From Parvibaculum sp. (GTDB lineage: Bacteria; Pseudomonadota; Alphaproteobacteria; Parvibaculales; Parvibaculaceae), in contig NZNS01000006.1 of NCBI GenBank assembly GCA_002694985.1, positions 264,605-328,604 on the forward strand: a stretch of DNA of 64,000 nt. The letters run 5' to 3'. The translations under genes and the position numbers were made by a program. Numbering within the stretch: position 1 is the stretch's first letter; each line of letters starts with the position of its first letter. A model generated the notes under the pieces. The model was not told the DNA's origin, did not search any database, and was given only the letters and a program-made list of their open reading frames with translations. Below, one piece after another: positions 1 to 64,000 of this stretch.

Positions 1-426
1 ATCGCAACGCCGCGTCTCGACGGCATCGAGAAACTACTCGACGCCTATGAAGGCTCGAGCGCCGATCTGCTCGACTTCGTGATGGCAAAGCTCAAGGACA
101 TCACTACGGGAACCGCGCTCCCCTCTCTCGCAAAGATCATTCTCGCGGAATCCGCAAACTTCCCGGAGATCCGTGAATTCTATCGCGATCACATCATCCT
201 GCGCGGCGCTGCCAATCTGTCGCGCGTTATCGAACGGGGTATTGAGCGCGGCGAGTTCCGGAACTGCAACGTGAACGCTGCTGTACAGGAAATCATCTTT
301 CCCATTCTCATGAACACACTTGCGAGAAATATATTCGGCGAACTTCCGCTTTTCGGTCCCGATGGTTTCTTCACCGCCCACGCGGAATTCGTCGCGCGCG
401 GCCTTGCCGCTGACAAGGAGGCCTGA
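1..426 (+). CDS. TetR/AcrR-family transcriptional regulator, 3' part (cut by window edge)
   Basis: The reading frame is open from base 1 to a TGA at 424-426 and shows 141 residues, with the start and the N-terminal helix-turn-helix outside the window. The visible part is all-helical and matches the ligand-binding and dimerisation domain of TetR/AcrR regulators, for example the stretch ILAESANFPEIREFYRDHI near the middle. The next gene, a membrane-fusion lipoprotein, starts 3 bases downstream, and its ribosome binding site AAGGAGG (415-421) lies inside this gene. The two are therefore translationally coupled, and the regulator probably controls that efflux component. Family membership rests on the C-terminal domain only, so ligand and operator are unknown. 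Confidence 0.75.
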   Translation: MATPRLDGIEKLLDAYEGSSADLLDFVMAKLKDITTGTALPSLAKIILAESANFPEIREFYRDHIILRGAANLSRVIERGIERGEFRNCNVNAAVQEIIFPILMNTLARNIFGELPLFGPDGFFTAHAEFVARGLAADKEA

Positions 427-429
427 GCG

Positions 430-1239
430 ATGCGCCTCCATTCCCTCCTGTTCGCCTGCGGGGTCGCACTTCTGTTTACCGCCTGCGACGAAAGTCCGAA
501 AGACACCTGGCATGGCTATGCGGAAGGCAACTATGTGCGCGTGGCACCGATCGGCGGCGGCATCGTCGAAAAAGTTGCCGTGAAACGCGGCGACCTTGTG
601 AAAAGGGGCGACCTTCTTTTCAAACTCGAAACGACATCGGAAGAAGCAGATCTCGAAAGCACCGAGGCGGGCCTCACCGAAGCAAAGACAACACTGCGCG
701 AGGCGGAACTCGAATATCAGCGCAAGGTCAAGCTGCGCGCGCAGCACAACGTCACACAGGCCGAAGTCGATACGGCCCATGCACGGCGGGACCGCGCCGG
801 CGCCGCCGTTCTCACCGCCGCCTCCGCCATCACGCAGGCGAAATGGCGCCTCGCCCGCCGCGAGGGCCGCGCCCCGGCCGACGCCATTATCCAGGACGTC
901 ATGTTCCGTGAAGGCGAATTCGCCAACCCCAATCAGCCCGTGGTCTCGATGCTGCCGCCGCAAAACATCAAGGTGCGCTTCTTCGTGCCCGAAGCCGAGC
1001 TCGGCAATATCAAGGAAGGCGGCAAGGTACTGCTCACCTGCAGCGGCTGTCCGCAAAACCTTTCCGGCACAATCCGTTTCCTCTCAACGGAAGTGGAATT
1101 CACGCCCCCCGTGATCTACAGCGATCAATCGAAGGAAAAACTCGTCTACATGGCGGAAGCGACGCTGGACGAAACACCACGGATCCTGCACCCCGGCCAG
1201 CCCGTCACCGTCTCCCTTCTCCCGCGACCCGCCGATTGA
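430..1239 (+). CDS. HlyD/RND-type membrane-fusion (periplasmic adaptor) lipoprotein
   Basis: A 269-residue protein. Residues 1-19 form a lipoprotein signal with lipobox FTAC, so Cys19 would be lipidated. A biotinyl-lipoyl-like half with VKRGDLVKRGDLLFKLE follows (around 50-70), then a coiled-coil hairpin rich in Glu, Ala and Arg (about 70-140), then a second beta domain. This is the plan of YbhG/HlyD-type adaptors, which bridge an inner-membrane pump to the outer membrane. The length is short but normal for YbhG-like members. It is coupled to the TetR gene upstream. Unusually, no ABC ATPase or permease follows: the next gene is convergent. It may serve pumps encoded elsewhere or be the remainder of a shortened operon. 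Confidence 0.85.
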   Translation: MRLHSLLFACGVALLFTACDESPKDTWHGYAEGNYVRVAPIGGGIVEKVAVKRGDLVKRGDLLFKLETTSEEADLESTEAGLTEAKTTLREAELEYQRKVKLRAQHNVTQAEVDTAHARRDRAGAAVLTAASAITQAKWRLARREGRAPADAIIQDVMFREGEFANPNQPVVSMLPPQNIKVRFFVPEAELGNIKEGGKVLLTCSGCPQNLSGTIRFLSTEVEFTPPVIYSDQSKEKLVYMAEATLDETPRILHPGQPVTVSLLPRPAD

Positions 1240-1340
1240 AGCTCGCCTGAGCCAGACCCATCACGCCGCCCCCCCAAGCCGACGCACCACTCGTCATCCA
1301 CCACTCGTCATCAATGTCAGTGGTCGCCTAACGGAAACCG

Positions 1341-1465
1341 GGCATAAACCGGGCCGACCGTCATCGAAACGTCATCAAACCGTTACATTAGAGATTTTCG
1401 GGGATAACCGGCCCTCGCGCGGCAAGACGATTTCCCCGCAATTTTCTCATGCCGGGGATAAACCG
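1341..1465 (+). repeat. Dispersed intergenic element, cluster A
   Basis: The gap between two convergent genes holds a degenerate GGGGATAAACCG block (1340-1351, here GGGCATAAACCG). Ten bases after its ATAA comes CCGTCATCGAAACGTCA, extended to a third CGTTA copy (1358-1385), so CGTCA-type units recur every 11 bases. Two more GGGGATAA blocks follow at 1400-1407 and 1454-1461. The same arrangement recurs at 36.9-37.2 and 39.5-39.7 kb. Confidence 0.7.
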
Positions 1466-1467
1466 CC

Positions 1468-2859
1468 TCAAGCGGAAAATATCTTCCCCGGATTGAGGAT
1501 ATTCTTTGGATCGAGCGCCTGTTTGATCGCGCGCATGACGCCGATGCCAGGCCCGTGTTCGGTTTCGAGGAACTTGATCTTGCCCTCACCTACGCCGTGC
1601 TCGCCCGTGCATGTGCCGCCGAGGGAGAGGGCCCGCGCGACCATGAGGTCGTGAAGCCGTGTCGCTTCGCTCAAGTCTTTCGGATCGGAAGGGTCCATCA
1701 AAAGCAGCATGTGAAAATTACCATCGCCGACATGGCCAACGATGGGCGCTTTCAGGAAGGATGTTTCAAGATCGGCAAGCGTGCCCGAAATCGCTTCTGC
1801 GAGACGCGAGATCGGCACACAGACATCCGTGACCATGCCCTTCTTTCCAGGCGCATAGGCAAGCGCGGCGTAATAGGCATTGTGCCGCGCTTCCCAGAGG
1901 CGCGTGCGATCCTCCGCCTTCGAGGCCCATTCGGCAGCCCCCGCACCATGCCCGGAAGCAATGGCACCGAAACGCGCCGCCTGCTCGGTGACGGAGGCTT
2001 CCGTCCCGTGAAACTCCACAAAGAGCGTCGGCACTTCGGAAAGCGACAATTTCGAATAGGCGTTGCAGGCACGGATGGAGAGCGGATCGAGAATTTCGAT
2101 GCGCGCGATGGGCAGACCCGACTGGATCGTCTCAATGACGGCATCGACCGCAGCTTCGATGCTCTGGAAGGGAACGACGCCGGATCGCACGGCTTCGGGA
2201 ATGCCGCAGAGACGGAGCGTCACCTCCGTGACAATACCGAGCGTTCCCTCCGAGCCGACGAGCAGGCGCGTAAGATCGTAACCGGCGGAGGACTTCTTCG
2301 CGCGCGTGCCTGTATGAACGATGGAGCCATCCGCCATGACAGCGGTGAGCGCGAGGACGTTTTCACGCATCGTGCCATAGCGGACCGCATTGGTGCCGGA
2401 GGCGCGCGTCGCAACCATGCCGCCAAGCGTCGCATTTGCACCGGGGTCGATAGGAAAGAAAAGGCCCGTGTCACGAAGATGCTCGTTCAGCGCCTTTCGC
2501 GTGACGCCCGCCTCGACGCGCACATCGAGATCCGAGGCGTTCACTTCGAGAATGCGGTCCATGCGCGTGAGGTCGAGCGAAAGCCCGCCATGAACGGCGG
2601 AGACATGACCTTCGAGCGAGGTGCCAGCACCGAAGGGAATGATGGGAAGCCCATGCGCGGCGCAGATGCGGACGATGGCGGCGACTTCCTCCGTCGTCTC
2701 CGCGAAGGCGACGGCATCGGGCATCGCAACCGGATGCCAGCTCTCATCGCGGCCATGCGCCTCGCGAATTGCCTGCGCGGTCGTGAAACGATCGCCGAGC
2801 AGCGCGGCGAGTCCGGAAAGCGCCGTGTCCCTGCCCTCTATTCGCACAGCCTCGCTCAT
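1468..2859 (-). CDS. FAD-binding oxidoreductase, D-lactate dehydrogenase (cytochrome)/GlcD type
   Basis: 463 residues from the ATG at 2859 (MSEAVRIEG). An upstream TTG would add 31 residues that look non-coding. The N-terminal half is a PCMH-type FAD-binding domain with PFGAGTSLEGHV (about 70-82) and DPGANATLGGMVATRASGTN. The C-terminal half is the FAD-oxidase C domain, with HVGDGNFHMLLL and the signature TGEHGVGEGK. Enzymes of this group oxidise D-2-hydroxy acids such as D-lactate, glycolate or D-2-hydroxyglutarate, and pass electrons to the quinone or cytochrome pool at the membrane. No glcE/glcF genes are adjacent, so a single-subunit D-lactate dehydrogenase is likelier than glycolate oxidase. 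The exact substrate cannot be read from the sequence. Confidence 0.88.
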   Translation of the reverse strand: MSEAVRIEGRDTALSGLAALLGDRFTTAQAIREAHGRDESWHPVAMPDAVAFAETTEEVAAIVRICAAHGLPIIPFGAGTSLEGHVSAVHGGLSLDLTRMDRILEVNASDLDVRVEAGVTRKALNEHLRDTGLFFPIDPGANATLGGMVATRASGTNAVRYGTMRENVLALTAVMADGSIVHTGTRAKKSSAGYDLTRLLVGSEGTLGIVTEVTLRLCGIPEAVRSGVVPFQSIEAAVDAVIETIQSGLPIARIEILDPLSIRACNAYSKLSLSEVPTLFVEFHGTEASVTEQAARFGAIASGHGAGAAEWASKAEDRTRLWEARHNAYYAALAYAPGKKGMVTDVCVPISRLAEAISGTLADLETSFLKAPIVGHVGDGNFHMLLLMDPSDPKDLSEATRLHDLMVARALSLGGTCTGEHGVGEGKIKFLETEHGPGIGVMRAIKQALDPKNILNPGKIFSA

Positions 2860-2965
2860 GGAGCCTCGCTCATGGGGTTCCTCCGTTTCATGGAGAGAGT
2901 AGCACCGAAGCCCCTCAACGTCATTGCGAGGAGGGCTCGTGATCGGCATCAAACGGAAGTAGGGT

Positions 2966-4708
2966 TTACCCGATCTGCGTCTTTAGGATGGCGTCGGCGA
3001 GTTGCGGCTTGCCGATGATGCCGAGAACATCGGCGGGGCGCGGCACACCCGGCTTGTCCTTCACGACAAGGGCGAGCTTCGCATTGCGCTGGGCGAGACG
3101 GCGCATCACCTCTTCGAGAATATTGTTCTCGCGCACAATGACATAATCGACGATCGCCATGTCGCGCACAGTCTCGGGGTCGCGGCCAAAGAGCTCTGGC
3201 GTGCGGATGCGGCTGTCGAGAGAGACGACACCGTGAATACGGCCTTCCGCCTGTAGCACGAGGAAATTCGGCATCCCCGCTTCCGTGACCCAATGCGCGG
3301 CATCGGCGACGGAAAGCTCCGCCGACATCACGGCTATGTTACTGTCCATCACCTCGCGCGCACTGCGCACGAGATAGAGATTGGAATAACGGTCCTTCGG
3401 CACCGGGCGACCACGGCGAACAAGCTCCGCGCTGAAGATGTTGTCGGCCATGAGCGCACGGCGGAGACCGATGGACACGGCAACGGCGATGATGAGCGGC
3501 ACGATGATGTTGTAGTCGCGCGTCATTTCGAAATTCATGGTGATCGCGGTCATGGCCGCGCCCGTGCCGCCGCCCACGACGGCAGCCATGCCGATGATCG
3601 CGTAATCGGGAATGCCGATGCCGTGGCTCTTGTCGACCATGTGCAGGAAAGCGCCAAACGCCCCGCCCAGCGCCGCACCGATGAAGAGCATGGGCGCGAA
3701 GACGCCGCCCGATGCGCCCGACCCGATGGACAGCGACGTCGCCAGCACTTGCGCCAGACAGAGAACGGCAAGAAGCGCGAAGCTCGTCACATGGCCTTCA
3801 AGAATGGCGGCGATAGCGTCATAGCCGCCGCCGATGATGTAGTAATGGCCGGTGAAATGCGCAAACAGGAAAAGCGCAATACCGATGCCCGCGAAGCCCG
3901 CCGCTGCACGCATATATTCGTTGGGAAAGCGGCGCGGCATGACCTCGCCTGCAAAAAGAAGTGTGCGGATGAAGCCCCATGCAACGAGGCCGGAAAGCAA
4001 TCCGAGAACGACAAAGGAACCGAGATTGAAGATGTGATCCATCTCGGAGGCCGAGAAATAGATCTCCGGCAGCACGAAGGCCGGATAAGACCCGAAGACG
4101 ACGCGCCCGACATAGGTCGCCGAGCCCGTGGCAATGACGACGGGCAGGAAGGTACGCGCGCTGATTTCCGGCAGGATGAGCTCGAGCGCGAACAGCACCG
4201 CCCCGAGCGGCGTGTTGAAGGTGGCGGAGATACCGGCGGACGCCCCCGCCGCCAGCAGCGTGATCCGCTGCCAGGAGGGAAGCCGCGAGAACTGCGCAAC
4301 GGCCGAACCGATGGCCGAGCCGATCTGCACGATGGGGCCTTCGCGGCCGACCGTCGCGCCCGAGCCGATGGAAAGCGCCGAGGCGATGGTCTTCACCACG
4401 GCCACGCGCGGACGGATCTTTCCTTCGCGGTGGTAGACTGCGTCCATGACATCGGTGATGCCGCCGCCCTTCGCCTCGGGCGCAAAGCGGCGCGTAAGCC
4501 AGACGACGGCAACGCCACCCACCACCGGCACGAGAATGACGAGGAAGCCGAGCGGGCTGAGAGGCCCCGTTGCGCCCGATGTCGGCGTGAGGGAGAGATC
4601 GCCGAAAAAGAAGAAGTTATGGAGACCAACCAGCATGGAGCGGAAAATCACCGCGCCGACCCCCGTGGCAAGGCCTACGGCAAGCGCCAGCAGGGTGAGG
4701 ACGATCAT
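2966..4708 (-). CDS. ClC-family chloride channel/antiporter with C-terminal CBS domains
   Basis: 580 residues from the ATG at 4708, which has a good ribosome binding site (GGGAGG about 6 bases upstream). A GTG at 4753 would add 15 residues. The membrane part (about 1-425) has the ClC signature VGREGPIVQIG, containing the gating glutamate, and GSGASGGVFAPMLF, the second anion-pore loop. The usual first pore motif GSGIP is replaced by GGGITDV, so anion selectivity may differ from E. coli ClcA. The last 140 residues form a CBS pair (SAREVMDSNIAVMSAELSVA and later), a nucleotide-sensing regulatory module. It probably works in the inner membrane. It lies downstream of a promoter region shared divergently with uvrD, and the dehydrogenase gene follows in the same direction after a gap of about 100 bases. 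Confidence 0.92.
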   Translation of the reverse strand: MIVLTLLALAVGLATGVGAVIFRSMLVGLHNFFFFGDLSLTPTSGATGPLSPLGFLVILVPVVGGVAVVWLTRRFAPEAKGGGITDVMDAVYHREGKIRPRVAVVKTIASALSIGSGATVGREGPIVQIGSAIGSAVAQFSRLPSWQRITLLAAGASAGISATFNTPLGAVLFALELILPEISARTFLPVVIATGSATYVGRVVFGSYPAFVLPEIYFSASEMDHIFNLGSFVVLGLLSGLVAWGFIRTLLFAGEVMPRRFPNEYMRAAAGFAGIGIALFLFAHFTGHYYIIGGGYDAIAAILEGHVTSFALLAVLCLAQVLATSLSIGSGASGGVFAPMLFIGAALGGAFGAFLHMVDKSHGIGIPDYAIIGMAAVVGGGTGAAMTAITMNFEMTRDYNIIVPLIIAVAVSIGLRRALMADNIFSAELVRRGRPVPKDRYSNLYLVRSAREVMDSNIAVMSAELSVADAAHWVTEAGMPNFLVLQAEGRIHGVVSLDSRIRTPELFGRDPETVRDMAIVDYVIVRENNILEEVMRRLAQRNAKLALVVKDKPGVPRPADVLGIIGKPQLADAILKTQIG

Positions 4709-4833
4709 GTTGACCTCCCGCGTGCTCTCCTGCGTGTCGCCCGCGCCGCTCACGGCTTGCCCCTCTTTTTTCTGGAATTACAAGGACTTAGGAATTAGAA
4801 CCCTTAGCATGCGCCCGTGCGGCGCTCAAGCAG

Positions 4834-4862
4834 CATGGGAAGCGGGCTGCGGCCTTCCCATG
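4834..4862. repeat. 9-bp perfect inverted repeat between divergent ClC and uvrD genes
   Basis: CATGGGAAG (4834-4842) and CTTCCCATG (4854-4862) are perfect inverted copies separated by 11 bases, in the 226-bp divergent spacer. It could be a regulator-binding palindrome or an RNA hairpin in the uvrD leader. No T-run follows on either strand, so it is not an intrinsic terminator. Confidence 0.5.
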
Positions 4863-4934
4863 TTATGCCCCGTGTTATGATTGCGCGGCGGGATTCGCCC
4901 CTGACCCCCGCCCCTTTCTCAAGCCGGACTAGTC

Positions 4935-7292
<2,358 letters not shown>

Positions 7293-7302
7293 GAAGAACC
7301 GC

Positions 7303-8235
7303 ATGACTGCTCTCTGGAAACTCTCCTTCATCGTGCCCTATGAGGCTGCCGAAAATTTCTCCGACGCACTGGAAGCGGCAATCTGGCCCGATGTGCTTGC
7401 CGTCTCGATGACGGAAGCCGAGCCCGGCTCGTCGCCGCTGGTGAAAACGGCTTCCGAATGGAACGAGGTCGAGGCACATGGGGTGTGGCGCGTCGAGGCG
7501 CTTTATGCCGAGGAGCCGGAGGAAGATGCGCTGCACGAGATCGTGGCGCGCGCGGAGAAGGAAAGCGGGGCAAAGGCCGAGGGCTTCCGCATCGAGCCGA
7601 TGCCGGACGAGGACTGGGTGACACGCTCGCTGGAGGGGCTTGAGCCCGTGCGGGCCGGGCGCTTCTTCGTTTATGGCAGCCACGACGCGGACAAGGTGCC
7701 GGCAGGCGCGATCCCCCTTCTCGTCGATGCAGGACAGGCCTTCGGCACCGGCCACCACGAAACGACGGCGGGCTGCCTCGAATATATTTCCGAACTGGTG
7801 GGCACGGGTGTGCCCCTGAACGTGCTCGATATCGGCACGGGTACGGGCGTTCTCGCCATCGCGGTCGCGAAGCTCACCCGGGTGAACGTGCTCGCCTCCG
7901 ATATCGACCCCGTCGCCGTGACCGTGACCAGGGCCAATGCGAAGGCGAACGGCGTCGGCCCCTTCGTCACCGCGCTCCCCGCCAAGGGTTTCGGCAATCC
8001 GGGCCTGCGCACCCGCGCGCCCTATGACCTTATCCTCGCCAATATTCTGGCGCGGCCGCTCGTCTCGCTCGCGCCCGCCTTCCGCGCGCATCTGCGCCCC
8101 GGCGGCACGCTGATCCTGTCGGGCACGCTACGCACACAGGAACCGATGGTGACAAGCGCCATGCGCATGCAGGGCTTCAAACTGGTGTCGCGCAAGCCGA
8201 AGGGCGACTGGGTGACGCTGAGGATGGAAGGCTGA
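7303..8235 (+). CDS. prmA: Ribosomal protein L11 methyltransferase
   Basis: 310 residues. The N-terminal part is the PrmA substrate-recognition domain, which binds L11. It carries the conserved segment EDWVTRSLEGLEPVRAGRFFV. The catalytic class I SAM-binding domain shows DAGQAFGTGHHETTAGCLE (around 140-160), the glycine motif LDIGTGTGVLAIAVAKL (about 172), SDIDPVAV, and NILARPL in place of the NI(L/V)A motif that binds the methylated amine. PrmA trimethylates lysines and the N-terminus of ribosomal protein L11. It follows uvrD closely and is in turn followed by an aminopeptidase P gene on the same strand. Confidence 0.95.
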   Translation: MTALWKLSFIVPYEAAENFSDALEAAIWPDVLAVSMTEAEPGSSPLVKTASEWNEVEAHGVWRVEALYAEEPEEDALHEIVARAEKESGAKAEGFRIEPMPDEDWVTRSLEGLEPVRAGRFFVYGSHDADKVPAGAIPLLVDAGQAFGTGHHETTAGCLEYISELVGTGVPLNVLDIGTGTGVLAIAVAKLTRVNVLASDIDPVAVTVTRANAKANGVGPFVTALPAKGFGNPGLRTRAPYDLILANILARPLVSLAPAFRAHLRPGGTLILSGTLRTQEPMVTSAMRMQGFKLVSRKPKGDWVTLRMEG

Positions 8236-8292
8236 AGCGCCCCGCTGAAGCGCCCCATTGCCGCCTCCCGCGCGGACGCCTACATTCAGGCC

Positions 8293-10107
8293 ATGTTCCA
8301 GACCTATGAAGACAGCGCCAACCCGGCGCTCGGAAAAGCCCGTGCCGCCAAGCTCCGCGAGGAACTTGGCCGCCGGAACCTCGATGGCTTTCTCATCCCC
8401 CGCGCGGACGAGCATCAGGGCGAATATGTGCCGCCCCATGCCGAACGCCTGCGCTGGCTGACGGGCTTCAACGGCTCGGCCGGCATGGCGGTGGTGCTGA
8501 AGGACAAGGCGGCGATCTTCGTCGACGGGCGCTACACGCTGCAGGTGCGCGCTCAGGTGGACCTCGATACCTTCGAGGCGAAGCACCTGATGGACGAGCC
8601 GCCCACGCGCTGGATCGAGGAGAACCTGCCGAAGGGCGCGAAACTCGCCTATGACCCCTGGCTGCACACGATCGACGCCGTGGCGCGGCTGCGCAAGGCA
8701 GCGGAAGCGGCGGGCGGCACGCTGGTGCCGGTGGACACCAACCCGCTCGACGCCGTGTGGGACGACCAGCCGGAACCGCCAGTGGCGAAAGTCCGCCCCC
8801 ACCCCATCGAATATGCGGGCGAACCGGCGGCGGAGAAGATCCGGCGCATCGCCAGCGACCTCATGTCCGGCGATGCGGATACCGCCGTGTTGACCATGCC
8901 GGATTCGATTGCATGGCTTTTCAATATTCGCGGGAGCGACGTGCCGCACACACCGCTGCCCTTGTCCTTTGCGCTGCTGCATGAGGACGGCCACGCCGAA
9001 CTCTTCATCGACGAGCGCAAGCTTGACGGCGAAGTGCGCGCGCATCTCGGCAATGTGGTGACGCTTCGCCCGCGCGACGAACTGGGCCCGGCGCTCGATA
9101 CGCTCGGACAGGCAGGAAAGACCGTGCTGGTCGACCCCGCGACCTGCGCCTCATGGATCGATGCGCGGCTGAAGGCAGCGGGCGCGGAAGTGAAACGCGG
9201 GCAAGACCCCTGCGAACTGCCAAAGGCCATCAAGAACGAAGCGGAAGTGGCAGGCACCCGCGCGGCGCATCTGCGCGACGGACGGGCGCTGACGAAGTTC
9301 CTCAAATGGATCGCCACCGAAGCGCCGAAAGGTGGCATCACGGAAATCGACGCGGCGAAACGCCTCGAAGCTTTCCGCGCGGAAACGGGCGAACTGAAGG
9401 ATGTGAGCTTCGATACAATCTCGGGCGCGGGCGCGAACGGCGCCATCGTGCATTACCGCGTGACGACGGCGACGAACATGCCGCTGAAACCGGGTGAGCT
9501 CTTTCTGGTCGACTCCGGTGCGCAATATATGGACGGCACGACCGATGTGACGCGCACCATCGCCATCGGCACGCCGGGCGCGGAGGAGCGCGACCGCTTC
9601 ACCCGCGTTCTGAAAGGCCATATCGGCATTGCGACCGCGCGCTTTCCCGAAGGCACCTCGGGTGCGCAGCTCGACGCCTTTGCGCGCATGGCACTGTGGA
9701 AGTCCGGCCTCGACTACGACCACGGCACGGGACACGGCGTCGGCTCCTATCTTTCGGTGCATGAAGGGCCGCAGCGCATTTCCAAGATGGGGCATGTGCC
9801 GCTGAAGGCCGGCATGATCGTTTCCAACGAACCCGGCTACTACAAACCCGGCGGCTATGGCATCCGTATCGAAAACCTTGTCGTGGTGACGCCGCCTGCG
9901 CCTGTCGAAGGCGGCGAACGCATGATGATGGGCTTCGAGACGCTGACGCTTGCGCCCATCGATCTTGCGCTGGTGGAAAAATCTCTGCTCACGGAAGAAG
10001 AAGCGGACTGGCTCAACGCCTATCACGCGCGCGTACGCGAGGCGCTGTCGCCGGAACTGGATGCGGAAACAAAGGCATGGCTGGAAGAGGCGACGCGGGC
10101 GATCTGA
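8293..10107 (+). CDS. pepP: Xaa-Pro aminopeptidase (aminopeptidase P, M24B family)
   Basis: 604 residues, the long three-domain form seen in alphaproteobacteria and eukaryotes rather than the 440-residue E. coli PepP. Two creatinase-like N-terminal domains (about 1-310) precede a pita-bread M24 catalytic domain. Metal ligands are visible in DSGAQYMDGTTDVTRT (two Asp), in GTGHGVGSYLSVHEGP (His), and in SNEPGYYKPGGYGIRIEN (two Glu with the surrounding substrate loop). The enzyme removes an N-terminal residue that precedes proline in peptides, in the cytoplasm, using two Mn or similar ions. It ends 10 bases before the convergent GNAT-like gene. Confidence 0.93.
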   Translation: MFQTYEDSANPALGKARAAKLREELGRRNLDGFLIPRADEHQGEYVPPHAERLRWLTGFNGSAGMAVVLKDKAAIFVDGRYTLQVRAQVDLDTFEAKHLMDEPPTRWIEENLPKGAKLAYDPWLHTIDAVARLRKAAEAAGGTLVPVDTNPLDAVWDDQPEPPVAKVRPHPIEYAGEPAAEKIRRIASDLMSGDADTAVLTMPDSIAWLFNIRGSDVPHTPLPLSFALLHEDGHAELFIDERKLDGEVRAHLGNVVTLRPRDELGPALDTLGQAGKTVLVDPATCASWIDARLKAAGAEVKRGQDPCELPKAIKNEAEVAGTRAAHLRDGRALTKFLKWIATEAPKGGITEIDAAKRLEAFRAETGELKDVSFDTISGAGANGAIVHYRVTTATNMPLKPGELFLVDSGAQYMDGTTDVTRTIAIGTPGAEERDRFTRVLKGHIGIATARFPEGTSGAQLDAFARMALWKSGLDYDHGTGHGVGSYLSVHEGPQRISKMGHVPLKAGMIVSNEPGYYKPGGYGIRIENLVVVTPPAPVEGGERMMMGFETLTLAPIDLALVEKSLLTEEEADWLNAYHARVREALSPELDAETKAWLEEATRAI

Positions 10108-10116
10108 GGCTTGCCG

Positions 10117-11364
10117 TCACCACTTGCGCAAACGCCGCCTGAGGGTGAGCGGCAGCTTCTCGTAGAGTGTCTTGGCAGCCGGTCGGACGATAGACATCCA
10201 TGCGAGCGCGGCATAGCCGCTCCATGTGAGCACTACGCCATAGTCGCGCACGGACACACTCGCATTGCTCCAGGACAACTTGTAATCGGCTACTGGCGGC
10301 AGGGGGTCATATTCAGTGAGCCCCCGATCGATACAATCGCGAATGGTGAATTCGGTCGCGACATGGCCCGGCCCCTGCTTCGCGAAGGCCGGCGAGAACG
10401 TTCCCATATAGGCGTAGTGTTTTCCACCGCGCCGGAAGCCGATCTCGACGGCCGCACTTTCACCACCGACGGTGAGATGCGAAACGGTAATGCCGGACGC
10501 TGCCGTGTCATCGCGCGCCAGCGCCACAAGGCAGTCTTCCGTTCGGCGGTCGATCAGCGCACGTCCATAAAGCCCGCGCGAGGCCAGCCACTCGCGCTTG
10601 AAGGCGAAACCGCGCGCGACAAGTTCCGCCGCCCGCTCACCGGGTGCCAGCACTTCAAAATGAATATCTCCCAGCGCCGCGAGCTTCTTCATGCGCTTCT
10701 CGTTGCGCTTTGCCTCCGGCCAGCGCGCCGCCACAAAGGTCGCGGCATCGGCGAAAGATGCGGCATCGAATGCAGGCGCCTCGAGCACGGGGCCGATCTC
10801 GCGGGCCCGGCGCGCAGCCCAGCCCGCAATGGCACCATCGGCGCGCACACCGCGCAGGCAGAGAAAGTCGACATCGCTCCAGTTTCCGATTTCCGCGAAA
10901 GCCCTTTCGATCCAGGCATCGCGAGCGCCGCCTTCGGCGGCAACCACATCGCCATATTGCCCGACCGGATCGCCCGCCCAGCCGGCAATGCGGCCAAAGG
11001 GCGTCTTCTCCACGGCGAGCGGCCAGACGAGAACAAGCTCGCCCTTTTCCCGCACGGCGACAACGCGAAGCTCGTTGCGCTCATTCGTGAAATACCGCGC
11101 CCAATGCAAAAGGAGATCGCAGGACTGGAAGGCTGTGGCAGCATGCGGTCTACGCAATTCGAGCGCGCGCCACTCAGGCACCAGCTCGTCGATTGAATCG
11201 CCGGAAAAGGACGACACGGTGAGACCCACCGGCGCGAGCGACTGCCCGCGCACAACCGCAGCCCCGGCCGCATAGACAAGCTGGTCGAGGACAAGCATGT
11301 CCTGAAGGAACAGAAAGGCGTCCATCGTCTCCACCCGGCGGACCATTGGTGGTCCGTTCTCCAC
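10117..11364 (-). CDS. GNAT-superfamily acetyltransferase of the CelD/FemAB-like type
   Basis: 415 residues. A later ATG at 11325 is a plausible start, giving about 402. The C-terminal half resembles the acetyltransferase domain of CelD/BioF2-like proteins: VEIGFRRGGKHYAYMGTFSPAFAKQGPGHVATEFTI, then a distinctive GLTEYDPLPPVADYKLSWS. The extreme C-terminus is basic (LPLTLRRRLRKW) and follows a short hydrophobic segment, so it may sit on the membrane. Family members are linked to exopolysaccharide or cell-envelope modification, but no substrate is implied here. It is the last gene transcribed after ligA, 52 bases downstream of it, and meets pepP tail to tail. Confidence 0.75.
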   Translation of the reverse strand: MENGPPMVRRVETMDAFLFLQDMLVLDQLVYAAGAAVVRGQSLAPVGLTVSSFSGDSIDELVPEWRALELRRPHAATAFQSCDLLLHWARYFTNERNELRVVAVREKGELVLVWPLAVEKTPFGRIAGWAGDPVGQYGDVVAAEGGARDAWIERAFAEIGNWSDVDFLCLRGVRADGAIAGWAARRAREIGPVLEAPAFDAASFADAATFVAARWPEAKRNEKRMKKLAALGDIHFEVLAPGERAAELVARGFAFKREWLASRGLYGRALIDRRTEDCLVALARDDTAASGITVSHLTVGGESAAVEIGFRRGGKHYAYMGTFSPAFAKQGPGHVATEFTIRDCIDRGLTEYDPLPPVADYKLSWSNASVSVRDYGVVLTWSGYAALAWMSIVRPAAKTLYEKLPLTLRRRLRKW

Positions 11365-11416
11365 GAAACGCCAGTTTCACTGGGCGATGGTTAATATCAT
11401 CTAAGCGGAAAAGGCC

Positions 11417-15270
<3,854 letters not shown>

Positions 15271-15300
15271 GAAACACGCCTTCTTTGAATGCCCGACAGA

Positions 15301-16170
15301 TCAGAAAACGGCGTTCCAGGTACGGCTGATCCAGGAATCCTTGTTTTCCTGTGGCTCCAGCCCCTGGTCCGCCAGCAACGCATAGCTGTCTTCATACCAG
15401 ACGCTGCCAGGGAAATTGTAACCGAGAATGGCCGCCGCCGTCTGCGCCTCGGTCTTGATACCGAGCGAAAGATAGGCCTCCGTCAGACGCTCCAGCGCCT
15501 CGGGCGTGTGCGTCGTCGTCTGATATTTCTCGATCACGACGCGGAAACGGTTGATCGCGGCAATATAGTCGTGCCGGTTCAGATAGTAGCGGCCAATCTC
15601 CATCTCCTTGCCCGCCAGATGGTCGAGCGTGAGATCGATCTTGAGCTGCGCATCGCGCGCATATTCGCTGTTGGGAAAACGCCGCGTCAGCTCATAAAAG
15701 GAGTTGAGCGCATTTTCCGTCATCTTCTGATCGCGGCCGACATCGGAAATCTGTTCGTAGTAGCTGAGCCCGATCAGATAATAGGCGTAGGGCACATCCT
15801 TGTTGCTCGGATGGAGCGAGATGAAACGCTGCGCGCTGAGAATCGTCTCGTCATACTGATTGACCTTGTAGTGCGCATAGGCCCCCATGAGCATCGCCCG
15901 GCGCGCCCATTCCGAATAGGGATGCTGGCGCTCGACCTCGTCGAACTCCTTGGTCGCGGGGATATATTCCCGCGCCGCCATATGGTCCATCGCCTTGTTG
16001 TAGATCTGTTCGACGGGCCGCTCTTCATAGGGAAGCTCGTCGCCCCCCGACGAACAACCCGCAAGCCCGGCAATGGCGAGGGCAAAAAAGCCCGCCAGAA
16101 CGGCGCGGAAAGAAACGGCGGGATGACGGTGGATGGGCAGCCTGGCCTCACTCATTCGGGCAAAGTCCAT
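15301..16170 (-). CDS. bamD: Outer-membrane assembly lipoprotein BamD (ComL)
   Basis: 289 residues. The N-terminus has a basic region, a hydrophobic helix and a lipobox (IAGLAGC, Cys near 39), so the mature protein is an outer-membrane lipoprotein facing the periplasm. The rest consists of TPR-like helical repeats typical of BamD, with YNKAMDHMAAREYIPATKEF, HPYSEWARRAMLMGAYAHYK and RRFPNSEYARDAQLKIDL. BamD works with BamA to insert beta-barrel proteins. A second ATG at 16155 is an alternative start, and neither has a strong ribosome binding site. It follows the lpxC terminator by about 150 bases and probably leads a bamD-recN-ligA transcript. Confidence 0.93.
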   Translation of the reverse strand: MDFARMSEARLPIHRHPAVSFRAVLAGFFALAIAGLAGCSSGGDELPYEERPVEQIYNKAMDHMAAREYIPATKEFDEVERQHPYSEWARRAMLMGAYAHYKVNQYDETILSAQRFISLHPSNKDVPYAYYLIGLSYYEQISDVGRDQKMTENALNSFYELTRRFPNSEYARDAQLKIDLTLDHLAGKEMEIGRYYLNRHDYIAAINRFRVVIEKYQTTTHTPEALERLTEAYLSLGIKTEAQTAAAILGYNFPGSVWYEDSYALLADQGLEPQENKDSWISRTWNAVF

Positions 16171-16325
16171 TTCGTTCGTTCGATTGCCGGACGCCCCGGC
16201 ATTCCGGTGCGTGAATTATGGCCGACTCAGCCCTCAAGCAGGCCGAAGCGGAGCCTTTTTCTATCCCAATAAGGGCGGCTAGACCATAGCGGCGGCATGA
16301 CGGCCCGCGCCACCCGTAAAGCACT

Positions 16326-16356
16326 AAAAAAGGGCACATCCCGAAGATGCGCCCTT
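16326..16356 (-). terminator. Intrinsic terminator after lpxC
   Basis: Read on the minus strand, AAGGGCGCATC and GATGTGCCCTT pair over 11 bases with one G-U pair. The loop starts with TTCG, and the stem runs into six T residues (16331-16326). It lies just downstream of the lpxC stop and separates lpxC from bamD. Confidence 0.85.
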
Positions 16357-16378
16357 CAATAAATCATGAGACCGGACC

Positions 16379-17344
16379 TCAGTCCGCCGGGATCGCCAGA
16401 TCCCGCTGCATCGGCGCCGAAGGCCGGGCTTCCGCGAAATCCACCACTTCATAAGCCGAAGGATCGGCCATGAGCGCCCGGAGCACCCGATTGTTCATGG
16501 CATGCCCCGCGCGGGAGCCTTCATAGCGGCCGATCAGCGCCATGCCGGACAGCGCGAGATCACCTACGGCATCCAGCACCTTGTGGCGCACGAATTCATC
16601 TTCGTAGCGCAGGCCATCCTCGTTCATCACATGGTCGTTATCCACGACCACGGCATTGTCGAGCGAACCGCCCTTGGCGAGGCCCGCGGCCCACATCGCC
16701 TCGATATCCCTGCGCAGGCAGAAGGTGCGGGCGCGAAGAATGTCCTCGGCGAAGAAGGGGTCGTGCAGATCCGCCTCGATCGACTGGCGACCGATCACCG
16801 GATTGTCGAAATCGATCTCGAAGGCAAGGCGGAAGCCCTCGCCCGGCAGGAGCGCGGCGCGCTTCGCGCCATCCTCGACTACAACGGGCTTGACGATACG
16901 GATCGCCTTGCGCGGCGCATCGAGCTTTTCGATGCCCACCGCTTCGATCCTGTCGATGAAAATTTCGCTGCTGCCGTCGAGCACCGGCACTTCCGAGCCG
17001 TCGATCTCGACGAGAACATTGTCGATGCCGAGCGTCGAAAGCGCAGACATCAGATGTTCCACCGTGCTGACCGTCGCACCGGCAGCATTGCCGATCTCGG
17101 TCGAGAGCATGGTGTTCACGACATTGTCGTAGGTCGCGCGAATATCCGAGACCTCGCGGCCCTGGCTCACGAGATCCGTCCGCCGGAAGACGACCCCCCG
17201 GTCGGCCTCCGCCGGGTGAAGGACCATATGGACCGGCGAACCGCTATGCAGGCCCACACCGTCGATCACGACGGGACGAACCAGTGTCATCTGCGGAAAC
17301 GCAATCGCCCGGACACGCCTTTCGCGCCGGACATTTTCCAGCAT
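16379..17344 (-). CDS. lpxC: UDP-3-O-acyl-N-acetylglucosamine deacetylase
   Basis: 321 residues from the ATG at 17344. The frame stays open to 17455, but typical LpxC length (about 300) favours the shorter form. The signature VGLHSG (here DGVGLHSGSPVHM) is near the N-terminus. STVEHLMSALSTLGIDNV contains the first zinc-binding His, and the second half has the usual HKVLDAVGDLALSG. This zinc enzyme catalyses the committed step of lipid A synthesis. It follows ftsZ on the same strand across an intrinsic terminator, as in many proteobacteria, so it probably has its own promoter in the 17345-17508 gap. The ribosome binding site is not clear, so the exact start is uncertain. Confidence 0.93.
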   Translation of the reverse strand: MLENVRRERRVRAIAFPQMTLVRPVVIDGVGLHSGSPVHMVLHPAEADRGVVFRRTDLVSQGREVSDIRATYDNVVNTMLSTEIGNAAGATVSTVEHLMSALSTLGIDNVLVEIDGSEVPVLDGSSEIFIDRIEAVGIEKLDAPRKAIRIVKPVVVEDGAKRAALLPGEGFRLAFEIDFDNPVIGRQSIEADLHDPFFAEDILRARTFCLRRDIEAMWAAGLAKGGSLDNAVVVDNDHVMNEDGLRYEDEFVRHKVLDAVGDLALSGMALIGRYEGSRAGHAMNNRVLRALMADPSAYEVVDFAEARPSAPMQRDLAIPAD

Positions 17345-17508
17345 GATCGTTTCGAACTCTGATTTCGGCACTTGAAACACTTTCGATACCCCGTCGCAGT
17401 CCGCCCCCTCTGGTCTGCTGAGGTTGTTTCTAGCAGCGCCGGGAATCACCCTCAAATAACAGTTTTTTACCGAATGTTACGGTTAGGAGTGGGCTTAAGC
17501 CCTTGAAT

Positions 17509-17557
17509 CAAAAGAAAAACCCGGCCGTCGGAAACAGGCTCCGAAACGGCCGGGTTT
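17509..17557 (-). terminator. Intrinsic terminator after ftsZ
   Basis: On the minus strand AAACCCGGCCGT pairs perfectly over 12 bases with ACGGCCGGGTTT (arms 17546-17557 and 17517-17528) around a 17-base loop, followed by a T-rich tract (TTTTTCTTTT). It ends the dcw transcript before lpxC. Confidence 0.88.
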
Positions 17558-17589
17558 ACCTTGTCATGTCAGCCCCGAAGGGCCCCGCC

Positions 17590-17623
17590 AGCGGCGGAGC
17601 GCCGGCAGCGGCGGAGCGCCGGC
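17590..17623. repeat. Tandem duplication of a 17-bp unit just past the ftsZ stop
   Basis: AGCGGCGGAGCGCCGGC occurs twice in direct tandem (17590-17606 and 17607-17623), between the ftsZ stop codon and its terminator. The copies are identical. Each contains GGCG/CGCC self-complementarity, so the transcript could fold ahead of the terminator. Confidence 0.85.
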
Positions 17624-17632
17624 AGGGTTTTC

Positions 17633-19309
17633 TCAGTTCGCCTGACGGCGCAGGAAGGTCGGAATCTCGAGCTGCTCTTCTTCATGGGAAGGCTGCACAA
17701 GGCGGCTCTCCGTGGAAGGCGAGAGGCTCTCCTGCGGCTGCGGACGCGCGACCGGTTCCGGGCGGGCCTGACGCTGGGCGGCCACCGGCTCGCGGCGCGG
17801 GGCAGCCGCCTCTTCTTCCGTTTCCTTGCGACGGCCGCCGGTCAGGCGCTCAAAGAAGGTCGGGCCCTTCTTCGGGGCGCGGGACGGCGAGACCGGCTGG
17901 CTCTTCTGGCCGAGGAAGGAGGGCAGATCGCCCTTCTGCACCCGGTCGAGATCACCGGGAATATAGGGACGCGCGGGGGTCTTGGGCTCGGCGCGAACCG
18001 CGCTGGCCGCAACGACGGGCGCTTCCGGCTCCGGACGCGCCGGCTGGCGGGCTTCCGGCTTGTGGATGATGACCTCGGCCTCATAGTCCTTCGGATCAAA
18101 CTGGCCGGAGGAGCGCGGCGCGGAAGCCGCCCGTTCTTCCTCGATGCCGAGTTCGGCCTGCTGCGTCGTCTCGGCGGCAGGAGCCATGTGGTCTTCGATC
18201 CGCTCGACCTGCGCCTGCACCGGATTGGCGGTACGGGCAACCTGCTGGGCGGGGAAGGTCGCCGCCGTGCTGCGCGGCTGAACGCGCTGATCGGCCACGG
18301 CATGCGCGGGCGTCTGGGTTTCCGGCCGGTTGAGCTGGCCTTCCTCGACCTCGATGCCGGTCGCTACGACCGAAACGCGCATGCGCCCGTCAAGCGAGGT
18401 GTCGAAGGTGGAGCCGACGATGATGTTCGCATCCGGGTCGACTTCCGAACGGATACGGTTCGCCGCCTCGTCCACTTCATAGAGGGTGAGGTCCATGCCG
18501 CCCGTGATGTTGATGAGAACGCCCTTCGCGCCCTTCATCGACACCTCGTCGAGGAGCGGGTTCGAGATCGCGGCTTCGGCCGCCTCGATCGCCCGGTTCT
18601 CGCCGGAGGCTTCGCCCGTGCCCATCATGGCCTTGCCCATTTCGTTCATCACGGTACGAACGTCCGCGAAGTCGAGATTGATAAGGCCGGGCTTCATCAT
18701 CAGGTCGGTGATGCCTGCCACACCCGAATGCAGAACCTGGTCCGCCATGCCGAAGGCATCGGCAAAGGTCGTGTTTTCGTTCGCGACCCGGAAAAGGTTC
18801 TGGTTCGGAATGATGATGAGCGTATCGACATATTGTTGCAGGTCGCGGATGCCCTCTTCCGCGAGGCGCATGCGGCGCGAGCCTTCGAACTGGAAAGGCT
18901 TGGTGACGACGCCGACGGTGAGCACACCCTGCTCGCGGGCCGCGCGGGCGATGACCGGGCCAGCGCCCGTGCCCGTGCCGCCGCCCATGCCGGCAGTGAT
19001 GAAGATCATGTGAGCGCCCTGAATGTGCTCGACAATCTCATGCAGCGCTTCTTCGGCCGCTGCACAGCCGATTTCCGGCCGGGAGCCCGCACCGAGACCT
19101 TCCGTGATCGACGCACCGAGCTGAATGCGCCGTTCGGCGGAGGAAAGGGCCAGCGCCTGCGCATCCGTGTTCGCGACGACGAATTCGACCCCTTCAAGGC
19201 CGGCTTCGATCATGTTGTTGACGGCGTTGCCACCGGCGCCACCGACGCCGAAGACAGTGATCCGGGGCTTGAGTTCGCTTGTATGCGGAACCGAAAGTTT
19301 GATGCTCAT
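17633..19309 (-). CDS. ftsZ: Cell division GTPase FtsZ with long C-terminal linker
   Basis: 558 residues from an ATG with a strong AGGAGG. The tubulin-like core (about 1-330) has [16 protein letters not shown], the GTP signature [15 protein letters not shown], and the T7 synergy loop NLDFADV. The remaining 215 residues up to the tail are low-complexity, rich in Pro, Ala, Glu, Gln and Arg. They are the long disordered linker usual for alphaproteobacteria. The protein ends with the conserved peptide [12 protein letters not shown], which binds FtsA and other partners. FtsZ polymerises into the ring that directs septation. It is the last gene of the dcw operon, separated from ftsA by 151 bases that may hold an additional promoter. 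Confidence 0.98.
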
Positions 19310-19460
19310 TGTGAGGCCTCCTGGGAGCAGAGTTTAAAAACCGGGGTCGGGATCGCCGCGCATCGTCGAGGCGGCGGCTCTATGCCCGATCTTCCGGGCG
19401 GCGCCGCCAGCCGTCCCAGGGCACGTTCAACGAAGGTCGTTCCCGGTTTTGCGCGTTTCA

Positions 19461-20771
19461 TCAGAAATTCTCCTTCAGCCAGCGGCCGAACCGGCGGATA
19501 TGCCCGTGCGGCAGGCCATGCTCGGCGTCGTCGTCGGCGCCGGCAGCTTCGAGGGGAGAGATTTGCGAATAGGAGAGAAGGCCCGCACAGGTCGAGAAGG
19601 CGGGGCCTCCGGTCGACTCGGCAAGACCCGTGAGCCGAACCGGCTGACCGACGCGGACCTGCTTGTCGAGCATGCGGGCCGCAAGTTCCCGCGCGCCGTT
19701 CAGCTGCGCCGCGCCGCCTGTCAGCACGACGCGCCGGCCGGCGAGACGGCCATAGCCGCTCGCCTCCATCCTGTCGCGCACAAGTTCGAAAGTCTCTTCC
19801 AGCCGTGGCTGAATGATGCCAGTCAGCATCGACCTCGGAATGTGGTTGGCCGAATCGGCATCGCTTTCACCCACTTGCGGCACGTCGATCATCTCTCTTT
19901 CGTCCGAAGGACTCGCCAACGCGCTCCCGTACAGGGTCTTCATCCGCTCGGCATGTGCGAGCGGTGTGGAGAGTCCACGCGCGATATCATTAGTAATGTG
20001 ATTCCCGCCAATTGACACGGAATCGCAGTAAACCATCGCGCCTTCGAAGAAGATCGAGAGCGAGGTCGTACCCCCGCCCATGTCGATCATGGCCACGCCG
20101 AGATCCATTTCATCCTCGACGAGGCAGGCAAGGCCGCTCGCATAAGGCGAGACGGCGACACCCGCGACAGCGAGGTGGCAGCGTTCGATGCAGAGTTCGA
20201 GGTTCCGCAGCGGTCCGCGCAGCACACTGACCATATGAACCTCGACGCCGAGCTTCTCGCCGAACATGCCGCGCGGATCGCGCACGCCCCGGCTGCCGTC
20301 CACGGAATAACTGGTCGGGATCGCATGCATGACATCGCGCCCGTCCGGCTGGAAATTCGCCTGCGCGTGGTGGATGAGCCGCGAAAGGTCGCTGTCGCTC
20401 ACCTCGCCCCCCGAGATAGAGGCGCGCACACCGACTGTCTGGCTCTTCGGGTCCGCACCGGAGAAGCCAACCACGACCTCGCGGATCGTGATCCCCGCCA
20501 TCCGTTCCGCCGCATCGACCGCAACCCGGATTGCCTCTTCCGCCGCATCCATATCGACGATGGCGCCCGCCCGGATACCACGCGAGACCTGATGCCCGAT
20601 ACCGATGACCCGCACCGGCGCATGCCCGTTCGAGGTCCGGCCCGGTTCTATCTTCGCGATGAAACAGGAAATCTTGCTCGACCCCACATCGAGCGCGGCA
20701 ATCGTCCCCGACCGCCCCGCCGCAACGGGCCGCCCCTGAAAGCTCCTCGAACCCAGAGAAACCATATTCAT
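19461..20771 (-). CDS. ftsA: Cell division actin-like ATPase FtsA
   Basis: 436 residues with the actin/Hsp70-type phosphate-binding motif ALDVGSSKISCFIAKIE near residue 27. The second signature is VAMIDMGGGTTSLSIFFEGAM, and the adenosine loop is VVLTGGAAQLNG. The extreme C-terminus (GRWLKENF) is the amphipathic membrane-targeting helix. FtsA tethers FtsZ polymers to the membrane and recruits later division proteins. The start overlaps the ftsQ stop by 4 bases, so the two are translationally coupled. Confidence 0.97.
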   Translation of the reverse strand: MNMVSLGSRSFQGRPVAAGRSGTIAALDVGSSKISCFIAKIEPGRTSNGHAPVRVIGIGHQVSRGIRAGAIVDMDAAEEAIRVAVDAAERMAGITIREVVVGFSGADPKSQTVGVRASISGGEVSDSDLSRLIHHAQANFQPDGRDVMHAIPTSYSVDGSRGVRDPRGMFGEKLGVEVHMVSVLRGPLRNLELCIERCHLAVAGVAVSPYASGLACLVEDEMDLGVAMIDMGGGTTSLSIFFEGAMVYCDSVSIGGNHITNDIARGLSTPLAHAERMKTLYGSALASPSDEREMIDVPQVGESDADSANHIPRSMLTGIIQPRLEETFELVRDRMEASGYGRLAGRRVVLTGGAAQLNGARELAARMLDKQVRVGQPVRLTGLAESTGGPAFSTCAGLLSYSQISPLEAAGADDDAEHGLPHGHIRRFGRWLKENF

Positions 20772-21784
20772 GTATTGCCTCCACGCGCGGAACTGCCCGT
20801 CCGCATCACGCCGTTCTTTATCGCCGCTTCCGTCGCAATCCCCTTGGTCGTCGCCGCGCCTTCCGTCAGTTCCACGGACACGCGGTCCGGCAGACGCAGG
20901 TCGACCGAGACGATGTCGCGGGAGAGAACCTTGTATTTCGTGTCATAGGCCGCGAGATCGGAGAGCGCCTTTGCGACGCCCGTCTCAGGCAGCTTCACAT
21001 CCACGCCGTTTTCGAGACGCAGGTTCCAGCGCCGCTCGCTGACGCGCACGAAGGCGCGCACACGCTGAAGAAGCTGCGGCTCTTCCGCCCGCATCATGTT
21101 CAGAAGCGCTGGCGCTTCGCGCGGCGCACCGAAGCCGACGATGAAAGGCAGATGCGCGAAATCCTGCACGCCTTCATCCGTGATCGGCTGGCCTTGCGCG
21201 TCGATGATCGAAAGGGCCCCGCCGCGCTGCCACAGCGCAAAGGGCTGGCGCTCGCTCACATCGATGCGGATCGTGTCCGGCAGCAGGCGCGTTACCGTCG
21301 CGGAGCGTACCCAGCCGAGACGTTCGATGCGCTGGCGCGCCGCCTCCGTGTCGAAACCGAAAATCGGATCGCCACGCCCGACGCCAACCGCCTCCAGAAG
21401 ATCGTCTTTACGCGTTTGCACACGGCCCGTCACGGTCACGTTCTGGATCGAGAAGCCGGACAGCGCGAGCACGCGGTTCACCTGCCGCTGGCCGCTATCC
21501 ACCGCCGCCTGCACATGGCCACCGATCACGAGCCCGTAGACGATGACGCCCGCAACAAGCGCAACCGCGCCATAGGCGAAAGGCTGCGTGCCGAAATTGC
21601 CTTCGCGCAGATTCGCAAACCAGGCGGCAACAGGCCCCGCTGGACGCTCCTTGCGGCGGCCGAACGTGCTCATCGAGTTTGCGTTGCGCCGCTTGCCCGG
21701 TGCCACCTTGGAACTCTTTTTCTTCGGCGCCGTGCGAACGCCGGTGCGCGACTGCGTGCGGGAAGAAGGCTTTACCTGTCGCAT
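20768..21784 (-). CDS. ftsQ: Cell division protein FtsQ
   Basis: 338 residues. A basic cytoplasmic N-terminus of about 65 residues (many Lys and Arg) is followed by one membrane helix (AYGAVALVAGVIVYGLVIGG). A periplasmic POTRA domain comes next, with FSIQNVTVTGRVQTRKDDLL and GWVRSATVTRLLPDTIRIDV, and then a beta domain. FtsQ links early and late divisome proteins and binds FtsL/FtsB. Its start overlaps the end of ddl by 13 bases, and its stop overlaps the ftsA start. The long basic N-terminal tail is common in alphaproteobacteria. Confidence 0.95.
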   Translation of the reverse strand: MRQVKPSSRTQSRTGVRTAPKKKSSKVAPGKRRNANSMSTFGRRKERPAGPVAAWFANLREGNFGTQPFAYGAVALVAGVIVYGLVIGGHVQAAVDSGQRQVNRVLALSGFSIQNVTVTGRVQTRKDDLLEAVGVGRGDPIFGFDTEAARQRIERLGWVRSATVTRLLPDTIRIDVSERQPFALWQRGGALSIIDAQGQPITDEGVQDFAHLPFIVGFGAPREAPALLNMMRAEEPQLLQRVRAFVRVSERRWNLRLENGVDVKLPETGVAKALSDLAAYDTKYKVLSRDIVSVDLRLPDRVSVELTEGAATTKGIATEAAIKNGVMRTGSSARGGNT

Positions 21785-22698
21785 GATGCGTCCTCCACCA
21801 TCCAGCTCACCAGTTCCGGGTAGGAATAGCCCGCAAGACCCGCAAGCTCTGGCACGAGCGATGTCGGCGTCATGCCGGGCTGCGTGTTCACTTCGAGAAG
21901 AATGAGCTCGGGCTTGCCCGGCCGCGTGTCGTCGAAGCGGAAATCAGCGCGGCTAACGCCCCGGCACCCGAGCGCCTTGTGCGCGGCAAGCGTGAGCCGC
22001 TGCACCTCGGCATAGACATGCTCGTCGAGCGGCGCGGGAATGACATGGCGCGATCCGCCGGTCTGGTATTTCGCCTCGTAATCGTAGAAAGCGGTATTCG
22101 CGATGATTTCGGTCACACCGAAGATTTCCTCACCCATCACGGCGCAGGTGAGTTCGCGGCCCGCGATATAGCGCTCCACCATCACCTCGTCGCCGAGGTT
22201 CCACTCATCCGAGGTCAATTCGGCCGGCGGACGATTGTCGCCCTCGCGAACGATGAAGACACCGACGGAGGAACCCTCGCTCACCGGCTTGATCACATAG
22301 GGCGGGTTCATGACATGGCCGTGGGCCGCCTGCTCGCGCGCCACAACGACGCTTTCGGCAACCGGCAGGCCCGCCGCGCGGAAGACGGGCTTTGCGCGCT
22401 CCTTGTTCATCGCAAGCGCGGAAGCCAGCACGCCCGAATGCGTATAGGGCACACGCAGGATTTCCAGCAGACCCTGCACGCAGCCATCCTCGCCCCAGCG
22501 GCCATGCAGCGCGTTGAAAGCGACATCCGGCTTCAGTTTCAGAATCTGATCGGCAACGTCCCGCCCGACATCGATCTCGCTCACGCGGTAACCCGCCTGC
22601 TTCAACGCCTCGGCGCAGCCCTTGCCCGAAACGAGGCTTACCTCGCGCTCCGCGCTCCATCCGCCTTTCAGGACGGCGACATGCTTGTCGTTGCTCAT
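21772..22698 (-). CDS. ddl: D-alanine--D-alanine ligase
   Basis: 308 residues from the ATG at 22698, preceded by GGGAGGGCGAGG. The longer open frame upstream is only the shadow of murB. The ATP-grasp fold is clear: [20 protein letters not shown] at the N-terminus, [34 protein letters not shown], and the C-terminal metal-binding region [13 protein letters not shown] with [16 protein letters not shown]. Size matches DdlB. It joins two D-alanines for the murein pentapeptide stem. It overlaps the end of murB by 4 bases and the start of ftsQ by 13. Confidence 0.96.
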
Positions 22699-23621
22699 GC
22701 CTCGCCCTCCCTTATGCCGATGCGCCTGATTTCCCATTCCAGCGTGACGCCGCTTGTCTTCTTCACGCGCGCGCGCACTTCTTCGCCGAGATCTTCGATA
22801 TCGGCGGCGCTTGCATTGCCCGTATTGATCAGGAAGTTGCAGTGAAGCTCGGAGACCTGCGCGCCGCCGCGCACGAGGCCGCGGCAGCCAGCCGCATCGA
22901 TGAGCTGCCACGACTTCTTGCCGTCGGGATTCTTGAAGGTGGAACCGCCCGTGCGTGTACGGATCGGCTGCGTTGCTTCGCGCGAGGCCGTGATCTCGTT
23001 CATGCGCGTCTGAATTTCCGCCTTGTCGCCCGGCGTCGCCTGGAACAGCGCCTCGACAAAGATCAGCCCTTCCGGCGCGCCGGAGTGACGATAGCTGTAA
23101 TCCATATCCGCCAGCGTCAGCACATGGCGCTCGCCCTTGCGGTCGATGGCGACGGCGGCGACAAGCACGTCCTTCGTCTCGCGGCCATAGGCACCGGCAT
23201 TCATGCGCAACGCCCCGCCAATGGAGCCGGGTATGCCGCGATAAAACTCGAGACCGGCCAGCCCCGCTTCCTGCGCCGCACGCGAAACAGCCACATCGAG
23301 CGCCGCCGTTCCGGCGCGAACGCAATCCTCTTGCACCTCGATATTCATGAACTCTCGACCGAGCCGGATGACGACACCCGGCACCCCGCCCTCGCGGACG
23401 AGAAGGTTCGAACCGACGCCAACTACCGTCACCGGCACGTCGTCCGGCGTACCGCGCAGGAAGACGGCAAGGTCGTCTGCATCGGCCGGGCGGAACAGAA
23501 CTTCCGCGTTGCCGCCGACACGGAACCAGGTCAGCGGCGCGAGCGGCGCATTGGCGGTGAGCTCACCGCGCACCTCGGGCAGCCGGTCGATCAGCGAGGA
23601 TGTGGGGGCCTGTGCCACCAT
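22695..23621 (-). CDS. murB: UDP-N-acetylenolpyruvoylglucosamine reductase
   Basis: 308 residues from the ATG at 23621, which overlaps the murC TGA. It starts [15 protein letters not shown]; the frame is open further upstream only through the Lys-rich end of murC. FAD-binding motifs include [16 protein letters not shown] and [19 protein letters not shown]. Catalytic-region motifs are [21 protein letters not shown], where the Arg stabilises the enol, and [14 protein letters not shown], where the Ser is the proton donor. The YSYRHSGAP loop and length fit type IIb-like MurB proteins of alphaproteobacteria. It reduces the enolpyruvyl group to make UDP-MurNAc. Confidence 0.96.
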
Positions 23622-25096
23622 CACTTCTTCCTCCCCGGCGTCTTCCCGGCAGGCTTCTTTGCCGCAGACTTCTTTGCGGGTTTCCTTTTGCCGAGCTTTT
23701 CGAGATTCGCGGCAAGGTCGTTCGCCCAATAGGTGATGTTGCCCGCCCCGAGACAGATCACGAGATCGCCCGGCTTCGCCACTTCCGCAACAAGACCCGG
23801 CAATGCCTCCGCGCTTTCAAGCGGCATCACATCGCGGTGGCCGCGGTCACGGAGCCCCTGCACCAGCGAATCCCGGCTCGCGCCCTCGATGGGCTTTTCA
23901 CCGGCTTCATAAACATCGGCAACGATCACCGCGTCGGCATCGTTGAAACAGGCGCAGAACTCGTCGAAGAGATTCTGAAGCCGCGTATAGCGATGCGGCT
24001 GGACGACGGCGATGGTCCGCCCCGAACTTGCCGAGCGCGCGGCCTGCAGCACGGCGGCAATCTCGACCGGGTGATGCCCGTAATCGTCATAAAGGCTGAC
24101 GCCGTTCCATTCGCCGACATAAGTAAAACGCCGCTTCACACCGCCGAAGCCTTCAAGCGCGGTGCGGATCTGCTCATCGCCGATGCCCATCTGGAGCGCG
24201 ACGCCTATCGCGGCCAGGCTGTTCAGCATGTTGTGCATGCCGTGCATAGCGAGACGCACACCCGCCAGTTCTCGGGTCTCGCGCGTCTTCCGGTCGGTGA
24301 TGACCACATCGAATACATTGAATCCGTCCTCGACGCGTACATTCGTCGCGCGGATATCGGCCTGCGGATTTGTGCCATAGGTCACGATGCGGCGGTCGCG
24401 CACGCGCCCGATCAGCGCCTGCACTTCCGGGTGATCGATGCACATGACGGCCGCGCCATAGAAGGGCACGTTTTCAACAAAGGTGAGGAAGGCATCCTTC
24501 GCCGCCTCGAACGTCCCGTAATAATCGAGATGTTCGGGGTCAATATTCGTCACGATGGCAAGCGTCGACGGCAACTTGATGAAGGTGCCGTCGGATTCGT
24601 CCGCCTCCACCACCATCCATTCGCCTTCGCCGAGACGCGCATTGGTGCCATAGGCATTGATGATGCCGCCATTGATGACGGTCGGATCGACACCTGCCTT
24701 GTCGAGGATTGCCGCGACGAGCGAAGTGGTGGTCGTCTTGCCATGCGTACCAGCAATGGTGACGCAGCTCTTCAGCCGCATCAGCTCAGCGAGCATTTCC
24801 GCGCGGCGCACCACCGGCAGGAAGCGCGCCCGCGCCTCCATGAGTTCGGGGTTGCCGGGCTGGATTGCGGAAGAAACGACAATAACCTGCGCGTCTTTCA
24901 GGTTCTCTGCCTTCTGGCCGATAAAGACCTTGATGCCGAGCGCCTTCAGGCGCTTCACATTGGCGCTGTCGGCAAGATCGCTCCCCTGCACCTTGTAGCC
25001 GAGATTATGCATGACTTCGGCAATACCGCTCATGCCGATGCCGCCGATGCCGACGAAATGGATGTTGCCGATGTCGAGAGGTGCGGGACGCATCAT
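23621..25096 (-). CDS. murC: UDP-N-acetylmuramate--L-alanine ligase
   Basis: 491 residues. The N-terminal Rossmann domain has [18 protein letters not shown]. The central ATPase domain has the Mur ligase P-loop [20 protein letters not shown] and [26 protein letters not shown]. The C-terminal domain has [14 protein letters not shown] and QPHRYTR. The last 25 residues are Lys/Ala-rich ([17 protein letters not shown]), an extension not needed for catalysis. MurC adds L-alanine to UDP-MurNAc. Its ATG overlaps the murG stop and its stop overlaps the murB start, both as ATGA. Confidence 0.97.
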
Positions 25097-26283
25097 GCAC
25101 CTCCCGTCGCAAATTCGAGATTGGCGCCGTCCTGACCGGCGACCTCCTTATGCTTGCCGTTGCGCAGTGCGCGATATTCGCCGCGCCCCAGCGCTTCCAC
25201 GAGGTCGGCAAGATCGCGCACGGCGTTGGGCTGGCCCTGCCGTTTGGCGGCGGCAGCTGCCGCTTCAAGGCCGGAGGGCGCGGCAAAAAGCTGCTCGATC
25301 CGCTGCGCGAAGGCGTCCTCGGTGAAGTCTTTCTGTTCGATCATCCAGGCAGCCCCTGCATTGGCGAGCTTCTCGGCATTCGCCTTCTGGTCGTTGTCGA
25401 GCGAATGCGGCAAGGGCACGAGGATCGAGGGACGGCCGATCACGCCCAGCTCGCTCACCGTCGAGGCCCCGGACCGGCCGACGACGAGATGGCAGGCGGC
25501 AATACGTTCTGGCATGTCGTCGAAGAAGGAATTGAGCTCAACGGCGATGCCCGCTTGCGCATAGACCTCGCCGACGCGCTCCACGTCTTCCGGGCGCGCC
25601 TGCTGCACGACACGCAAACGCTTGCGCATCTCTTCCGGCAACCGCGCGAGTGCGGCGGGCACGATGTCGCTCATCACGCGCGCACCCTGGCTGCCGCCGA
25701 ACACGAGAAGACGGATCTCCCCTCCCGCGACCGGCGCATCGTAGGGCGCACCCGCCTGTGCGATCACGGCATCGCGCACCGGATTTCCCGTCAGCACCAG
25801 CTTGCCCGTATCGCGCGCTTTCAGGAATTTCGGCTTGTCGAATGTCGAGGCGATCGCTTCCACATGCGGCGCAACAAGGCGGTTCACGCGGCCAAGCACC
25901 GCATTCTGTTCATGCACACAAACAGGCACCCCGCGCAGGATGGCGGCGGCGACCGGCGGCAATGTCGGATAGCCGCCAAAGCCGATCAGTGCGGCGGGCT
26001 TCACCCGCTGAAGAATGGCGAAGGAGCGTGCGACGCCCGCAAGAATGGCGGGTGCCGCCCTCACGAGGCCGGCAAGGCCCTTGCCGGAAGGTGTCGCCGA
26101 GGGAATGGCATAAAAATCCGCCTCGGGGAACAAACGGTCGAAGCGTTGCACACGCTCGTCCGTCATCAATACAATCTTGCGCCCTCGGCGGCGCAGCTCC
26201 TGTGCCAGTGCCTGACCGGGGAACAGGTGACCGCCCGTGCCGCCTGCGGCGATAACGATGGGACCGCGCGGATAATGCGTCAT
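25093..26283 (-). CDS. murG: Undecaprenyldiphospho-muramoylpentapeptide beta-N-acetylglucosaminyltransferase
   Basis: 396 residues from the ATG at 26283 (MTHYPRGP). The frame continues open upstream, but that part is ftsW in another frame. GT-B fold signatures are [46 protein letters not shown], and the donor-site region [31 protein letters not shown]. MurG transfers GlcNAc from UDP-GlcNAc to lipid I to give lipid II on the inner face of the membrane. The C-terminus extends about 25 residues past the usual end. ATGA overlaps occur with both ftsW and murC. Confidence 0.96.
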
Positions 26284-27428
26284 GCGGCGGCCCCCCGTCC
26301 GTTCTGGCGCGCGACATGAGCGCCCGCGCGGCGGCGCGTCAATGCGAGCAGCATGCCCATTGCAAAGGCGAGCGCAAAAAGAGACGAGCCGCCATAGGAG
26401 ATGAATGGCAGCGTCATGCCCTTGGCAGGCATGAGGTTCACATTCACCGCCATGTTGATGAGCGCCTGCAATCCGAACAGCGCAACCAGCCCGCAGGAAG
26501 CGAACTGCACGAAGAGGTCCGGTTCGTCCATTGCGCGGCGCAGCGTATGAAGAACGATGGCCGCGAAGATGCCGATAATGACGAGCCCGGCAATGAGCCC
26601 GTATTCTTCGGCCGCCACGGCGAAGATGAAGTCGGTATGAGCATCGGGCAGAATGCGCTTCACCACGCCCTCGCCCGGCCCCCGCCCGATAAGCCCGCCC
26701 GCGTTCACCGCGTCGAGCGCACGATCGATCTGGTAGGTGTCGCCCGATTCCGGGTTGAGGAAACGGTCGATGCGGCTCGCGACATGCGGCATCAGCGTAT
26801 AGGCGGAGACGGCGCCTACCAGCGCCAATATGGCGAGCGAGCCGATCCAGGCCCATGAAAGTCCGGCCATGAACAGCATCGCGCCGAAGACCATGGTGAG
26901 CAGCATGAGCTGGCCGAAGTCGGGCTGAATGGCGAGAACCGAAACCACCATGCCGAAAAGTGCGATACCGAGCGCCATGCCCGGAACGCCCGGCGTGCGC
27001 TGCGCTTCCGCGAAGAGCCAGGCGACCAGCACGATGAGAGACGGCTTCACAAATTCAGACGGCTGCAAACCGAAGGGCCCGATCTGGAGCCAGCGATGAG
27101 CACCGTTTATTTCCGGCCCGATCAGCGGCGTCAGCGCCATCAGCGTGAAGGCGCCCGCAAAAACGATTGCCGCGGCGCGGCGCACCTGCCGCACATTGAG
27201 AAGCGAGACGCCGATCAGGATCGCAATGGACGGCACGAGGAAAATGATCTGCCGGTAGACGAAGTGGAACGGCGGCAGATGAATGCGCGTCGCAACCGCC
27301 GGGCTCGCGGCAAGCGCCAGCACACCGCCGAGCAGCATGAGACTGAACAGGCCAAGCAACGTCCACTTGTCGACGGTCCACCACCATTCGGCGATGACGC
27401 TGCGGTTGGTGCGCGCGAGACGGATCAT
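26280..27428 (-). CDS. ftsW: Lipid II polymerase/division protein FtsW (SEDS family)
   Basis: 382 residues with about ten hydrophobic helices. SEDS signatures include GAHRWLQIGPFGLQPSEFVKPSLIV (residues around 110-135), QPDFGQLMLL, and the C-terminal LMPAKGMTLPFISYGGSSLFA. FtsW polymerises lipid II into septal glycan together with FtsI. Its position between murD and murG and the length identify it as FtsW rather than RodA. Start and stop overlap the neighbouring genes by 4 bases each. Confidence 0.95.
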   Translation of the reverse strand: MIRLARTNRSVIAEWWWTVDKWTLLGLFSLMLLGGVLALAASPAVATRIHLPPFHFVYRQIIFLVPSIAILIGVSLLNVRQVRRAAAIVFAGAFTLMALTPLIGPEINGAHRWLQIGPFGLQPSEFVKPSLIVLVAWLFAEAQRTPGVPGMALGIALFGMVVSVLAIQPDFGQLMLLTMVFGAMLFMAGLSWAWIGSLAILALVGAVSAYTLMPHVASRIDRFLNPESGDTYQIDRALDAVNAGGLIGRGPGEGVVKRILPDAHTDFIFAVAAEEYGLIAGLVIIGIFAAIVLHTLRRAMDEPDLFVQFASCGLVALFGLQALINMAVNVNLMPAKGMTLPFISYGGSSLFALAFAMGMLLALTRRRAGAHVARQNGRGAAA

Positions 27429-28834
27429 GCCGCGGCCCCTCCCATGACCTTGAGACGTTCCTGCACGGCGGCGCGGAAGACGTCGCCCCGCTCCTCGAAA
27501 CTCGAAAACTGATCGAAGGACGCGCAGGCAGGCGAGAGCAAGACGACTTTCAGCTCAGCCTTGTCCGCCACCGCATCGCGCGAGGCCGCTTCGACGGCGC
27601 GATCGAGCGTGCCGCAATGAATGGCTTCCACCTTGTCCTTCAGCGTGTCCGCAAAGCCGCGCGCCGCATCGCCGATGAGATAGGCGCGCCTGATTTTATT
27701 GAACCAGGGTTCAAGCGAAGCAATGCCGCCTTCCTTGGACTTGCCCCCGACGATCCAATAGATGTTGTCGTAGGTCGCAAGCGCCTTCGATGCCGCATCG
27801 GCATTCGTCGCCTTGCTGTCGTTCACGAAGCGCACGCCGTCTGCTTCGCCCACGATCTCCATGCGATGCGCAAGACCCGGGAAGCTTTCGAAAGCGGCAA
27901 GAATGCGCTCACGCGGATAGCCAAGCGCGCGGCCCACGGCATAGGCCGCTGCCGCGTTCTGCCAGTTATGGGCGCCCACCAGCGTCTTGATTGTCCGGAG
28001 ATCGCCCGCTTTCGCGGTCTGCGTGCCCGTATTGTCGCAAATCATGCCATCCAGCACATAGACACCGCGCGACAGCGCCTTGCCAACCGAGATCGGAACG
28101 ACTGTTTCCGCGCGGCGCGCGGTTTCGCGCGTGCAGATTTCGGACGTCATCGCATCGTCGACACCGATCACGCCCGTATCACCCGCCGCCTGGCGCGCAA
28201 AGATACGTGCCTTCACATCCGCGTAATGTTCGACCGTGCCATGCCGGTCAATATGATCCGGCGTGATATTGAGGAGTACGGCGACATCCGGTGCGAGGCC
28301 CGGCGCGAGATCGATCTGATAGGAGGAAACCTCCACCACATAGACCATGCCCTTTTCCGGCGCATCGAGATCGAGCACCGCACGGCCGATATTGCCGCCA
28401 ACCTGCACATCGCCACCGCAGCGCCGGACCATATGCCCGATCAGCGCCGTCGTGGTCGATTTGCCGTTCGTTCCCGTGATCGCGACGACGCGCGCTTCGG
28501 CACCGCTGGCATTCACTGCGCGCTGGAAAAGCTCGACATCGCCGATAACTTCCACATTTGCCGCTCGCGCCTTCTTTACAGCATCATGCGGTTGCGGGTG
28601 CGTCAGCGGAATACCGGGGCTCATGACGAGCGCGGATAAGCTCTTCCAGTCCCAGCCTCTCGGGTCGGAGAGCCGCAGCCCTTCCTGATTTGCTTCCTCG
28701 CGCTTCGCTTCGGAGTCGTCCCAGGCAAACACGTTCGCGCCGCCGGCTTCGAGCGCGCGCACGGTCGCGAGGCCGGACTTGCCAAGGCCCAGCACCCCCA
28801 CGTTACGCTTGTCGAAACCTGTCGCCGCGATCAT
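27425..28834 (-). CDS. murD: UDP-N-acetylmuramoyl-L-alanine--D-glutamate ligase
   Basis: 469 residues. The N-terminal substrate domain starts VGVLGLGKSGLATVRALEAGG. The ATPase domain has VVAITGTNGKSTTTALIGHMV and VVEVSSYQIDLAPGLAPDV. The C-terminal domain has HRMEIVGEADGVRFVNDSKATN and LSPACASFDQFSSFEERGD, the DQF-type motif of MurD. The enzyme adds D-glutamate to UDP-MurNAc-L-Ala using ATP. It sits 3 bases after mraY and overlaps ftsW by 4. Confidence 0.97.
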   Translation of the reverse strand: MIAATGFDKRNVGVLGLGKSGLATVRALEAGGANVFAWDDSEAKREEANQEGLRLSDPRGWDWKSLSALVMSPGIPLTHPQPHDAVKKARAANVEVIGDVELFQRAVNASGAEARVVAITGTNGKSTTTALIGHMVRRCGGDVQVGGNIGRAVLDLDAPEKGMVYVVEVSSYQIDLAPGLAPDVAVLLNITPDHIDRHGTVEHYADVKARIFARQAAGDTGVIGVDDAMTSEICTRETARRAETVVPISVGKALSRGVYVLDGMICDNTGTQTAKAGDLRTIKTLVGAHNWQNAAAAYAVGRALGYPRERILAAFESFPGLAHRMEIVGEADGVRFVNDSKATNADAASKALATYDNIYWIVGGKSKEGGIASLEPWFNKIRRAYLIGDAARGFADTLKDKVEAIHCGTLDRAVEAASRDAVADKAELKVVLLSPACASFDQFSSFEERGDVFRAAVQERLKVMGGAAA

Positions 28835-28837
28835 TCC

Positions 28838-29926
28838 TTACCTCAGCTTCAGCGTTGCAAGGCCCGCCATGGCGAGCACGACCGAGATGATCCAGAAGCG
28901 CACGACGACGGTTGGCTCCGCCCAGCCCTTCTGTTCGAAATGGTGATGAAGCGGCGCCATCCGGAAAACGCGCTTGCCCGTGAGCTTGAACGATGCGACC
29001 TGCACGATGACCGACACGGCTTCGAGCACGAAAAGCCCGCCGATGATCGCAAGCACGAGTTCATGTTTCGCCGCCACCGAAATCGCGCCGAGCGCGGCGC
29101 CAAGCGCGAGCGAACCCGTATCGCCCATGAAGACCATGGCCGGCGGCGCGTTGTACCAGAGGAAGCCGAGCCCGGCCCCGATCAGCGCCCCGCAGAACAC
29201 GGCAAGCTCGCCTGTCCCCGGCACAAAATGGATTTGCAGATAATCCGCGAAGACCGAGTTGCCGACGAGATAGACGATCAGACCGAGCGAGGCAGCCGCG
29301 ATCATCACCGGCACAATGGCCAGTCCGTCGAGCCCGTCGGTGAGGTTCACCGCATTGGACGATCCAACGATCACAAGCGCGCCGAACAGGAAGAAGAACC
29401 CGCCAAGCTGGATCAGCAGCGTCTTGAAGAAAGGAACGGTAAGCGCCGTCTGCAAGGGTTCGCTCGAAACCAGCACCAGCGCCCACATGGCCGCAAGCGC
29501 GATGGCGAATTCGAACAGCAGTTTCACGCGCCCCGGAACGCCTTGCGGCGAGATCTTCGACACTTTCAGATAATCGTCGGCAAAGCCGACAGCGCCAAAG
29601 CCGAGCGTCACGAAAAGGACGATCCAGACATAGGGATTGCCGAGATCGGACCAGAGCAGCACCGAAGGCACAAGCCCGACAAGAATGAGGAAGCCGCCCA
29701 TGGTCGGCGTCCCCTGCTTCTGGATCACATGCGTCTGCGGCCCGTCCTCGCGGATCGGCTGGCCGCGCCGCTGCCGCGCGCGCAGAAGTGCGATCATCCG
29801 CGGGCCGAACAGAAAACTGATAAGCAGCGCCGTCACCGTCGCGCCGCCTGTACGGAAGGTGATGTAGCGGAACACATTGAGTGCCGCTATCTCGTCCGCC
29901 ATGCCGCCGAGCCAGTCGTAAAGCAT
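28838..29926 (-). CDS. mraY: Phospho-N-acetylmuramoyl-pentapeptide-transferase
   Basis: 362 residues and about ten membrane helices. Catalytic motifs are [20 protein letters not shown] (aspartate pair), [26 protein letters not shown], and the C-terminal [23 protein letters not shown]. MraY moves phospho-MurNAc-pentapeptide onto undecaprenyl phosphate, forming lipid I, in the inner membrane. Its ATG overlaps the murF stop by 1 base, a tight coupling. Confidence 0.97.
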
Positions 29927-31365
29927 CAGTTGCCCCCCCTGTTGCGGCGAATGCTTTCGCCCTCGTCGTCACCGAGCCCCCTCAGCAATTCAACGACCGG
30001 CCCCATGTGGGAACCGAGAGATCCCTTCACCATCACGACGTCGCCCGGCTCCACAACACTGCACAGCGCGTCGCCAAGTTCATCCGCCGTTTCCGCATAA
30101 GCGCCTTGCACACTCTGCGGAAGCGCCTTGAAAAGTTCGCGCATATGCGGCCCGCTCGCGAAAACGAGATCGATATCCGCCGCCTTGATCGGCTCTGCAA
30201 GTTCGCGATGCATTGCAATGGAGTCGTCGCCAAGCTCCAGCATGTCGCCAATGACGGCGATACGCCGGGCCTTGCCCTCCGGCTTTGCATGGCCGAGCGC
30301 TTCCAGCGCCGCGCGCATCGAGGCCGGATTCGCATTGTAGCTCTCGTCGATCAGCGTGAAGGCCCCGAGCGGCGTTTCCACGCGGTGCCGTTCTCCGCGG
30401 CCTTTCGGCGCCTTGAGGCGCGCCATCGCAAGCGCCGCCATGGCAAGATCCGCATCGAGCGCATGAACGAGCGCCAGCATGGCAAGCGAGTTCATCACGA
30501 TGTGATGCCCCGGCACCGAGAGCTTGTAGGTCACGGGCTGGCCGCAGATGGTGGCGGAAACGCAGGAGCAGTCTTCCTTCAGCGCCGCCTTTTCCAGATG
30601 TGCATCGGCCTGCGGATGTTCGCCGAAAGAGATGATGCGGCCCGCGCCGCTCGCTTCTGCCTTGTGACGCAGCCGCTCGTAATGCGGGTTATCGCGATTG
30701 AGGATCGCGACGCCACCCTTCTGCAATCCGTCGAAGATTTCACCCTTCGCATCGGCAATCTGCTCGACGCTGTCGAAGAATGCCATGTGCACCGCTTCGA
30801 CCGTCGTCACAAGCGCGGCGAAAGGTTCGACCAGCTTCGAGAGCGGCGTGATCTCGCCGGGATGGTTCATGCCCACTTCGAAAATGCCGAAGCGCGTATC
30901 GGCCGGCATCCGCGCCAGCGAAAGCGGCACACCCCACATATTATTATAGGAGGCAGCGGAAGCATGGGTCGGCCCCTGCTCGGAGAGGATGAGCCGCAGC
31001 GCCTCCTTCGTGCCCGTCTTGCCGACGCTGCCCGTCACGGCGGCAACTTTCGCCTGCGCGCGCGTCCGCGCCGCCCGGCCAAGCGCATTCAGCGCTTCGA
31101 GCGTATCGGCAACCTTGACCAGCGGCCCCGCCGCGCGCATCGCCTCATCCACGCGCGAAACGAGCGCGGCAGAGGCGCCCTTTTCCAGCGCCCGCGCAAC
31201 ATAGGCGTGCCCGTCGGAGTTTTCGCCGGTGATGGCGACAAAGAGATCGCCTTCTTCAAGCGTCCGGCTGTCGATGGAAACGCCCGTCGCCGTCCACGCC
31301 TGCCCGATGGCTTCGCCGCCGGTCGCCGCAATCACATCCGCGCTTGTCCACAGAGGTGTCGTCAT
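29926..31365 (-). CDS. murF: UDP-N-acetylmuramoyl-tripeptide--D-alanyl-D-alanine ligase
   Basis: 479 residues. The N-terminal domain has [19 protein letters not shown]. The central P-loop is [20 protein letters not shown], a MurF-type variant, with [18 protein letters not shown]. The C-terminal domain has [20 protein letters not shown] and [18 protein letters not shown]. MurF completes the cytoplasmic UDP-MurNAc-pentapeptide by adding D-Ala-D-Ala. The start overlaps the end of murE by 4 bases. Confidence 0.96.
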
Positions 31366-32834
31366 GCGCCACCTCCCGCGAGCTTGCGCGCCGCCGCTTC
31401 AATGGCTTCATGGTCCGAAAAGGGGATCACCTTGTCGCCGATGACCTGACCCGTCTCATGCCCCTTGCCCGCGACCACGAGAACATCGCCCTCGCCGAGC
31501 GTGCGCATTGCGGCTTCGATGGCTGCGGCCCGGTCGCCGATTTCCTCAGCCGCCGGGCAGCCCTTCATTACCTCTTTGCGGATTTCCGCCGCGCTTTCGC
31601 TGCGCGGATTGTCGTCCGTCACATAGACGCCATCGGCAAGCTTCGCCGCGACCTCGCCCATGATCGGCCGCTTGCCCTTGTCGCGGTCGCCACCGCAACC
31701 GAAAACGACGAGCAGCCGCTTCGAGGTATGCGGCCGCATCGCCTCAAGCACATTCTGCAACGCATCCGGCGTATGCGCGTAATCGACATAAACGGAAGCA
31801 CCAACCGGCAGATGCGCCACTTCCTCCATCCGGCCTCTGGCGCCTTCGAGATTTTCAAGCGCCGCGAATACCTTTGCCGCGTCCGCGCCGCAGCCAATGG
31901 CGAGCCCCGCCGCGACAAGCGCGTTCGATGCCTGGAAGCCGCCGACAAGCGGCAGGTTCACATTGTAGTTCTCGCCGTCATGCACAATGCCGAGCACCTG
32001 CCCGCGCAGCGTCGGCCGCACCGCGGAGAGGAAGATGTCGCGCCCCTTGCGGCCAACCGAGATCACGCGATGCCCACGCGCCCATGAAACGGCTTCGAAC
32101 TCGGCAAATTGCGCACTGTCCGCATTGATGACCGCAACGCCGCCCGGCCCCATCACTTCGCCAAAAAGCCGGAGCTTCGCATAGAGATAATCGTCGAAGC
32201 TCGTGTGGTAGTCCATGTGGTCGCGGGTGATATTGGTGAAACCCGCCGCCGCGAGCTTCGCCCCGTCGAGACGATACTGCGCAAGGCCGTGGCTCGACGC
32301 CTCCATCGCCAGATGCGTCACCCCTTCCTCGGCCAGCGCGGCGAGTTCCGCCTGCAGCGCCACGGGGTCCGGCGTCGTATAGCCGAGCGCGCGTTCGCCC
32401 TTCGGGCTCGTGACGCCGAGCGTACCGAGACTCGCCGCGGGTTCGCCGAGCGCCGCCCAGATCTGGCGTGTAAACGTCGCAACCGACGTCTTGCCATTCG
32501 TGCCCGTCACCGCAGCAATGACACGCGGCTGAATGCCGAAGAAGCGCGCCGCCATCAGCGCCAGCCGGCGGCGCGGATTGCGGTCCGCGATGACCGGCAC
32601 AGCCGCGTCCACGCGGGCGCTCTGCGGCACCAGCAGTGCAGAAGCCCCCTTTTCAAGCGCCTGCGCAATGAATGCCGTGCCGTCGAGTTTCGTGCCCGGC
32701 AGTGCGGCAAAGAGATAGCCGGGTTGCACCGCGCGGCTATCCGCCGTCAGGCCGAGAATCTCCGTCGCCCCCCCTTCGGGAAGCGCCGGGGATTCTTTCC
32801 CGATCAACGCCGCAAGTTGCATATCACCCAACAT
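31362..32834 (-). CDS. murE: UDP-N-acetylmuramoyl-L-alanyl-D-glutamate--2,6-diaminopimelate ligase
   Basis: 490 residues from the ATG at 32834; an ATG at 32822 is the alternative. The P-loop is VIAAVTGTNGKTSVATFTRQI, then MEASSHGLAQYRLDGAKLAAAGFTN. The acceptor motif is VTDDNPRSESAAEI, where DNPR marks meso-diaminopimelate rather than lysine specificity, as expected in a Gram-negative. MurE adds the third amino acid of the stem peptide. The open frame runs on upstream into ftsI in a different frame, and the true gene begins about 70 bases after the ftsI stop. Confidence 0.96.
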   Translation of the reverse strand: MLGDMQLAALIGKESPALPEGGATEILGLTADSRAVQPGYLFAALPGTKLDGTAFIAQALEKGASALLVPQSARVDAAVPVIADRNPRRRLALMAARFFGIQPRVIAAVTGTNGKTSVATFTRQIWAALGEPAASLGTLGVTSPKGERALGYTTPDPVALQAELAALAEEGVTHLAMEASSHGLAQYRLDGAKLAAAGFTNITRDHMDYHTSFDDYLYAKLRLFGEVMGPGGVAVINADSAQFAEFEAVSWARGHRVISVGRKGRDIFLSAVRPTLRGQVLGIVHDGENYNVNLPLVGGFQASNALVAAGLAIGCGADAAKVFAALENLEGARGRMEEVAHLPVGASVYVDYAHTPDALQNVLEAMRPHTSKRLLVVFGCGGDRDKGKRPIMGEVAAKLADGVYVTDDNPRSESAAEIRKEVMKGCPAAEEIGDRAAAIEAAMRTLGEGDVLVVAGKGHETGQVIGDKVIPFSDHEAIEAAARKLAGGGA

Positions 32835-32902
32835 TCTGTCTTCGCCGTCACTCAGACTCTGGTCTTTTCGCCCGTTACCTGCGCCCGCAGGCCGGCGCCG
32901 TC

Positions 32903-34687
32903 CTATTCGCCCATCGTTTCGTAGGAGACGAGTTTCGCCTCTCTCAACACATCGTTCTCCTGCGGCTTCGTCGCTGGCTGGATGCCGAGCAGCGGCGCAA
33001 CGCGCGAGATCACGCGTGCCGTCGTCGGCGCTGCGTTCCAGCCCGCCGTCGCATAACCGAATGTGTTCTTCGTTGCTTTCGGCTCGTCGAACATCACGAT
33101 CATCGCGTAGCGCGGATCGTTCGCCGGGAAGGCGCTGATGAAGGACGTGATGAGCTTGTTGCGAGAATAGCCGCCATTGAACGGCTTTTCCGCCGTGCCT
33201 GTCTTGCCCATCACCGGATAGCCCGGCACATCGGCGTTTCGCCCCGTGCCTTCCAGCACGACAAGACGCAAAAGCCCCCGCATCGTTGCGCTCGTATCCG
33301 CCGAGATGACCCGCTCGCCCAGCCGCGGCGCATTGTGGCGCAGGAAGGTCGGCTGCACCTTGAAGCCGCCATTGACGATGGTCGAAACCGCGCTTGCCAC
33401 CTGTAGCGGCGTCACCGCGATGCCGTGCCCGTAGGATGTGGTGATCGTCGACAGCTCGGTCCAGCGCGCGGGCGTGAGCGGCGCACCCGCCTCCGGCAGT
33501 TCGATCTGCGGCCGCGTCAGCAGTCCGAACCGGTCGAGATACTGGCGATGCTCTTCGCCGCCGAGCTGCAAGGCGATTTTCGCCGTGCCGATATTCGATG
33601 AATGAATGAAGACTTCCGGCACGCTCAGCCAACGGCTTTCCGCGTGGTAGTCATGAATGGTGAAGCGCGCGACCTTCAGCGGCTTCGTCGCATCGAAGCT
33701 CGCATTGACGTCCACTTTTCCGCTATCGAGCGCGGCGGCCAGCGTCACCGCCTTGAACACCGAACCCATCTCGTAAACGCCGAGCGTCGCGCGGTTGAAG
33801 CGGCTGTTCTCGGGAGAAGCCATCGGATCGTTCGGGTCGAAATCGGGCAGCGAAGTCATCGCGACGACTTCGCCCGTATGCACATCCATGATGACGCCGA
33901 CAGCGGCCAGCGCGCTGAATTCCGTCATCGATTTTTCGAGTTCATCGCGCAGCGCATGCTGCACATGAAGATCGATGGACAGCATGAGCGTGCTATTGCG
34001 GTCGAATTTGGGCCGACTTGCGTCATCATCGCGGCCAAGCGCCTTGTCCATGTAACGCTCGATGCCCGCAATGCCGCGATTGTCGATATCGACCATGCCG
34101 AGCACGTTCGAGCCGGTCTTCCCATTGGGATAGACGCGCTTCTGCTCGTTGCGGAAGTCGAGCCCCGGCAGACCGAGATAATGAACGGCATATTGCTGCT
34201 TGGGGGTCAGATCGCGCTTGAGCCAGATGAAGGCGCGGCCGGATTCGAGCTTCTTCGTCACTTCGTCCACGTCGAGGTCCGGCAAGACGCTCGCGAGCTG
34301 ACTGGCGGTATCGGCCGGATCGATCACATAGCGCGCATCGGCAAAGAGCGAGGCGGTCGCGATATCGGTCGCCATCACTTCGCCGTTCCGGTCGACGATA
34401 TCGGGCCGGTGAATCTGCGTCGCCGCGCTTGTGATAGCGACGCGGTCTTCTCCGCCCCCGCCCATGATGGCGAGGCCGACAAGCCGCGCACCGACAAGCG
34501 TGAAGCAGGCCGCGAAAACCGCGAGCGACAGAAAGATACGCCGCTGCGAGGGTGTCCGGCCTTCCGCTCCGCCCATACGCCGCATGCGGGGCTTGGCGAT
34601 GGCATCATAGCCGGGCGGAAGATAACGCCCCTGCAAGTGCGCGTCTGCGCGGCGTCCGGTCTTCGAGCCGATCCCGGAACCCGTCAT
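32903..34687 (-). CDS. ftsI: Septal peptidoglycan transpeptidase FtsI (PBP3)
   Basis: 594 residues. A cytoplasmic tail of about 50 residues is followed by one membrane helix (RRIFLSLAVFAACFTLVGARL), a pedestal domain, and a class B penicillin-binding transpeptidase domain. The active-site serine is in YEMGSVFKAVTLA (SxxK), the SxN motif is HSSNIGTAKIA, and the KTG motif is VMGKTGTAEKPFNGGYSRNK. It cross-links septal peptidoglycan together with FtsW. It overlaps ftsL by 4 bases, and 68 bases separate it from murE, the largest gap within this part of the operon. Confidence 0.96.
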   Translation of the reverse strand: MTGSGIGSKTGRRADAHLQGRYLPPGYDAIAKPRMRRMGGAEGRTPSQRRIFLSLAVFAACFTLVGARLVGLAIMGGGGEDRVAITSAATQIHRPDIVDRNGEVMATDIATASLFADARYVIDPADTASQLASVLPDLDVDEVTKKLESGRAFIWLKRDLTPKQQYAVHYLGLPGLDFRNEQKRVYPNGKTGSNVLGMVDIDNRGIAGIERYMDKALGRDDDASRPKFDRNSTLMLSIDLHVQHALRDELEKSMTEFSALAAVGVIMDVHTGEVVAMTSLPDFDPNDPMASPENSRFNRATLGVYEMGSVFKAVTLAAALDSGKVDVNASFDATKPLKVARFTIHDYHAESRWLSVPEVFIHSSNIGTAKIALQLGGEEHRQYLDRFGLLTRPQIELPEAGAPLTPARWTELSTITTSYGHGIAVTPLQVASAVSTIVNGGFKVQPTFLRHNAPRLGERVISADTSATMRGLLRLVVLEGTGRNADVPGYPVMGKTGTAEKPFNGGYSRNKLITSFISAFPANDPRYAMIVMFDEPKATKNTFGYATAGWNAAPTTARVISRVAPLLGIQPATKPQENDVLREAKLVSYETMGE

Positions 34688-35058
34688 TGGATGATACTCC
34701 CCGAACCGCCGAGATCGCTCGCCGACATGCCCGCATAGCCGCCAAGGGGCTGGCGCTGCGGCACATAAAACTCATCCGCCATATGCGGCATCGGCACATC
34801 CTCGAAGGTGCCGATCTGCGCGGCGGTCAGCGGCTGAAGCGCCGTGTAGCGCTTCGCAAGCTCCTGCAACCGCTCGGGCTGGTTGAGATAGCTCCACTCG
34901 GCGCGCAACACGCGGATCGCTTCCTGTTCCTTCAGGATGCGCCCTTCAATCTGGCGCGCGTGGCGATCTGCCGCCTCGGCGCGATATTTGATGTCATAGA
35001 GCCCGACCGAGAGGCCGATCACGGCAAGCACGAGAAGAAGATTGATAATGCGGATCAT
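34684..35058 (-). CDS. ftsL: Cell division protein FtsL
   Basis: 124 residues, a bitopic protein. An N-terminal membrane helix (MIRIINLLLVLAVIGLSVGLY) leads straight into a coiled coil (IKYRAEAADRHARQIEGRIL and following) with LRAEWSYLNQPERLQELAKRY, the usual FtsL ending of the coil. The last 30 residues are disordered. FtsL forms a complex with FtsB and FtsQ to activate FtsWI. It sits between rsmH and ftsI with 4-base overlaps on both sides. Sequence conservation in this family is low, so the call relies on topology and position together. Confidence 0.9.
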   Translation of the reverse strand: MIRIINLLLVLAVIGLSVGLYDIKYRAEAADRHARQIEGRILKEQEAIRVLRAEWSYLNQPERLQELAKRYTALQPLTAAQIGTFEDVPMPHMADEFYVPQRQPLGGYAGMSASDLGGSGSIIQ

Positions 35059-36071
35059 GCTGTGCCTCCGATGAAGGAGGGCATGTCGCGCATGCCGAGA
35101 CCGCTCATGTCGAGCGGCAGCGCCGGGGCGGCGGTGCGTTCAGCCGCGCGCAGCTTCGCCGAGCGCGCGCGGGCATTCATTTCGATTTCGGCCTCGGAAG
35201 CCTTGCGCGCCTTGTGTGCGATCTCGCGGAAAGAAGGTTCGACCTCTTCGCTCGCCGGCATGTAGCGGTTGGCGCGGCCCGCCCGGCCGGTGCGCTCCAC
35301 AAGAAAGCGCTTCACGATCCGGTCTTCAAGCGAATGGAAGGCAACGACGGCAAGCCGCCCGCCCTCGCCGAGCAGTGCTTCAGCGCCCGACAACCCCCGC
35401 GCCAGTTCGCCCAGCTCGTCATTCACGAAGATGCGCAGCGCCTGAAAGGTGCGGGTTGCGGGATGAATCTTGTCCTGCGGGCGGCGGCCGATAACCCGCG
35501 TCACGATTTCCGCGAGTTCGAGCGTGCGGTGAAGCTCCGCCTCTTCGCGTGCCGCCACGATCGCCTTGGCAACGGCGCGGGCGCGCTTCTCTTCGCCATA
35601 AACGGCAATGATGCGCGCAAGATCGCGTTCGTCGAGATGGTTCACCGCATCGGCGGCGGTAGGCCCCTCCCCGCTCATGCGCATGTCGAGCGGCCCGTCC
35701 TGCTGGAACGAGAAGCCTCGCTCCGCCTGGTCGATCTGCATCGACGAAACACCGACATCGAGCACCACGCCGTCGACCGCTTCGTGGCCGAGCGCGCGCA
35801 CCAGCCGCTCCATGTCACCGAAACAGCCCTCGATCAGCGTCAGGCGTCCGTCGAATTCGGAGGCGAGTTCGCGGCCCCGCAGGATCGCGCCCGGATCGCG
35901 GTCAATGGCAAGCACGGCACAATCGGCGGCGCCCAGAATAGCGCGCGTATAGCCGCCTGCACCGAAGGTTCCGTCCACATAGATGCCGCCGTCGCGCGGT
36001 TTCAGCACGTCGAGGACATCGGCCAGCATCACCGGAACATGAGGGCTATGGGTCTGGCCGGTTTCGCTCAT
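35055..36071 (-). CDS. rsmH: 16S rRNA (cytosine1402-N4)-methyltransferase
   Basis: 338 residues. SAM-binding features are HVPVMLADVLDVLKPRDGGIYVDGTFGAGGYTRAIL, LAIDRDP, and DGVVLDVGVSSMQIDQAERGFSF. The typical inserted helical domain follows, with HPATRTFQALRIFVNDELGEL and VVAFHSLEDRIVKRFL. RsmH methylates C1402 of 16S rRNA in the ribosomal P site. It is the second gene of the dcw operon, overlapping mraZ and ftsL by 4 bases each. Confidence 0.97.
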   Translation of the reverse strand: MSETGQTHSPHVPVMLADVLDVLKPRDGGIYVDGTFGAGGYTRAILGAADCAVLAIDRDPGAILRGRELASEFDGRLTLIEGCFGDMERLVRALGHEAVDGVVLDVGVSSMQIDQAERGFSFQQDGPLDMRMSGEGPTAADAVNHLDERDLARIIAVYGEEKRARAVAKAIVAAREEAELHRTLELAEIVTRVIGRRPQDKIHPATRTFQALRIFVNDELGELARGLSGAEALLGEGGRLAVVAFHSLEDRIVKRFLVERTGRAGRANRYMPASEEVEPSFREIAHKARKASEAEIEMNARARSAKLRAAERTAAPALPLDMSGLGMRDMPSFIGGTA

Positions 36072-36538
36072 TGGCCGCCCCCGCCTTGTGCCGCGGGCGC
36101 TCGCAGCATGTCGCGATATTTCTGCGCGTCTTCCAGCGCCTTCGCGTAATAGGCGTCATAGGCTTTCGGCTCCCAGATCTGGAAGCGCTGCCCCATGCCG
36201 ACAAAGGTCGCCTCGTCGGTGATACCGGCAAGGTTACGGAGCGTCTCTGGCAGGATGACGCGTCCATCGGAATCGAAGCTCAGCTCCGCACTCTCGCCGA
36301 TCAGCACGGCGGAAAGAGCCTGGCGTTCCGGCGCGAAGGGGTCGAGCCGGTCGAGCATCTGGTCGATCACATCGGAGAAGGCAGGACCGCAGCCCTCGAC
36401 AAAGGAGCCGGGATTAAGCGGCGGAAACAGGATCACGCCGTTCAGGCCCTGGGCGATCGTCACGGCACGAAACTTCGCCGGGACGGAAACACGCCCCTTC
36501 GAGTCGATCTTGTTCGTGAAACGCCCCCGGAACGACAT
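36068..36538 (-). CDS. mraZ: Transcriptional regulator/DNA-binding protein MraZ
   Basis: 156 residues with two MraZ/SpoVT-AbrB-type half repeats. The first is FTNKIDSKGRVSVPAKFRAV (about 6-25) and the second is ELSFDSDGRVILPETLRNLAGI (about 84-105), each with the DxxGR signature. MraZ forms a multimeric ring and binds a set of short direct repeats upstream of its own gene to repress dcw transcription, as shown in E. coli. Matching repeats lie 98-142 bases upstream here. It is the first gene of the dcw operon. Confidence 0.96.
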   Translation of the reverse strand: MSFRGRFTNKIDSKGRVSVPAKFRAVTIAQGLNGVILFPPLNPGSFVEGCGPAFSDVIDQMLDRLDPFAPERQALSAVLIGESAELSFDSDGRVILPETLRNLAGITDEATFVGMGQRFQIWEPKAYDAYYAKALEDAQKYRDMLRAPAAQGGGGQ

Positions 36539-36635
36539 CGTCCGACCTACTCCCCTTTATCGGGCCTGCCCTCCTGCCTGAGGGGCCCATGTCCACGGGA
36601 CCGGCTGACACCATTCGGGGCAGCATGGCCTTCTA

Positions 36636-36680
36636 CGGGACATCATGGGATATCATGGGATATCATGGGCGTCAACGGGA
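36636..36680. promoter_or_regulatory. Predicted MraZ operator: phased TGGGN repeats
   Basis: On the plus strand, GGGA/GGGC recurs exactly every 10 bases, ending at 36640, 36650, 36660, 36670 and 36680. The three central units read ATGGGA-TATC-ATGGGA-TATC-ATGGGC, that is TGGGN separated by 5 bases. This is the spacing reported for the E. coli MraZ operator. The flanking units are CGGGA. It lies 98-142 bases upstream of the mraZ start, on the opposite strand. Confidence 0.8.
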
Positions 36681-36721
36681 AACCCCAGTAGTTTCGCGGT
36701 TTTACGCGGTATTCGGCAGCC

Positions 36722-36736
36722 TTAACAGGTCGTTAA
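36722..36736. promoter_or_regulatory. Candidate CtrA-binding site upstream of the dcw operon
   Basis: TTAA-N7-TTAA with exact spacing (TTAACAGGTCGTTAA), the consensus of the alphaproteobacterial cell-cycle regulator CtrA. On the minus strand a TTGACA hexamer (36744-36739) lies immediately upstream of it. I see no convincing -10 at standard distance, so the promoter itself is not placed. Confidence 0.6.
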
Positions 36737-36907
36737 AATTGTCAATATTGTGAGAACATAAGAAGAACAAGACATCTATTCTTCATATCGGGCAGCGCTC
36801 TCGAAACCCTTCCACCTCGCCGGTGCGCCTCCTTCGCCATCTTCCTGCGGCGCGCTCACGACGATCTTCCGGCTTGCTGGATATTGGCCGGACGAGAAGA
36901 AGTGAGC

Positions 36908-37218
36908 GGGGATAACCGGAAAAAAGCGAGTGGCGAGAGCTGTCCAGACCGGGATCCGGGCTCGGCAATTCGTCCAGAAACGGTCCTCCCGAAACGGAAC
37001 AGGTCTTCGCCCTGCCGCGAAATATGACGGTTTGGCTACATTTCGATGACAGTCGGGGCTGCTTATCCCCGCCCGGCGGAAAATCGCGGAAAATGACGGA
37101 CCACTCGGACGTTCTCGGGAAGATTGAACCCCCCTCGATGAAAAGCGGTTTAATCCCCGGCTTGTCCGATTGTGGCGTTCCGGTGACGTTTCGATGACGG
37201 TCGGAACGGTTTATCCCC
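36908..37218 (-). repeat. Dispersed intergenic element, cluster B (at least two full copies)
   Basis: On the minus strand, one copy starts with GGGGATAAACCG at 37218 and has CCGTCATCGAAACGTCA ten bases after the ATAA (to 37184). A second starts with GGGGATAAGCAG at 37070 and has CTGTCATCGAAATGT at the same distance, ending in CCGTCAT (to 37026). A degenerate copy (GGGGATTAAACCG then CATCGA) lies at 37158-37135, and a lone GGGGATAACCGG lies at 36908-36919 on the plus strand. The 700-bp stretch 36539-37242 holds no gene that I can support; it carries these repeats plus the mraZ control sites. Confidence 0.7.
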
Positions 37219-37242
37219 ACCCTGCTGGATATCCTGGAAAAA

Positions 37243-37624
<382 letters not shown>

Positions 37625-37630
37625 GCCTTT

Positions 37631-37659
37631 CTGATGGGCCGAAACATCTTGCCCGTCAA
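37631..37659 (-). promoter_or_regulatory. Putative rnpB promoter
   Basis: TTGACG on the minus strand (37659-37654) stands exactly at -35 to -30 relative to the predicted RNase P RNA 5' end at 37624. A 17-base spacer leads to CATCAG at -12 to -7. The -35 fits well and the -10 is weak. Confidence 0.45.
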
Positions 37660-37766
37660 GGGCTTACATATAGACGGCCAACAGCCGGCATAGGCCGCAA
37701 CGATAAAATCAGCATGAGGAGGAACCATGAAAGCCGCAAGGCCTTCGGCCGCGTGACGCTGATCCC

Positions 37767-38513
37767 TCAAGAAGCGGCCTTCACGGCATCGACAAGACGG
37801 CGAAGGGTGGCGACGGTTGAAATGTCCGCCACCCCGTCGACCTTCTCGGGCCGGAAATGGCGCTGGAAGGCCGTCACGACAGCCTTGGTGTTCTCGTCAT
37901 AGCGCCCAAGCACTTCAAGCCCGTAGCCGTAATCGGCGAGCATGAACTGAAGCTCGGCGACCGTGTCGCCACGGTCGCCCGGCGCGAGAACCGGACCGTC
38001 GATGATGGGCTCTGGCTCCACCCATAGGCCCACGCCTGCGCGCGCAAGCCGCGCCCAGTCGAACCATTCGCCGGGATCGGCCTTGCGCGCAGGCGCGACA
38101 TCGGAATGCGCAAGCACACGTCGCGCCGGTATCGGATGACGCGACAGGATTTCGAGGGACAGCGTTTCCACGGCCTGCATCTGCGCTTCCGGGTATGGCG
38201 GGCAACCGAAATCATGGCCGCCATTGACGATCTCGATGCCGATGGAAACACCGTTGATATCGCTCTCGCCTGCCCAACTCGCCATGCCCGCATGCCATGC
38301 GCGCAAATGCTCTGGCACCATGCGCGTCACCGCACCTGCCTCATCGACGATGTAATGCGCGGAGACTTTCGCCTCCGGGTCGCAGAGGCGCGAGGCCGCC
38401 GCCTCACCGCTTTCCATGCCCGTATAGTGGAGCAGCAGAATGTCGACTGCACGTCCGTCGGGACGCTCATTGAAATTGGGCGACGGCCGTTCGATGCAGG
38501 TAATGGACATCAA
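37767..38513 (-). CDS. N-acetylmuramoyl-L-alanine amidase (AmpD/AmiD type) with peptidoglycan-binding domain
   Basis: 248 residues. The amidase_2/PGRP fold covers about 1-165. Candidate zinc ligands are the His of LLLHYTGM, the His of RVLAHSDVAP, and the following Asp in RKADPGEWFDW. SAHYIVDEAG and GVSIGIEIVNGGHD are further family signatures. A helical peptidoglycan-binding_1 domain follows (about 180-240, DTVAELQFMLADYGYGLEVLGRYDENTKAVVTAFQ). There is no signal peptide, so it probably acts on muropeptides in the cytoplasm in cell-wall recycling, unlike secreted AmiD. Its start overlaps the stop of the EamA transporter gene by 4 bases, which suggests joint function or at least joint expression. 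Confidence 0.9.
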   Translation of the reverse strand: MMSITCIERPSPNFNERPDGRAVDILLLHYTGMESGEAAASRLCDPEAKVSAHYIVDEAGAVTRMVPEHLRAWHAGMASWAGESDINGVSIGIEIVNGGHDFGCPPYPEAQMQAVETLSLEILSRHPIPARRVLAHSDVAPARKADPGEWFDWARLARAGVGLWVEPEPIIDGPVLAPGDRGDTVAELQFMLADYGYGLEVLGRYDENTKAVVTAFQRHFRPEKVDGVADISTVATLRRLVDAVKAAS

Positions 38514-39376
38514 AATCCCGTATCCACGATGCGCTTCTGGCGTATCGACACGATGAGAACGCCGGTGAGCGCGACAAGCGCACCGACGATCATACGCGTC
38601 GTGAGAACTTCGCCAAGCAGCATCACGGCGAAAAAGACGGTGAAGACGGGAGAGAGAAGCGTCAGCGGTGCCGTCTGCGTGACCTCATAGCGTTGCAGCA
38701 GGTAATAGATGCCCGCATGGCCGACAAGGCTCGACGCGAAGGCAACATAGAAAACGCCGGACCATTCGAGAAGGGTTGCCGACATAACCAGACCGACGAG
38801 ATCGTCTTCAAAGGCAAGCGAAGCACCGAGCATCAGCGGCGCGGCGGCGACCGCCACCCAGGCCTGCAATTCGAACACGCCGACATTTCTGATCCGGCGC
38901 TGATAGATCGTGCCGACAGAACTGACCAGCGCCGACGCCACGATGAAAAGAAGACCGTCGATATAGTTGAAGACCGCCGGATCGAAGCTGATGACCATCA
39001 CGCCAAGGAAAGAAAGCGAGATGCCAAGCCAGCGCCGCCAGTGAACCTCTTCCTTCAGAAACACGACAGACATGATGGTGGCGAAGGGAACGCCGAGCTG
39101 GCTTGTCACGGCGACCACCGAGGCATTGGACAGCGACAGTCCCAGAAAGAAGAAACCGAAACCGACCGGCCCCGCGCAAAGCGCGATGATGATGACCTCC
39201 TTCATCCGCCCCTTGTGAATCTTGAGGAACGGAAAAAGGACGAGCACGATCAATGTGAAACGCAGCGAGGCAAAGAGCAGCGGCGGAAAATGGTCGAGCG
39301 ACACCTTTGCCATGATCAGGGCAAACCCCCAGATCAGGTTGATGAGCACCATGAAGCCCAGATGGAGGGGGGTCAT
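38510..39376 (-). CDS. EamA/DMT-superfamily inner-membrane transporter
   Basis: 288 residues and ten predicted membrane helices in two EamA repeats. The first repeat begins LGFMVLINLIWGFALIMAKVSLDHFPPLLFASLRF, with the typical NLIWG motif. The second repeat ends with LLSPVFTVFFAVMLLGEVLTTRMIVGALVALTGV. DMT transporters export or import metabolites such as amino acids; nothing here fixes the substrate. It is translationally coupled to the downstream amidase by an ATGA overlap, so a role in muropeptide or amino acid movement is possible but speculative. Its upstream region carries two copies of the dispersed PHO-box-like element. Confidence 0.88.
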   Translation of the reverse strand: MTPLHLGFMVLINLIWGFALIMAKVSLDHFPPLLFASLRFTLIVLVLFPFLKIHKGRMKEVIIIALCAGPVGFGFFFLGLSLSNASVVAVTSQLGVPFATIMSVVFLKEEVHWRRWLGISLSFLGVMVISFDPAVFNYIDGLLFIVASALVSSVGTIYQRRIRNVGVFELQAWVAVAAAPLMLGASLAFEDDLVGLVMSATLLEWSGVFYVAFASSLVGHAGIYYLLQRYEVTQTAPLTLLSPVFTVFFAVMLLGEVLTTRMIVGALVALTGVLIVSIRQKRIVDTGF

Positions 39377-39498
39377 CGCAAATCCATGCCTTCCGGACGC
39401 CCTGTTTGGCCGGCGTCTTATGGTCAGTTGTTAGCGCAGCCCGGACGCCGCGCATAGGGCAAGGAAAGAAAAAGCTGAGCCAGCCAGGTGCCCCGGCC

Positions 39499-39730
39499 GG
39501 GGATAAGTAGCCCGTTTTCGGCCCGGCTATCATCAAAACGTCATTAAACCGTCATGCCATGCCAAACGAAGAAAACAGACCACTAGGAGAGGACGCGGGG
39601 CAGCACGGTTTTCGCCCCCTCCCCCGGCCCCATCTCCCGGAAACTTGTCCCCGTTCCGCTCCCGCGAGGAAGATATCCCCGGGGGGCCGCCGCCAACTGC
39701 CATCGAAACGTCACTCAACCGTCAAAAACG
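39499..39730 (+). repeat. Dispersed intergenic element, cluster C (two copies)
   Basis: Copy 1 has GGGGATAAG at 39499 and then CATCAAAACGTCATTAAAC with CCGTCAT (39531-39555). Copy 2 has CATCGAAACGTCACTCAAC with CCGTCA (39701-39725) and no clear GGGGATAA. Both lie in the 444-bp gap 39377-39820 upstream of the EamA transporter gene and downstream of the djlA-like gene. Apart from these repeats I see no gene in that gap. Confidence 0.7.
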
Positions 39731-39820
39731 CAGCCAGCCCCTTCTCGCGAGATCTTGTCCCCGGTTTTCACCGCAGTGCCGGCTTTACTCGATCAACACC
39801 TGGAAGTCCCGCGCGAATAC

Positions 39821-40531
39821 TCACCCCGCCATCCCGCGAGCCTTGACGATCCGGTCATAGGCGACATTGATCGCCGCGAGCTTCTCGTTCGCGATGGTGA
39901 CGAGTTCCTTGGGCACGCCACGCGCAATCAGCGTGTCGGGATGGTTTTCCCGGACGAGACGGCGATAAGCTTTCTTGAGGTCTTCATCGGAAATATCGGG
40001 CGTGATGCCGAGCACGAGATAAGGGTCACCCTTCTCCTGGCCGAGATGGCTGGCCCGGATGCGCGCGAACTCGATTTCCGAGAAGCCGAAGATGTCGGCG
40101 ACGGTACGCAAATATTCAAGTTCCTGCGGATGGACGTGCCCGTCCGCCTTGGCGATGTGGAAAAGCGCGTCGAGAACGTCTTCAAGGACGGCCGGTTTGT
40201 CCTGATAGATGCGGGCGACCTGACGCGCATAGGCTTCGAACCCGGCGACGTCCTGCTGGGCGACCTTGTAGACCCGCGCGACATTCCGCGCCTCGCCCGG
40301 CGGCACCTTGAATATCTCCTCGAAGGCCCGGATTTCGGCATCGCTCACCTCGCCATCCGCCTTCGCCATCTTGGCGGAAAGCGCGATGAGGGCGATGGTG
40401 AACACGACTTCGCTGTCCTGAAGCGCACGATCGATGACAATATGTCCCGCGACCGCGCCAAGAAGCGCACCCAAGGGCCCACCGACGGCTAGTCCGACGC
40501 CGGCGCCCGCGATTTTTCCCCAAATCGACAT
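39821..40531 (-). CDS. DjlA-like protein: TerB domain plus C-terminal J-domain
   Basis: 236 residues. A Gly/Ala-rich hydrophobic N-terminus (AGAGVGLAVGGPLGALLGAVAGH) may anchor it in the membrane, as in DjlA. A TerB-type helical domain follows (about 40-155) with ALIALSAKMAKADGEVSDAEI and ALFHIAKADGHVHPQELEYL, each containing the acidic KADG motif. The last 70 residues are a J-domain with the essential HPD (RRLVRENHPDTLIARG). Such proteins recruit DnaK to membrane or envelope-stress tasks. It is divergent from the 5-oxoprolinase gene across 125 bases. Confidence 0.9.
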   Translation of the reverse strand: MSIWGKIAGAGVGLAVGGPLGALLGAVAGHIVIDRALQDSEVVFTIALIALSAKMAKADGEVSDAEIRAFEEIFKVPPGEARNVARVYKVAQQDVAGFEAYARQVARIYQDKPAVLEDVLDALFHIAKADGHVHPQELEYLRTVADIFGFSEIEFARIRASHLGQEKGDPYLVLGITPDISDEDLKKAYRRLVRENHPDTLIARGVPKELVTIANEKLAAINVAYDRIVKARGMAG

Positions 40532-40656
40532 CTGGAGAGCTTAGGACGTTTCGCTTCGTCTCGCACCTGCGAAATCGCCGGTTGCCCTTGCGGAAATGAG
40601 AGGTGGTACCCTTCTCCTCCTTTCCGGATTCCGGGGTGTGTGGCAGGTTGCGCTGC

Positions 40657-43600
40657 ATGAGCGAAATCAAACCGCATGAAAGCCGCTGGGACTTCTGGAT
40701 CGACCGGGGCGGCACCTTCACCGACATTATCGGCCGGGCGCCCGATGGCGGGCTGCATGCACGGAAATTCCTTTCCGAAAACCCCGAACACTATGAAGAC
40801 GCGGCCCTCTACGGCATCCGCGACCTGCTGGGCGTTCACCCCGATACGCCGCTCCCCGCCGGACGGATCGGTGCCGTGAAGATGGGGACGACGGTTGCGA
40901 CCAATGCCCTTCTGGAGCGCAAGGGCGACGCCACACTGCTGCTGACGACGCGCGGCTTCCGCGATGCGCTCGCCATCGGCTACCAGGCGCGCCCTCACCT
41001 CTTCCGCCTGAAGATCGAAAAGCCGGAACTGCTCTATGAGCGCGTGGCGGAGGTGACTGAGCGCGTGACGGCGGAGGGCGAAATCCTTGCTCCGCTCGAC
41101 CGCGAGGAGACCCGCCGCGCACTTGAAGAAGCCTATGAGGCAGGTATCCGCTCCGTCGCGATTTCCTTCCTGCATGGCTATCGCCATCCCGCGCATGAGG
41201 AAGCGGCAGGCGAAATCGCAAGGGAGATCGGCTTCACGCAAGTCTCGCTCGGCCATCGCGTGAGCCCGCTCATCAAATTCGTTTCGCGCGGCGATACGAC
41301 GGTTGTCGATGCATATCTCTCGCCGCTGTTACGCCGCTATGTGGACCGCGTGGCGGCAGCCATCGGCACGGACGACCCCGAGACGCGCCTCTTCTTCATG
41401 CAGTCATCCGGCGGCCTGACGGATGCGGCGATGTTTCAGGGCAAGGACGCGATCCTCTCCGGCCCCGCGGGCGGTATTGTCGGCGCTGCGGCAACGGCGA
41501 GCGAGGCGGGCTTCACCCGCGTAATCGGCTTCGACATGGGCGGCACCTCGACCGACGTGTCGCACTACAACGGCGAATACGAGCGCAGCTTCGAAACGGA
41601 AGTCGCAGGGGTGCGCATGCGTGTGCCGATGATGCGCATCCACACGGTTGCTGCGGGCGGCGGCTCCATTCTCCATCACAAGGACGGACGCTTTCAGGTC
41701 GGGCCGGACAGCGCAGGCGCGAACCCCGGCCCCGCCGCCTACCGGCGCGGCGGGCCGCTGACCGTGACGGACGCGAATGTGATGCTCGGAAAATTGCAGC
41801 CGGACCTCTTCCCGGCCGTCTTCGGTGCGGAGCAAAACGAACGCCTCGACGCAGAAACCGTGCGCCAGAAATTTGCAACTCTCGCCCGAGAGATCGGCGA
41901 CGGGCGCGGGGCGGAAGAGACCGCCGAAGGCTTCCTGCGCGTCGCAGTCGAGAACATGGCGAATGCCATCAAGAAGATTTCCGTCGAGCGCGGGCATAAC
42001 GTGACGGGCTACGCGCTTTCCTGCTTCGGCGGCGCGGGCGGCCAGCATGCCTGCCTCGTCGCCGATGCGCTCGGCATGACCACCGTTCACATCCATCCCT
42101 TCTCCGGACTTCTTTCCGCCTATGGCATGGGACTGGCGCGGATCGCCGCCTCGCGCGCCCGCGCGGTGACGAAGCCACTTGAAGAAGGACTGCGCGGCGA
42201 ACTGGACGAAGCCATTACGGTGCTTGGCCGCGAGGTAACGGCGGAACTGGAAGCTCAAGGCATCGCGGCGAGTGACATCGAGATAACGCCGCTGCTTCAC
42301 CTGCGCTACGAGGGAAGCGACACAACGCTTCAGGTTTCATTTGCTTCGCACGACATGAAAGAGGCAGCAGACGCATTCGAGACGGCGCACCGGGCGCAAT
42401 TCGGTTTCAGCTTCGAGGGCAAGGCGATTGTCGCCGAGGCCGTGGAAGTGACGGCAGAAGACCGGATCGCACGCGAGACGCCCTCAAAGGGGCCGCAGGC
42501 CGCGAGCGCAAGGCTGGAAGCAACGGATCGCCGCCCCGTCTTTACCGGAGGTGAATGGCGCGATGCCGCGATCCATCGCCGCGAGTGCTTGAGCGCGGGC
42601 CACGCCATTCCAGGCCCTGCCCTCATCATCGAGCCGAACCAGACCATCGTGGTGGAGCCCGGCTGGCAAGCCGAAGTGACGGAGGCGGATGACATCATCC
42701 TTCGCCGCGTGGTCGCGCTGCCGAAGCGGACGGTGATCGGCACGGATGCCGACCCGGTGATGCTCGAAATCTTCAACAACCGTTTCATGTCGATTGCCGA
42801 ACAAATGGGCGGCACGCTGCAAAACACCGCCTCCTCGGTGAACATCAAGGAGCGGCTGGACTTCTCCTGCGCGGTTTTCGATCCCGCAGGCGGGCTCGTC
42901 TCCAACGCCCCGCACATGCCGGTTCATCTCGGCTCCATGGGCGCGAGCGTCCGCGCGGTTATCGAACAGAACCCCGGCATGGGGCCCGGCGACGTCTATG
43001 TGCTGAACGCGCCCTATAATGGCGGCACACACCTCCCCGATGTGACGGTGGTGGCGCCCGTCTATGATGAAGACGGAAAGACGCGCCTCTTCTATGTCGC
43101 CGCGCGCGGCCACCACGCCGACATCGGCGGCATCTCGCCGGGCTCCATGCCCGCGCATTCGCGCAACGTCGAGGAAGAAGGCGTATTGATCGACAATTTC
43201 CGGCTTGTCGCTGGCGGTCGCTTCCTCGAAACGGAAATGCGCGCGCTCCTGACGGGCGGCAGATACCCCTCGCGCAACCCGGACCAGAACATCGCCGACC
43301 TGCGCGCACAAGTGGCCGCCTGCCACAAGGGCGCGGAGGAACTGCGCCGGATGGTGGCGGAATTCGGCCTCGATGTCGTGACCGCCTATATGACCCATGT
43401 GCAGGACAATGCGGAAGAGAATGTCCGCCGCGTGATCGATCGGCTGAAAGACGCGACCTGCGAACGCAAGATGGATGACGGCTCGGTTATCCGTGTCGCC
43501 ATCCGCATCGACCGCGAAGCACGCAGCGCGAGGATCGACTTCACGGGCACGAGCCCGGAACTTGCTAGCAATCTCAACGCGCCTTCCGCCGTTGCGCGCG

Positions 43601-44274
43601 CGGCAGTGCTCTATGTCTTCCGCTGCATGGTGGATGACGACATTCCGCTGAACGAGGGATGCCTCAAGCCCATCGAGATCACGATCCCGGAAGGCTCGAT
43701 GCTCGCGCCGCGCTATCCCGCAGCGGTAGTCGGCGGCAATGTGGAGACGAGCCAGGCGGTGACCGACGCGCTCTTCAGCGCCTTGGGTGCCATGGCCTCT
43801 GCGCAGGGCACGATGAACAACCTCACCTTCGGCAATGAGCGCTACCAGTATTACGAGACGATCGCAGGCGGCGCGGGCGCAGGCCCGGACTTCGACGGTG
43901 CCGACGCCGTGCAGACGCATATGACGAATTCGCGGCTGACGGACCCCGAAGTGCTCGAATGGCGCTTCCCGGTGTTGCTGGAGGAGTTTTCCATTCGCGG
44001 CGGTTCGGGCGGCAAGGGAAAACATAATGGCGGCAACGGCGCGCTGCGCGCGATCCGCTTCCGCGAGAAGATGAGCCTTTCCATTCTCTCCACGCATCGC
44101 ATCGTCGCGCCCGCCGGTCTTGACGGCGGCGACGACGGCGCAACGGGCGAAAACGAAGTGCGGCGCGCTGACGGCGAGGTCAAGCAGCTTGCCGGTTCTG
44201 CCACGGCGGAACTTGAGCCGGGCGACGTCGTCATCGTCAGGACGCCAGGCGGCGGCGGATACGGAAAGCCCTGA
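40657..44274 (+). CDS. 5-oxoprolinase (ATP-hydrolysing), fused HyuA-HyuB type
   Basis: 1205 residues from the ATG at 40657 ([14 protein letters not shown]); an upstream in-frame ATG adds 18 residues unlike the family. The N-terminal half is a hydantoinase A/acetone carboxylase-like ATPase with [46 protein letters not shown] and [14 protein letters not shown]. The second half is hydantoinase B, with [42 protein letters not shown] text, [16 protein letters not shown], and a C-terminal GGGGYGKP. The fusion and length match eukaryotic-type OPLAH, which opens 5-oxoproline to glutamate with ATP and closes the gamma-glutamyl cycle. Hydantoinase activity cannot be excluded from sequence alone. A quinone oxidoreductase gene follows 63 bases later. 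Confidence 0.9.
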
Positions 44275-44337
44275 GGCGCTTGCATGTTTTCGCCGCCAGC
44301 GCATGATGCGGACAACAGGGAACCCGGGAGAAAACAA

Positions 44338-45318
44338 ATGAAAGCGATCCGCTGCGTCAACTACGGCGCGCCTTCCTCGCTCGTGCTTGAAGAGACAGAT
44401 GACCCCGCGCCCAAACCCGGACAAGTCGTGATCGAAACGCTAGCGGCAGGGCTCGGCTATGTTGACGCGCTGCTCGTTGCCGGTCTCTATCAGGTGAAGA
44501 CGCCACTGCCATTCGTTCCCGGCAGCGAGGTAGCGGGCAAGGTCATCGCACTGGGCGAAGGCGTCGCCGACGCGCTGATGGGCAAGCGGGTGATGGCGCT
44601 TTCACCATCGGGGGCGCTGGCGGAAAAGACTGCGCTTCCCGCCGCCGCCTGCATACCCGTTCCCGACGTGATGAGCGCGGAAGCTGCCGCCGGTTTCATC
44701 GTCTCCTATTGCACGGCGCTTTACGGCTTCGAGACCTGCGGTCATCTGGCGGCGGGTGAAACCGTGCTCGTGCTCGGCGCGGCAGGCGGTGTCGGCATGG
44801 CCGCCATCGACGTCGCGAAGGCAATGGGTGCGACGGTCATCGCCGCCGCATCGTCGGAGACAAAGCGAAATGCCGCAAAGGCGGCAGGCGCGGATTTCAC
44901 GATCGACTACACCAAAAACGAGTGGCGCGCGGAACTGGAACCGCTGACAGGGCGGCGTGATGTCGATCTCGTCTACGATCCCGTGGGCGGCGATATTTCC
45001 GAGACAGCCTTCCGCTGCCTCGCGCCCGGCGGACGCCACCTCGTGATCGGTTTCGCGGCCGGCGCGATCCCGCGTATTCCGCTGAACCTGCCGCTGCTGA
45101 AGCGTTCCTCCATCGTCGGCGTCGACTGGGGCGGCTATATCCGCGCCAATCCCGCAGACAATGTTCCACTGCTGAAGACGCTGACCGCAATGGCAAGCGA
45201 GGGCCGCATCCATCCAGAACCCTCGGCAAGTTATCCGCTGACGGAAGCGCCCGCCGTGCTCCAGCGTCTGCTCGATCGCGAGAGCGTGGGAAAGCCCGTG
45301 ATCACCTTCTCTCGCTGA
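44338..45318 (+). CDS. NADPH:quinone oxidoreductase / zeta-crystallin-like MDR dehydrogenase
   Basis: 326 residues from the ATG at 44338, after GGGAG; a longer frame from 44284 adds 18 residues unlike the family. The GroES-like domain (about 1-125) has PFVPGSEVAGKVIALGEGV. The Rossmann domain has LVLGAAGGVGMAAIDVAKAMGATVIAAAS and DLVYDPVGGDISETAFRCLAPGGRHLVIGFAAG, typical of the NADPH-binding MDR subfamily. No catalytic or structural zinc ligands are evident. Members reduce quinones or alpha,beta-unsaturated acyl compounds. It follows the oxoprolinase gene and may be co-transcribed. The substrate is not predictable. Confidence 0.9.
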   Translation: MKAIRCVNYGAPSSLVLEETDDPAPKPGQVVIETLAAGLGYVDALLVAGLYQVKTPLPFVPGSEVAGKVIALGEGVADALMGKRVMALSPSGALAEKTALPAAACIPVPDVMSAEAAAGFIVSYCTALYGFETCGHLAAGETVLVLGAAGGVGMAAIDVAKAMGATVIAAASSETKRNAAKAAGADFTIDYTKNEWRAELEPLTGRRDVDLVYDPVGGDISETAFRCLAPGGRHLVIGFAAGAIPRIPLNLPLLKRSSIVGVDWGGYIRANPADNVPLLKTLTAMASEGRIHPEPSASYPLTEAPAVLQRLLDRESVGKPVITFSR

Positions 45319-45561
45319 TCCACAGCAGGCTTACGCAGAATGCACAAGCGCCACTCCGGCAGAACACTGGCGGCGTCCACGCGACAATTCAACGACACTG
45401 ACAGAAACTCATCCACAAGCGATTTTCCGGGCTGTTTCAATGCCTTGGCGCACAAATTTCAATCGCCCCAATTCACATGTTGCAGTGCAGCCATGATTTC
45501 GCTTGCGGAAAGCCGTCCCAAGGCCCGAGAGTCATCCTCCACCACGATGCGGGAGGCCGGA

Positions 45562-45642
45562 ATGCTTGCAATGAAAATCGGGTACCTGGCGACCGGACTG
45601 GCGTTTGTCTTTGTCGGCGCCGTCACGATGGGCCTGTTCTGA
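45562..45642 (+). CDS. Candidate 26-residue single-helix membrane miniprotein
   Basis: The ATG at 45562 is preceded by GGGAGG (45551-45556) at 5-base spacing, the best ribosome binding site in this 700-bp gap. The short product starts MLAMKIG and then has one uninterrupted hydrophobic helix (YLATGLAFVFVGAVTMGLF) up to the stop. In-frame ATGs at 45547 and earlier allow longer forms. The TGA stop forms the 3-base loop of a perfect hairpin (45632-45650). I do not recognise a family. Small single-helix proteins often modulate larger membrane complexes, but that is only a general possibility. Coding status is unproven. Confidence 0.4.
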   Translation: MLAMKIGYLATGLAFVFVGAVTMGLF

Positions 45643-45650
45643 GAACAGGC
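45632..45650 (+). repeat. Perfect 8-bp hairpin with a stop codon as its loop
   Basis: GCCTGTTC (45632-45639), TGA (45640-45642), GAACAGGC (45643-45650). The TGA is the stop of the small membrane ORF. No T-run follows, so it is not a standard terminator. An imperfect hairpin (AGAGGGCGC with GCGCTCTCT) follows at 45671-45699. Confidence 0.7.
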
Positions 45651-45712
45651 GAACAGCATCAGGAATTTTCAGAGGGCGCATGCATGGCAGGCGCTCTCTC
45701 TTATTTCTGCCT

Positions 45713-45868
45713 TCACGCAACGGGAAAGTGTGCCGCACAAGCCTCCGGTTCCAGACGCAGCGCATTCACCATGAACGACACCATGTGATAGAAGCCCGTC
45801 AGCATGACGAGTTCGAGCAACTGTTCGTCGCTGAACTCGGCTTTCAGCATATCGTCCAGCGTTCTCAA
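45713..45868 (-). pseudogene. Remnant of a carboxymuconolactone decarboxylase/AhpD-like gene, C-terminal part
   Basis: The minus-strand frame ending at 45713 reads LDDMLKAEFSDEQLLELV, then MLTGFYHMVSFMVNALRLEPE. This is the conserved C-terminal helix pair of carboxymuconolactone decarboxylase-family proteins. Residues encoded upstream of about 45860 lose all resemblance, because that DNA belongs to an HxlR remnant on the other strand. The catalytic CxxC or His region, which should lie further upstream, is missing. The N-terminal half therefore appears to have been deleted. Confidence 0.6.
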
Positions 45869-46016
45869 CACGCGGCTTGCGGATATGCGCGATACGCAGC
45901 TCGTCGAGCTTCTGCCCAATGAAGGTTATGCGCTGACGAAAATGGGGCGCGAACTGCACACGCAGCTCACGCCCCTTGGTGTCTGGTCAGAAAAATGGGC
46001 TAAAGCGCTGAAATGA
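45849..46016 (+). pseudogene. Remnant of an HxlR-family (MarR-like) regulator, C-terminal part
   Basis: The plus-strand frame reads SISSSVLNTRLADMRDTQLV, then LLPNEGYALTKMGRELHTQL and TPLGVWSEKWAKALK to a TGA. This matches the end of the recognition helix, the wing (YxLTxxGREL) and the C-terminal helix of HxlR-type winged-helix regulators. The first 40-50 residues, including the usual CPIxxTLxLIGGKW-like start, are missing and are replaced by the antisense of the neighbouring remnant. It stops 3 bases before the convergent metH gene. Confidence 0.55.
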
Positions 46017-46019
46017 CGC

Positions 46020-48701
46020 TCAGGCCGCTTCCTCTTCCGGGGCCTCACCCGGCGTGTAATTGAGGATCGGCGCGAGCCAGCGCTCCATGACGCGCAGCTC
46101 CATGCCCTTACGCTTGGCATATTCGACGACCTGATCGCGCTCGACCTTGCCGACGCCGAAATATTCCGACTGCGGATGGCTGAAATACATGCCGCTGACG
46201 GAAGCGCCAGGCCACATCGCATAGCTTTCGGTGAGCTTCACGCCAATCGTCCCTTCGGGATCGAGAAGCTTGAAAAGCGTCGCCTTCTCCGTGTGGTCGG
46301 GCTGCGCCGGATAGCCGGGCGCAGGGCGGATGCCCTGATACTTCTCCTCGATCAGCTCTTCACTGCTGAGCTTCTCATCTCCCGCATAGGCCCAGAACTC
46401 CTTGCGCACACGCTCATGCATATGCTCGGCGAAAGCCTCCGCAAGCCGGTCGGCCAGCGCCTGCGAGAGAATGGCGCGATAATCGTCGTTCTTCTCCCTG
46501 AAGCTCTTGGCGATATCGTCTTCACCGAAGCCGGCACTCACACAGAAGCCGCCAATATAGTCGGCAACGCCGCTATCCTTCGGCGCGATAAAATCGGAGA
46601 GCGCGTAATTCGCGCGGTCCGAAGAGCGCTTCATCTGCTGACGCAGCGTGTGGAAGACCTCGAGGCGCTCCTTGCGCTCGTCATCCGTGTAGAGCTCTAT
46701 GTCGTCAGTGTCGATTTCGTTCGCCGGCCAGAAGCCGATGACGGCGCGCGCCTTCAACCACTTCTCCTCGACCATCTGCTTCAGCATTTCCTGCGCATCG
46801 TCGAAAAGCCCGCGCGCAGCTTCGCCCACCTTGTCATCCTGAAGAATCTGCGGATAGCGGCCATGCAGCTCCCATGTCTGGAAGAAAGGCGTCCAGTCGA
46901 TGTAAGGCACGAGCTTGTCGATCGGATATTCGTCGAAGACCTTGGTGCCGAGGAAGGACGGCTTCACCGGCTTGTTGTTCTCCCAATCGGCCTTGAAGCG
47001 GTTTTCCCGTGCGCCTTCAATGGTCTGGCGCTCCTTCTTTTCCCGGCCCGCCGCATGACGCGCGGCAAGCTCCTTGTACTGGCCCCGGATATCCGAGACA
47101 TAAGCATCCTTCCGTTCGGAAATGAGGTTGGAAGCCACGCCGACAGCACGGCTCGCATCCGTCACATAGATGGCCTGTCCCGCCTTGTAGTTCGGGTGGA
47201 TCTTCACCGCCGTGTGAATCTGGCTCGTCGTCGCGCCGCCGATCATCAGCGGAATGTCGAAGCCCTGGCGTTCCATTTCCGCCGCGACATGGCACATCTC
47301 GTCGAGCGACGGCGTGATAAGCCCGGAAAGGCCGATGATATCGACATTGTGCTTCTTGGCTTCCTCGAGAATCTTCTCGGCCGGCTGCATGACACCGAGG
47401 TCGATCACCTCAAAATTGTTGCACTGGAGAACAACGCCGACGATGTTCTTGCCGATATCGTGAACGTCGCCCTTCACCGTCGCCATCAGGATGCGCGCCG
47501 CGGCTTCATCATCCGTGATGCCCATCTCTTCCTTTTCCTTCTCCATGAAGGGCATGAGATAGGCAACCGCCTGCTTCATCACGCGGGCGCTCTTCACCAC
47601 CTGCGGCAGGAACATCTTGCCCGAACCGAAGAGGTCGCCGACGACATTCATGCCGTCCATCAGCGGACCTTCGATAACGTGAAGCGGGCGCTCGAACAGA
47701 TGGCGGGCCTCTTCCACATCTTCCTCGATATAGGCATTGATGCCCTTCACCAGCGAATGGGTGATGCGCTCCTTCACCGGCTTCTCGCGCCAGGAAAGAT
47801 CTTCCTCGCGCTTCTTGCCGCCTTCGCCCTTGTAGCGTTCGGCGGTTTCGAGCAGACGCTCGGTCGCGTCGGGACGGCGATTCAGGATCACGTCTTCCAC
47901 CCGCTCGCGCAGTTCCGGCTCGATGTCATCATAGATCGCAAGCTGACCGGCATTCACGATACCCATATCCATACCCGCCTTGACGGCGTGGTAGAGGAAC
48001 ACGGAATGCATCGCCTCGCGCACGGGTTCGTTGCCCCGGAACGAGAAGGAGATGTTGGAAACACCGCCCGAGATATGTGCATAGGGCAGATTCTGCTTGA
48101 TCCGCTGACATGCCTCGATGAACTCGACGGCATAATTGTTGTGCTCTTCGATACCGGTCGCGACCGCAAAGATGTTCGGGTCGAAAATGATATCTTCCGG
48201 CGCAAACCCGACCTTCTCGGTCAGCAGCTTGTAGGCGCGCTCGCAAATTTCGTATTTGCGGTTCGCTGTGTCCGCCTGGCCGACTTCATCGAAGGCCATG
48301 ACGACGGTCGCCGCGCCGTATTTGCGGATCTTGCGCGCCTGTTCGAGGAACTGCTCCTCGCCCTCCTTCATGCTGATCGAGTTCACGATCGGCTTGCCCT
48401 GCACGCGCTTGAGGCCCGCCTCGATCACGTTCCACTTGGATGAGTCGATCATGATCGGCACACGCGAGATATCCGGCTCTGCGGCGATCAGGTTCAGGAA
48501 CCGGATCATAGCCGCCTCGGAGTCGAGCATGCCCTCGTCCATGTTGATGTCGATGATCTGAGCACCGTTCTCGACCTGCTGGCGGGCGACAGCCAGCGCA
48601 TCGTCGAAGCGATCTTCCATGATCATCTTCTTGAAGCGCGCCGAACCCGTCACATTGGTACGTTCGCCGATATTGATGAAGTTTGCCGTGGTTTGAGTCA
48701 T
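46020..48701 (-). CDS. metH: Methionine synthase, large part: pterin-binding, cobalamin-binding and reactivation domains
   Basis: 893 residues from the ATG at 48701. The pterin (methyl-tetrahydrofolate) domain starts [21 protein letters not shown] cap and cobalamin-binding module follow, with [19 protein letters not shown], where the His of DxHxxG is the lower cobalt ligand, and [13 protein letters not shown]. The C-terminal reactivation (SAM-binding) domain has [15 protein letters not shown] and [24 protein letters not shown]. The N-terminal homocysteine-binding domain is absent and is encoded by the preceding gene, so MetH is made as two polypeptides. No remnant of a fusion joint is seen in the 92-base spacer. 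It is the last gene of the operon. Confidence 0.95.
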
Positions 48702-48793
48702 CTCATCCCGATCTGCATTTTTACGCGTGTGAATTTCAAACTTGTCCGACAGCCGCCCGCGCATGACACGCGGTGGCCATCGTCCCGGCCCCG

Positions 48794-49873
48794 TCAGTCG
48801 GCCGCGAAAGGCTCAAGACCGGAAAGGCGCATCCGACGCTCGATCTCGGGGATGGCGCGCGCCTTGCCCGCTTTCGCCGCTTCCGCAATTGCCTTGATAT
48901 GGGCCGGCGTCGTGCCGCAGCACCCGCCAAGAATGTTGACGATGCCGGAGCCTGCGAATTCGCCCACCAGCTTCGCCATCTGTTCGGGACTTTCGTCATA
49001 CTCGCCCATCTCGTTCGGCAGACCCGCATTCGGATGCGCGGAGACATTCGTATCCGCGATGCGCGACAAGGTGTCGATGTGCTGACGCATTTCCTTTGCG
49101 CCCAGCGCACAATTGAGTCCGATGGAAAAAGGTTCGACATGGCGAACCGAGTTCCAGAACGCTTCCGGCGTCTGCCCCGAGAGAAGACGGCCGGACATAT
49201 CGGTGATCGTGCCCGAGATCATGATCGGCAGCTCAAGGCCAAGCTCCTCGAACACATCCGTCACCGCATAAAGCGCCGCCTTGGCGTTGAGCGTGTCGAA
49301 GATGGTCTCGACGAGGATCGTGTCGGCACCGCCTTCGATGAGGCCCTTGGTCGCTTCCTGATAGGCTTCGTAAAGCTTGTCGAAATCGACATTGCGGAAG
49401 CCGGGATCGTTCACATCCGGCGAAATGGAGGCGGTGCGATTGGTCGGCCCGAGGACGCCGGCGACGTAGCAGACGCGACCCGGCTCTTCCTGCTCGCAAA
49501 GATCCGCCGCCTCGCGGGCGATGCGGGCGCTTGCCACATTCATCTCATAGGCGAGATCTTCCATGTGATAATCGGCCTGCGCAATGCGCGTCGCGCCGAA
49601 CGTATTGGTTTCGGCAAAATCCGCGCCTGCACGGTAATATTCAAGATGAATAGCGCGCAGGATATCGGGCTGAACAAGCGAGATGAGTTCGTTGTTGCCC
49701 TTCACATCGCTCTCGTGATCCTTGAAGCGCTCGCCGCGATAATCCGCTTCCTGCAGCTTGTACTGCTGGATCATCGTGCCCATCGCGCCATCGAGAATGA
49801 GGACGCGCTCCTGCACTTCCTTCTTGAGATGGGCGAGGCGTTCTTCGCGTGTTTTCGGGTGTGACATGTTCAT
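48794..49873 (-). CDS. metH: Methionine synthase, homocysteine-binding part
   Basis: 359 residues; the ATG at 49867 (MSHPKT) has better spacing to GGAG than the one at 49873. It is the Hcy-binding TIM barrel of B12-dependent methionine synthase, with [20 protein letters not shown] and [16 protein letters not shown]. The zinc-binding cysteines are seen in [14 protein letters not shown] and [17 protein letters not shown]. It ends at residue 359, where full-length MetH would continue into the pterin domain; that part is the next gene. In full-length enzymes the barrel activates homocysteine thiolate for methyl transfer from cobalamin, so this polypeptide must dock onto the large part. It follows metF by 29 bases. 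Confidence 0.94.
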
Positions 49874-49902
49874 TTCTCCAGGTGCTGTTCGGTTCGCAGG
49901 GC

Positions 49903-50805
49903 TCAGACGGCTTCCGGCTCGGCCGGAACGGTCTGCGGGCGAAGGCCCAGCACATGACAGATCGCAAAGGTGAGATCCGCCTGGTTAAGCGTGTAAAAGT
50001 GGAAACGGTCGAAGCCATAGCTCCGCAACCGATTGACCTGCTCGGCGGCGACATAGGCACCGATCAGTTTGCGCGTCGGCAGATCGTCATCGAGACCGAT
50101 GTAATAATCGTCCAGCCATTTGGGGATGCTCGCGCCACAGCGGGCCGCCATGCGCTTCGTCCCCTTGAAATTCGTTGTCGGCATGATGCCCGGCACGATC
50201 GGCACATCGATGCCGGCCGCGTGCGCCTTTTCAAGAAAACGCACATGCTGGTCCGTATCGAAAACGAACTGCGTAATGGCCCGCGTGGCGCCCGCATCGA
50301 TCTTGCGCCTGAGAAGCTCGATATCGGCTTCAATCGATTCTGATTCAGGATGCTTTTCAGGATAGGCCGACACGATCACATTGAAGTCGGCGATCTTGCG
50401 GATGCCCTCGATAAGCTCGGGCGTCGACTGATAGCCTTCCGGATGCGCCTGATAAGGTGCGCCGAGTTCCGGCATGTCGCCGCGCAGGGCGACAATGTTG
50501 CGGATGCCGGCATCCCAATAGGCACGGATGACGTCATCGACTTCGGCCTTCGATGCACCGACGCAGGTCAGATGCGCTACCGGCTCGAGAGAGGTCTCGT
50601 CATGGATGCGCTTCACCGTCTGATGCGTGCGCTCGCGCGTCGACCCGCCAGCGCCATAGGTGACGGAGACGAATTCCGGCTGGAGCGGCTCGAGCCTGCG
50701 AATGGACTTCCACAGCGTCTCTTCCATCTCCGGCGTCTTCGGCGGGAAGAACTCGAACGACACGCGGGTCCGTTCTTCTCGCTCTTTTTTCTGCGTCTTC
50801 GTCAT
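49903..50805 (-). CDS. metF: 5,10-methylenetetrahydrofolate reductase
   Basis: 300 residues with the MetF TIM barrel: [57 protein letters not shown], and [11 protein letters not shown], which binds [35 protein letters not shown] follows. It reduces methylene-THF to methyl-THF with NADH and FAD, and supplies the methyl donor for the adjacent split MetH. It begins 5 bases after the stop of the ArsR-methyltransferase gene. Confidence 0.96.
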
Positions 50806-50810
50806 TATTT

Positions 50811-51803
50811 CTACTTAACTCCCTCGAATTCGATTGAGGCTTTCGTTGTCCGGGGCGATGAGCCACGCTTGTCGGCAACCCAGATCAACACCGTGAGCTT
50901 CGCGTCCTCTCCGCCTTCCGGCGGGAGCACCCTCGTCTCACCTACATTGAGACCGGCATCTGCCAGCCATTCGTTCACTTCACTTTCCGCGAAGCCAAGC
51001 CGCCGATGGGCATGGCTGTCCCGGAGAAAATCGAGATCATGCGGCGCGAAGTCCGCAATCAGCAGGCGTCCGCCCGGCTTCAGCACGCGCGCCGCTTCCG
51101 CGATGGAGGCCGCCGGATCGTCGAGATAGTGAAGCACCATGTGTGACGTCACGAGATCCACGGTTCCGTCCTGCATGGGCAGGTCGTAGAGATCGCCCTG
51201 CCGGACCGAACAATGATGCAACGACTGCTGCGCCAGCTGCGCCCGGGCAAGTGCGAGCATCTCCGGGCTGAGATCGATACCGAGACCGGCTTTCGCCCTG
51301 GGGCCGAAAAGCTCCAGCATCCGGCCCGTGCCTGTCCCGAGATCGGCGACGAGTTCCATGTCGCCCGTGCCACCCAGCTCGAGCATTGCCTGCTCGACCT
51401 TGTCTTCCGGCACATAGAGCGAGCGAATCCGGTCCCACTCGTCGGCATTGGCGCGGAAATAGGCAGCTGCCTTTTCTGCCCGCGACATGCGCACCGCCTC
51501 AAGCCGTTCGAGGTCGCGCGCAATGACCAGATCTTCCTGCGGGATAAGCCCGCTCAGAACTGAAGCGAGCTCCGCCACCGAGCCATTGCTCGCCAGACGG
51601 TAAAATACCCAGCTTCCCTCGCGAAATCGCTCCAGAAGGCCGGCTTCGCAGAGCAGCTTGAGATGGCGGCTGACGCGCGGCTGGCTCTGCCGCAGAATCT
51701 GCGTCAGTTCCGTGACCGTCAGCTCGCTATGCACCAGCAAGGCCAGAAGGCGAAGCCGGGTAGGCTCGCCGGCCGCCCGCAATCCCGCGAGAAGTTGCTC
51801 CAT
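50811..51803 (-). CDS. ArsR-type winged-helix regulator fused to a SAM-dependent methyltransferase domain
   Basis: 330 residues. The N-terminal ArsR/SmtB wHTH (about 1-95) has LRAAGEPTRLRLLALLVHSELTVTELTQIL, then QSQPRVSRHLKLLCEAGLLERFREGSWVFYRL. I see no obvious metal-binding ELCVCDL-type motif. The C-terminal class I methyltransferase domain (about 130-310) has LVADLGTGTGRMLELF, GIDLSPEMLALAR and LKPGGRLLIADFAPHDLDFL. This two-domain protein heads many alphaproteobacterial metF-metH operons, and a role as a sensor of SAM or S-adenosylhomocysteine is plausible but inferred. It is the first gene of the operon, and an ATAAA/TTTAT palindrome precedes it. Confidence 0.9.
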   Translation of the reverse strand: MEQLLAGLRAAGEPTRLRLLALLVHSELTVTELTQILRQSQPRVSRHLKLLCEAGLLERFREGSWVFYRLASNGSVAELASVLSGLIPQEDLVIARDLERLEAVRMSRAEKAAAYFRANADEWDRIRSLYVPEDKVEQAMLELGGTGDMELVADLGTGTGRMLELFGPRAKAGLGIDLSPEMLALARAQLAQQSLHHCSVRQGDLYDLPMQDGTVDLVTSHMVLHYLDDPAASIAEAARVLKPGGRLLIADFAPHDLDFLRDSHAHRRLGFAESEVNEWLADAGLNVGETRVLPPEGGEDAKLTVLIWVADKRGSSPRTTKASIEFEGVK

Positions 51804-51833
51804 GTACGATTCAGTCCTTCAGGTTTCGCTGCG

Positions 51834-51855
51834 GATATAAACATATCTTTATGTC
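51834..51855. promoter_or_regulatory. Candidate operator for the ArsR-methyltransferase regulator
   Basis: An imperfect palindrome centred at 51844/51845 with core ATAAACATATCTTTAT (51837-51852). Extending it three bases on each side gives 18 matched positions of 22. It lies 31 bases upstream of the regulator start, where autorepression would be expected, and the AT-rich form fits ArsR-family operators. Confidence 0.6.
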
Positions 51856-52045
51856 CTTCAAAACCCTTTTTTCCGACTGTGACGTTTTCTCGACGCCTTG
51901 CCGGATTCTTTATCTCCGCCGCCGCCTGCGCTGGTTAACCCTGAGCGCCTATGATAGGCAGAGATACCGCTGGGGCGCGGGAATCGGCGAGAAATTGCAC
52001 CAAATGATCCGCCGTTCACACGGATTTAAACCGTTGGTTCAATGC

Positions 52046-52072
52046 TTGCGGCAATAATGTTTGCAGCAATAA
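52046..52072. promoter_or_regulatory. Two direct copies of TTGCRGCAATAA upstream of mlaA
   Basis: TTGCGGCAATAA (52046-52057) and TTGCAGCAATAA (52061-52072) have a 15-base period. Each begins with a short palindrome TTGC-R-GCAA. They lie 46-72 bases before the mlaA start in the 314-bp divergent spacer 51804-52117, and may be a regulator site or overlap the promoter. Confidence 0.45.
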
Positions 52073-52117
52073 GACGGCGCGATGCCCGCCGGGTAGTTAA
52101 TGGGAACGGACGATATT

Positions 52118-52966
52118 ATGAAGACCACGCATCGGAATGGTGGACCCTTGGCAGGTATCGCGCTTGTGGCCGCGCTGGCACTCACATTCGCGCTGACGGC
52201 GCCACACAGGGCCATGGCCGCCGACGAAGAACCTGCCATGGCGACGAGCGACACTGACGCCTATAACGATTCGGGCGAGAATGACCCGCTTGAGCCGATG
52301 AACCGCTATTTCTTCGAGCTTAACAAATTCTTCGATACGATCCTGCTGAAGCCGGTCGCCACCTGGTATGACGGCGTCGTGCCGGAACCGGGCCGCAACG
52401 GCATCCGCAACTTCCTCGACAATCTGCGCAGCCCCGTCATCCTCGCAAACGACCTGCTGCAGGGCGAATGGGACCGCGCGGGCACCACTGCAAGCCGCTT
52501 CGGCATCAACACGACGGTCGGCTTGCTCGGCCTGTTCGATCCGGCCGCTGACTGGGGCATGCCGCAACACAGCGAGGATTTCGGCCAGACGCTCGGCACC
52601 TACGATGTCGCGGAAGGCCCCTATCTCTTCTTGCCGGTACTGGGCCCTGCCCCGCCCCGCGACCTGACGGGCTTCGTCGTCGACCAGTTCTTCGATCCAT
52701 TGACCTACATCTACTGGGATGATTCCAGTGACGTGCCGCTGATCCGCTTCGCTGTGAACGGCATTGACCAGCGAGCGCGCAGCCTCGACACGCTCGACCA
52801 GATCGAACGAACCTCCGTCGATCACTACGCCACGGTCCGCAACCTTTACCGGCAGATACGGAAGAACGAAATTGCCAATGGCAAAAGGGATTTCGACGAT
52901 CTGCCCGACATCGACAATCTAAATTTTGACACAAACGAAACTGACAGCCCGTCTGCGAGTTTCTAA
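52118..52966 (+). CDS. mlaA: MlaA/VacJ family phospholipid-transport protein
   Basis: About 282 residues from the ATG at 52118; 52100 is also possible. A signal peptide ends near APHRAMA-ADEE. There is no lipobox cysteine, so unlike E. coli MlaA this one is not a lipoprotein. The MlaA domain is clear: NDPLEPMNRYFFELNKFFDTILLKPVATWY, GIRNFLDNLRSPVILANDLLQGE, and GPYLFLPVLGPAPPRDLTG. MlaA forms a ring in the outer membrane and removes misplaced phospholipids from the outer leaflet. mlaC follows directly, while the mlaFEDB inner-membrane genes are not in the window. Confidence 0.93.
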   Translation: MKTTHRNGGPLAGIALVAALALTFALTAPHRAMAADEEPAMATSDTDAYNDSGENDPLEPMNRYFFELNKFFDTILLKPVATWYDGVVPEPGRNGIRNFLDNLRSPVILANDLLQGEWDRAGTTASRFGINTTVGLLGLFDPAADWGMPQHSEDFGQTLGTYDVAEGPYLFLPVLGPAPPRDLTGFVVDQFFDPLTYIYWDDSSDVPLIRFAVNGIDQRARSLDTLDQIERTSVDHYATVRNLYRQIRKNEIANGKRDFDDLPDIDNLNFDTNETDSPSASF

Positions 52967-53035
52967 TACGGAGCCTGCTTCCGAATGGCGGCAGGCAGAG
53001 CGTCAGAGGCTCCACACCGGATCTGGAGAATAAAG

Positions 53036-53704
53036 ATGATCACGACACTGACAACCCATCGGTCCCGGTGGTTCCTTGCCCCGCTCGCGCTTTGCATGGC
53101 GCTCATGACCGGCATTGCCCAGACTTCCGCCTCGACCGGCGATGATGCCAGGAGTTTCGTGGACGATGTATCGGAGCGTGCGATCAGCATCATCAGCGAG
53201 AAGAGCGCCTCGAAGGCGGAGATGGAAGCGGAGTTTGCCCGGCTTCTGGATGAGACCGCAGACATGGACCGCATTGCGGCCTTCGCGCTCGGCCAGTATC
53301 TGCGCACGCCGACACCGGAGCAGAAGAGCGAATATCTGAAGCTCGTCCGTGAATTCATCGTGAAGGTCTATGTGACGCGCCTCGCCGATTACAATGACGA
53401 GAAGCTCGACATTCTCAGTGCCAAGATGAAAGGCGACAAGCAAGCCATCGTGCGGAGCGAGATCAAGTTTACGAACGGCCGCGAACCGGTCAGCGTCGAC
53501 TGGTGGCTTGTGAAAGACGGCGGCGACTACAAGATTTTCGACGTCAACGTCGTTGGCGTCTGGCTCGCGCAGGAACAGCGCTCCACCTTTACCAGCGTTA
53601 TCCGCAACAATGGCGGCGACTTCAACGCTCTCCTCAGCCATCTGCGCAAGCAGATTGGCAAAGCGGAAGCTGGCGAAATCTCGGACATCAGCGCCGCGAA
53701 CTGA
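53036..53704 (+). CDS. mlaC: MlaC/Ttg2D family periplasmic phospholipid-binding protein
   Basis: 222 residues from the ATG at 53036, which is preceded by GGAG; an upstream start at 52985 lacks a signal-like N-terminus. A signal peptide is visible (RSRWFLAPLALCMALMTGIAQTSAS). The MlaC fold follows, with ARSFVDDVSERAISIISEKS, AEFARLLDETADMDRIAAFALGQYLR and REFIVKVYVTRLADYND. WWLVKDGGDYKIFDVNVVGVWLAQEQRSTF is near the end. MlaC carries phospholipid between MlaA at the outer membrane and MlaFEDB at the inner membrane. It lies 69 bases after mlaA and ends at an intrinsic terminator. Confidence 0.93.
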   Translation: MITTLTTHRSRWFLAPLALCMALMTGIAQTSASTGDDARSFVDDVSERAISIISEKSASKAEMEAEFARLLDETADMDRIAAFALGQYLRTPTPEQKSEYLKLVREFIVKVYVTRLADYNDEKLDILSAKMKGDKQAIVRSEIKFTNGREPVSVDWWLVKDGGDYKIFDVNVVGVWLAQEQRSTFTSVIRNNGGDFNALLSHLRKQIGKAEAGEISDISAAN

Positions 53705-53736
53705 TCTCCCGCAAACGGGTTCTGAACGGACAAGAC

Positions 53737-53769
53737 AAACGGCGCGCTCATCCCGAGTGCGCCGTTTTT
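53737..53769 (+). terminator. Intrinsic terminator after mlaC
   Basis: AAACGGCGC (53737-53745) pairs with GCGCCGTTT (53759-53767), a perfect 9-bp stem with a 13-base loop, and runs into a five-T tract. It lies 33 bases downstream of the mlaC stop. Confidence 0.88.
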
Positions 53770-53944
53770 GTATCCATTATTGAACATCCGCAAAAAGCAC
53801 GCCTTCTGACGGAGCAGACCTACGGAAAGCCTTGTCCCGGTTGATGTCACCCCCGCCCCGTAAAGGCACAGCGGATTCAGTTTACGTTAATAGGCCACCA
53901 TCACAATCCGCCTCGTCTTCAGGTTGCAGCGGGGAAGAGAATAG

Positions 53945-54523
53945 ATGGTCGCGCTTATCCGCCCCCTCCGGAACGAAAACGAAGCCTCACCTGCACGCCG
54001 ATCAGAAAGAAGCATCGCCTTCGTGAAAGCCTGGGCCACCATACCCAGGAAAGGCTTCATTCCCGACAAGGCGGATTTTCGTCCCGAACGTCTCGCGGCA
54101 TTTCTCAACGACGTCTATCTTGTCGAACTTCACGAAGATCTGGAGAACCGCATTCGCTTCCGGATTGCCGGCGAGCATATCCGTAACGGGCTCGGTTTCG
54201 AACTGAAGGGACGCAACTATATCGACTTCGTACCCGACGACCACCGCGCGATGTCAGGCATGTCGATGCATCGCATGTTCGCTCCGCAGCCCTGCGGCCG
54301 TTGGGTTCGCAAATGCATCACCCGCCCGGGCCGCGAGCAAAACATCGTCGAACTGACGCAGCTTCCCATGATGGATCGTACACACGGTGTGAAACTCGTT
54401 ATCGGCATCGCGGAAGGTTTCGCAGAAGCTCTTCTTCAAAGCGATTGCGGATCGCAAGGCGTTCTCTTCGAAAACCTCGAGTCGGAACATTTTTTCGATA
54501 TCGGCGCAGGGCTTCCCGCGTAA
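53945..54523 (+). CDS. PAS-fold (PAS_5-like) sensory protein
   Basis: 192 residues with no membrane segment or output domain. The N-terminal 50 residues are basic and include AFVKAWATIPRKGFIPDKADFRPERLAAFLND, the start of the PAS_5 family seen in many alphaproteobacterial regulators. The core continues VYLVELHEDLENRIRFRIAGEHIRNGLGFELKGRNYIDFVP, a typical PAS sheet with a glycine turn. Single-domain PAS_5 proteins are often cell-cycle or stress related, but function here is unknown. It ends 5 bases from the convergent hybrid kinase gene. Confidence 0.75.
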   Translation: MVALIRPLRNENEASPARRSERSIAFVKAWATIPRKGFIPDKADFRPERLAAFLNDVYLVELHEDLENRIRFRIAGEHIRNGLGFELKGRNYIDFVPDDHRAMSGMSMHRMFAPQPCGRWVRKCITRPGREQNIVELTQLPMMDRTHGVKLVIGIAEGFAEALLQSDCGSQGVLFENLESEHFFDIGAGLPA

Positions 54524-54528
54524 ACGGC

Positions 54529-56157
54529 TCAGGAGCCGACGCGGCGCAAATCGGGAAAGGCATTCCTGGGAGCAGGCACCCGGCCATACCTCTCTTCCAG
54601 CACACGACCCAACTCGACGATGAGTTCACGGTGATCGATGGGCTTTCCGACATACCCGTCCACACCCATTTCGTCGTAGAGCCGCTTGCTGGCCGCAAGC
54701 GAATCTGCCGTCAGCGCAATGACGGGCACATCGCGAATTGCCGGCACATCATGCGCACGGATATGGGCCAGCGCCTCAGGGCCGTCCATCACCGGCATAT
54801 GCATGTCCAGCAGGACGAGATCGAAGGGCTGTGTTTGCAGCCAGCGAATCGCCTCCTCGCCGTTCTCCGCCTCGACGATCGATATGCCGAGCGGTTCGAG
54901 AAAGAGGCGCGCGACCTTGCGATTGAGCGCGTGATCGTCGACCAGCAACATGGAAAGCCCCTTGGCCCAGCGCACACCGCCTGTCTTGTCCACATCGTCA
55001 TCAGCGAGCCCCTCCCCGGTACGGCAACCCGGCAGGGCATGAAAGGAGAGCGTGAAGACGGAGCCACGCCCCTCCTCGCTTTCAACCACAATGCCGCCAC
55101 CCATGAGTTCAGCAAGCTTGAGGCTGATCGAAAGCCCAAGGCCGGTGCCCCCGAAGCGGCGCGCGGTGGAAGCGTCCGCCTGCGCAAAAGGAGTGAAAAG
55201 CTTCTCGGTCGTTTCCGCCTTCATGCCGATGCCGGTATCGGCGACGCGGATGCGAACCTCAAAAACATCGTCACTAAGCGGCACGACCGTCGCAGAGACG
55301 GTAACGCTGCCTTTTTCCGTGAACTTGATCGCATTCGAAACGAGATTCGATACGCATTGACGTACGCGCACCGGATCGAACCGCAGGAAGGTCTCGGCCT
55401 CCGCGTCGATTTCCAGTTTGAGGACGAGGCCTTTCTCGCACGCTCGCGGCGCCCAGAGTTTTTCGAGACGGCGCAACAGATGCCCGAGATCGTTGTCGAT
55501 GGGCGATATGTCGAACTTGCCTGCCTCGATCTTGGAGAGATCCAGTACATCGTTCAGGATCGCCATCAAGGTCTTGCCGCTATCGAGAATCGTTTCGAGC
55601 TGGTCGCGCTGCTCGCCGGAAAGATCGCTGGAGGCAAGAAGCTGCGCCATGCCGAGAATGCCGTTCAGCGGGGTGCGGATTTCATGACTGATATTGGCAA
55701 GGAAGGCGGACTTCGCCTCGTTGGCGGCCTCGGCTTCCTTGCGCGCCTTTTTCAGTTCTTTCTCACGCGCATGGATACCAGTGACATCGGCCCCCACGAC
55801 AACAGAGCCACCAAAGGATAATTTCGTCTCGATGATTTGCATGATCGTGCCATGCGGCGTCTGCACCTCGACGGGCTCGCCCTTTTCGAGCGCATCGATG
55901 ATATAGGCCGCCGCGGCGCGCGCAGCTTCCGGCGCGAGATCCGTGCGTATCGCCATCGTCCCCGCAAGTATGGCTTCGCGATAGGTCTTGCCTTCGCGCA
56001 GCGCCTTGTTGGTATGTGAGAAATCGTGCTCGTTCTGACCGTTCGAAAGCAGTATCTCGTGGTCCGCCCCGAAAATGACGAAGCCGACCGGCAGACGGTC
56101 CAGCGCCTCCTGAACGATGACCGCCATATCCTGATCGGTAAGCTTGAGCTTGCCCAT
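54529..56157 (-). CDS. Soluble hybrid histidine kinase (PAS-HisKA-HATPase-REC)
   Basis: 542 residues from the ATG at 56157; an upstream TTG adds 10. An N-terminal PAS domain (about 10-120, LDRLPVGFVIFGADHEILLSN) is joined through a coiled coil (about 125-155) to the HisKA dimerisation domain. The phosphoacceptor His is in FLANISHEIRTPLNGILGMAQLL. The ATPase domain has NLVSNAIKFTEKG, VADTGIGM and GGTGLGLSISLKL. The C-terminal receiver domain (about 420-535) has LLVDDHALNRKV, the phosphorylatable Asp in LVLLDMHMPVMDG, and the Lys of YVGKPID. No transmembrane helix is present, so it senses a cytoplasmic cue. No response-regulator or Hpt gene is next to it, so its partner is elsewhere. Confidence 0.93.
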   Translation of the reverse strand: MGKLKLTDQDMAVIVQEALDRLPVGFVIFGADHEILLSNGQNEHDFSHTNKALREGKTYREAILAGTMAIRTDLAPEAARAAAAYIIDALEKGEPVEVQTPHGTIMQIIETKLSFGGSVVVGADVTGIHAREKELKKARKEAEAANEAKSAFLANISHEIRTPLNGILGMAQLLASSDLSGEQRDQLETILDSGKTLMAILNDVLDLSKIEAGKFDISPIDNDLGHLLRRLEKLWAPRACEKGLVLKLEIDAEAETFLRFDPVRVRQCVSNLVSNAIKFTEKGSVTVSATVVPLSDDVFEVRIRVADTGIGMKAETTEKLFTPFAQADASTARRFGGTGLGLSISLKLAELMGGGIVVESEEGRGSVFTLSFHALPGCRTGEGLADDDVDKTGGVRWAKGLSMLLVDDHALNRKVARLFLEPLGISIVEAENGEEAIRWLQTQPFDLVLLDMHMPVMDGPEALAHIRAHDVPAIRDVPVIALTADSLAASKRLYDEMGVDGYVGKPIDHRELIVELGRVLEERYGRVPAPRNAFPDLRRVGS

Positions 56158-56385
56158 ATGCCCGAACCATTCGCAATGCGCAGACAAACCCTCGCCCGCC
56201 GCGCCGATGCGCCCTCCTGTTCCCTCGGAGGATCACGCTAGGCCGGAGGATTTAAAGGAGGGTGAAAAAGCCGGAAAAACATTACGGAAAGAAGGATCTT
56301 TCGCCAGAAATGGCACGATCCGGAGGGCAAAAATCGCGCCTGGCTGTCGGGGGGAGAGAAAGTCGCCCTTCCCTCCCCCTGACAA

Positions 56386-58041
56386 TCAGCGGCTGAAGCG
56401 CTTGTATTTGATGCGGGTCGGGATCTCGGCTTCCGGCCCGAGGCGGCGCTTCTTGTCTTCCTCGTAGTCCTGGTAGTTGCCCTCGAACCATTCGACATGG
56501 CTGTTGCCTTCGAAGGCGAGCATGTGGGTCGCGATGCGGTCGAGGAACCAGCGATCATGGGAGATGACCACGGCGCAGCCCGCAAAGGCCACGAGCGCAT
56601 CTTCGAGCGCGCGCAGCGTTTCGACATCGAGATCGTTGGTCGGTTCGTCGAGAAGAAGCAGGTTCGCGCCCGATTTCAGCATCTTGGCGAGATGGACGCG
56701 GTTGCGCTCACCACCGGAAAGAAGACCGACTTTCTTCTGCTGATCGGCCCCCTTGAAGTTGAAGGAGCCGACATAGGCGCGGCTCGGCATGGTCGTGCGG
56801 CCAAGTTCGATGATATCCGTACCGCCAGAGATTTCCTCCCACACGGTCTTGTTCGGATCGAGCGTATCGCGGCTCTGATCGACATAGCCCATGGTGACGG
56901 TTTCGCCGATCTTGAGCGTGCCCGAATCCGGCTTCTCCTGCCCCGTCAGCATACGGAAGAGTGTCGTCTTGCCTGCACCGTTCGGACCGATCACGCCGAC
57001 AATGCCGCCGGGCGGCAGCTTGAAGGAGAGATCGTCGATGAGAAGCTTGTCTCCGAAGCCCTTGGAGATGTGCTCGGCCTCGTAGACATTGCCGCCGAGA
57101 CGCGGGCCCGCCGGAATGATGATCTGGGCCTTGCCGTCCTGCTGCTTGCCGGCCTCGGCGAGCAATTCTTCATAGGCACTGATACGCGCCTTGGATTTCG
57201 CCTGACGGGCCTTGGGGCTCTGCCTGATCCATTCCAGTTCGCGCGACAACGTGCGCTGCTTCGCTTCTTCCTGACGGCCTTCCTGTTCGAGGCGCTTTTC
57301 CTTCTGTTCGAGCCAGGAGGAGTAGTTGCCTTCGTAGGGAATGCCCGAACCGCGGTCGAGTTCGAGAATCCAGCCCGTCACATTATCGAGGAAGTAACGG
57401 TCATGGGTGACCATGACGACGGTACCCGTATATTCCTTGAGGTAGTTCTGCAACCAGGCGATGGATTCCGCATCGAGATGGTTGGTCGGCTCGTCGAGGA
57501 GCAGAAGGTCGGGAGCTGCGAGCAGCAAGCGGCAGAGCGCAACGCGACGGCGCTCACCGCCCGACAACTTGGTGACATCGGCTTCCGGGTCAGGGCAGCG
57601 CAGCGCATCCATCGCCATCTCGACCTGCGAATCCAGATCCCAGAGATTCTGCGCGTCGATGATGTCCTGAAGCTTGGCCATCTCGTCCGCCGTTTCGTCC
57701 GAGTAGTTCATGGCGAGTTCGTTATAACGGTCGACCAGCGCCTTCTTCTCGAACGCGCCTTCCATCACATTGCCAAGCACATTGAGCGCAGGATCAAGCT
57801 CCGGCTCCTGCTGGAGGTAGCCGATCTTGGCGCCTTCCGCCGCCCAGGCCTCGCCCGTGTACTCCTTGTCCACGCCCGCCATGATGCGCAGCAGGGTCGA
57901 CTTGCCGGCGCCGTTGAGACCGACCACGCCGATCTTCACACCGGGCAGGAAGGAAAGTCGGATGTCTTTCAGAACCTGCTTGCCTCCCGGATAGGTTTTC
58001 GAGAGGCGGTCCATGACATAGACGTACTGATAGGCGGCCAT
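56386..58041 (-). CDS. ettA: Energy-dependent translational throttle protein EttA (ABC-F)
   Basis: 551 residues, the normal EttA length. Two ABC cassettes are present. The first has Walker [18 protein letters not shown] and signature [16 protein letters not shown]. The second has [16 protein letters not shown] and [15 protein letters not shown]. The linker between them and the segment [23 protein letters not shown] are diagnostic of EttA among ABC-F proteins. An arm-domain insert lies in the first cassette. EttA binds the ribosomal E site and regulates entry into elongation according to the ATP/ADP ratio. The gene seems monocistronic. Confidence 0.95.
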
Positions 58042-58125
58042 GATGGGGCTTTTCCTTGAGACAAAAGGGATTTGGCGCTTCTTCTAGCGGATCGGCGTGA
58101 AACGGGCAATCGCACCCGGCAGGCC

Positions 58126-59169
58126 CTATTCCACCGCGTCCTGCACGCTTTCGATGAGCTGGGTCGGAACGACCGGCACATCGAGCCAGGTGATGGCACC
58201 GATCAGGGCAGCGAGCAGCGCCAGCCACATGGCAAAGTTGAGGCGGAGCGAGGTGGCGGAGGCCTTTTGCTCCCACCAGGTGCGCGGGCGGATGCCCTTG
58301 ACGACGAAAACCGTCTGCGCGGCGAGATTGACGCAAACCACATTGACGCCAAGCAGAACGGCAGCGCCGAGCGCGGCTTCGGGGTTGCCCGCCCCCAGCA
58401 TGATGCCGATGGCGACCGCGGGCGGCATGAGTGCAACAGCGACCATGACCCCCACAAGCGCGCTCGACAGCCCCGCAACCAGCGAAAGAACGGCCGCAGC
58501 GCCCGAGGCGAGCGCAAGCGCGATGCCGTCATACCCGACCTTGGTACGGCTCACGAGTTCCGGCGCCTCGAAGCCCTCCCGCCAGAAAAGAGCGATGACG
58601 ACACCAAGCGTGACGGTGAGCGAAATGCCCGCCACATTTGTCCGCATCGACTTGAACATGAGCTCCCGGTCGCCAAGCGCGGTGCCCAATGCAAAAGCAA
58701 GATTGGGCCCGAGCAGCGGCGCAATCACCATCGCGCCGATGATGACGGCGACATTATCGTTGAGCAGGCCGATGGCCGCGACAATGGCGGAAAGAAATGT
58801 GAGGACGAGGAAGGTCGAATCGAGCTCGGCATTGCGCGCGACCTCTTCGCGGATTTCCTCCCGGCTTGCAGCCCCCGCCCTGAAGGCAGCGCGGCGCTCC
58901 GCCCTTTCGGGCTCATATGCGGGAACGGTGCCCTCGACGGCAATCATGACGGCGCGCCAGCTGTCATCCGCGCCCATCGCCTTCTGCGCGGCATCCGTAA
59001 ATTGCTGCACACGGTTCGTCTCGCAAACGAGGTGGACGATGCATCGCGCCTCGCCCGCATCCGCGCTGCGCGCCGCAAAGACCTCGACGGCGTCATATTG
59101 TTCGGCAAGGGCAACGAGTGTGTCGGCATAGCCGGCAGGCGCCGTGATTTCGATAACGCGAAGCGACAT
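58126..59169 (-). CDS. DUF389 (TIGR00341-type) integral membrane protein
   Basis: 347 residues; the start has a strong AGGAGG. A soluble N-terminal part (about 1-120) resembles an ACT-like domain, with MSLRVIEITAPAGYADTLV. The DUF389 membrane domain follows with five to six helices, and its motif is NDNVAVIIGAMVIAPLLGPNLAFALGTALGD (in the text around 160-190). MVAVALMPPAVAIGIMLGAGNPEAALGAAVLLGVNVVCVNLAAQTVF is also conserved in the family. The role of DUF389 is not established. It is the first gene left of the tRNA and the 13-bp tandem repeats lie just upstream. Confidence 0.85.
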   Translation of the reverse strand: MSLRVIEITAPAGYADTLVALAEQYDAVEVFAARSADAGEARCIVHLVCETNRVQQFTDAAQKAMGADDSWRAVMIAVEGTVPAYEPERAERRAAFRAGAASREEIREEVARNAELDSTFLVLTFLSAIVAAIGLLNDNVAVIIGAMVIAPLLGPNLAFALGTALGDRELMFKSMRTNVAGISLTVTLGVVIALFWREGFEAPELVSRTKVGYDGIALALASGAAAVLSLVAGLSSALVGVMVAVALMPPAVAIGIMLGAGNPEAALGAAVLLGVNVVCVNLAAQTVFVVKGIRPRTWWEQKASATSLRLNFAMWLALLAALIGAITWLDVPVVPTQLIESVQDAVE

Positions 59170-59221
59170 GTGGCCTCCTCCTGCGCTCGACTATCGCAGG
59201 TGGAGGCGATTCCCGCACCTT

Positions 59222-59273
59222 CTGTATCACCCGGCTGTATCGCGCGGCTGTATCACCCGGCTGTATCGCCCGC
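59222..59273. repeat. Four tandem copies of a 13-bp unit
   Basis: CTGTATCACCCGG, CTGTATCGCGCGG, CTGTATCACCCGG, CTGTATCGCCCGC in perfect 13-bp register. Position 8 alternates A, G, A, G. It lies 53 bases upstream of the DUF389 start. Unit size and lack of spacers rule out CRISPR. Confidence 0.85.
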
Positions 59274-59431
59274 CTGACATCCGGCTCCCGCACAGGCGGC
59301 CATCCGTCAACCGCATGACAGGAATCGCAACGGTTATACTTAGATTAATCTCTAATTTTTCTCGCCGTCGCAAACCGATCGCGCGCGATACTGGCGGCAG
59401 ACGAAGCTTGCTGCTATATGGCGGGGACTGG

Positions 59432-59508
59432 GGGCCTGTAGCTCAGTTGGTTAGAGCGGACCGCTCATAACGGTTTGGTCGCAGGTTCGAGTCCTGCCGG
59501 GCCCACCA
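59432..59508 (+). tRNA. tRNA-Ile2 with anticodon CAT (lysidine-modified type)
   Basis: A complete cloverleaf of 77 bases including an encoded CCA: acceptor GGGCCTG with CGGGCCC, D stem GCTC/GAGC, anticodon arm GACCG-CTCATAA-CGGTT, and T arm GCAGG-TTCGAGT-CCTGC. The anticodon is CAT. The C4-G69 and C5-G68 pairs that TilS recognises, plus resemblance to tRNA-Ile in the acceptor and D arm, point to Ile2, which reads AUA, rather than Met. The weak G-T closing pair at 27-43 is acceptable. No initiator features are present. Confidence 0.85.
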
Positions 59509-59683
59509 GCTTTCGTCCTGTCTTCGCACGGACAATCCCCTCCCCTTTCATTACGCCCCAATTTCGCCCCGATCCCGCCTGAAGCTCGCGGCAATTCATT
59601 CAGGCCGGGTTCAGCCCCAGAGATACATAACAGGGCCCATAAACGAACAAACAACTCGCCCATCCGAGAGAAGGAGGCACCAG

Positions 59684-60430
59684 ATGCCGACCCCCACATC
59701 CCGCTCCCCGTTCACCATGCTCGCGCCCGCGCTGGCACTTGCGTTCACCCTCGGCTTCGCCGGCGCCGCGCAGGCAACCGAACAGCATGAGAAGCCACGC
59801 ACCCTCACCATCACCGGCGAGGGCGAGGTTTCCGCCGCGCCGGACATCGCCTATGTGGAAACGGGCGTCGTAACCGAAGGCAAGACAGCCGCCGAAGCGC
59901 TTTCCGCCAACACCAAGGCCATGAACGAAGTCTTCAAGGGGCTCGGCGAGGCCGGCATCGAAAAGAAGGACATGCAGACCTCACAATTCTCCGTCTACCC
60001 CGTTTATGAGCAGGTGAAGAGCGAAGACAACCGCCCACAAACGCCGAAGATCGGCGGCTATCGCGTGCAGAACAAGCTGACCGTCACGGTGCGCGATCTG
60101 GACAAGCTCGGCGGCATTCTCGACCGGGTCGTGACACTCGGCTCGAACCAGCTCTCCGGGATCCGCTTCTCGATCGACGAACCGCAGCCGCTCTTGAACG
60201 AAGCACGCAAGGATGCCGTGAAGAACGCACTCGAAAAGGCGAAGCTATATGCGGGCGCGGCAGGCGTCGCACTCGGCGAGATCATGTCGATCTCGGAAAA
60301 CGGCTCAAGCATGCCCCAGCCCATGTATATGAAGAGCTATGCTTCAATGGCCCGCGACGAGAGCGTTCCCGTTGCCTCAGGCGAGCAGACGATGACCTCC
60401 AGCGTCACCCTCGTCATCAGGATCGACTGA
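59684..60430 (+). CDS. SIMPL (DUF541) domain periplasmic/outer-membrane protein
   Basis: 248 residues with a strong AAGGAGG. A signal peptide is visible (MLAPALALAFTLGFAGAAQA-TEQ). The DUF541/SIMPL domain covers the rest, with RTLTITGEGEVSAAPDIAYVETGVV, IEKKDMQTSQFSVYPVYEQ, GGYRVQNKLTVTVRDLDKLGGILD, and ARKDAVKNALEKAKLYA near the end. The family includes BP26/YggE-like proteins, which form oligomeric rings, and function is only loosely tied to oxidative stress. It is monocistronic between the tRNA and a terminator. Confidence 0.9.
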   Translation: MPTPTSRSPFTMLAPALALAFTLGFAGAAQATEQHEKPRTLTITGEGEVSAAPDIAYVETGVVTEGKTAAEALSANTKAMNEVFKGLGEAGIEKKDMQTSQFSVYPVYEQVKSEDNRPQTPKIGGYRVQNKLTVTVRDLDKLGGILDRVVTLGSNQLSGIRFSIDEPQPLLNEARKDAVKNALEKAKLYAGAAGVALGEIMSISENGSSMPQPMYMKSYASMARDESVPVASGEQTMTSSVTLVIRID

Positions 60431-60455
60431 TCGGAGCCGGCGATAACGAAACAAA

Positions 60456-60477
60456 CGGCCGAAGGGAGCTTCGGCCG
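60456..60477 (+). repeat. Hairpin CGGCCGAAG/CTTCGGCCG downstream of the SIMPL gene
   Basis: A perfect 9-bp stem with a 4-base loop (GGAG), 26 bases after the stop. There is no T-run, so it may protect the mRNA 3' end while the terminator at 60532-60563 does the release. Confidence 0.6.
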
Positions 60478-60531
60478 GCAACTGCCCCCCCTTGCGTGAC
60501 CCCCTCGCGTCAAGGTCGGGCAATTAGGTAA

Positions 60532-60563
60532 GGGCGGCGTCATTCATTGGCGCCGCCTTTTTT
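60532..60563 (+). terminator. Intrinsic terminator downstream of the SIMPL gene
   Basis: GGCGGCG (60533-60539) pairs with CGCCGCC (60551-60557) and is followed by six T residues. It would end the SIMPL transcript about 100 bases past the stop. Confidence 0.85.
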
Positions 60564-60629
60564 CTGCTCTGTGTACTGATTGAGGAAGCGAGAAGGAATG
60601 GAAGACGACAAAGTACTTTAGTCACTTGC

Positions 60630-60884
60630 ATGACGGCCACTGACTTTTTTGGCAGCGCATTCGGCGCACGTTACGATTATCTTCAACAAAATATCGGTCA
60701 AAATCTGTGCTTGGGTGCATCCGTCACATTCGATGCTGTTACGGTCACGGGAAGTCAAGTCACGTATAACTTTGACTACTACATTGGACCGGTGATGCCA
60801 GTGGTATCCTGTTCAGGTAAGACAATTACCCTCGAGTACTCCGATGCCTTCAAGGGTGATCTGTTCGATCTCTCGCGGGGGTGA
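60630..60884 (+). CDS. Orphan 84-residue ORF in lower-GC DNA
   Basis: From the ATG at 60630 the product has a folded, beta-rich look (GASVTFDAVTVTGSQVTYNFDYYIGP), two cysteines, and no signal peptide. I do not recognise a family. The stretch 60570-60880 is visibly richer in A and T than the surrounding genes and uses codons such as TTT, TTG, ACA and CAA, which the neighbours avoid. The frame stays open back to 60528 without a standard start and would add a hydrophobic segment (FIGAAFFLLCVL), but that part overlaps a terminator. It may be a fragment of an acquired gene. No ribosome binding site is clear. Confidence 0.35.
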   Translation: MTATDFFGSAFGARYDYLQQNIGQNLCLGASVTFDAVTVTGSQVTYNFDYYIGPVMPVVSCSGKTITLEYSDAFKGDLFDLSRG

Positions 60885-61008
60885 TCGCCGCGACAGCGGC
60901 AGGGGCCGAGACGCCTTCGCCCGCCCGCGCTCTCCGACTTGTGACTGGACGGTGAGCGGGCGGCCATGCAGGTTGGAGCCTCGCAGAACAATCGGAGCGG
61001 AGCGACGT

Positions 61009-62055
61009 ATGACCATCGAGAGTGTGAAGGAATATTACGGCCAGACGCTGAAAGGCTCGGGCGACCTCAAGACGGATGCCTGCTGCGACCCGAGCGCCAT
61101 GCCCGAACATGTGAAAGGCGCGTTGTCGCTCATCCATGACGAGGTCCTGACGCGCTATTATGGCTGCGGCCTTGTGATCCCCGAAAAGATCGAGGGGATG
61201 CGCGTGCTCGATCTCGGCTGCGGCGCGGGGCGCGACGTCTATGCGCTGGCCCACCTCGTGGGACCGGAGGGCTTCGTGGCCGGCGTCGACATGACGCCCG
61301 AACAGCTCGCCGTCGCCAAGGCCCATGTCGGCTGGCACATGGAGCGCTTCGGCCATGCGCGGCCCAATGTCGAATTCCACGAGGGCTATATCGAGCGGCT
61401 TGGCGAACTCGGCCTCGAACCCGGAAGCTTCGACATTATCGTCTCGAACTGCGTGGTGAACCTCTCGTCGGACAAGCGCGCTGTGCTCGAAGGCGCACGC
61501 GCGCTCCTGAAGCCGGGCGGCGAATTCTACTTCGCCGACGTCTATGCCGACCGCCGCCTCGACCCGAAGCTCGCACAAGACCCGGTGCTGCTCGGCGAAT
61601 GCCTCGGCGGCGCGCTCTACTGGAACGATTTCCAGAACCTTGCCAAGCAGGCGGGCTTCGGCGATCCGCGCCTCGTGACGAGCCGCCCGCTCGAGGTGCA
61701 GGAACCGGCGATCCGCCGGGCGCTGGGCGCGGCGCGCTTCTTCTCCGCGACCTACCGGCTCTTCAACATCGAGAGGCTGGAACCGGCCTGCGAGGACCAC
61801 GGCCAGGCCGTGATCTACCGGGGCGGCATTTCGCATTCGGAAGACGTGTTCCTGCTCGACGGCCACCACAGGATCGAAAAGGGCCGGATTTTCCCTGTCT
61901 GCGGTAATACGTTCCGCATGTTGAAGGAGAGCCGCTTCGCGCCGCATTTCGACTTCATCGGCGATTTCTCGCAGCATTTCGGCATTTTTCCGGGCTGCGG
62001 CACGCAAATGCCCTTCAGCGAAGAAGGCGGCGAGAGTTCCGGCGCTTGCTGCTGA
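61009..62055 (+). CDS. arsM: ArsM-like arsenite S-adenosylmethyltransferase
   Basis: 348 residues from the ATG at 61009. An N-terminal YYGQTLKGSGDLKTDACCDPS includes a conserved cysteine pair. The SAM domain has RVLDLGCGAGRDVYALAHLVGP and GVDMTPEQL, and SNCVVNLSSDKRAVL carries the second conserved cysteine. The C-terminal region has FPVCGNTFRM with another cysteine. This Cys arrangement is characteristic of ArsM, which methylates As(III). The C-terminus ends ESSGACC. No arsR, arsB or arsC is nearby. Related uses, for example other metalloids, cannot be excluded. A terminator follows at 62234. Confidence 0.88.
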   Translation: MTIESVKEYYGQTLKGSGDLKTDACCDPSAMPEHVKGALSLIHDEVLTRYYGCGLVIPEKIEGMRVLDLGCGAGRDVYALAHLVGPEGFVAGVDMTPEQLAVAKAHVGWHMERFGHARPNVEFHEGYIERLGELGLEPGSFDIIVSNCVVNLSSDKRAVLEGARALLKPGGEFYFADVYADRRLDPKLAQDPVLLGECLGGALYWNDFQNLAKQAGFGDPRLVTSRPLEVQEPAIRRALGAARFFSATYRLFNIERLEPACEDHGQAVIYRGGISHSEDVFLLDGHHRIEKGRIFPVCGNTFRMLKESRFAPHFDFIGDFSQHFGIFPGCGTQMPFSEEGGESSGACC

Positions 62056-62115
62056 GTGGGGAAGGCCTTGTAATCCAGCGCGAGCGCCCCATATAGGTGA
62101 TACCGAGGCTTTCCA

Positions 62116-62172
62116 GCGCGCAACGCGCAGCAGGCAAGCCGCCCGGCAATGCCGGGGCCCTCAATGAGGGCC
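62116..62172 (+). repeat. Three successive short hairpins in the arsM 3' region
   Basis: GCGCG-CAA-CGCGC (62116-62128), CCCGGC-AAT-GCCGGG (62142-62156) and GGCCCTC-AAT-GAGGGCC (62156-62172) are perfect stems, each with a 3-base loop. Together with the terminator at 62234 they make the 273-bp gap after arsM (62056-62328) unusually structured. It may be a small RNA or an mRNA 3' structure. I do not recognise a known RNA family. Confidence 0.5.
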
Positions 62173-62233
62173 GGAAATTCATTTCGGCAGCCGACCACGG
62201 ATGTAATGGCGGCACAGCCGGAATGTTTGGGAC

Positions 62234-62259
62234 AAGGCCGGGGAAGCCCGGCCTTTTTT
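62234..62259 (+). terminator. Intrinsic terminator after arsM
   Basis: GGCCGGG (62236-62242), loop GAAG, CCCGGCC (62247-62253), followed by six T residues. Confidence 0.85.
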
Positions 62260-62328
62260 CATTTGAGGCTCCCTGCGCGGGATTTGGCGTGCGGCGCCAT
62301 CCATCCGTCGCCGAAAGGAGCCAGGCCC

Positions 62329-62589
62329 ATGCCCGCAGCAAAGAAATCCCTCTTCAAGGAAACGCCGACGCAGGTTCGTGCCACCAAGGCCGACAAGACA
62401 ACGGAGATCGCCATGCAGATCGCAGAGAAGGATGCGCGCGACCGCGCCGCCAAGACCGAAAAGCTGCGCGCGCTCCGGCTCGAGCGAGAGGCCGCGGAAG
62501 CGGCCGAGGCGGAAGAGGCAGCGAAAGCAAAGCCCGCCGCAAAAAAGGCCCCCGCAAAGAAGAAAGCGCCGGTGAAGGAACCGGCGTAA
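62329..62589 (+). CDS. Small Lys/Ala-rich basic protein of unknown function
   Basis: 86 residues from the ATG at 62329, which has AAAGGAG upstream; the frame is open to 62149 but that part reads as non-coding. The N-terminal half (MPAAKKSLFKETPTQVRATK and then AIQ-like helix EIAMQIAEKDARDRAAKTEKLRALRLERE) should form an amphipathic helix. The C-terminal 25 residues repeat AAKKAPAKKKAP-type units, like the tails of histone H1 or bacterial HU-type proteins, so nucleic-acid binding is plausible. I do not recognise a named family. It sits alone between the arsM terminator and convergent panD. Confidence 0.6.
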   Translation: MPAAKKSLFKETPTQVRATKADKTTEIAMQIAEKDARDRAAKTEKLRALRLEREAAEAAEAEEAAKAKPAAKKAPAKKKAPVKEPA

Positions 62590-62635
62590 ACCCTCCTCGC
62601 CGACCAGCACCTGACCTGTTCCGGAACGCCGCCCC

Positions 62636-62998
62636 TCAGACGGGATCAAGCTCGAGGATACGGTTGTTCTCGCCGATCTGAAGCACGGTCGGTTCCCAGC
62701 GGCGCGCTTCCTCTTCAGACATTTGCGCATAGGCAACGACGATAACGAGATCGCCGACATTCGCCTTGTGCGCTGCTGCGCCATTGATACCGATCATGCC
62801 GGAGCCTGCCGGTGCCTCGATCGCGTAAGTGGTGAGACGCTCACCATTGGTGATGTTGAGCACATCCACCTGCTCGTTCGGCAGGATGCCACTCGCAACG
62901 AGAAGATCCCGGTCGATAGAGATCGAACCGACATAATCGAGATCGCATTGCGTAACCGTGGCGCGATGCAGCTTTGCCTTGAGCATGGTGATGTTCAT
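62636..62998 (-). CDS. panD: Aspartate 1-decarboxylase
   Basis: 120 residues. The family start [21 protein letters not shown] is near residue 5-25, and the self-cleavage site Gly-Ser (YVGS) generates the pyruvoyl cofactor. [50 protein letters not shown] and the C-terminal portion match the full-length family. PanD makes beta-alanine for pantothenate and CoA. It begins 48 bases after the rpoD stop on the same strand and may be cotranscribed with it. Confidence 0.96.
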
Positions 62999-63046
62999 TG
63001 GCCATTTCCCCGAAATACAGGAACAAAATCGCAGAAATACTCGCGA

Positions 63047-64000
<954 letters not shown>

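Follow-up and report, generated by a model that had tools for sequence, protein, structure and literature searches.

What kind of element recurs between the genes of this chromosomal region, and what keeps it where it is? The window, i.e. the whole stretch of 64,000 nucleotides of a Parvibaculum sp. genome that was analysed, had been described in a sequence-only reading as containing a dispersed element in which two short blocks keep a fixed distance. Here, we follow these blocks from the window to the whole genome, to other members of the genus and to the class Alphaproteobacteria.

Results

Anatomy and copy number of the sites

In the window, the distance from ATAA in the first block to CYGTCATC in the second is exactly 10 bases in three copies (1340-1374 on the plus strand; 37218-37184 and 37070-37036 on the minus strand), as had been claimed. 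The second block, of which at least five copies had been counted, has six matches at ≤3 mismatches versus 0.38 expected, one of which, at 7398, falls inside a predicted gene and is probably a chance match. The first block, with about eight copies proposed, has nine matches at ≤2 mismatches versus 3.4 expected, a number equalled by one of 100 shuffles, and two of the nine lie inside predicted genes and are chance-like. The excess of the second block extends genome-wide, with 107 matches at ≤3 mismatches versus two for the reversed control and 62 versus none at ≤2 mismatches. The first block had to be redefined: the 12-mer in which it had been written, GGGGATAAACCG, is not a repeat and was rejected as a family (two exact copies in the 3.42-Mb genome, both within the window), and the real unit is GGGGAYAA.

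The core is a 36-bp, Pho-box-like site with three direct YGTCAY half-sites at an 11-bp period. In 30 aligned copies GTCA is invariant or nearly so at offsets 2, 13 and 24 (CGACYGTCATCGAAACGTCAYNAAACCGTCACAAA), and no column other than those of the core and of the phased GGGG is strongly conserved. A 37-position, sequence-only profile, with which 150 of the 2187 candidates from a first look were scored, possibly at the cost of a few weak copies, gives at least 70 matches in this genome (G000) at E≤10 and at least 65 at E<0.1. The genome scan returns about 65 copies, mostly intergenic and present in related genomes.

GGGGAYAA is both enriched and phased around the core. The noncoding DNA surrounding 62 sites (15.1 kb) contains it 113 times and intergenic DNA elsewhere (67.9 kb) 18 times; the motif is therefore about 25 times denser near the sites, in a count in which one motif between neighbouring sites can enter twice. 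At ≤1 mismatch, it lies at offset -18 or -19 in 31 of the 63 sites used for phasing and at -28 or -29, one helical turn further, in 18; the fixed 10-base spacing thus stands for the former and is a helical turn longer in the latter. Together these offsets are occupied in 49 of 63 sites, compared with a mean of 0.26 and a maximum of 3 in 300 shuffles. The inverted motif is found at +40 in 20 of 63 sites, and 56 of 63 have at least one phased motif in either orientation. No hairpin common to the sites was seen by eye in the 10 of about 65 that were folded (z from -0.3 to -3.2, mixed).

The half-site equals the published Pho box, described as two 7-nt CTGTCAT direct repeats with a 4-nt spacer, i.e. 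an 11-bp period (PMC3131613). Similar half-sites with the same period are present in the pst promoters of the genus, and this genome encodes PhoB together with a PhoR-like kinase adjoining pst. From this match to the published box and from the likeness to the species' own pst promoter, we infer that a PhoB-type protein, PhoB or a relative, may read the triple repeat.

Table 1. Core sites, GGGGAYAA-type motifs and the RNase P RNA gene in the window
Feature	Position	Strand	Remark
GGGCATAA	1340..1347	+	one mismatch to GGGGAYAA; offset -18 from first half-site
Core site 1, CGACCGTCATCGAAACGTCATCAAACCGTTACATTA	1355..1390	+	three half-sites at 11-bp steps; gap of convergent predicted genes
GGGGATAA satellite motif	1400..1407	+	
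GGGGATAA satellite motif	1454..1461	+	
GGGGATAA satellite motif	36908..36915	+	
Core site 3, degenerate	37020..37055	-	second half-site altered; profile 19 bits
GGGGATAA	37063..37070	-	offset -18 of core site 3
GGGGATTA, variant satellite motif	37151..37158	-	
Core site 2	37168..37203	-	about 40 bp beyond RNase P RNA 3' end
GGGGATAA	37211..37218	-	offset -18 of core site 2
RNase P RNA gene	37241-37623	-	
GGGGATAA	39499..39506	+	offset -28 of core site 4
Core site 4	39524..39559	+	flanked by EamA-type and TerB/DnaJ genes
GGGGACAA satellite motif	39645..39652	-	
Core site 5	39694..39729	+	
GGGGACAA satellite motif	39755..39762	-	

Gene context and polarity

Rfam searches of the window at gathering scores identified RNase P and tRNA alone and no RNA family at the sites. 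At 40657-44274, hydantoinase A and B domains of the 5-oxoprolinase type share one reading frame, an ordinary arrangement.

The element had been placed only between genes. With gene ends predicted by a home-made hexamer gene finder, this is so for 57 of 65 copies (22 in convergent, 30 in tandem and five in divergent gaps), and the other eight lie within predicted genes. The data support a real two-block family that occurs in either orientation and mostly between genes. One of the genic copies lies in a citrate-synthase-like coding sequence (C7:436406-436439) and has counterparts in G017 and G014, which suggests that the site is tolerated or selected inside coding DNA.

The intergenic sites favor the 3' ends of genes. 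Of the 57, 39 lie closest to a 3' end and 18 closest to a 5' end; flanking ends, tested with the 62-site set, are 3' ends in 74 of 112 cases versus 300 of 674 in sampled gaps (Fisher P = 7e-7), and convergent gaps hold 22 of 57 sites but make up 52 of 337 sampled gaps (P = 1.6e-6). Because of these preferences, and because some sites fill gaps of 25-64 bp, arrays of bound protein could be pictured as roadblock terminators or insulators that halt transcription beyond gene ends. The near absence of terminator-like sequences in the two window regions scanned beside sites 1-3 (one weak terminator-like site near 1485, none at 36500-37260) is in keeping with this proposal, but some 65 sites would serve thousands of genes, a regular spacing would be unexpected, and the folded sites share no hairpin, so that we give it only a very slim chance.

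The sites are also polar with respect to their neighbors. The gap to the preceding gene is shorter than that to the following gene in 42 of 57 sites (P = 5e-4), and the same holds for 11 of 19 G014 sites and for 19 of 23 sites of G001 and G018 pooled; noncoding DNA is thereby left downstream of the sites. Such polarity is also expected if the sites are promoters or have another directional function. We therefore considered that they are hidden Pho-type promoters, from which PhoB would drive small RNAs or antisense transcripts into the noncoding stretch; the identity of the half-site with the Pho box, its resemblance to the pst promoter and the presence of PhoB also speak for this. In each of three species examined, TAGCGT lies at offset 48 of the pst promoter as a -10-like element; in the dispersed sites (62-site set), TAGCGT with two mismatches is found at this offset in two of 62 (background 1.3) and TATAAT-like hexamers in at most seven of 62 at any single downstream offset, leaving no fixed -10 element. 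Moreover, tandem-gap sites point with the genes in 15 cases and against them in 15, only five of the 57 intergenic sites lie between divergent genes, the downstream flank is no better conserved than the upstream flank (this genome versus G017), site-poor genomes retain a Pho-type box at pst, and promoters do not explain the spacing described below. In sum, we regard hidden promoters as distinctly unlikely.

The only sigma-70 promoter-like sites at 36500-37260 lie at 36637-36751, distant from the core sites. Upstream of mraZ, at 36645-36661 on the minus strand, TCCCAT units follow each other about 10 bp apart; they are present in many congeners and are, we assume, MraZ-box-like.

Spacing along the chromosome

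The sites are more evenly spaced than random positions. In this genome the spacing CV is 0.54 (63 sites) versus 0.92 for random sets, none of 5000 of which was as low, and it remains 0.54 without the two weakest sites (0 of 10000). The CV is 0.61 in G014 (64 sites; random 0.98; 0 of 20000), 0.58 in G001 (64 sites; 0 of 20000) and, among the matches listed, 0.53 in G017 (55 sites on 13 contigs; 0 of 10000) and 0.57, 0.48 and 0.51 on three contigs of G018 (P = 0.005, 0.003 and 0.019), with random values of 0.89-0.98 across genomes; the tests in the five genomes are not independent, as many positions are common by descent. The mean gap is 46 kb in this genome (median 42 kb), and for G017, G001 and G014 it is 56, 57 and 61 kb, respectively; among the matches listed, it is 42-49 kb in G018. 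Taken alone, the window's own contig, C3, is not significantly regular (CV 0.78, P = 0.29). Random draws of intergenic gaps in G002 gave a CV of 0.82 versus 0.83 for uniform positions, and intergenic placement alone therefore does not yield regularity.

For these tests, sites less than 600 bp apart were merged in this genome and G014 as well as in G001 and G018. The set for this genome includes the weak C3:118871 (E 0.38) and C7:113841 and omits C12:163538. Matches dropped by eye, being coding-like, odd or overlapping, were five in G014 (194213, 1897907, 2379239, 3563954 and the overlapping 490229), two in G001 plus overlaps, three in G018 and several in G017. The first G017 test used 47 sites without the smaller contigs, and the 55-site repeat takes all contigs with at least two listed sites.

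The largest gap in G014 is at most 172 kb (origin and terminus were not located, the GC skew of 20 G014 samples being weak). Strand clustering, as a sign of replication polarity, was considered and rejected, as neighbors share a strand no more than by chance (P = 0.13); one run of 13 same-strand sites occurs in G014 (shuffle P = 0.014). Most sites genome-wide are single; a strong outward-facing pair, C3:68678(-) and C3:73048(+), is 4.3 kb apart, and the window pairs near 301.7 and 304.2 kb are likewise outward-facing.

Over-regular spacing together with a gene-end preference could be a relic of transposition: with target immunity, insertions of an ancient element at gene ends would have been kept tens of kb apart, and the element would since have died or disappeared. 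Consistent with such scars, GGGGAYAA upstream and TTRTCCCC downstream resemble short inverted ends in some copies, and the gene ends at the FAD-oxidase locus, judged by eye, are less than about 20 bp apart in the outgroup G019 and the site-poor G002 and further apart in carriers, where the gap contains a site.

Conservation between species

A counterpart in G017 was found for 57 of 63 sites, and orientation is the same in all 57. In this matching, stretches were picked around G017 sites with a tolerance of up to 1.2 kb, two low-score sites (15.6 and 15.2 bits) were omitted, and each of the pairs near 301.7 and 304.2 kb corresponds to a single locus in G017. In G014, 13 of 21 sites match sites of this genome, 12 with the same orientation; in G001, 11 of 15 match, one of them loosely, and 10 have the same orientation; and in G018, 10 of 15 match, all with the same orientation.

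Several congeners have core site 2 at the same place and in the same orientation. At the RNase P locus, a site lies just beyond the RNA end in G000, G017, G024, G008, G014, G011, G018 and G026, a decayed-looking site is present in G025, G001, G023 and G013, and no site is found in G002 or in the nine outgroup genomes read; the locus is unreadable in G005, G009, G010 and G012. Near the site downstream of the FAD oxidase, a separate and apparently unrelated intergenic palindromic repeat (CCCGGCGAAAGCCGGG-type) is present in some congeners.

In the comparison of this genome with G017, identity is 88-100% for the GTCA bases and 90-100% for six core positions, T, A or C adjoining GTCA, versus 40-79% at most other core positions and 58-77% in the flanks, core identity being inflated by the choice of G017 sites with the profile. 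Satellite motifs at the same site differ between the two genomes in several pairs. The version of the core varies by species and is fairly uniform within one: GTCATCGAAACGTCA in this genome, GTCATCGAACTGTCA in G014 and GTCATCGATCTGTCAAAAAACTGTCA in G001, and, in many of 15 G018 sites read, GTCACAAAACTGTCATAAAACTGTCA preceded by a C tract. The RNase P site of G026 also has a C run directly before the first half-site, like many G018 sites, as might follow from an altered contact of the reader complex.

The aligned copies (n = 30) share little outside the two motifs, and their places and orientation are kept across species; the notion of a dispersed repeat element is therefore not supported. Because positions and orientation are the same across species and the half-site bases are the best kept, conserved protein-binding sites fit better than spreading repeats. 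The same observations, namely the scarcity of common sequence, the 57 of 63 positions retained with identical orientation, the best conservation in the half-sites, the differing satellite motifs at the same site and the species-specific cores at common positions, also speak against scars of target immunity, as does the lack of an exact match in viral contigs to one strict site pattern. We consider such scars unlikely.

Species-specific versions at common positions are, on the other hand, what a signal for DNA transfer or uptake would show, with one site per fragment-sized stretch and each species' version homogenized by biased recombination. Uptake sequences have dialects, and even spacing and gene-end placement would suit such a signal. 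Uptake sequences, however, number about one per kb and are thus far denser than one site per ~50 kb, and three half-sites with a phased second motif resemble the target of a multi-protein complex. To us, a transfer signal is therefore very improbable.

Distribution and loss

Among 27 members of the genus (one mismatch allowed), 14 carry 58-84 triple boxes, with 0-6 for controls; 20 were counted in G010 (74% complete) and 2-7 in the remaining 12 members, including G022 with six at 88% completeness. Class-wide (385 genomes, exact matches), the two sampled carriers have 49 each and the remaining 383 have 0-3. A search of GTDB genomes with an exact pattern matched four stretches, from two Parvibaculum MAGs and Rhodobiaceae bacterium UBA7804.

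The site-poor G002 is nested among carriers in two gene trees: in that of the FAD oxidase, with G012, with support of 98/98, and in that of rsmH with 99/97, the wider rsmH group having 88/92. Both trees are midpoint-rooted and differ in the exact place of G002; the nesting suggests that G002 lost the site set. In 390 kb of G002, there is no triple box at the 10 sites of this genome (eight gaps) for which both flanks could be mapped, one of the mapped gaps holding a GTCA pair and another a single GGGGAYAA, and GGGGAYAA is at background (seven versus six for the control).

At pst, by contrast with the dispersed sites, a Pho-type box is kept in the site-poor G002, G012, G019, G015 and G020, so that PhoB alone is not sufficient to account for the set. 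As GGGGAYAA drops to background in the absence of the boxes even though the pst box persists, we infer that a clade-specific partner may read GGGGAYAA, a natural missing piece of the system. In a comparison of 614 predicted proteins from part of this genome with 390 kb of G002, four genes in shared synteny had no good G002 match, one of them just under threshold; judged by look, none of the four is a DNA-binding candidate for the partner gene.

The last pst half-site is CTGTCG in G018, G026, G013 and G001 and CCGTCG in nine other carriers read, and the dispersed sites of G018 and G001 use CTGTCA, with the same T as their pst. This common T, a matter of few changes, suggests that one reader may serve both pst and the dispersed sites.

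Discussion

Given the phased motifs, the shared positions, the contact-like bases that are best kept, the drift between species and the joint absence of both motifs in G002, the site set behaves as one trans-dependent system of putative protein-binding sites. Combining these data, we tentatively suggest, well aware that the balance of probability is slightly against this reading, that this genome carries about 65 conserved composite docking sites that would organize the chromosome and would not be promoters: (i) a PhoB-type winged-helix protein would bind the three half-sites spaced by 11 bp, (ii) a candidate partner would bind the phased GGGGAYAA together with the PhoB-type protein, and (iii) the resulting complexes, at shared and mostly intergenic places every 42-61 kb on average, would act as docking points for the organization of the chromosome. 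The organizing role is proposed because of the regular spacing, the lack of a pst-type -10 element and the equal numbers of sites with and against tandem genes. Among the functions that fit, docking best explains the regular spacing together with the indifference to gene strand.

A more specific form of the docking proposal is that the sites constitute a ruler of the chromosome: a two-protein docking site about every 50 kb at fixed places, mostly gene ends, kept by selection, built from exapted half-sites of the Pho box and lost together with the clade-specific partner. We put it forward as a possibility about which considerable doubt is appropriate.

The type strain P. lavamentivorans DS-1 carries the site set, and binding and chromosome folding can thus be tested in a cultured strain. 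Should the sites be scars of target immunity after all, they would form an unusually well preserved record of it; should they be promoters, they would represent a large hidden set of phosphate-controlled transcripts. No description of such sites was found in the available parts of the open-licence literature on Parvibaculum (with the DS-1 genome paper, PMC3368416, among it), Pho boxes, nucleoid and nucleoid occlusion, and target immunity.

REP/BIME and MITE repeats are intergenic, occur in both orientations and prefer gene ends. The sites described here share all three properties. Unlike these repeats, they have little repeat body, no defined repeat unit with ends and no common hairpin (10 folded sites), their positions are common across species, and conservation is highest in the half-sites.

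The likeness to the Pho box lies in the direct repeats with an 11-bp period; the sites differ from it by a third unit and a phased second motif, by their location mostly at gene ends, by the lack of a pst-type -10 element, by their approximately 65 regular copies and by their absence from a relative that keeps its pst box. In E. coli, many PhoB sites away from promoters are transcriptionally inert, mostly intragenic and not conserved (PMC10294691), whereas most of the sites described here lie between genes, and they are evenly spaced and retained across species. Among nucleoid-occlusion sites, the Noc binding sites (NBS) of Bacillus subtilis number about 70 sequence-specific and palindromic copies, dispersed over most of the chromosome and absent from the terminus (PMC4331003); the SlmA binding sites (SBS) are commoner near the origin (PMC4117426). 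As with the NBS, tens of sequence-specific sites are dispersed over the chromosome here, but they combine three direct repeats with a further motif, and G014 has no gap larger than 172 kb. Bacteria couple chromosome and cell cycle through tens of dispersed sites, but we know of no described set that is equally even, joins the box of a transcription factor to a second, phased motif and is gained and lost as one system within a genus.
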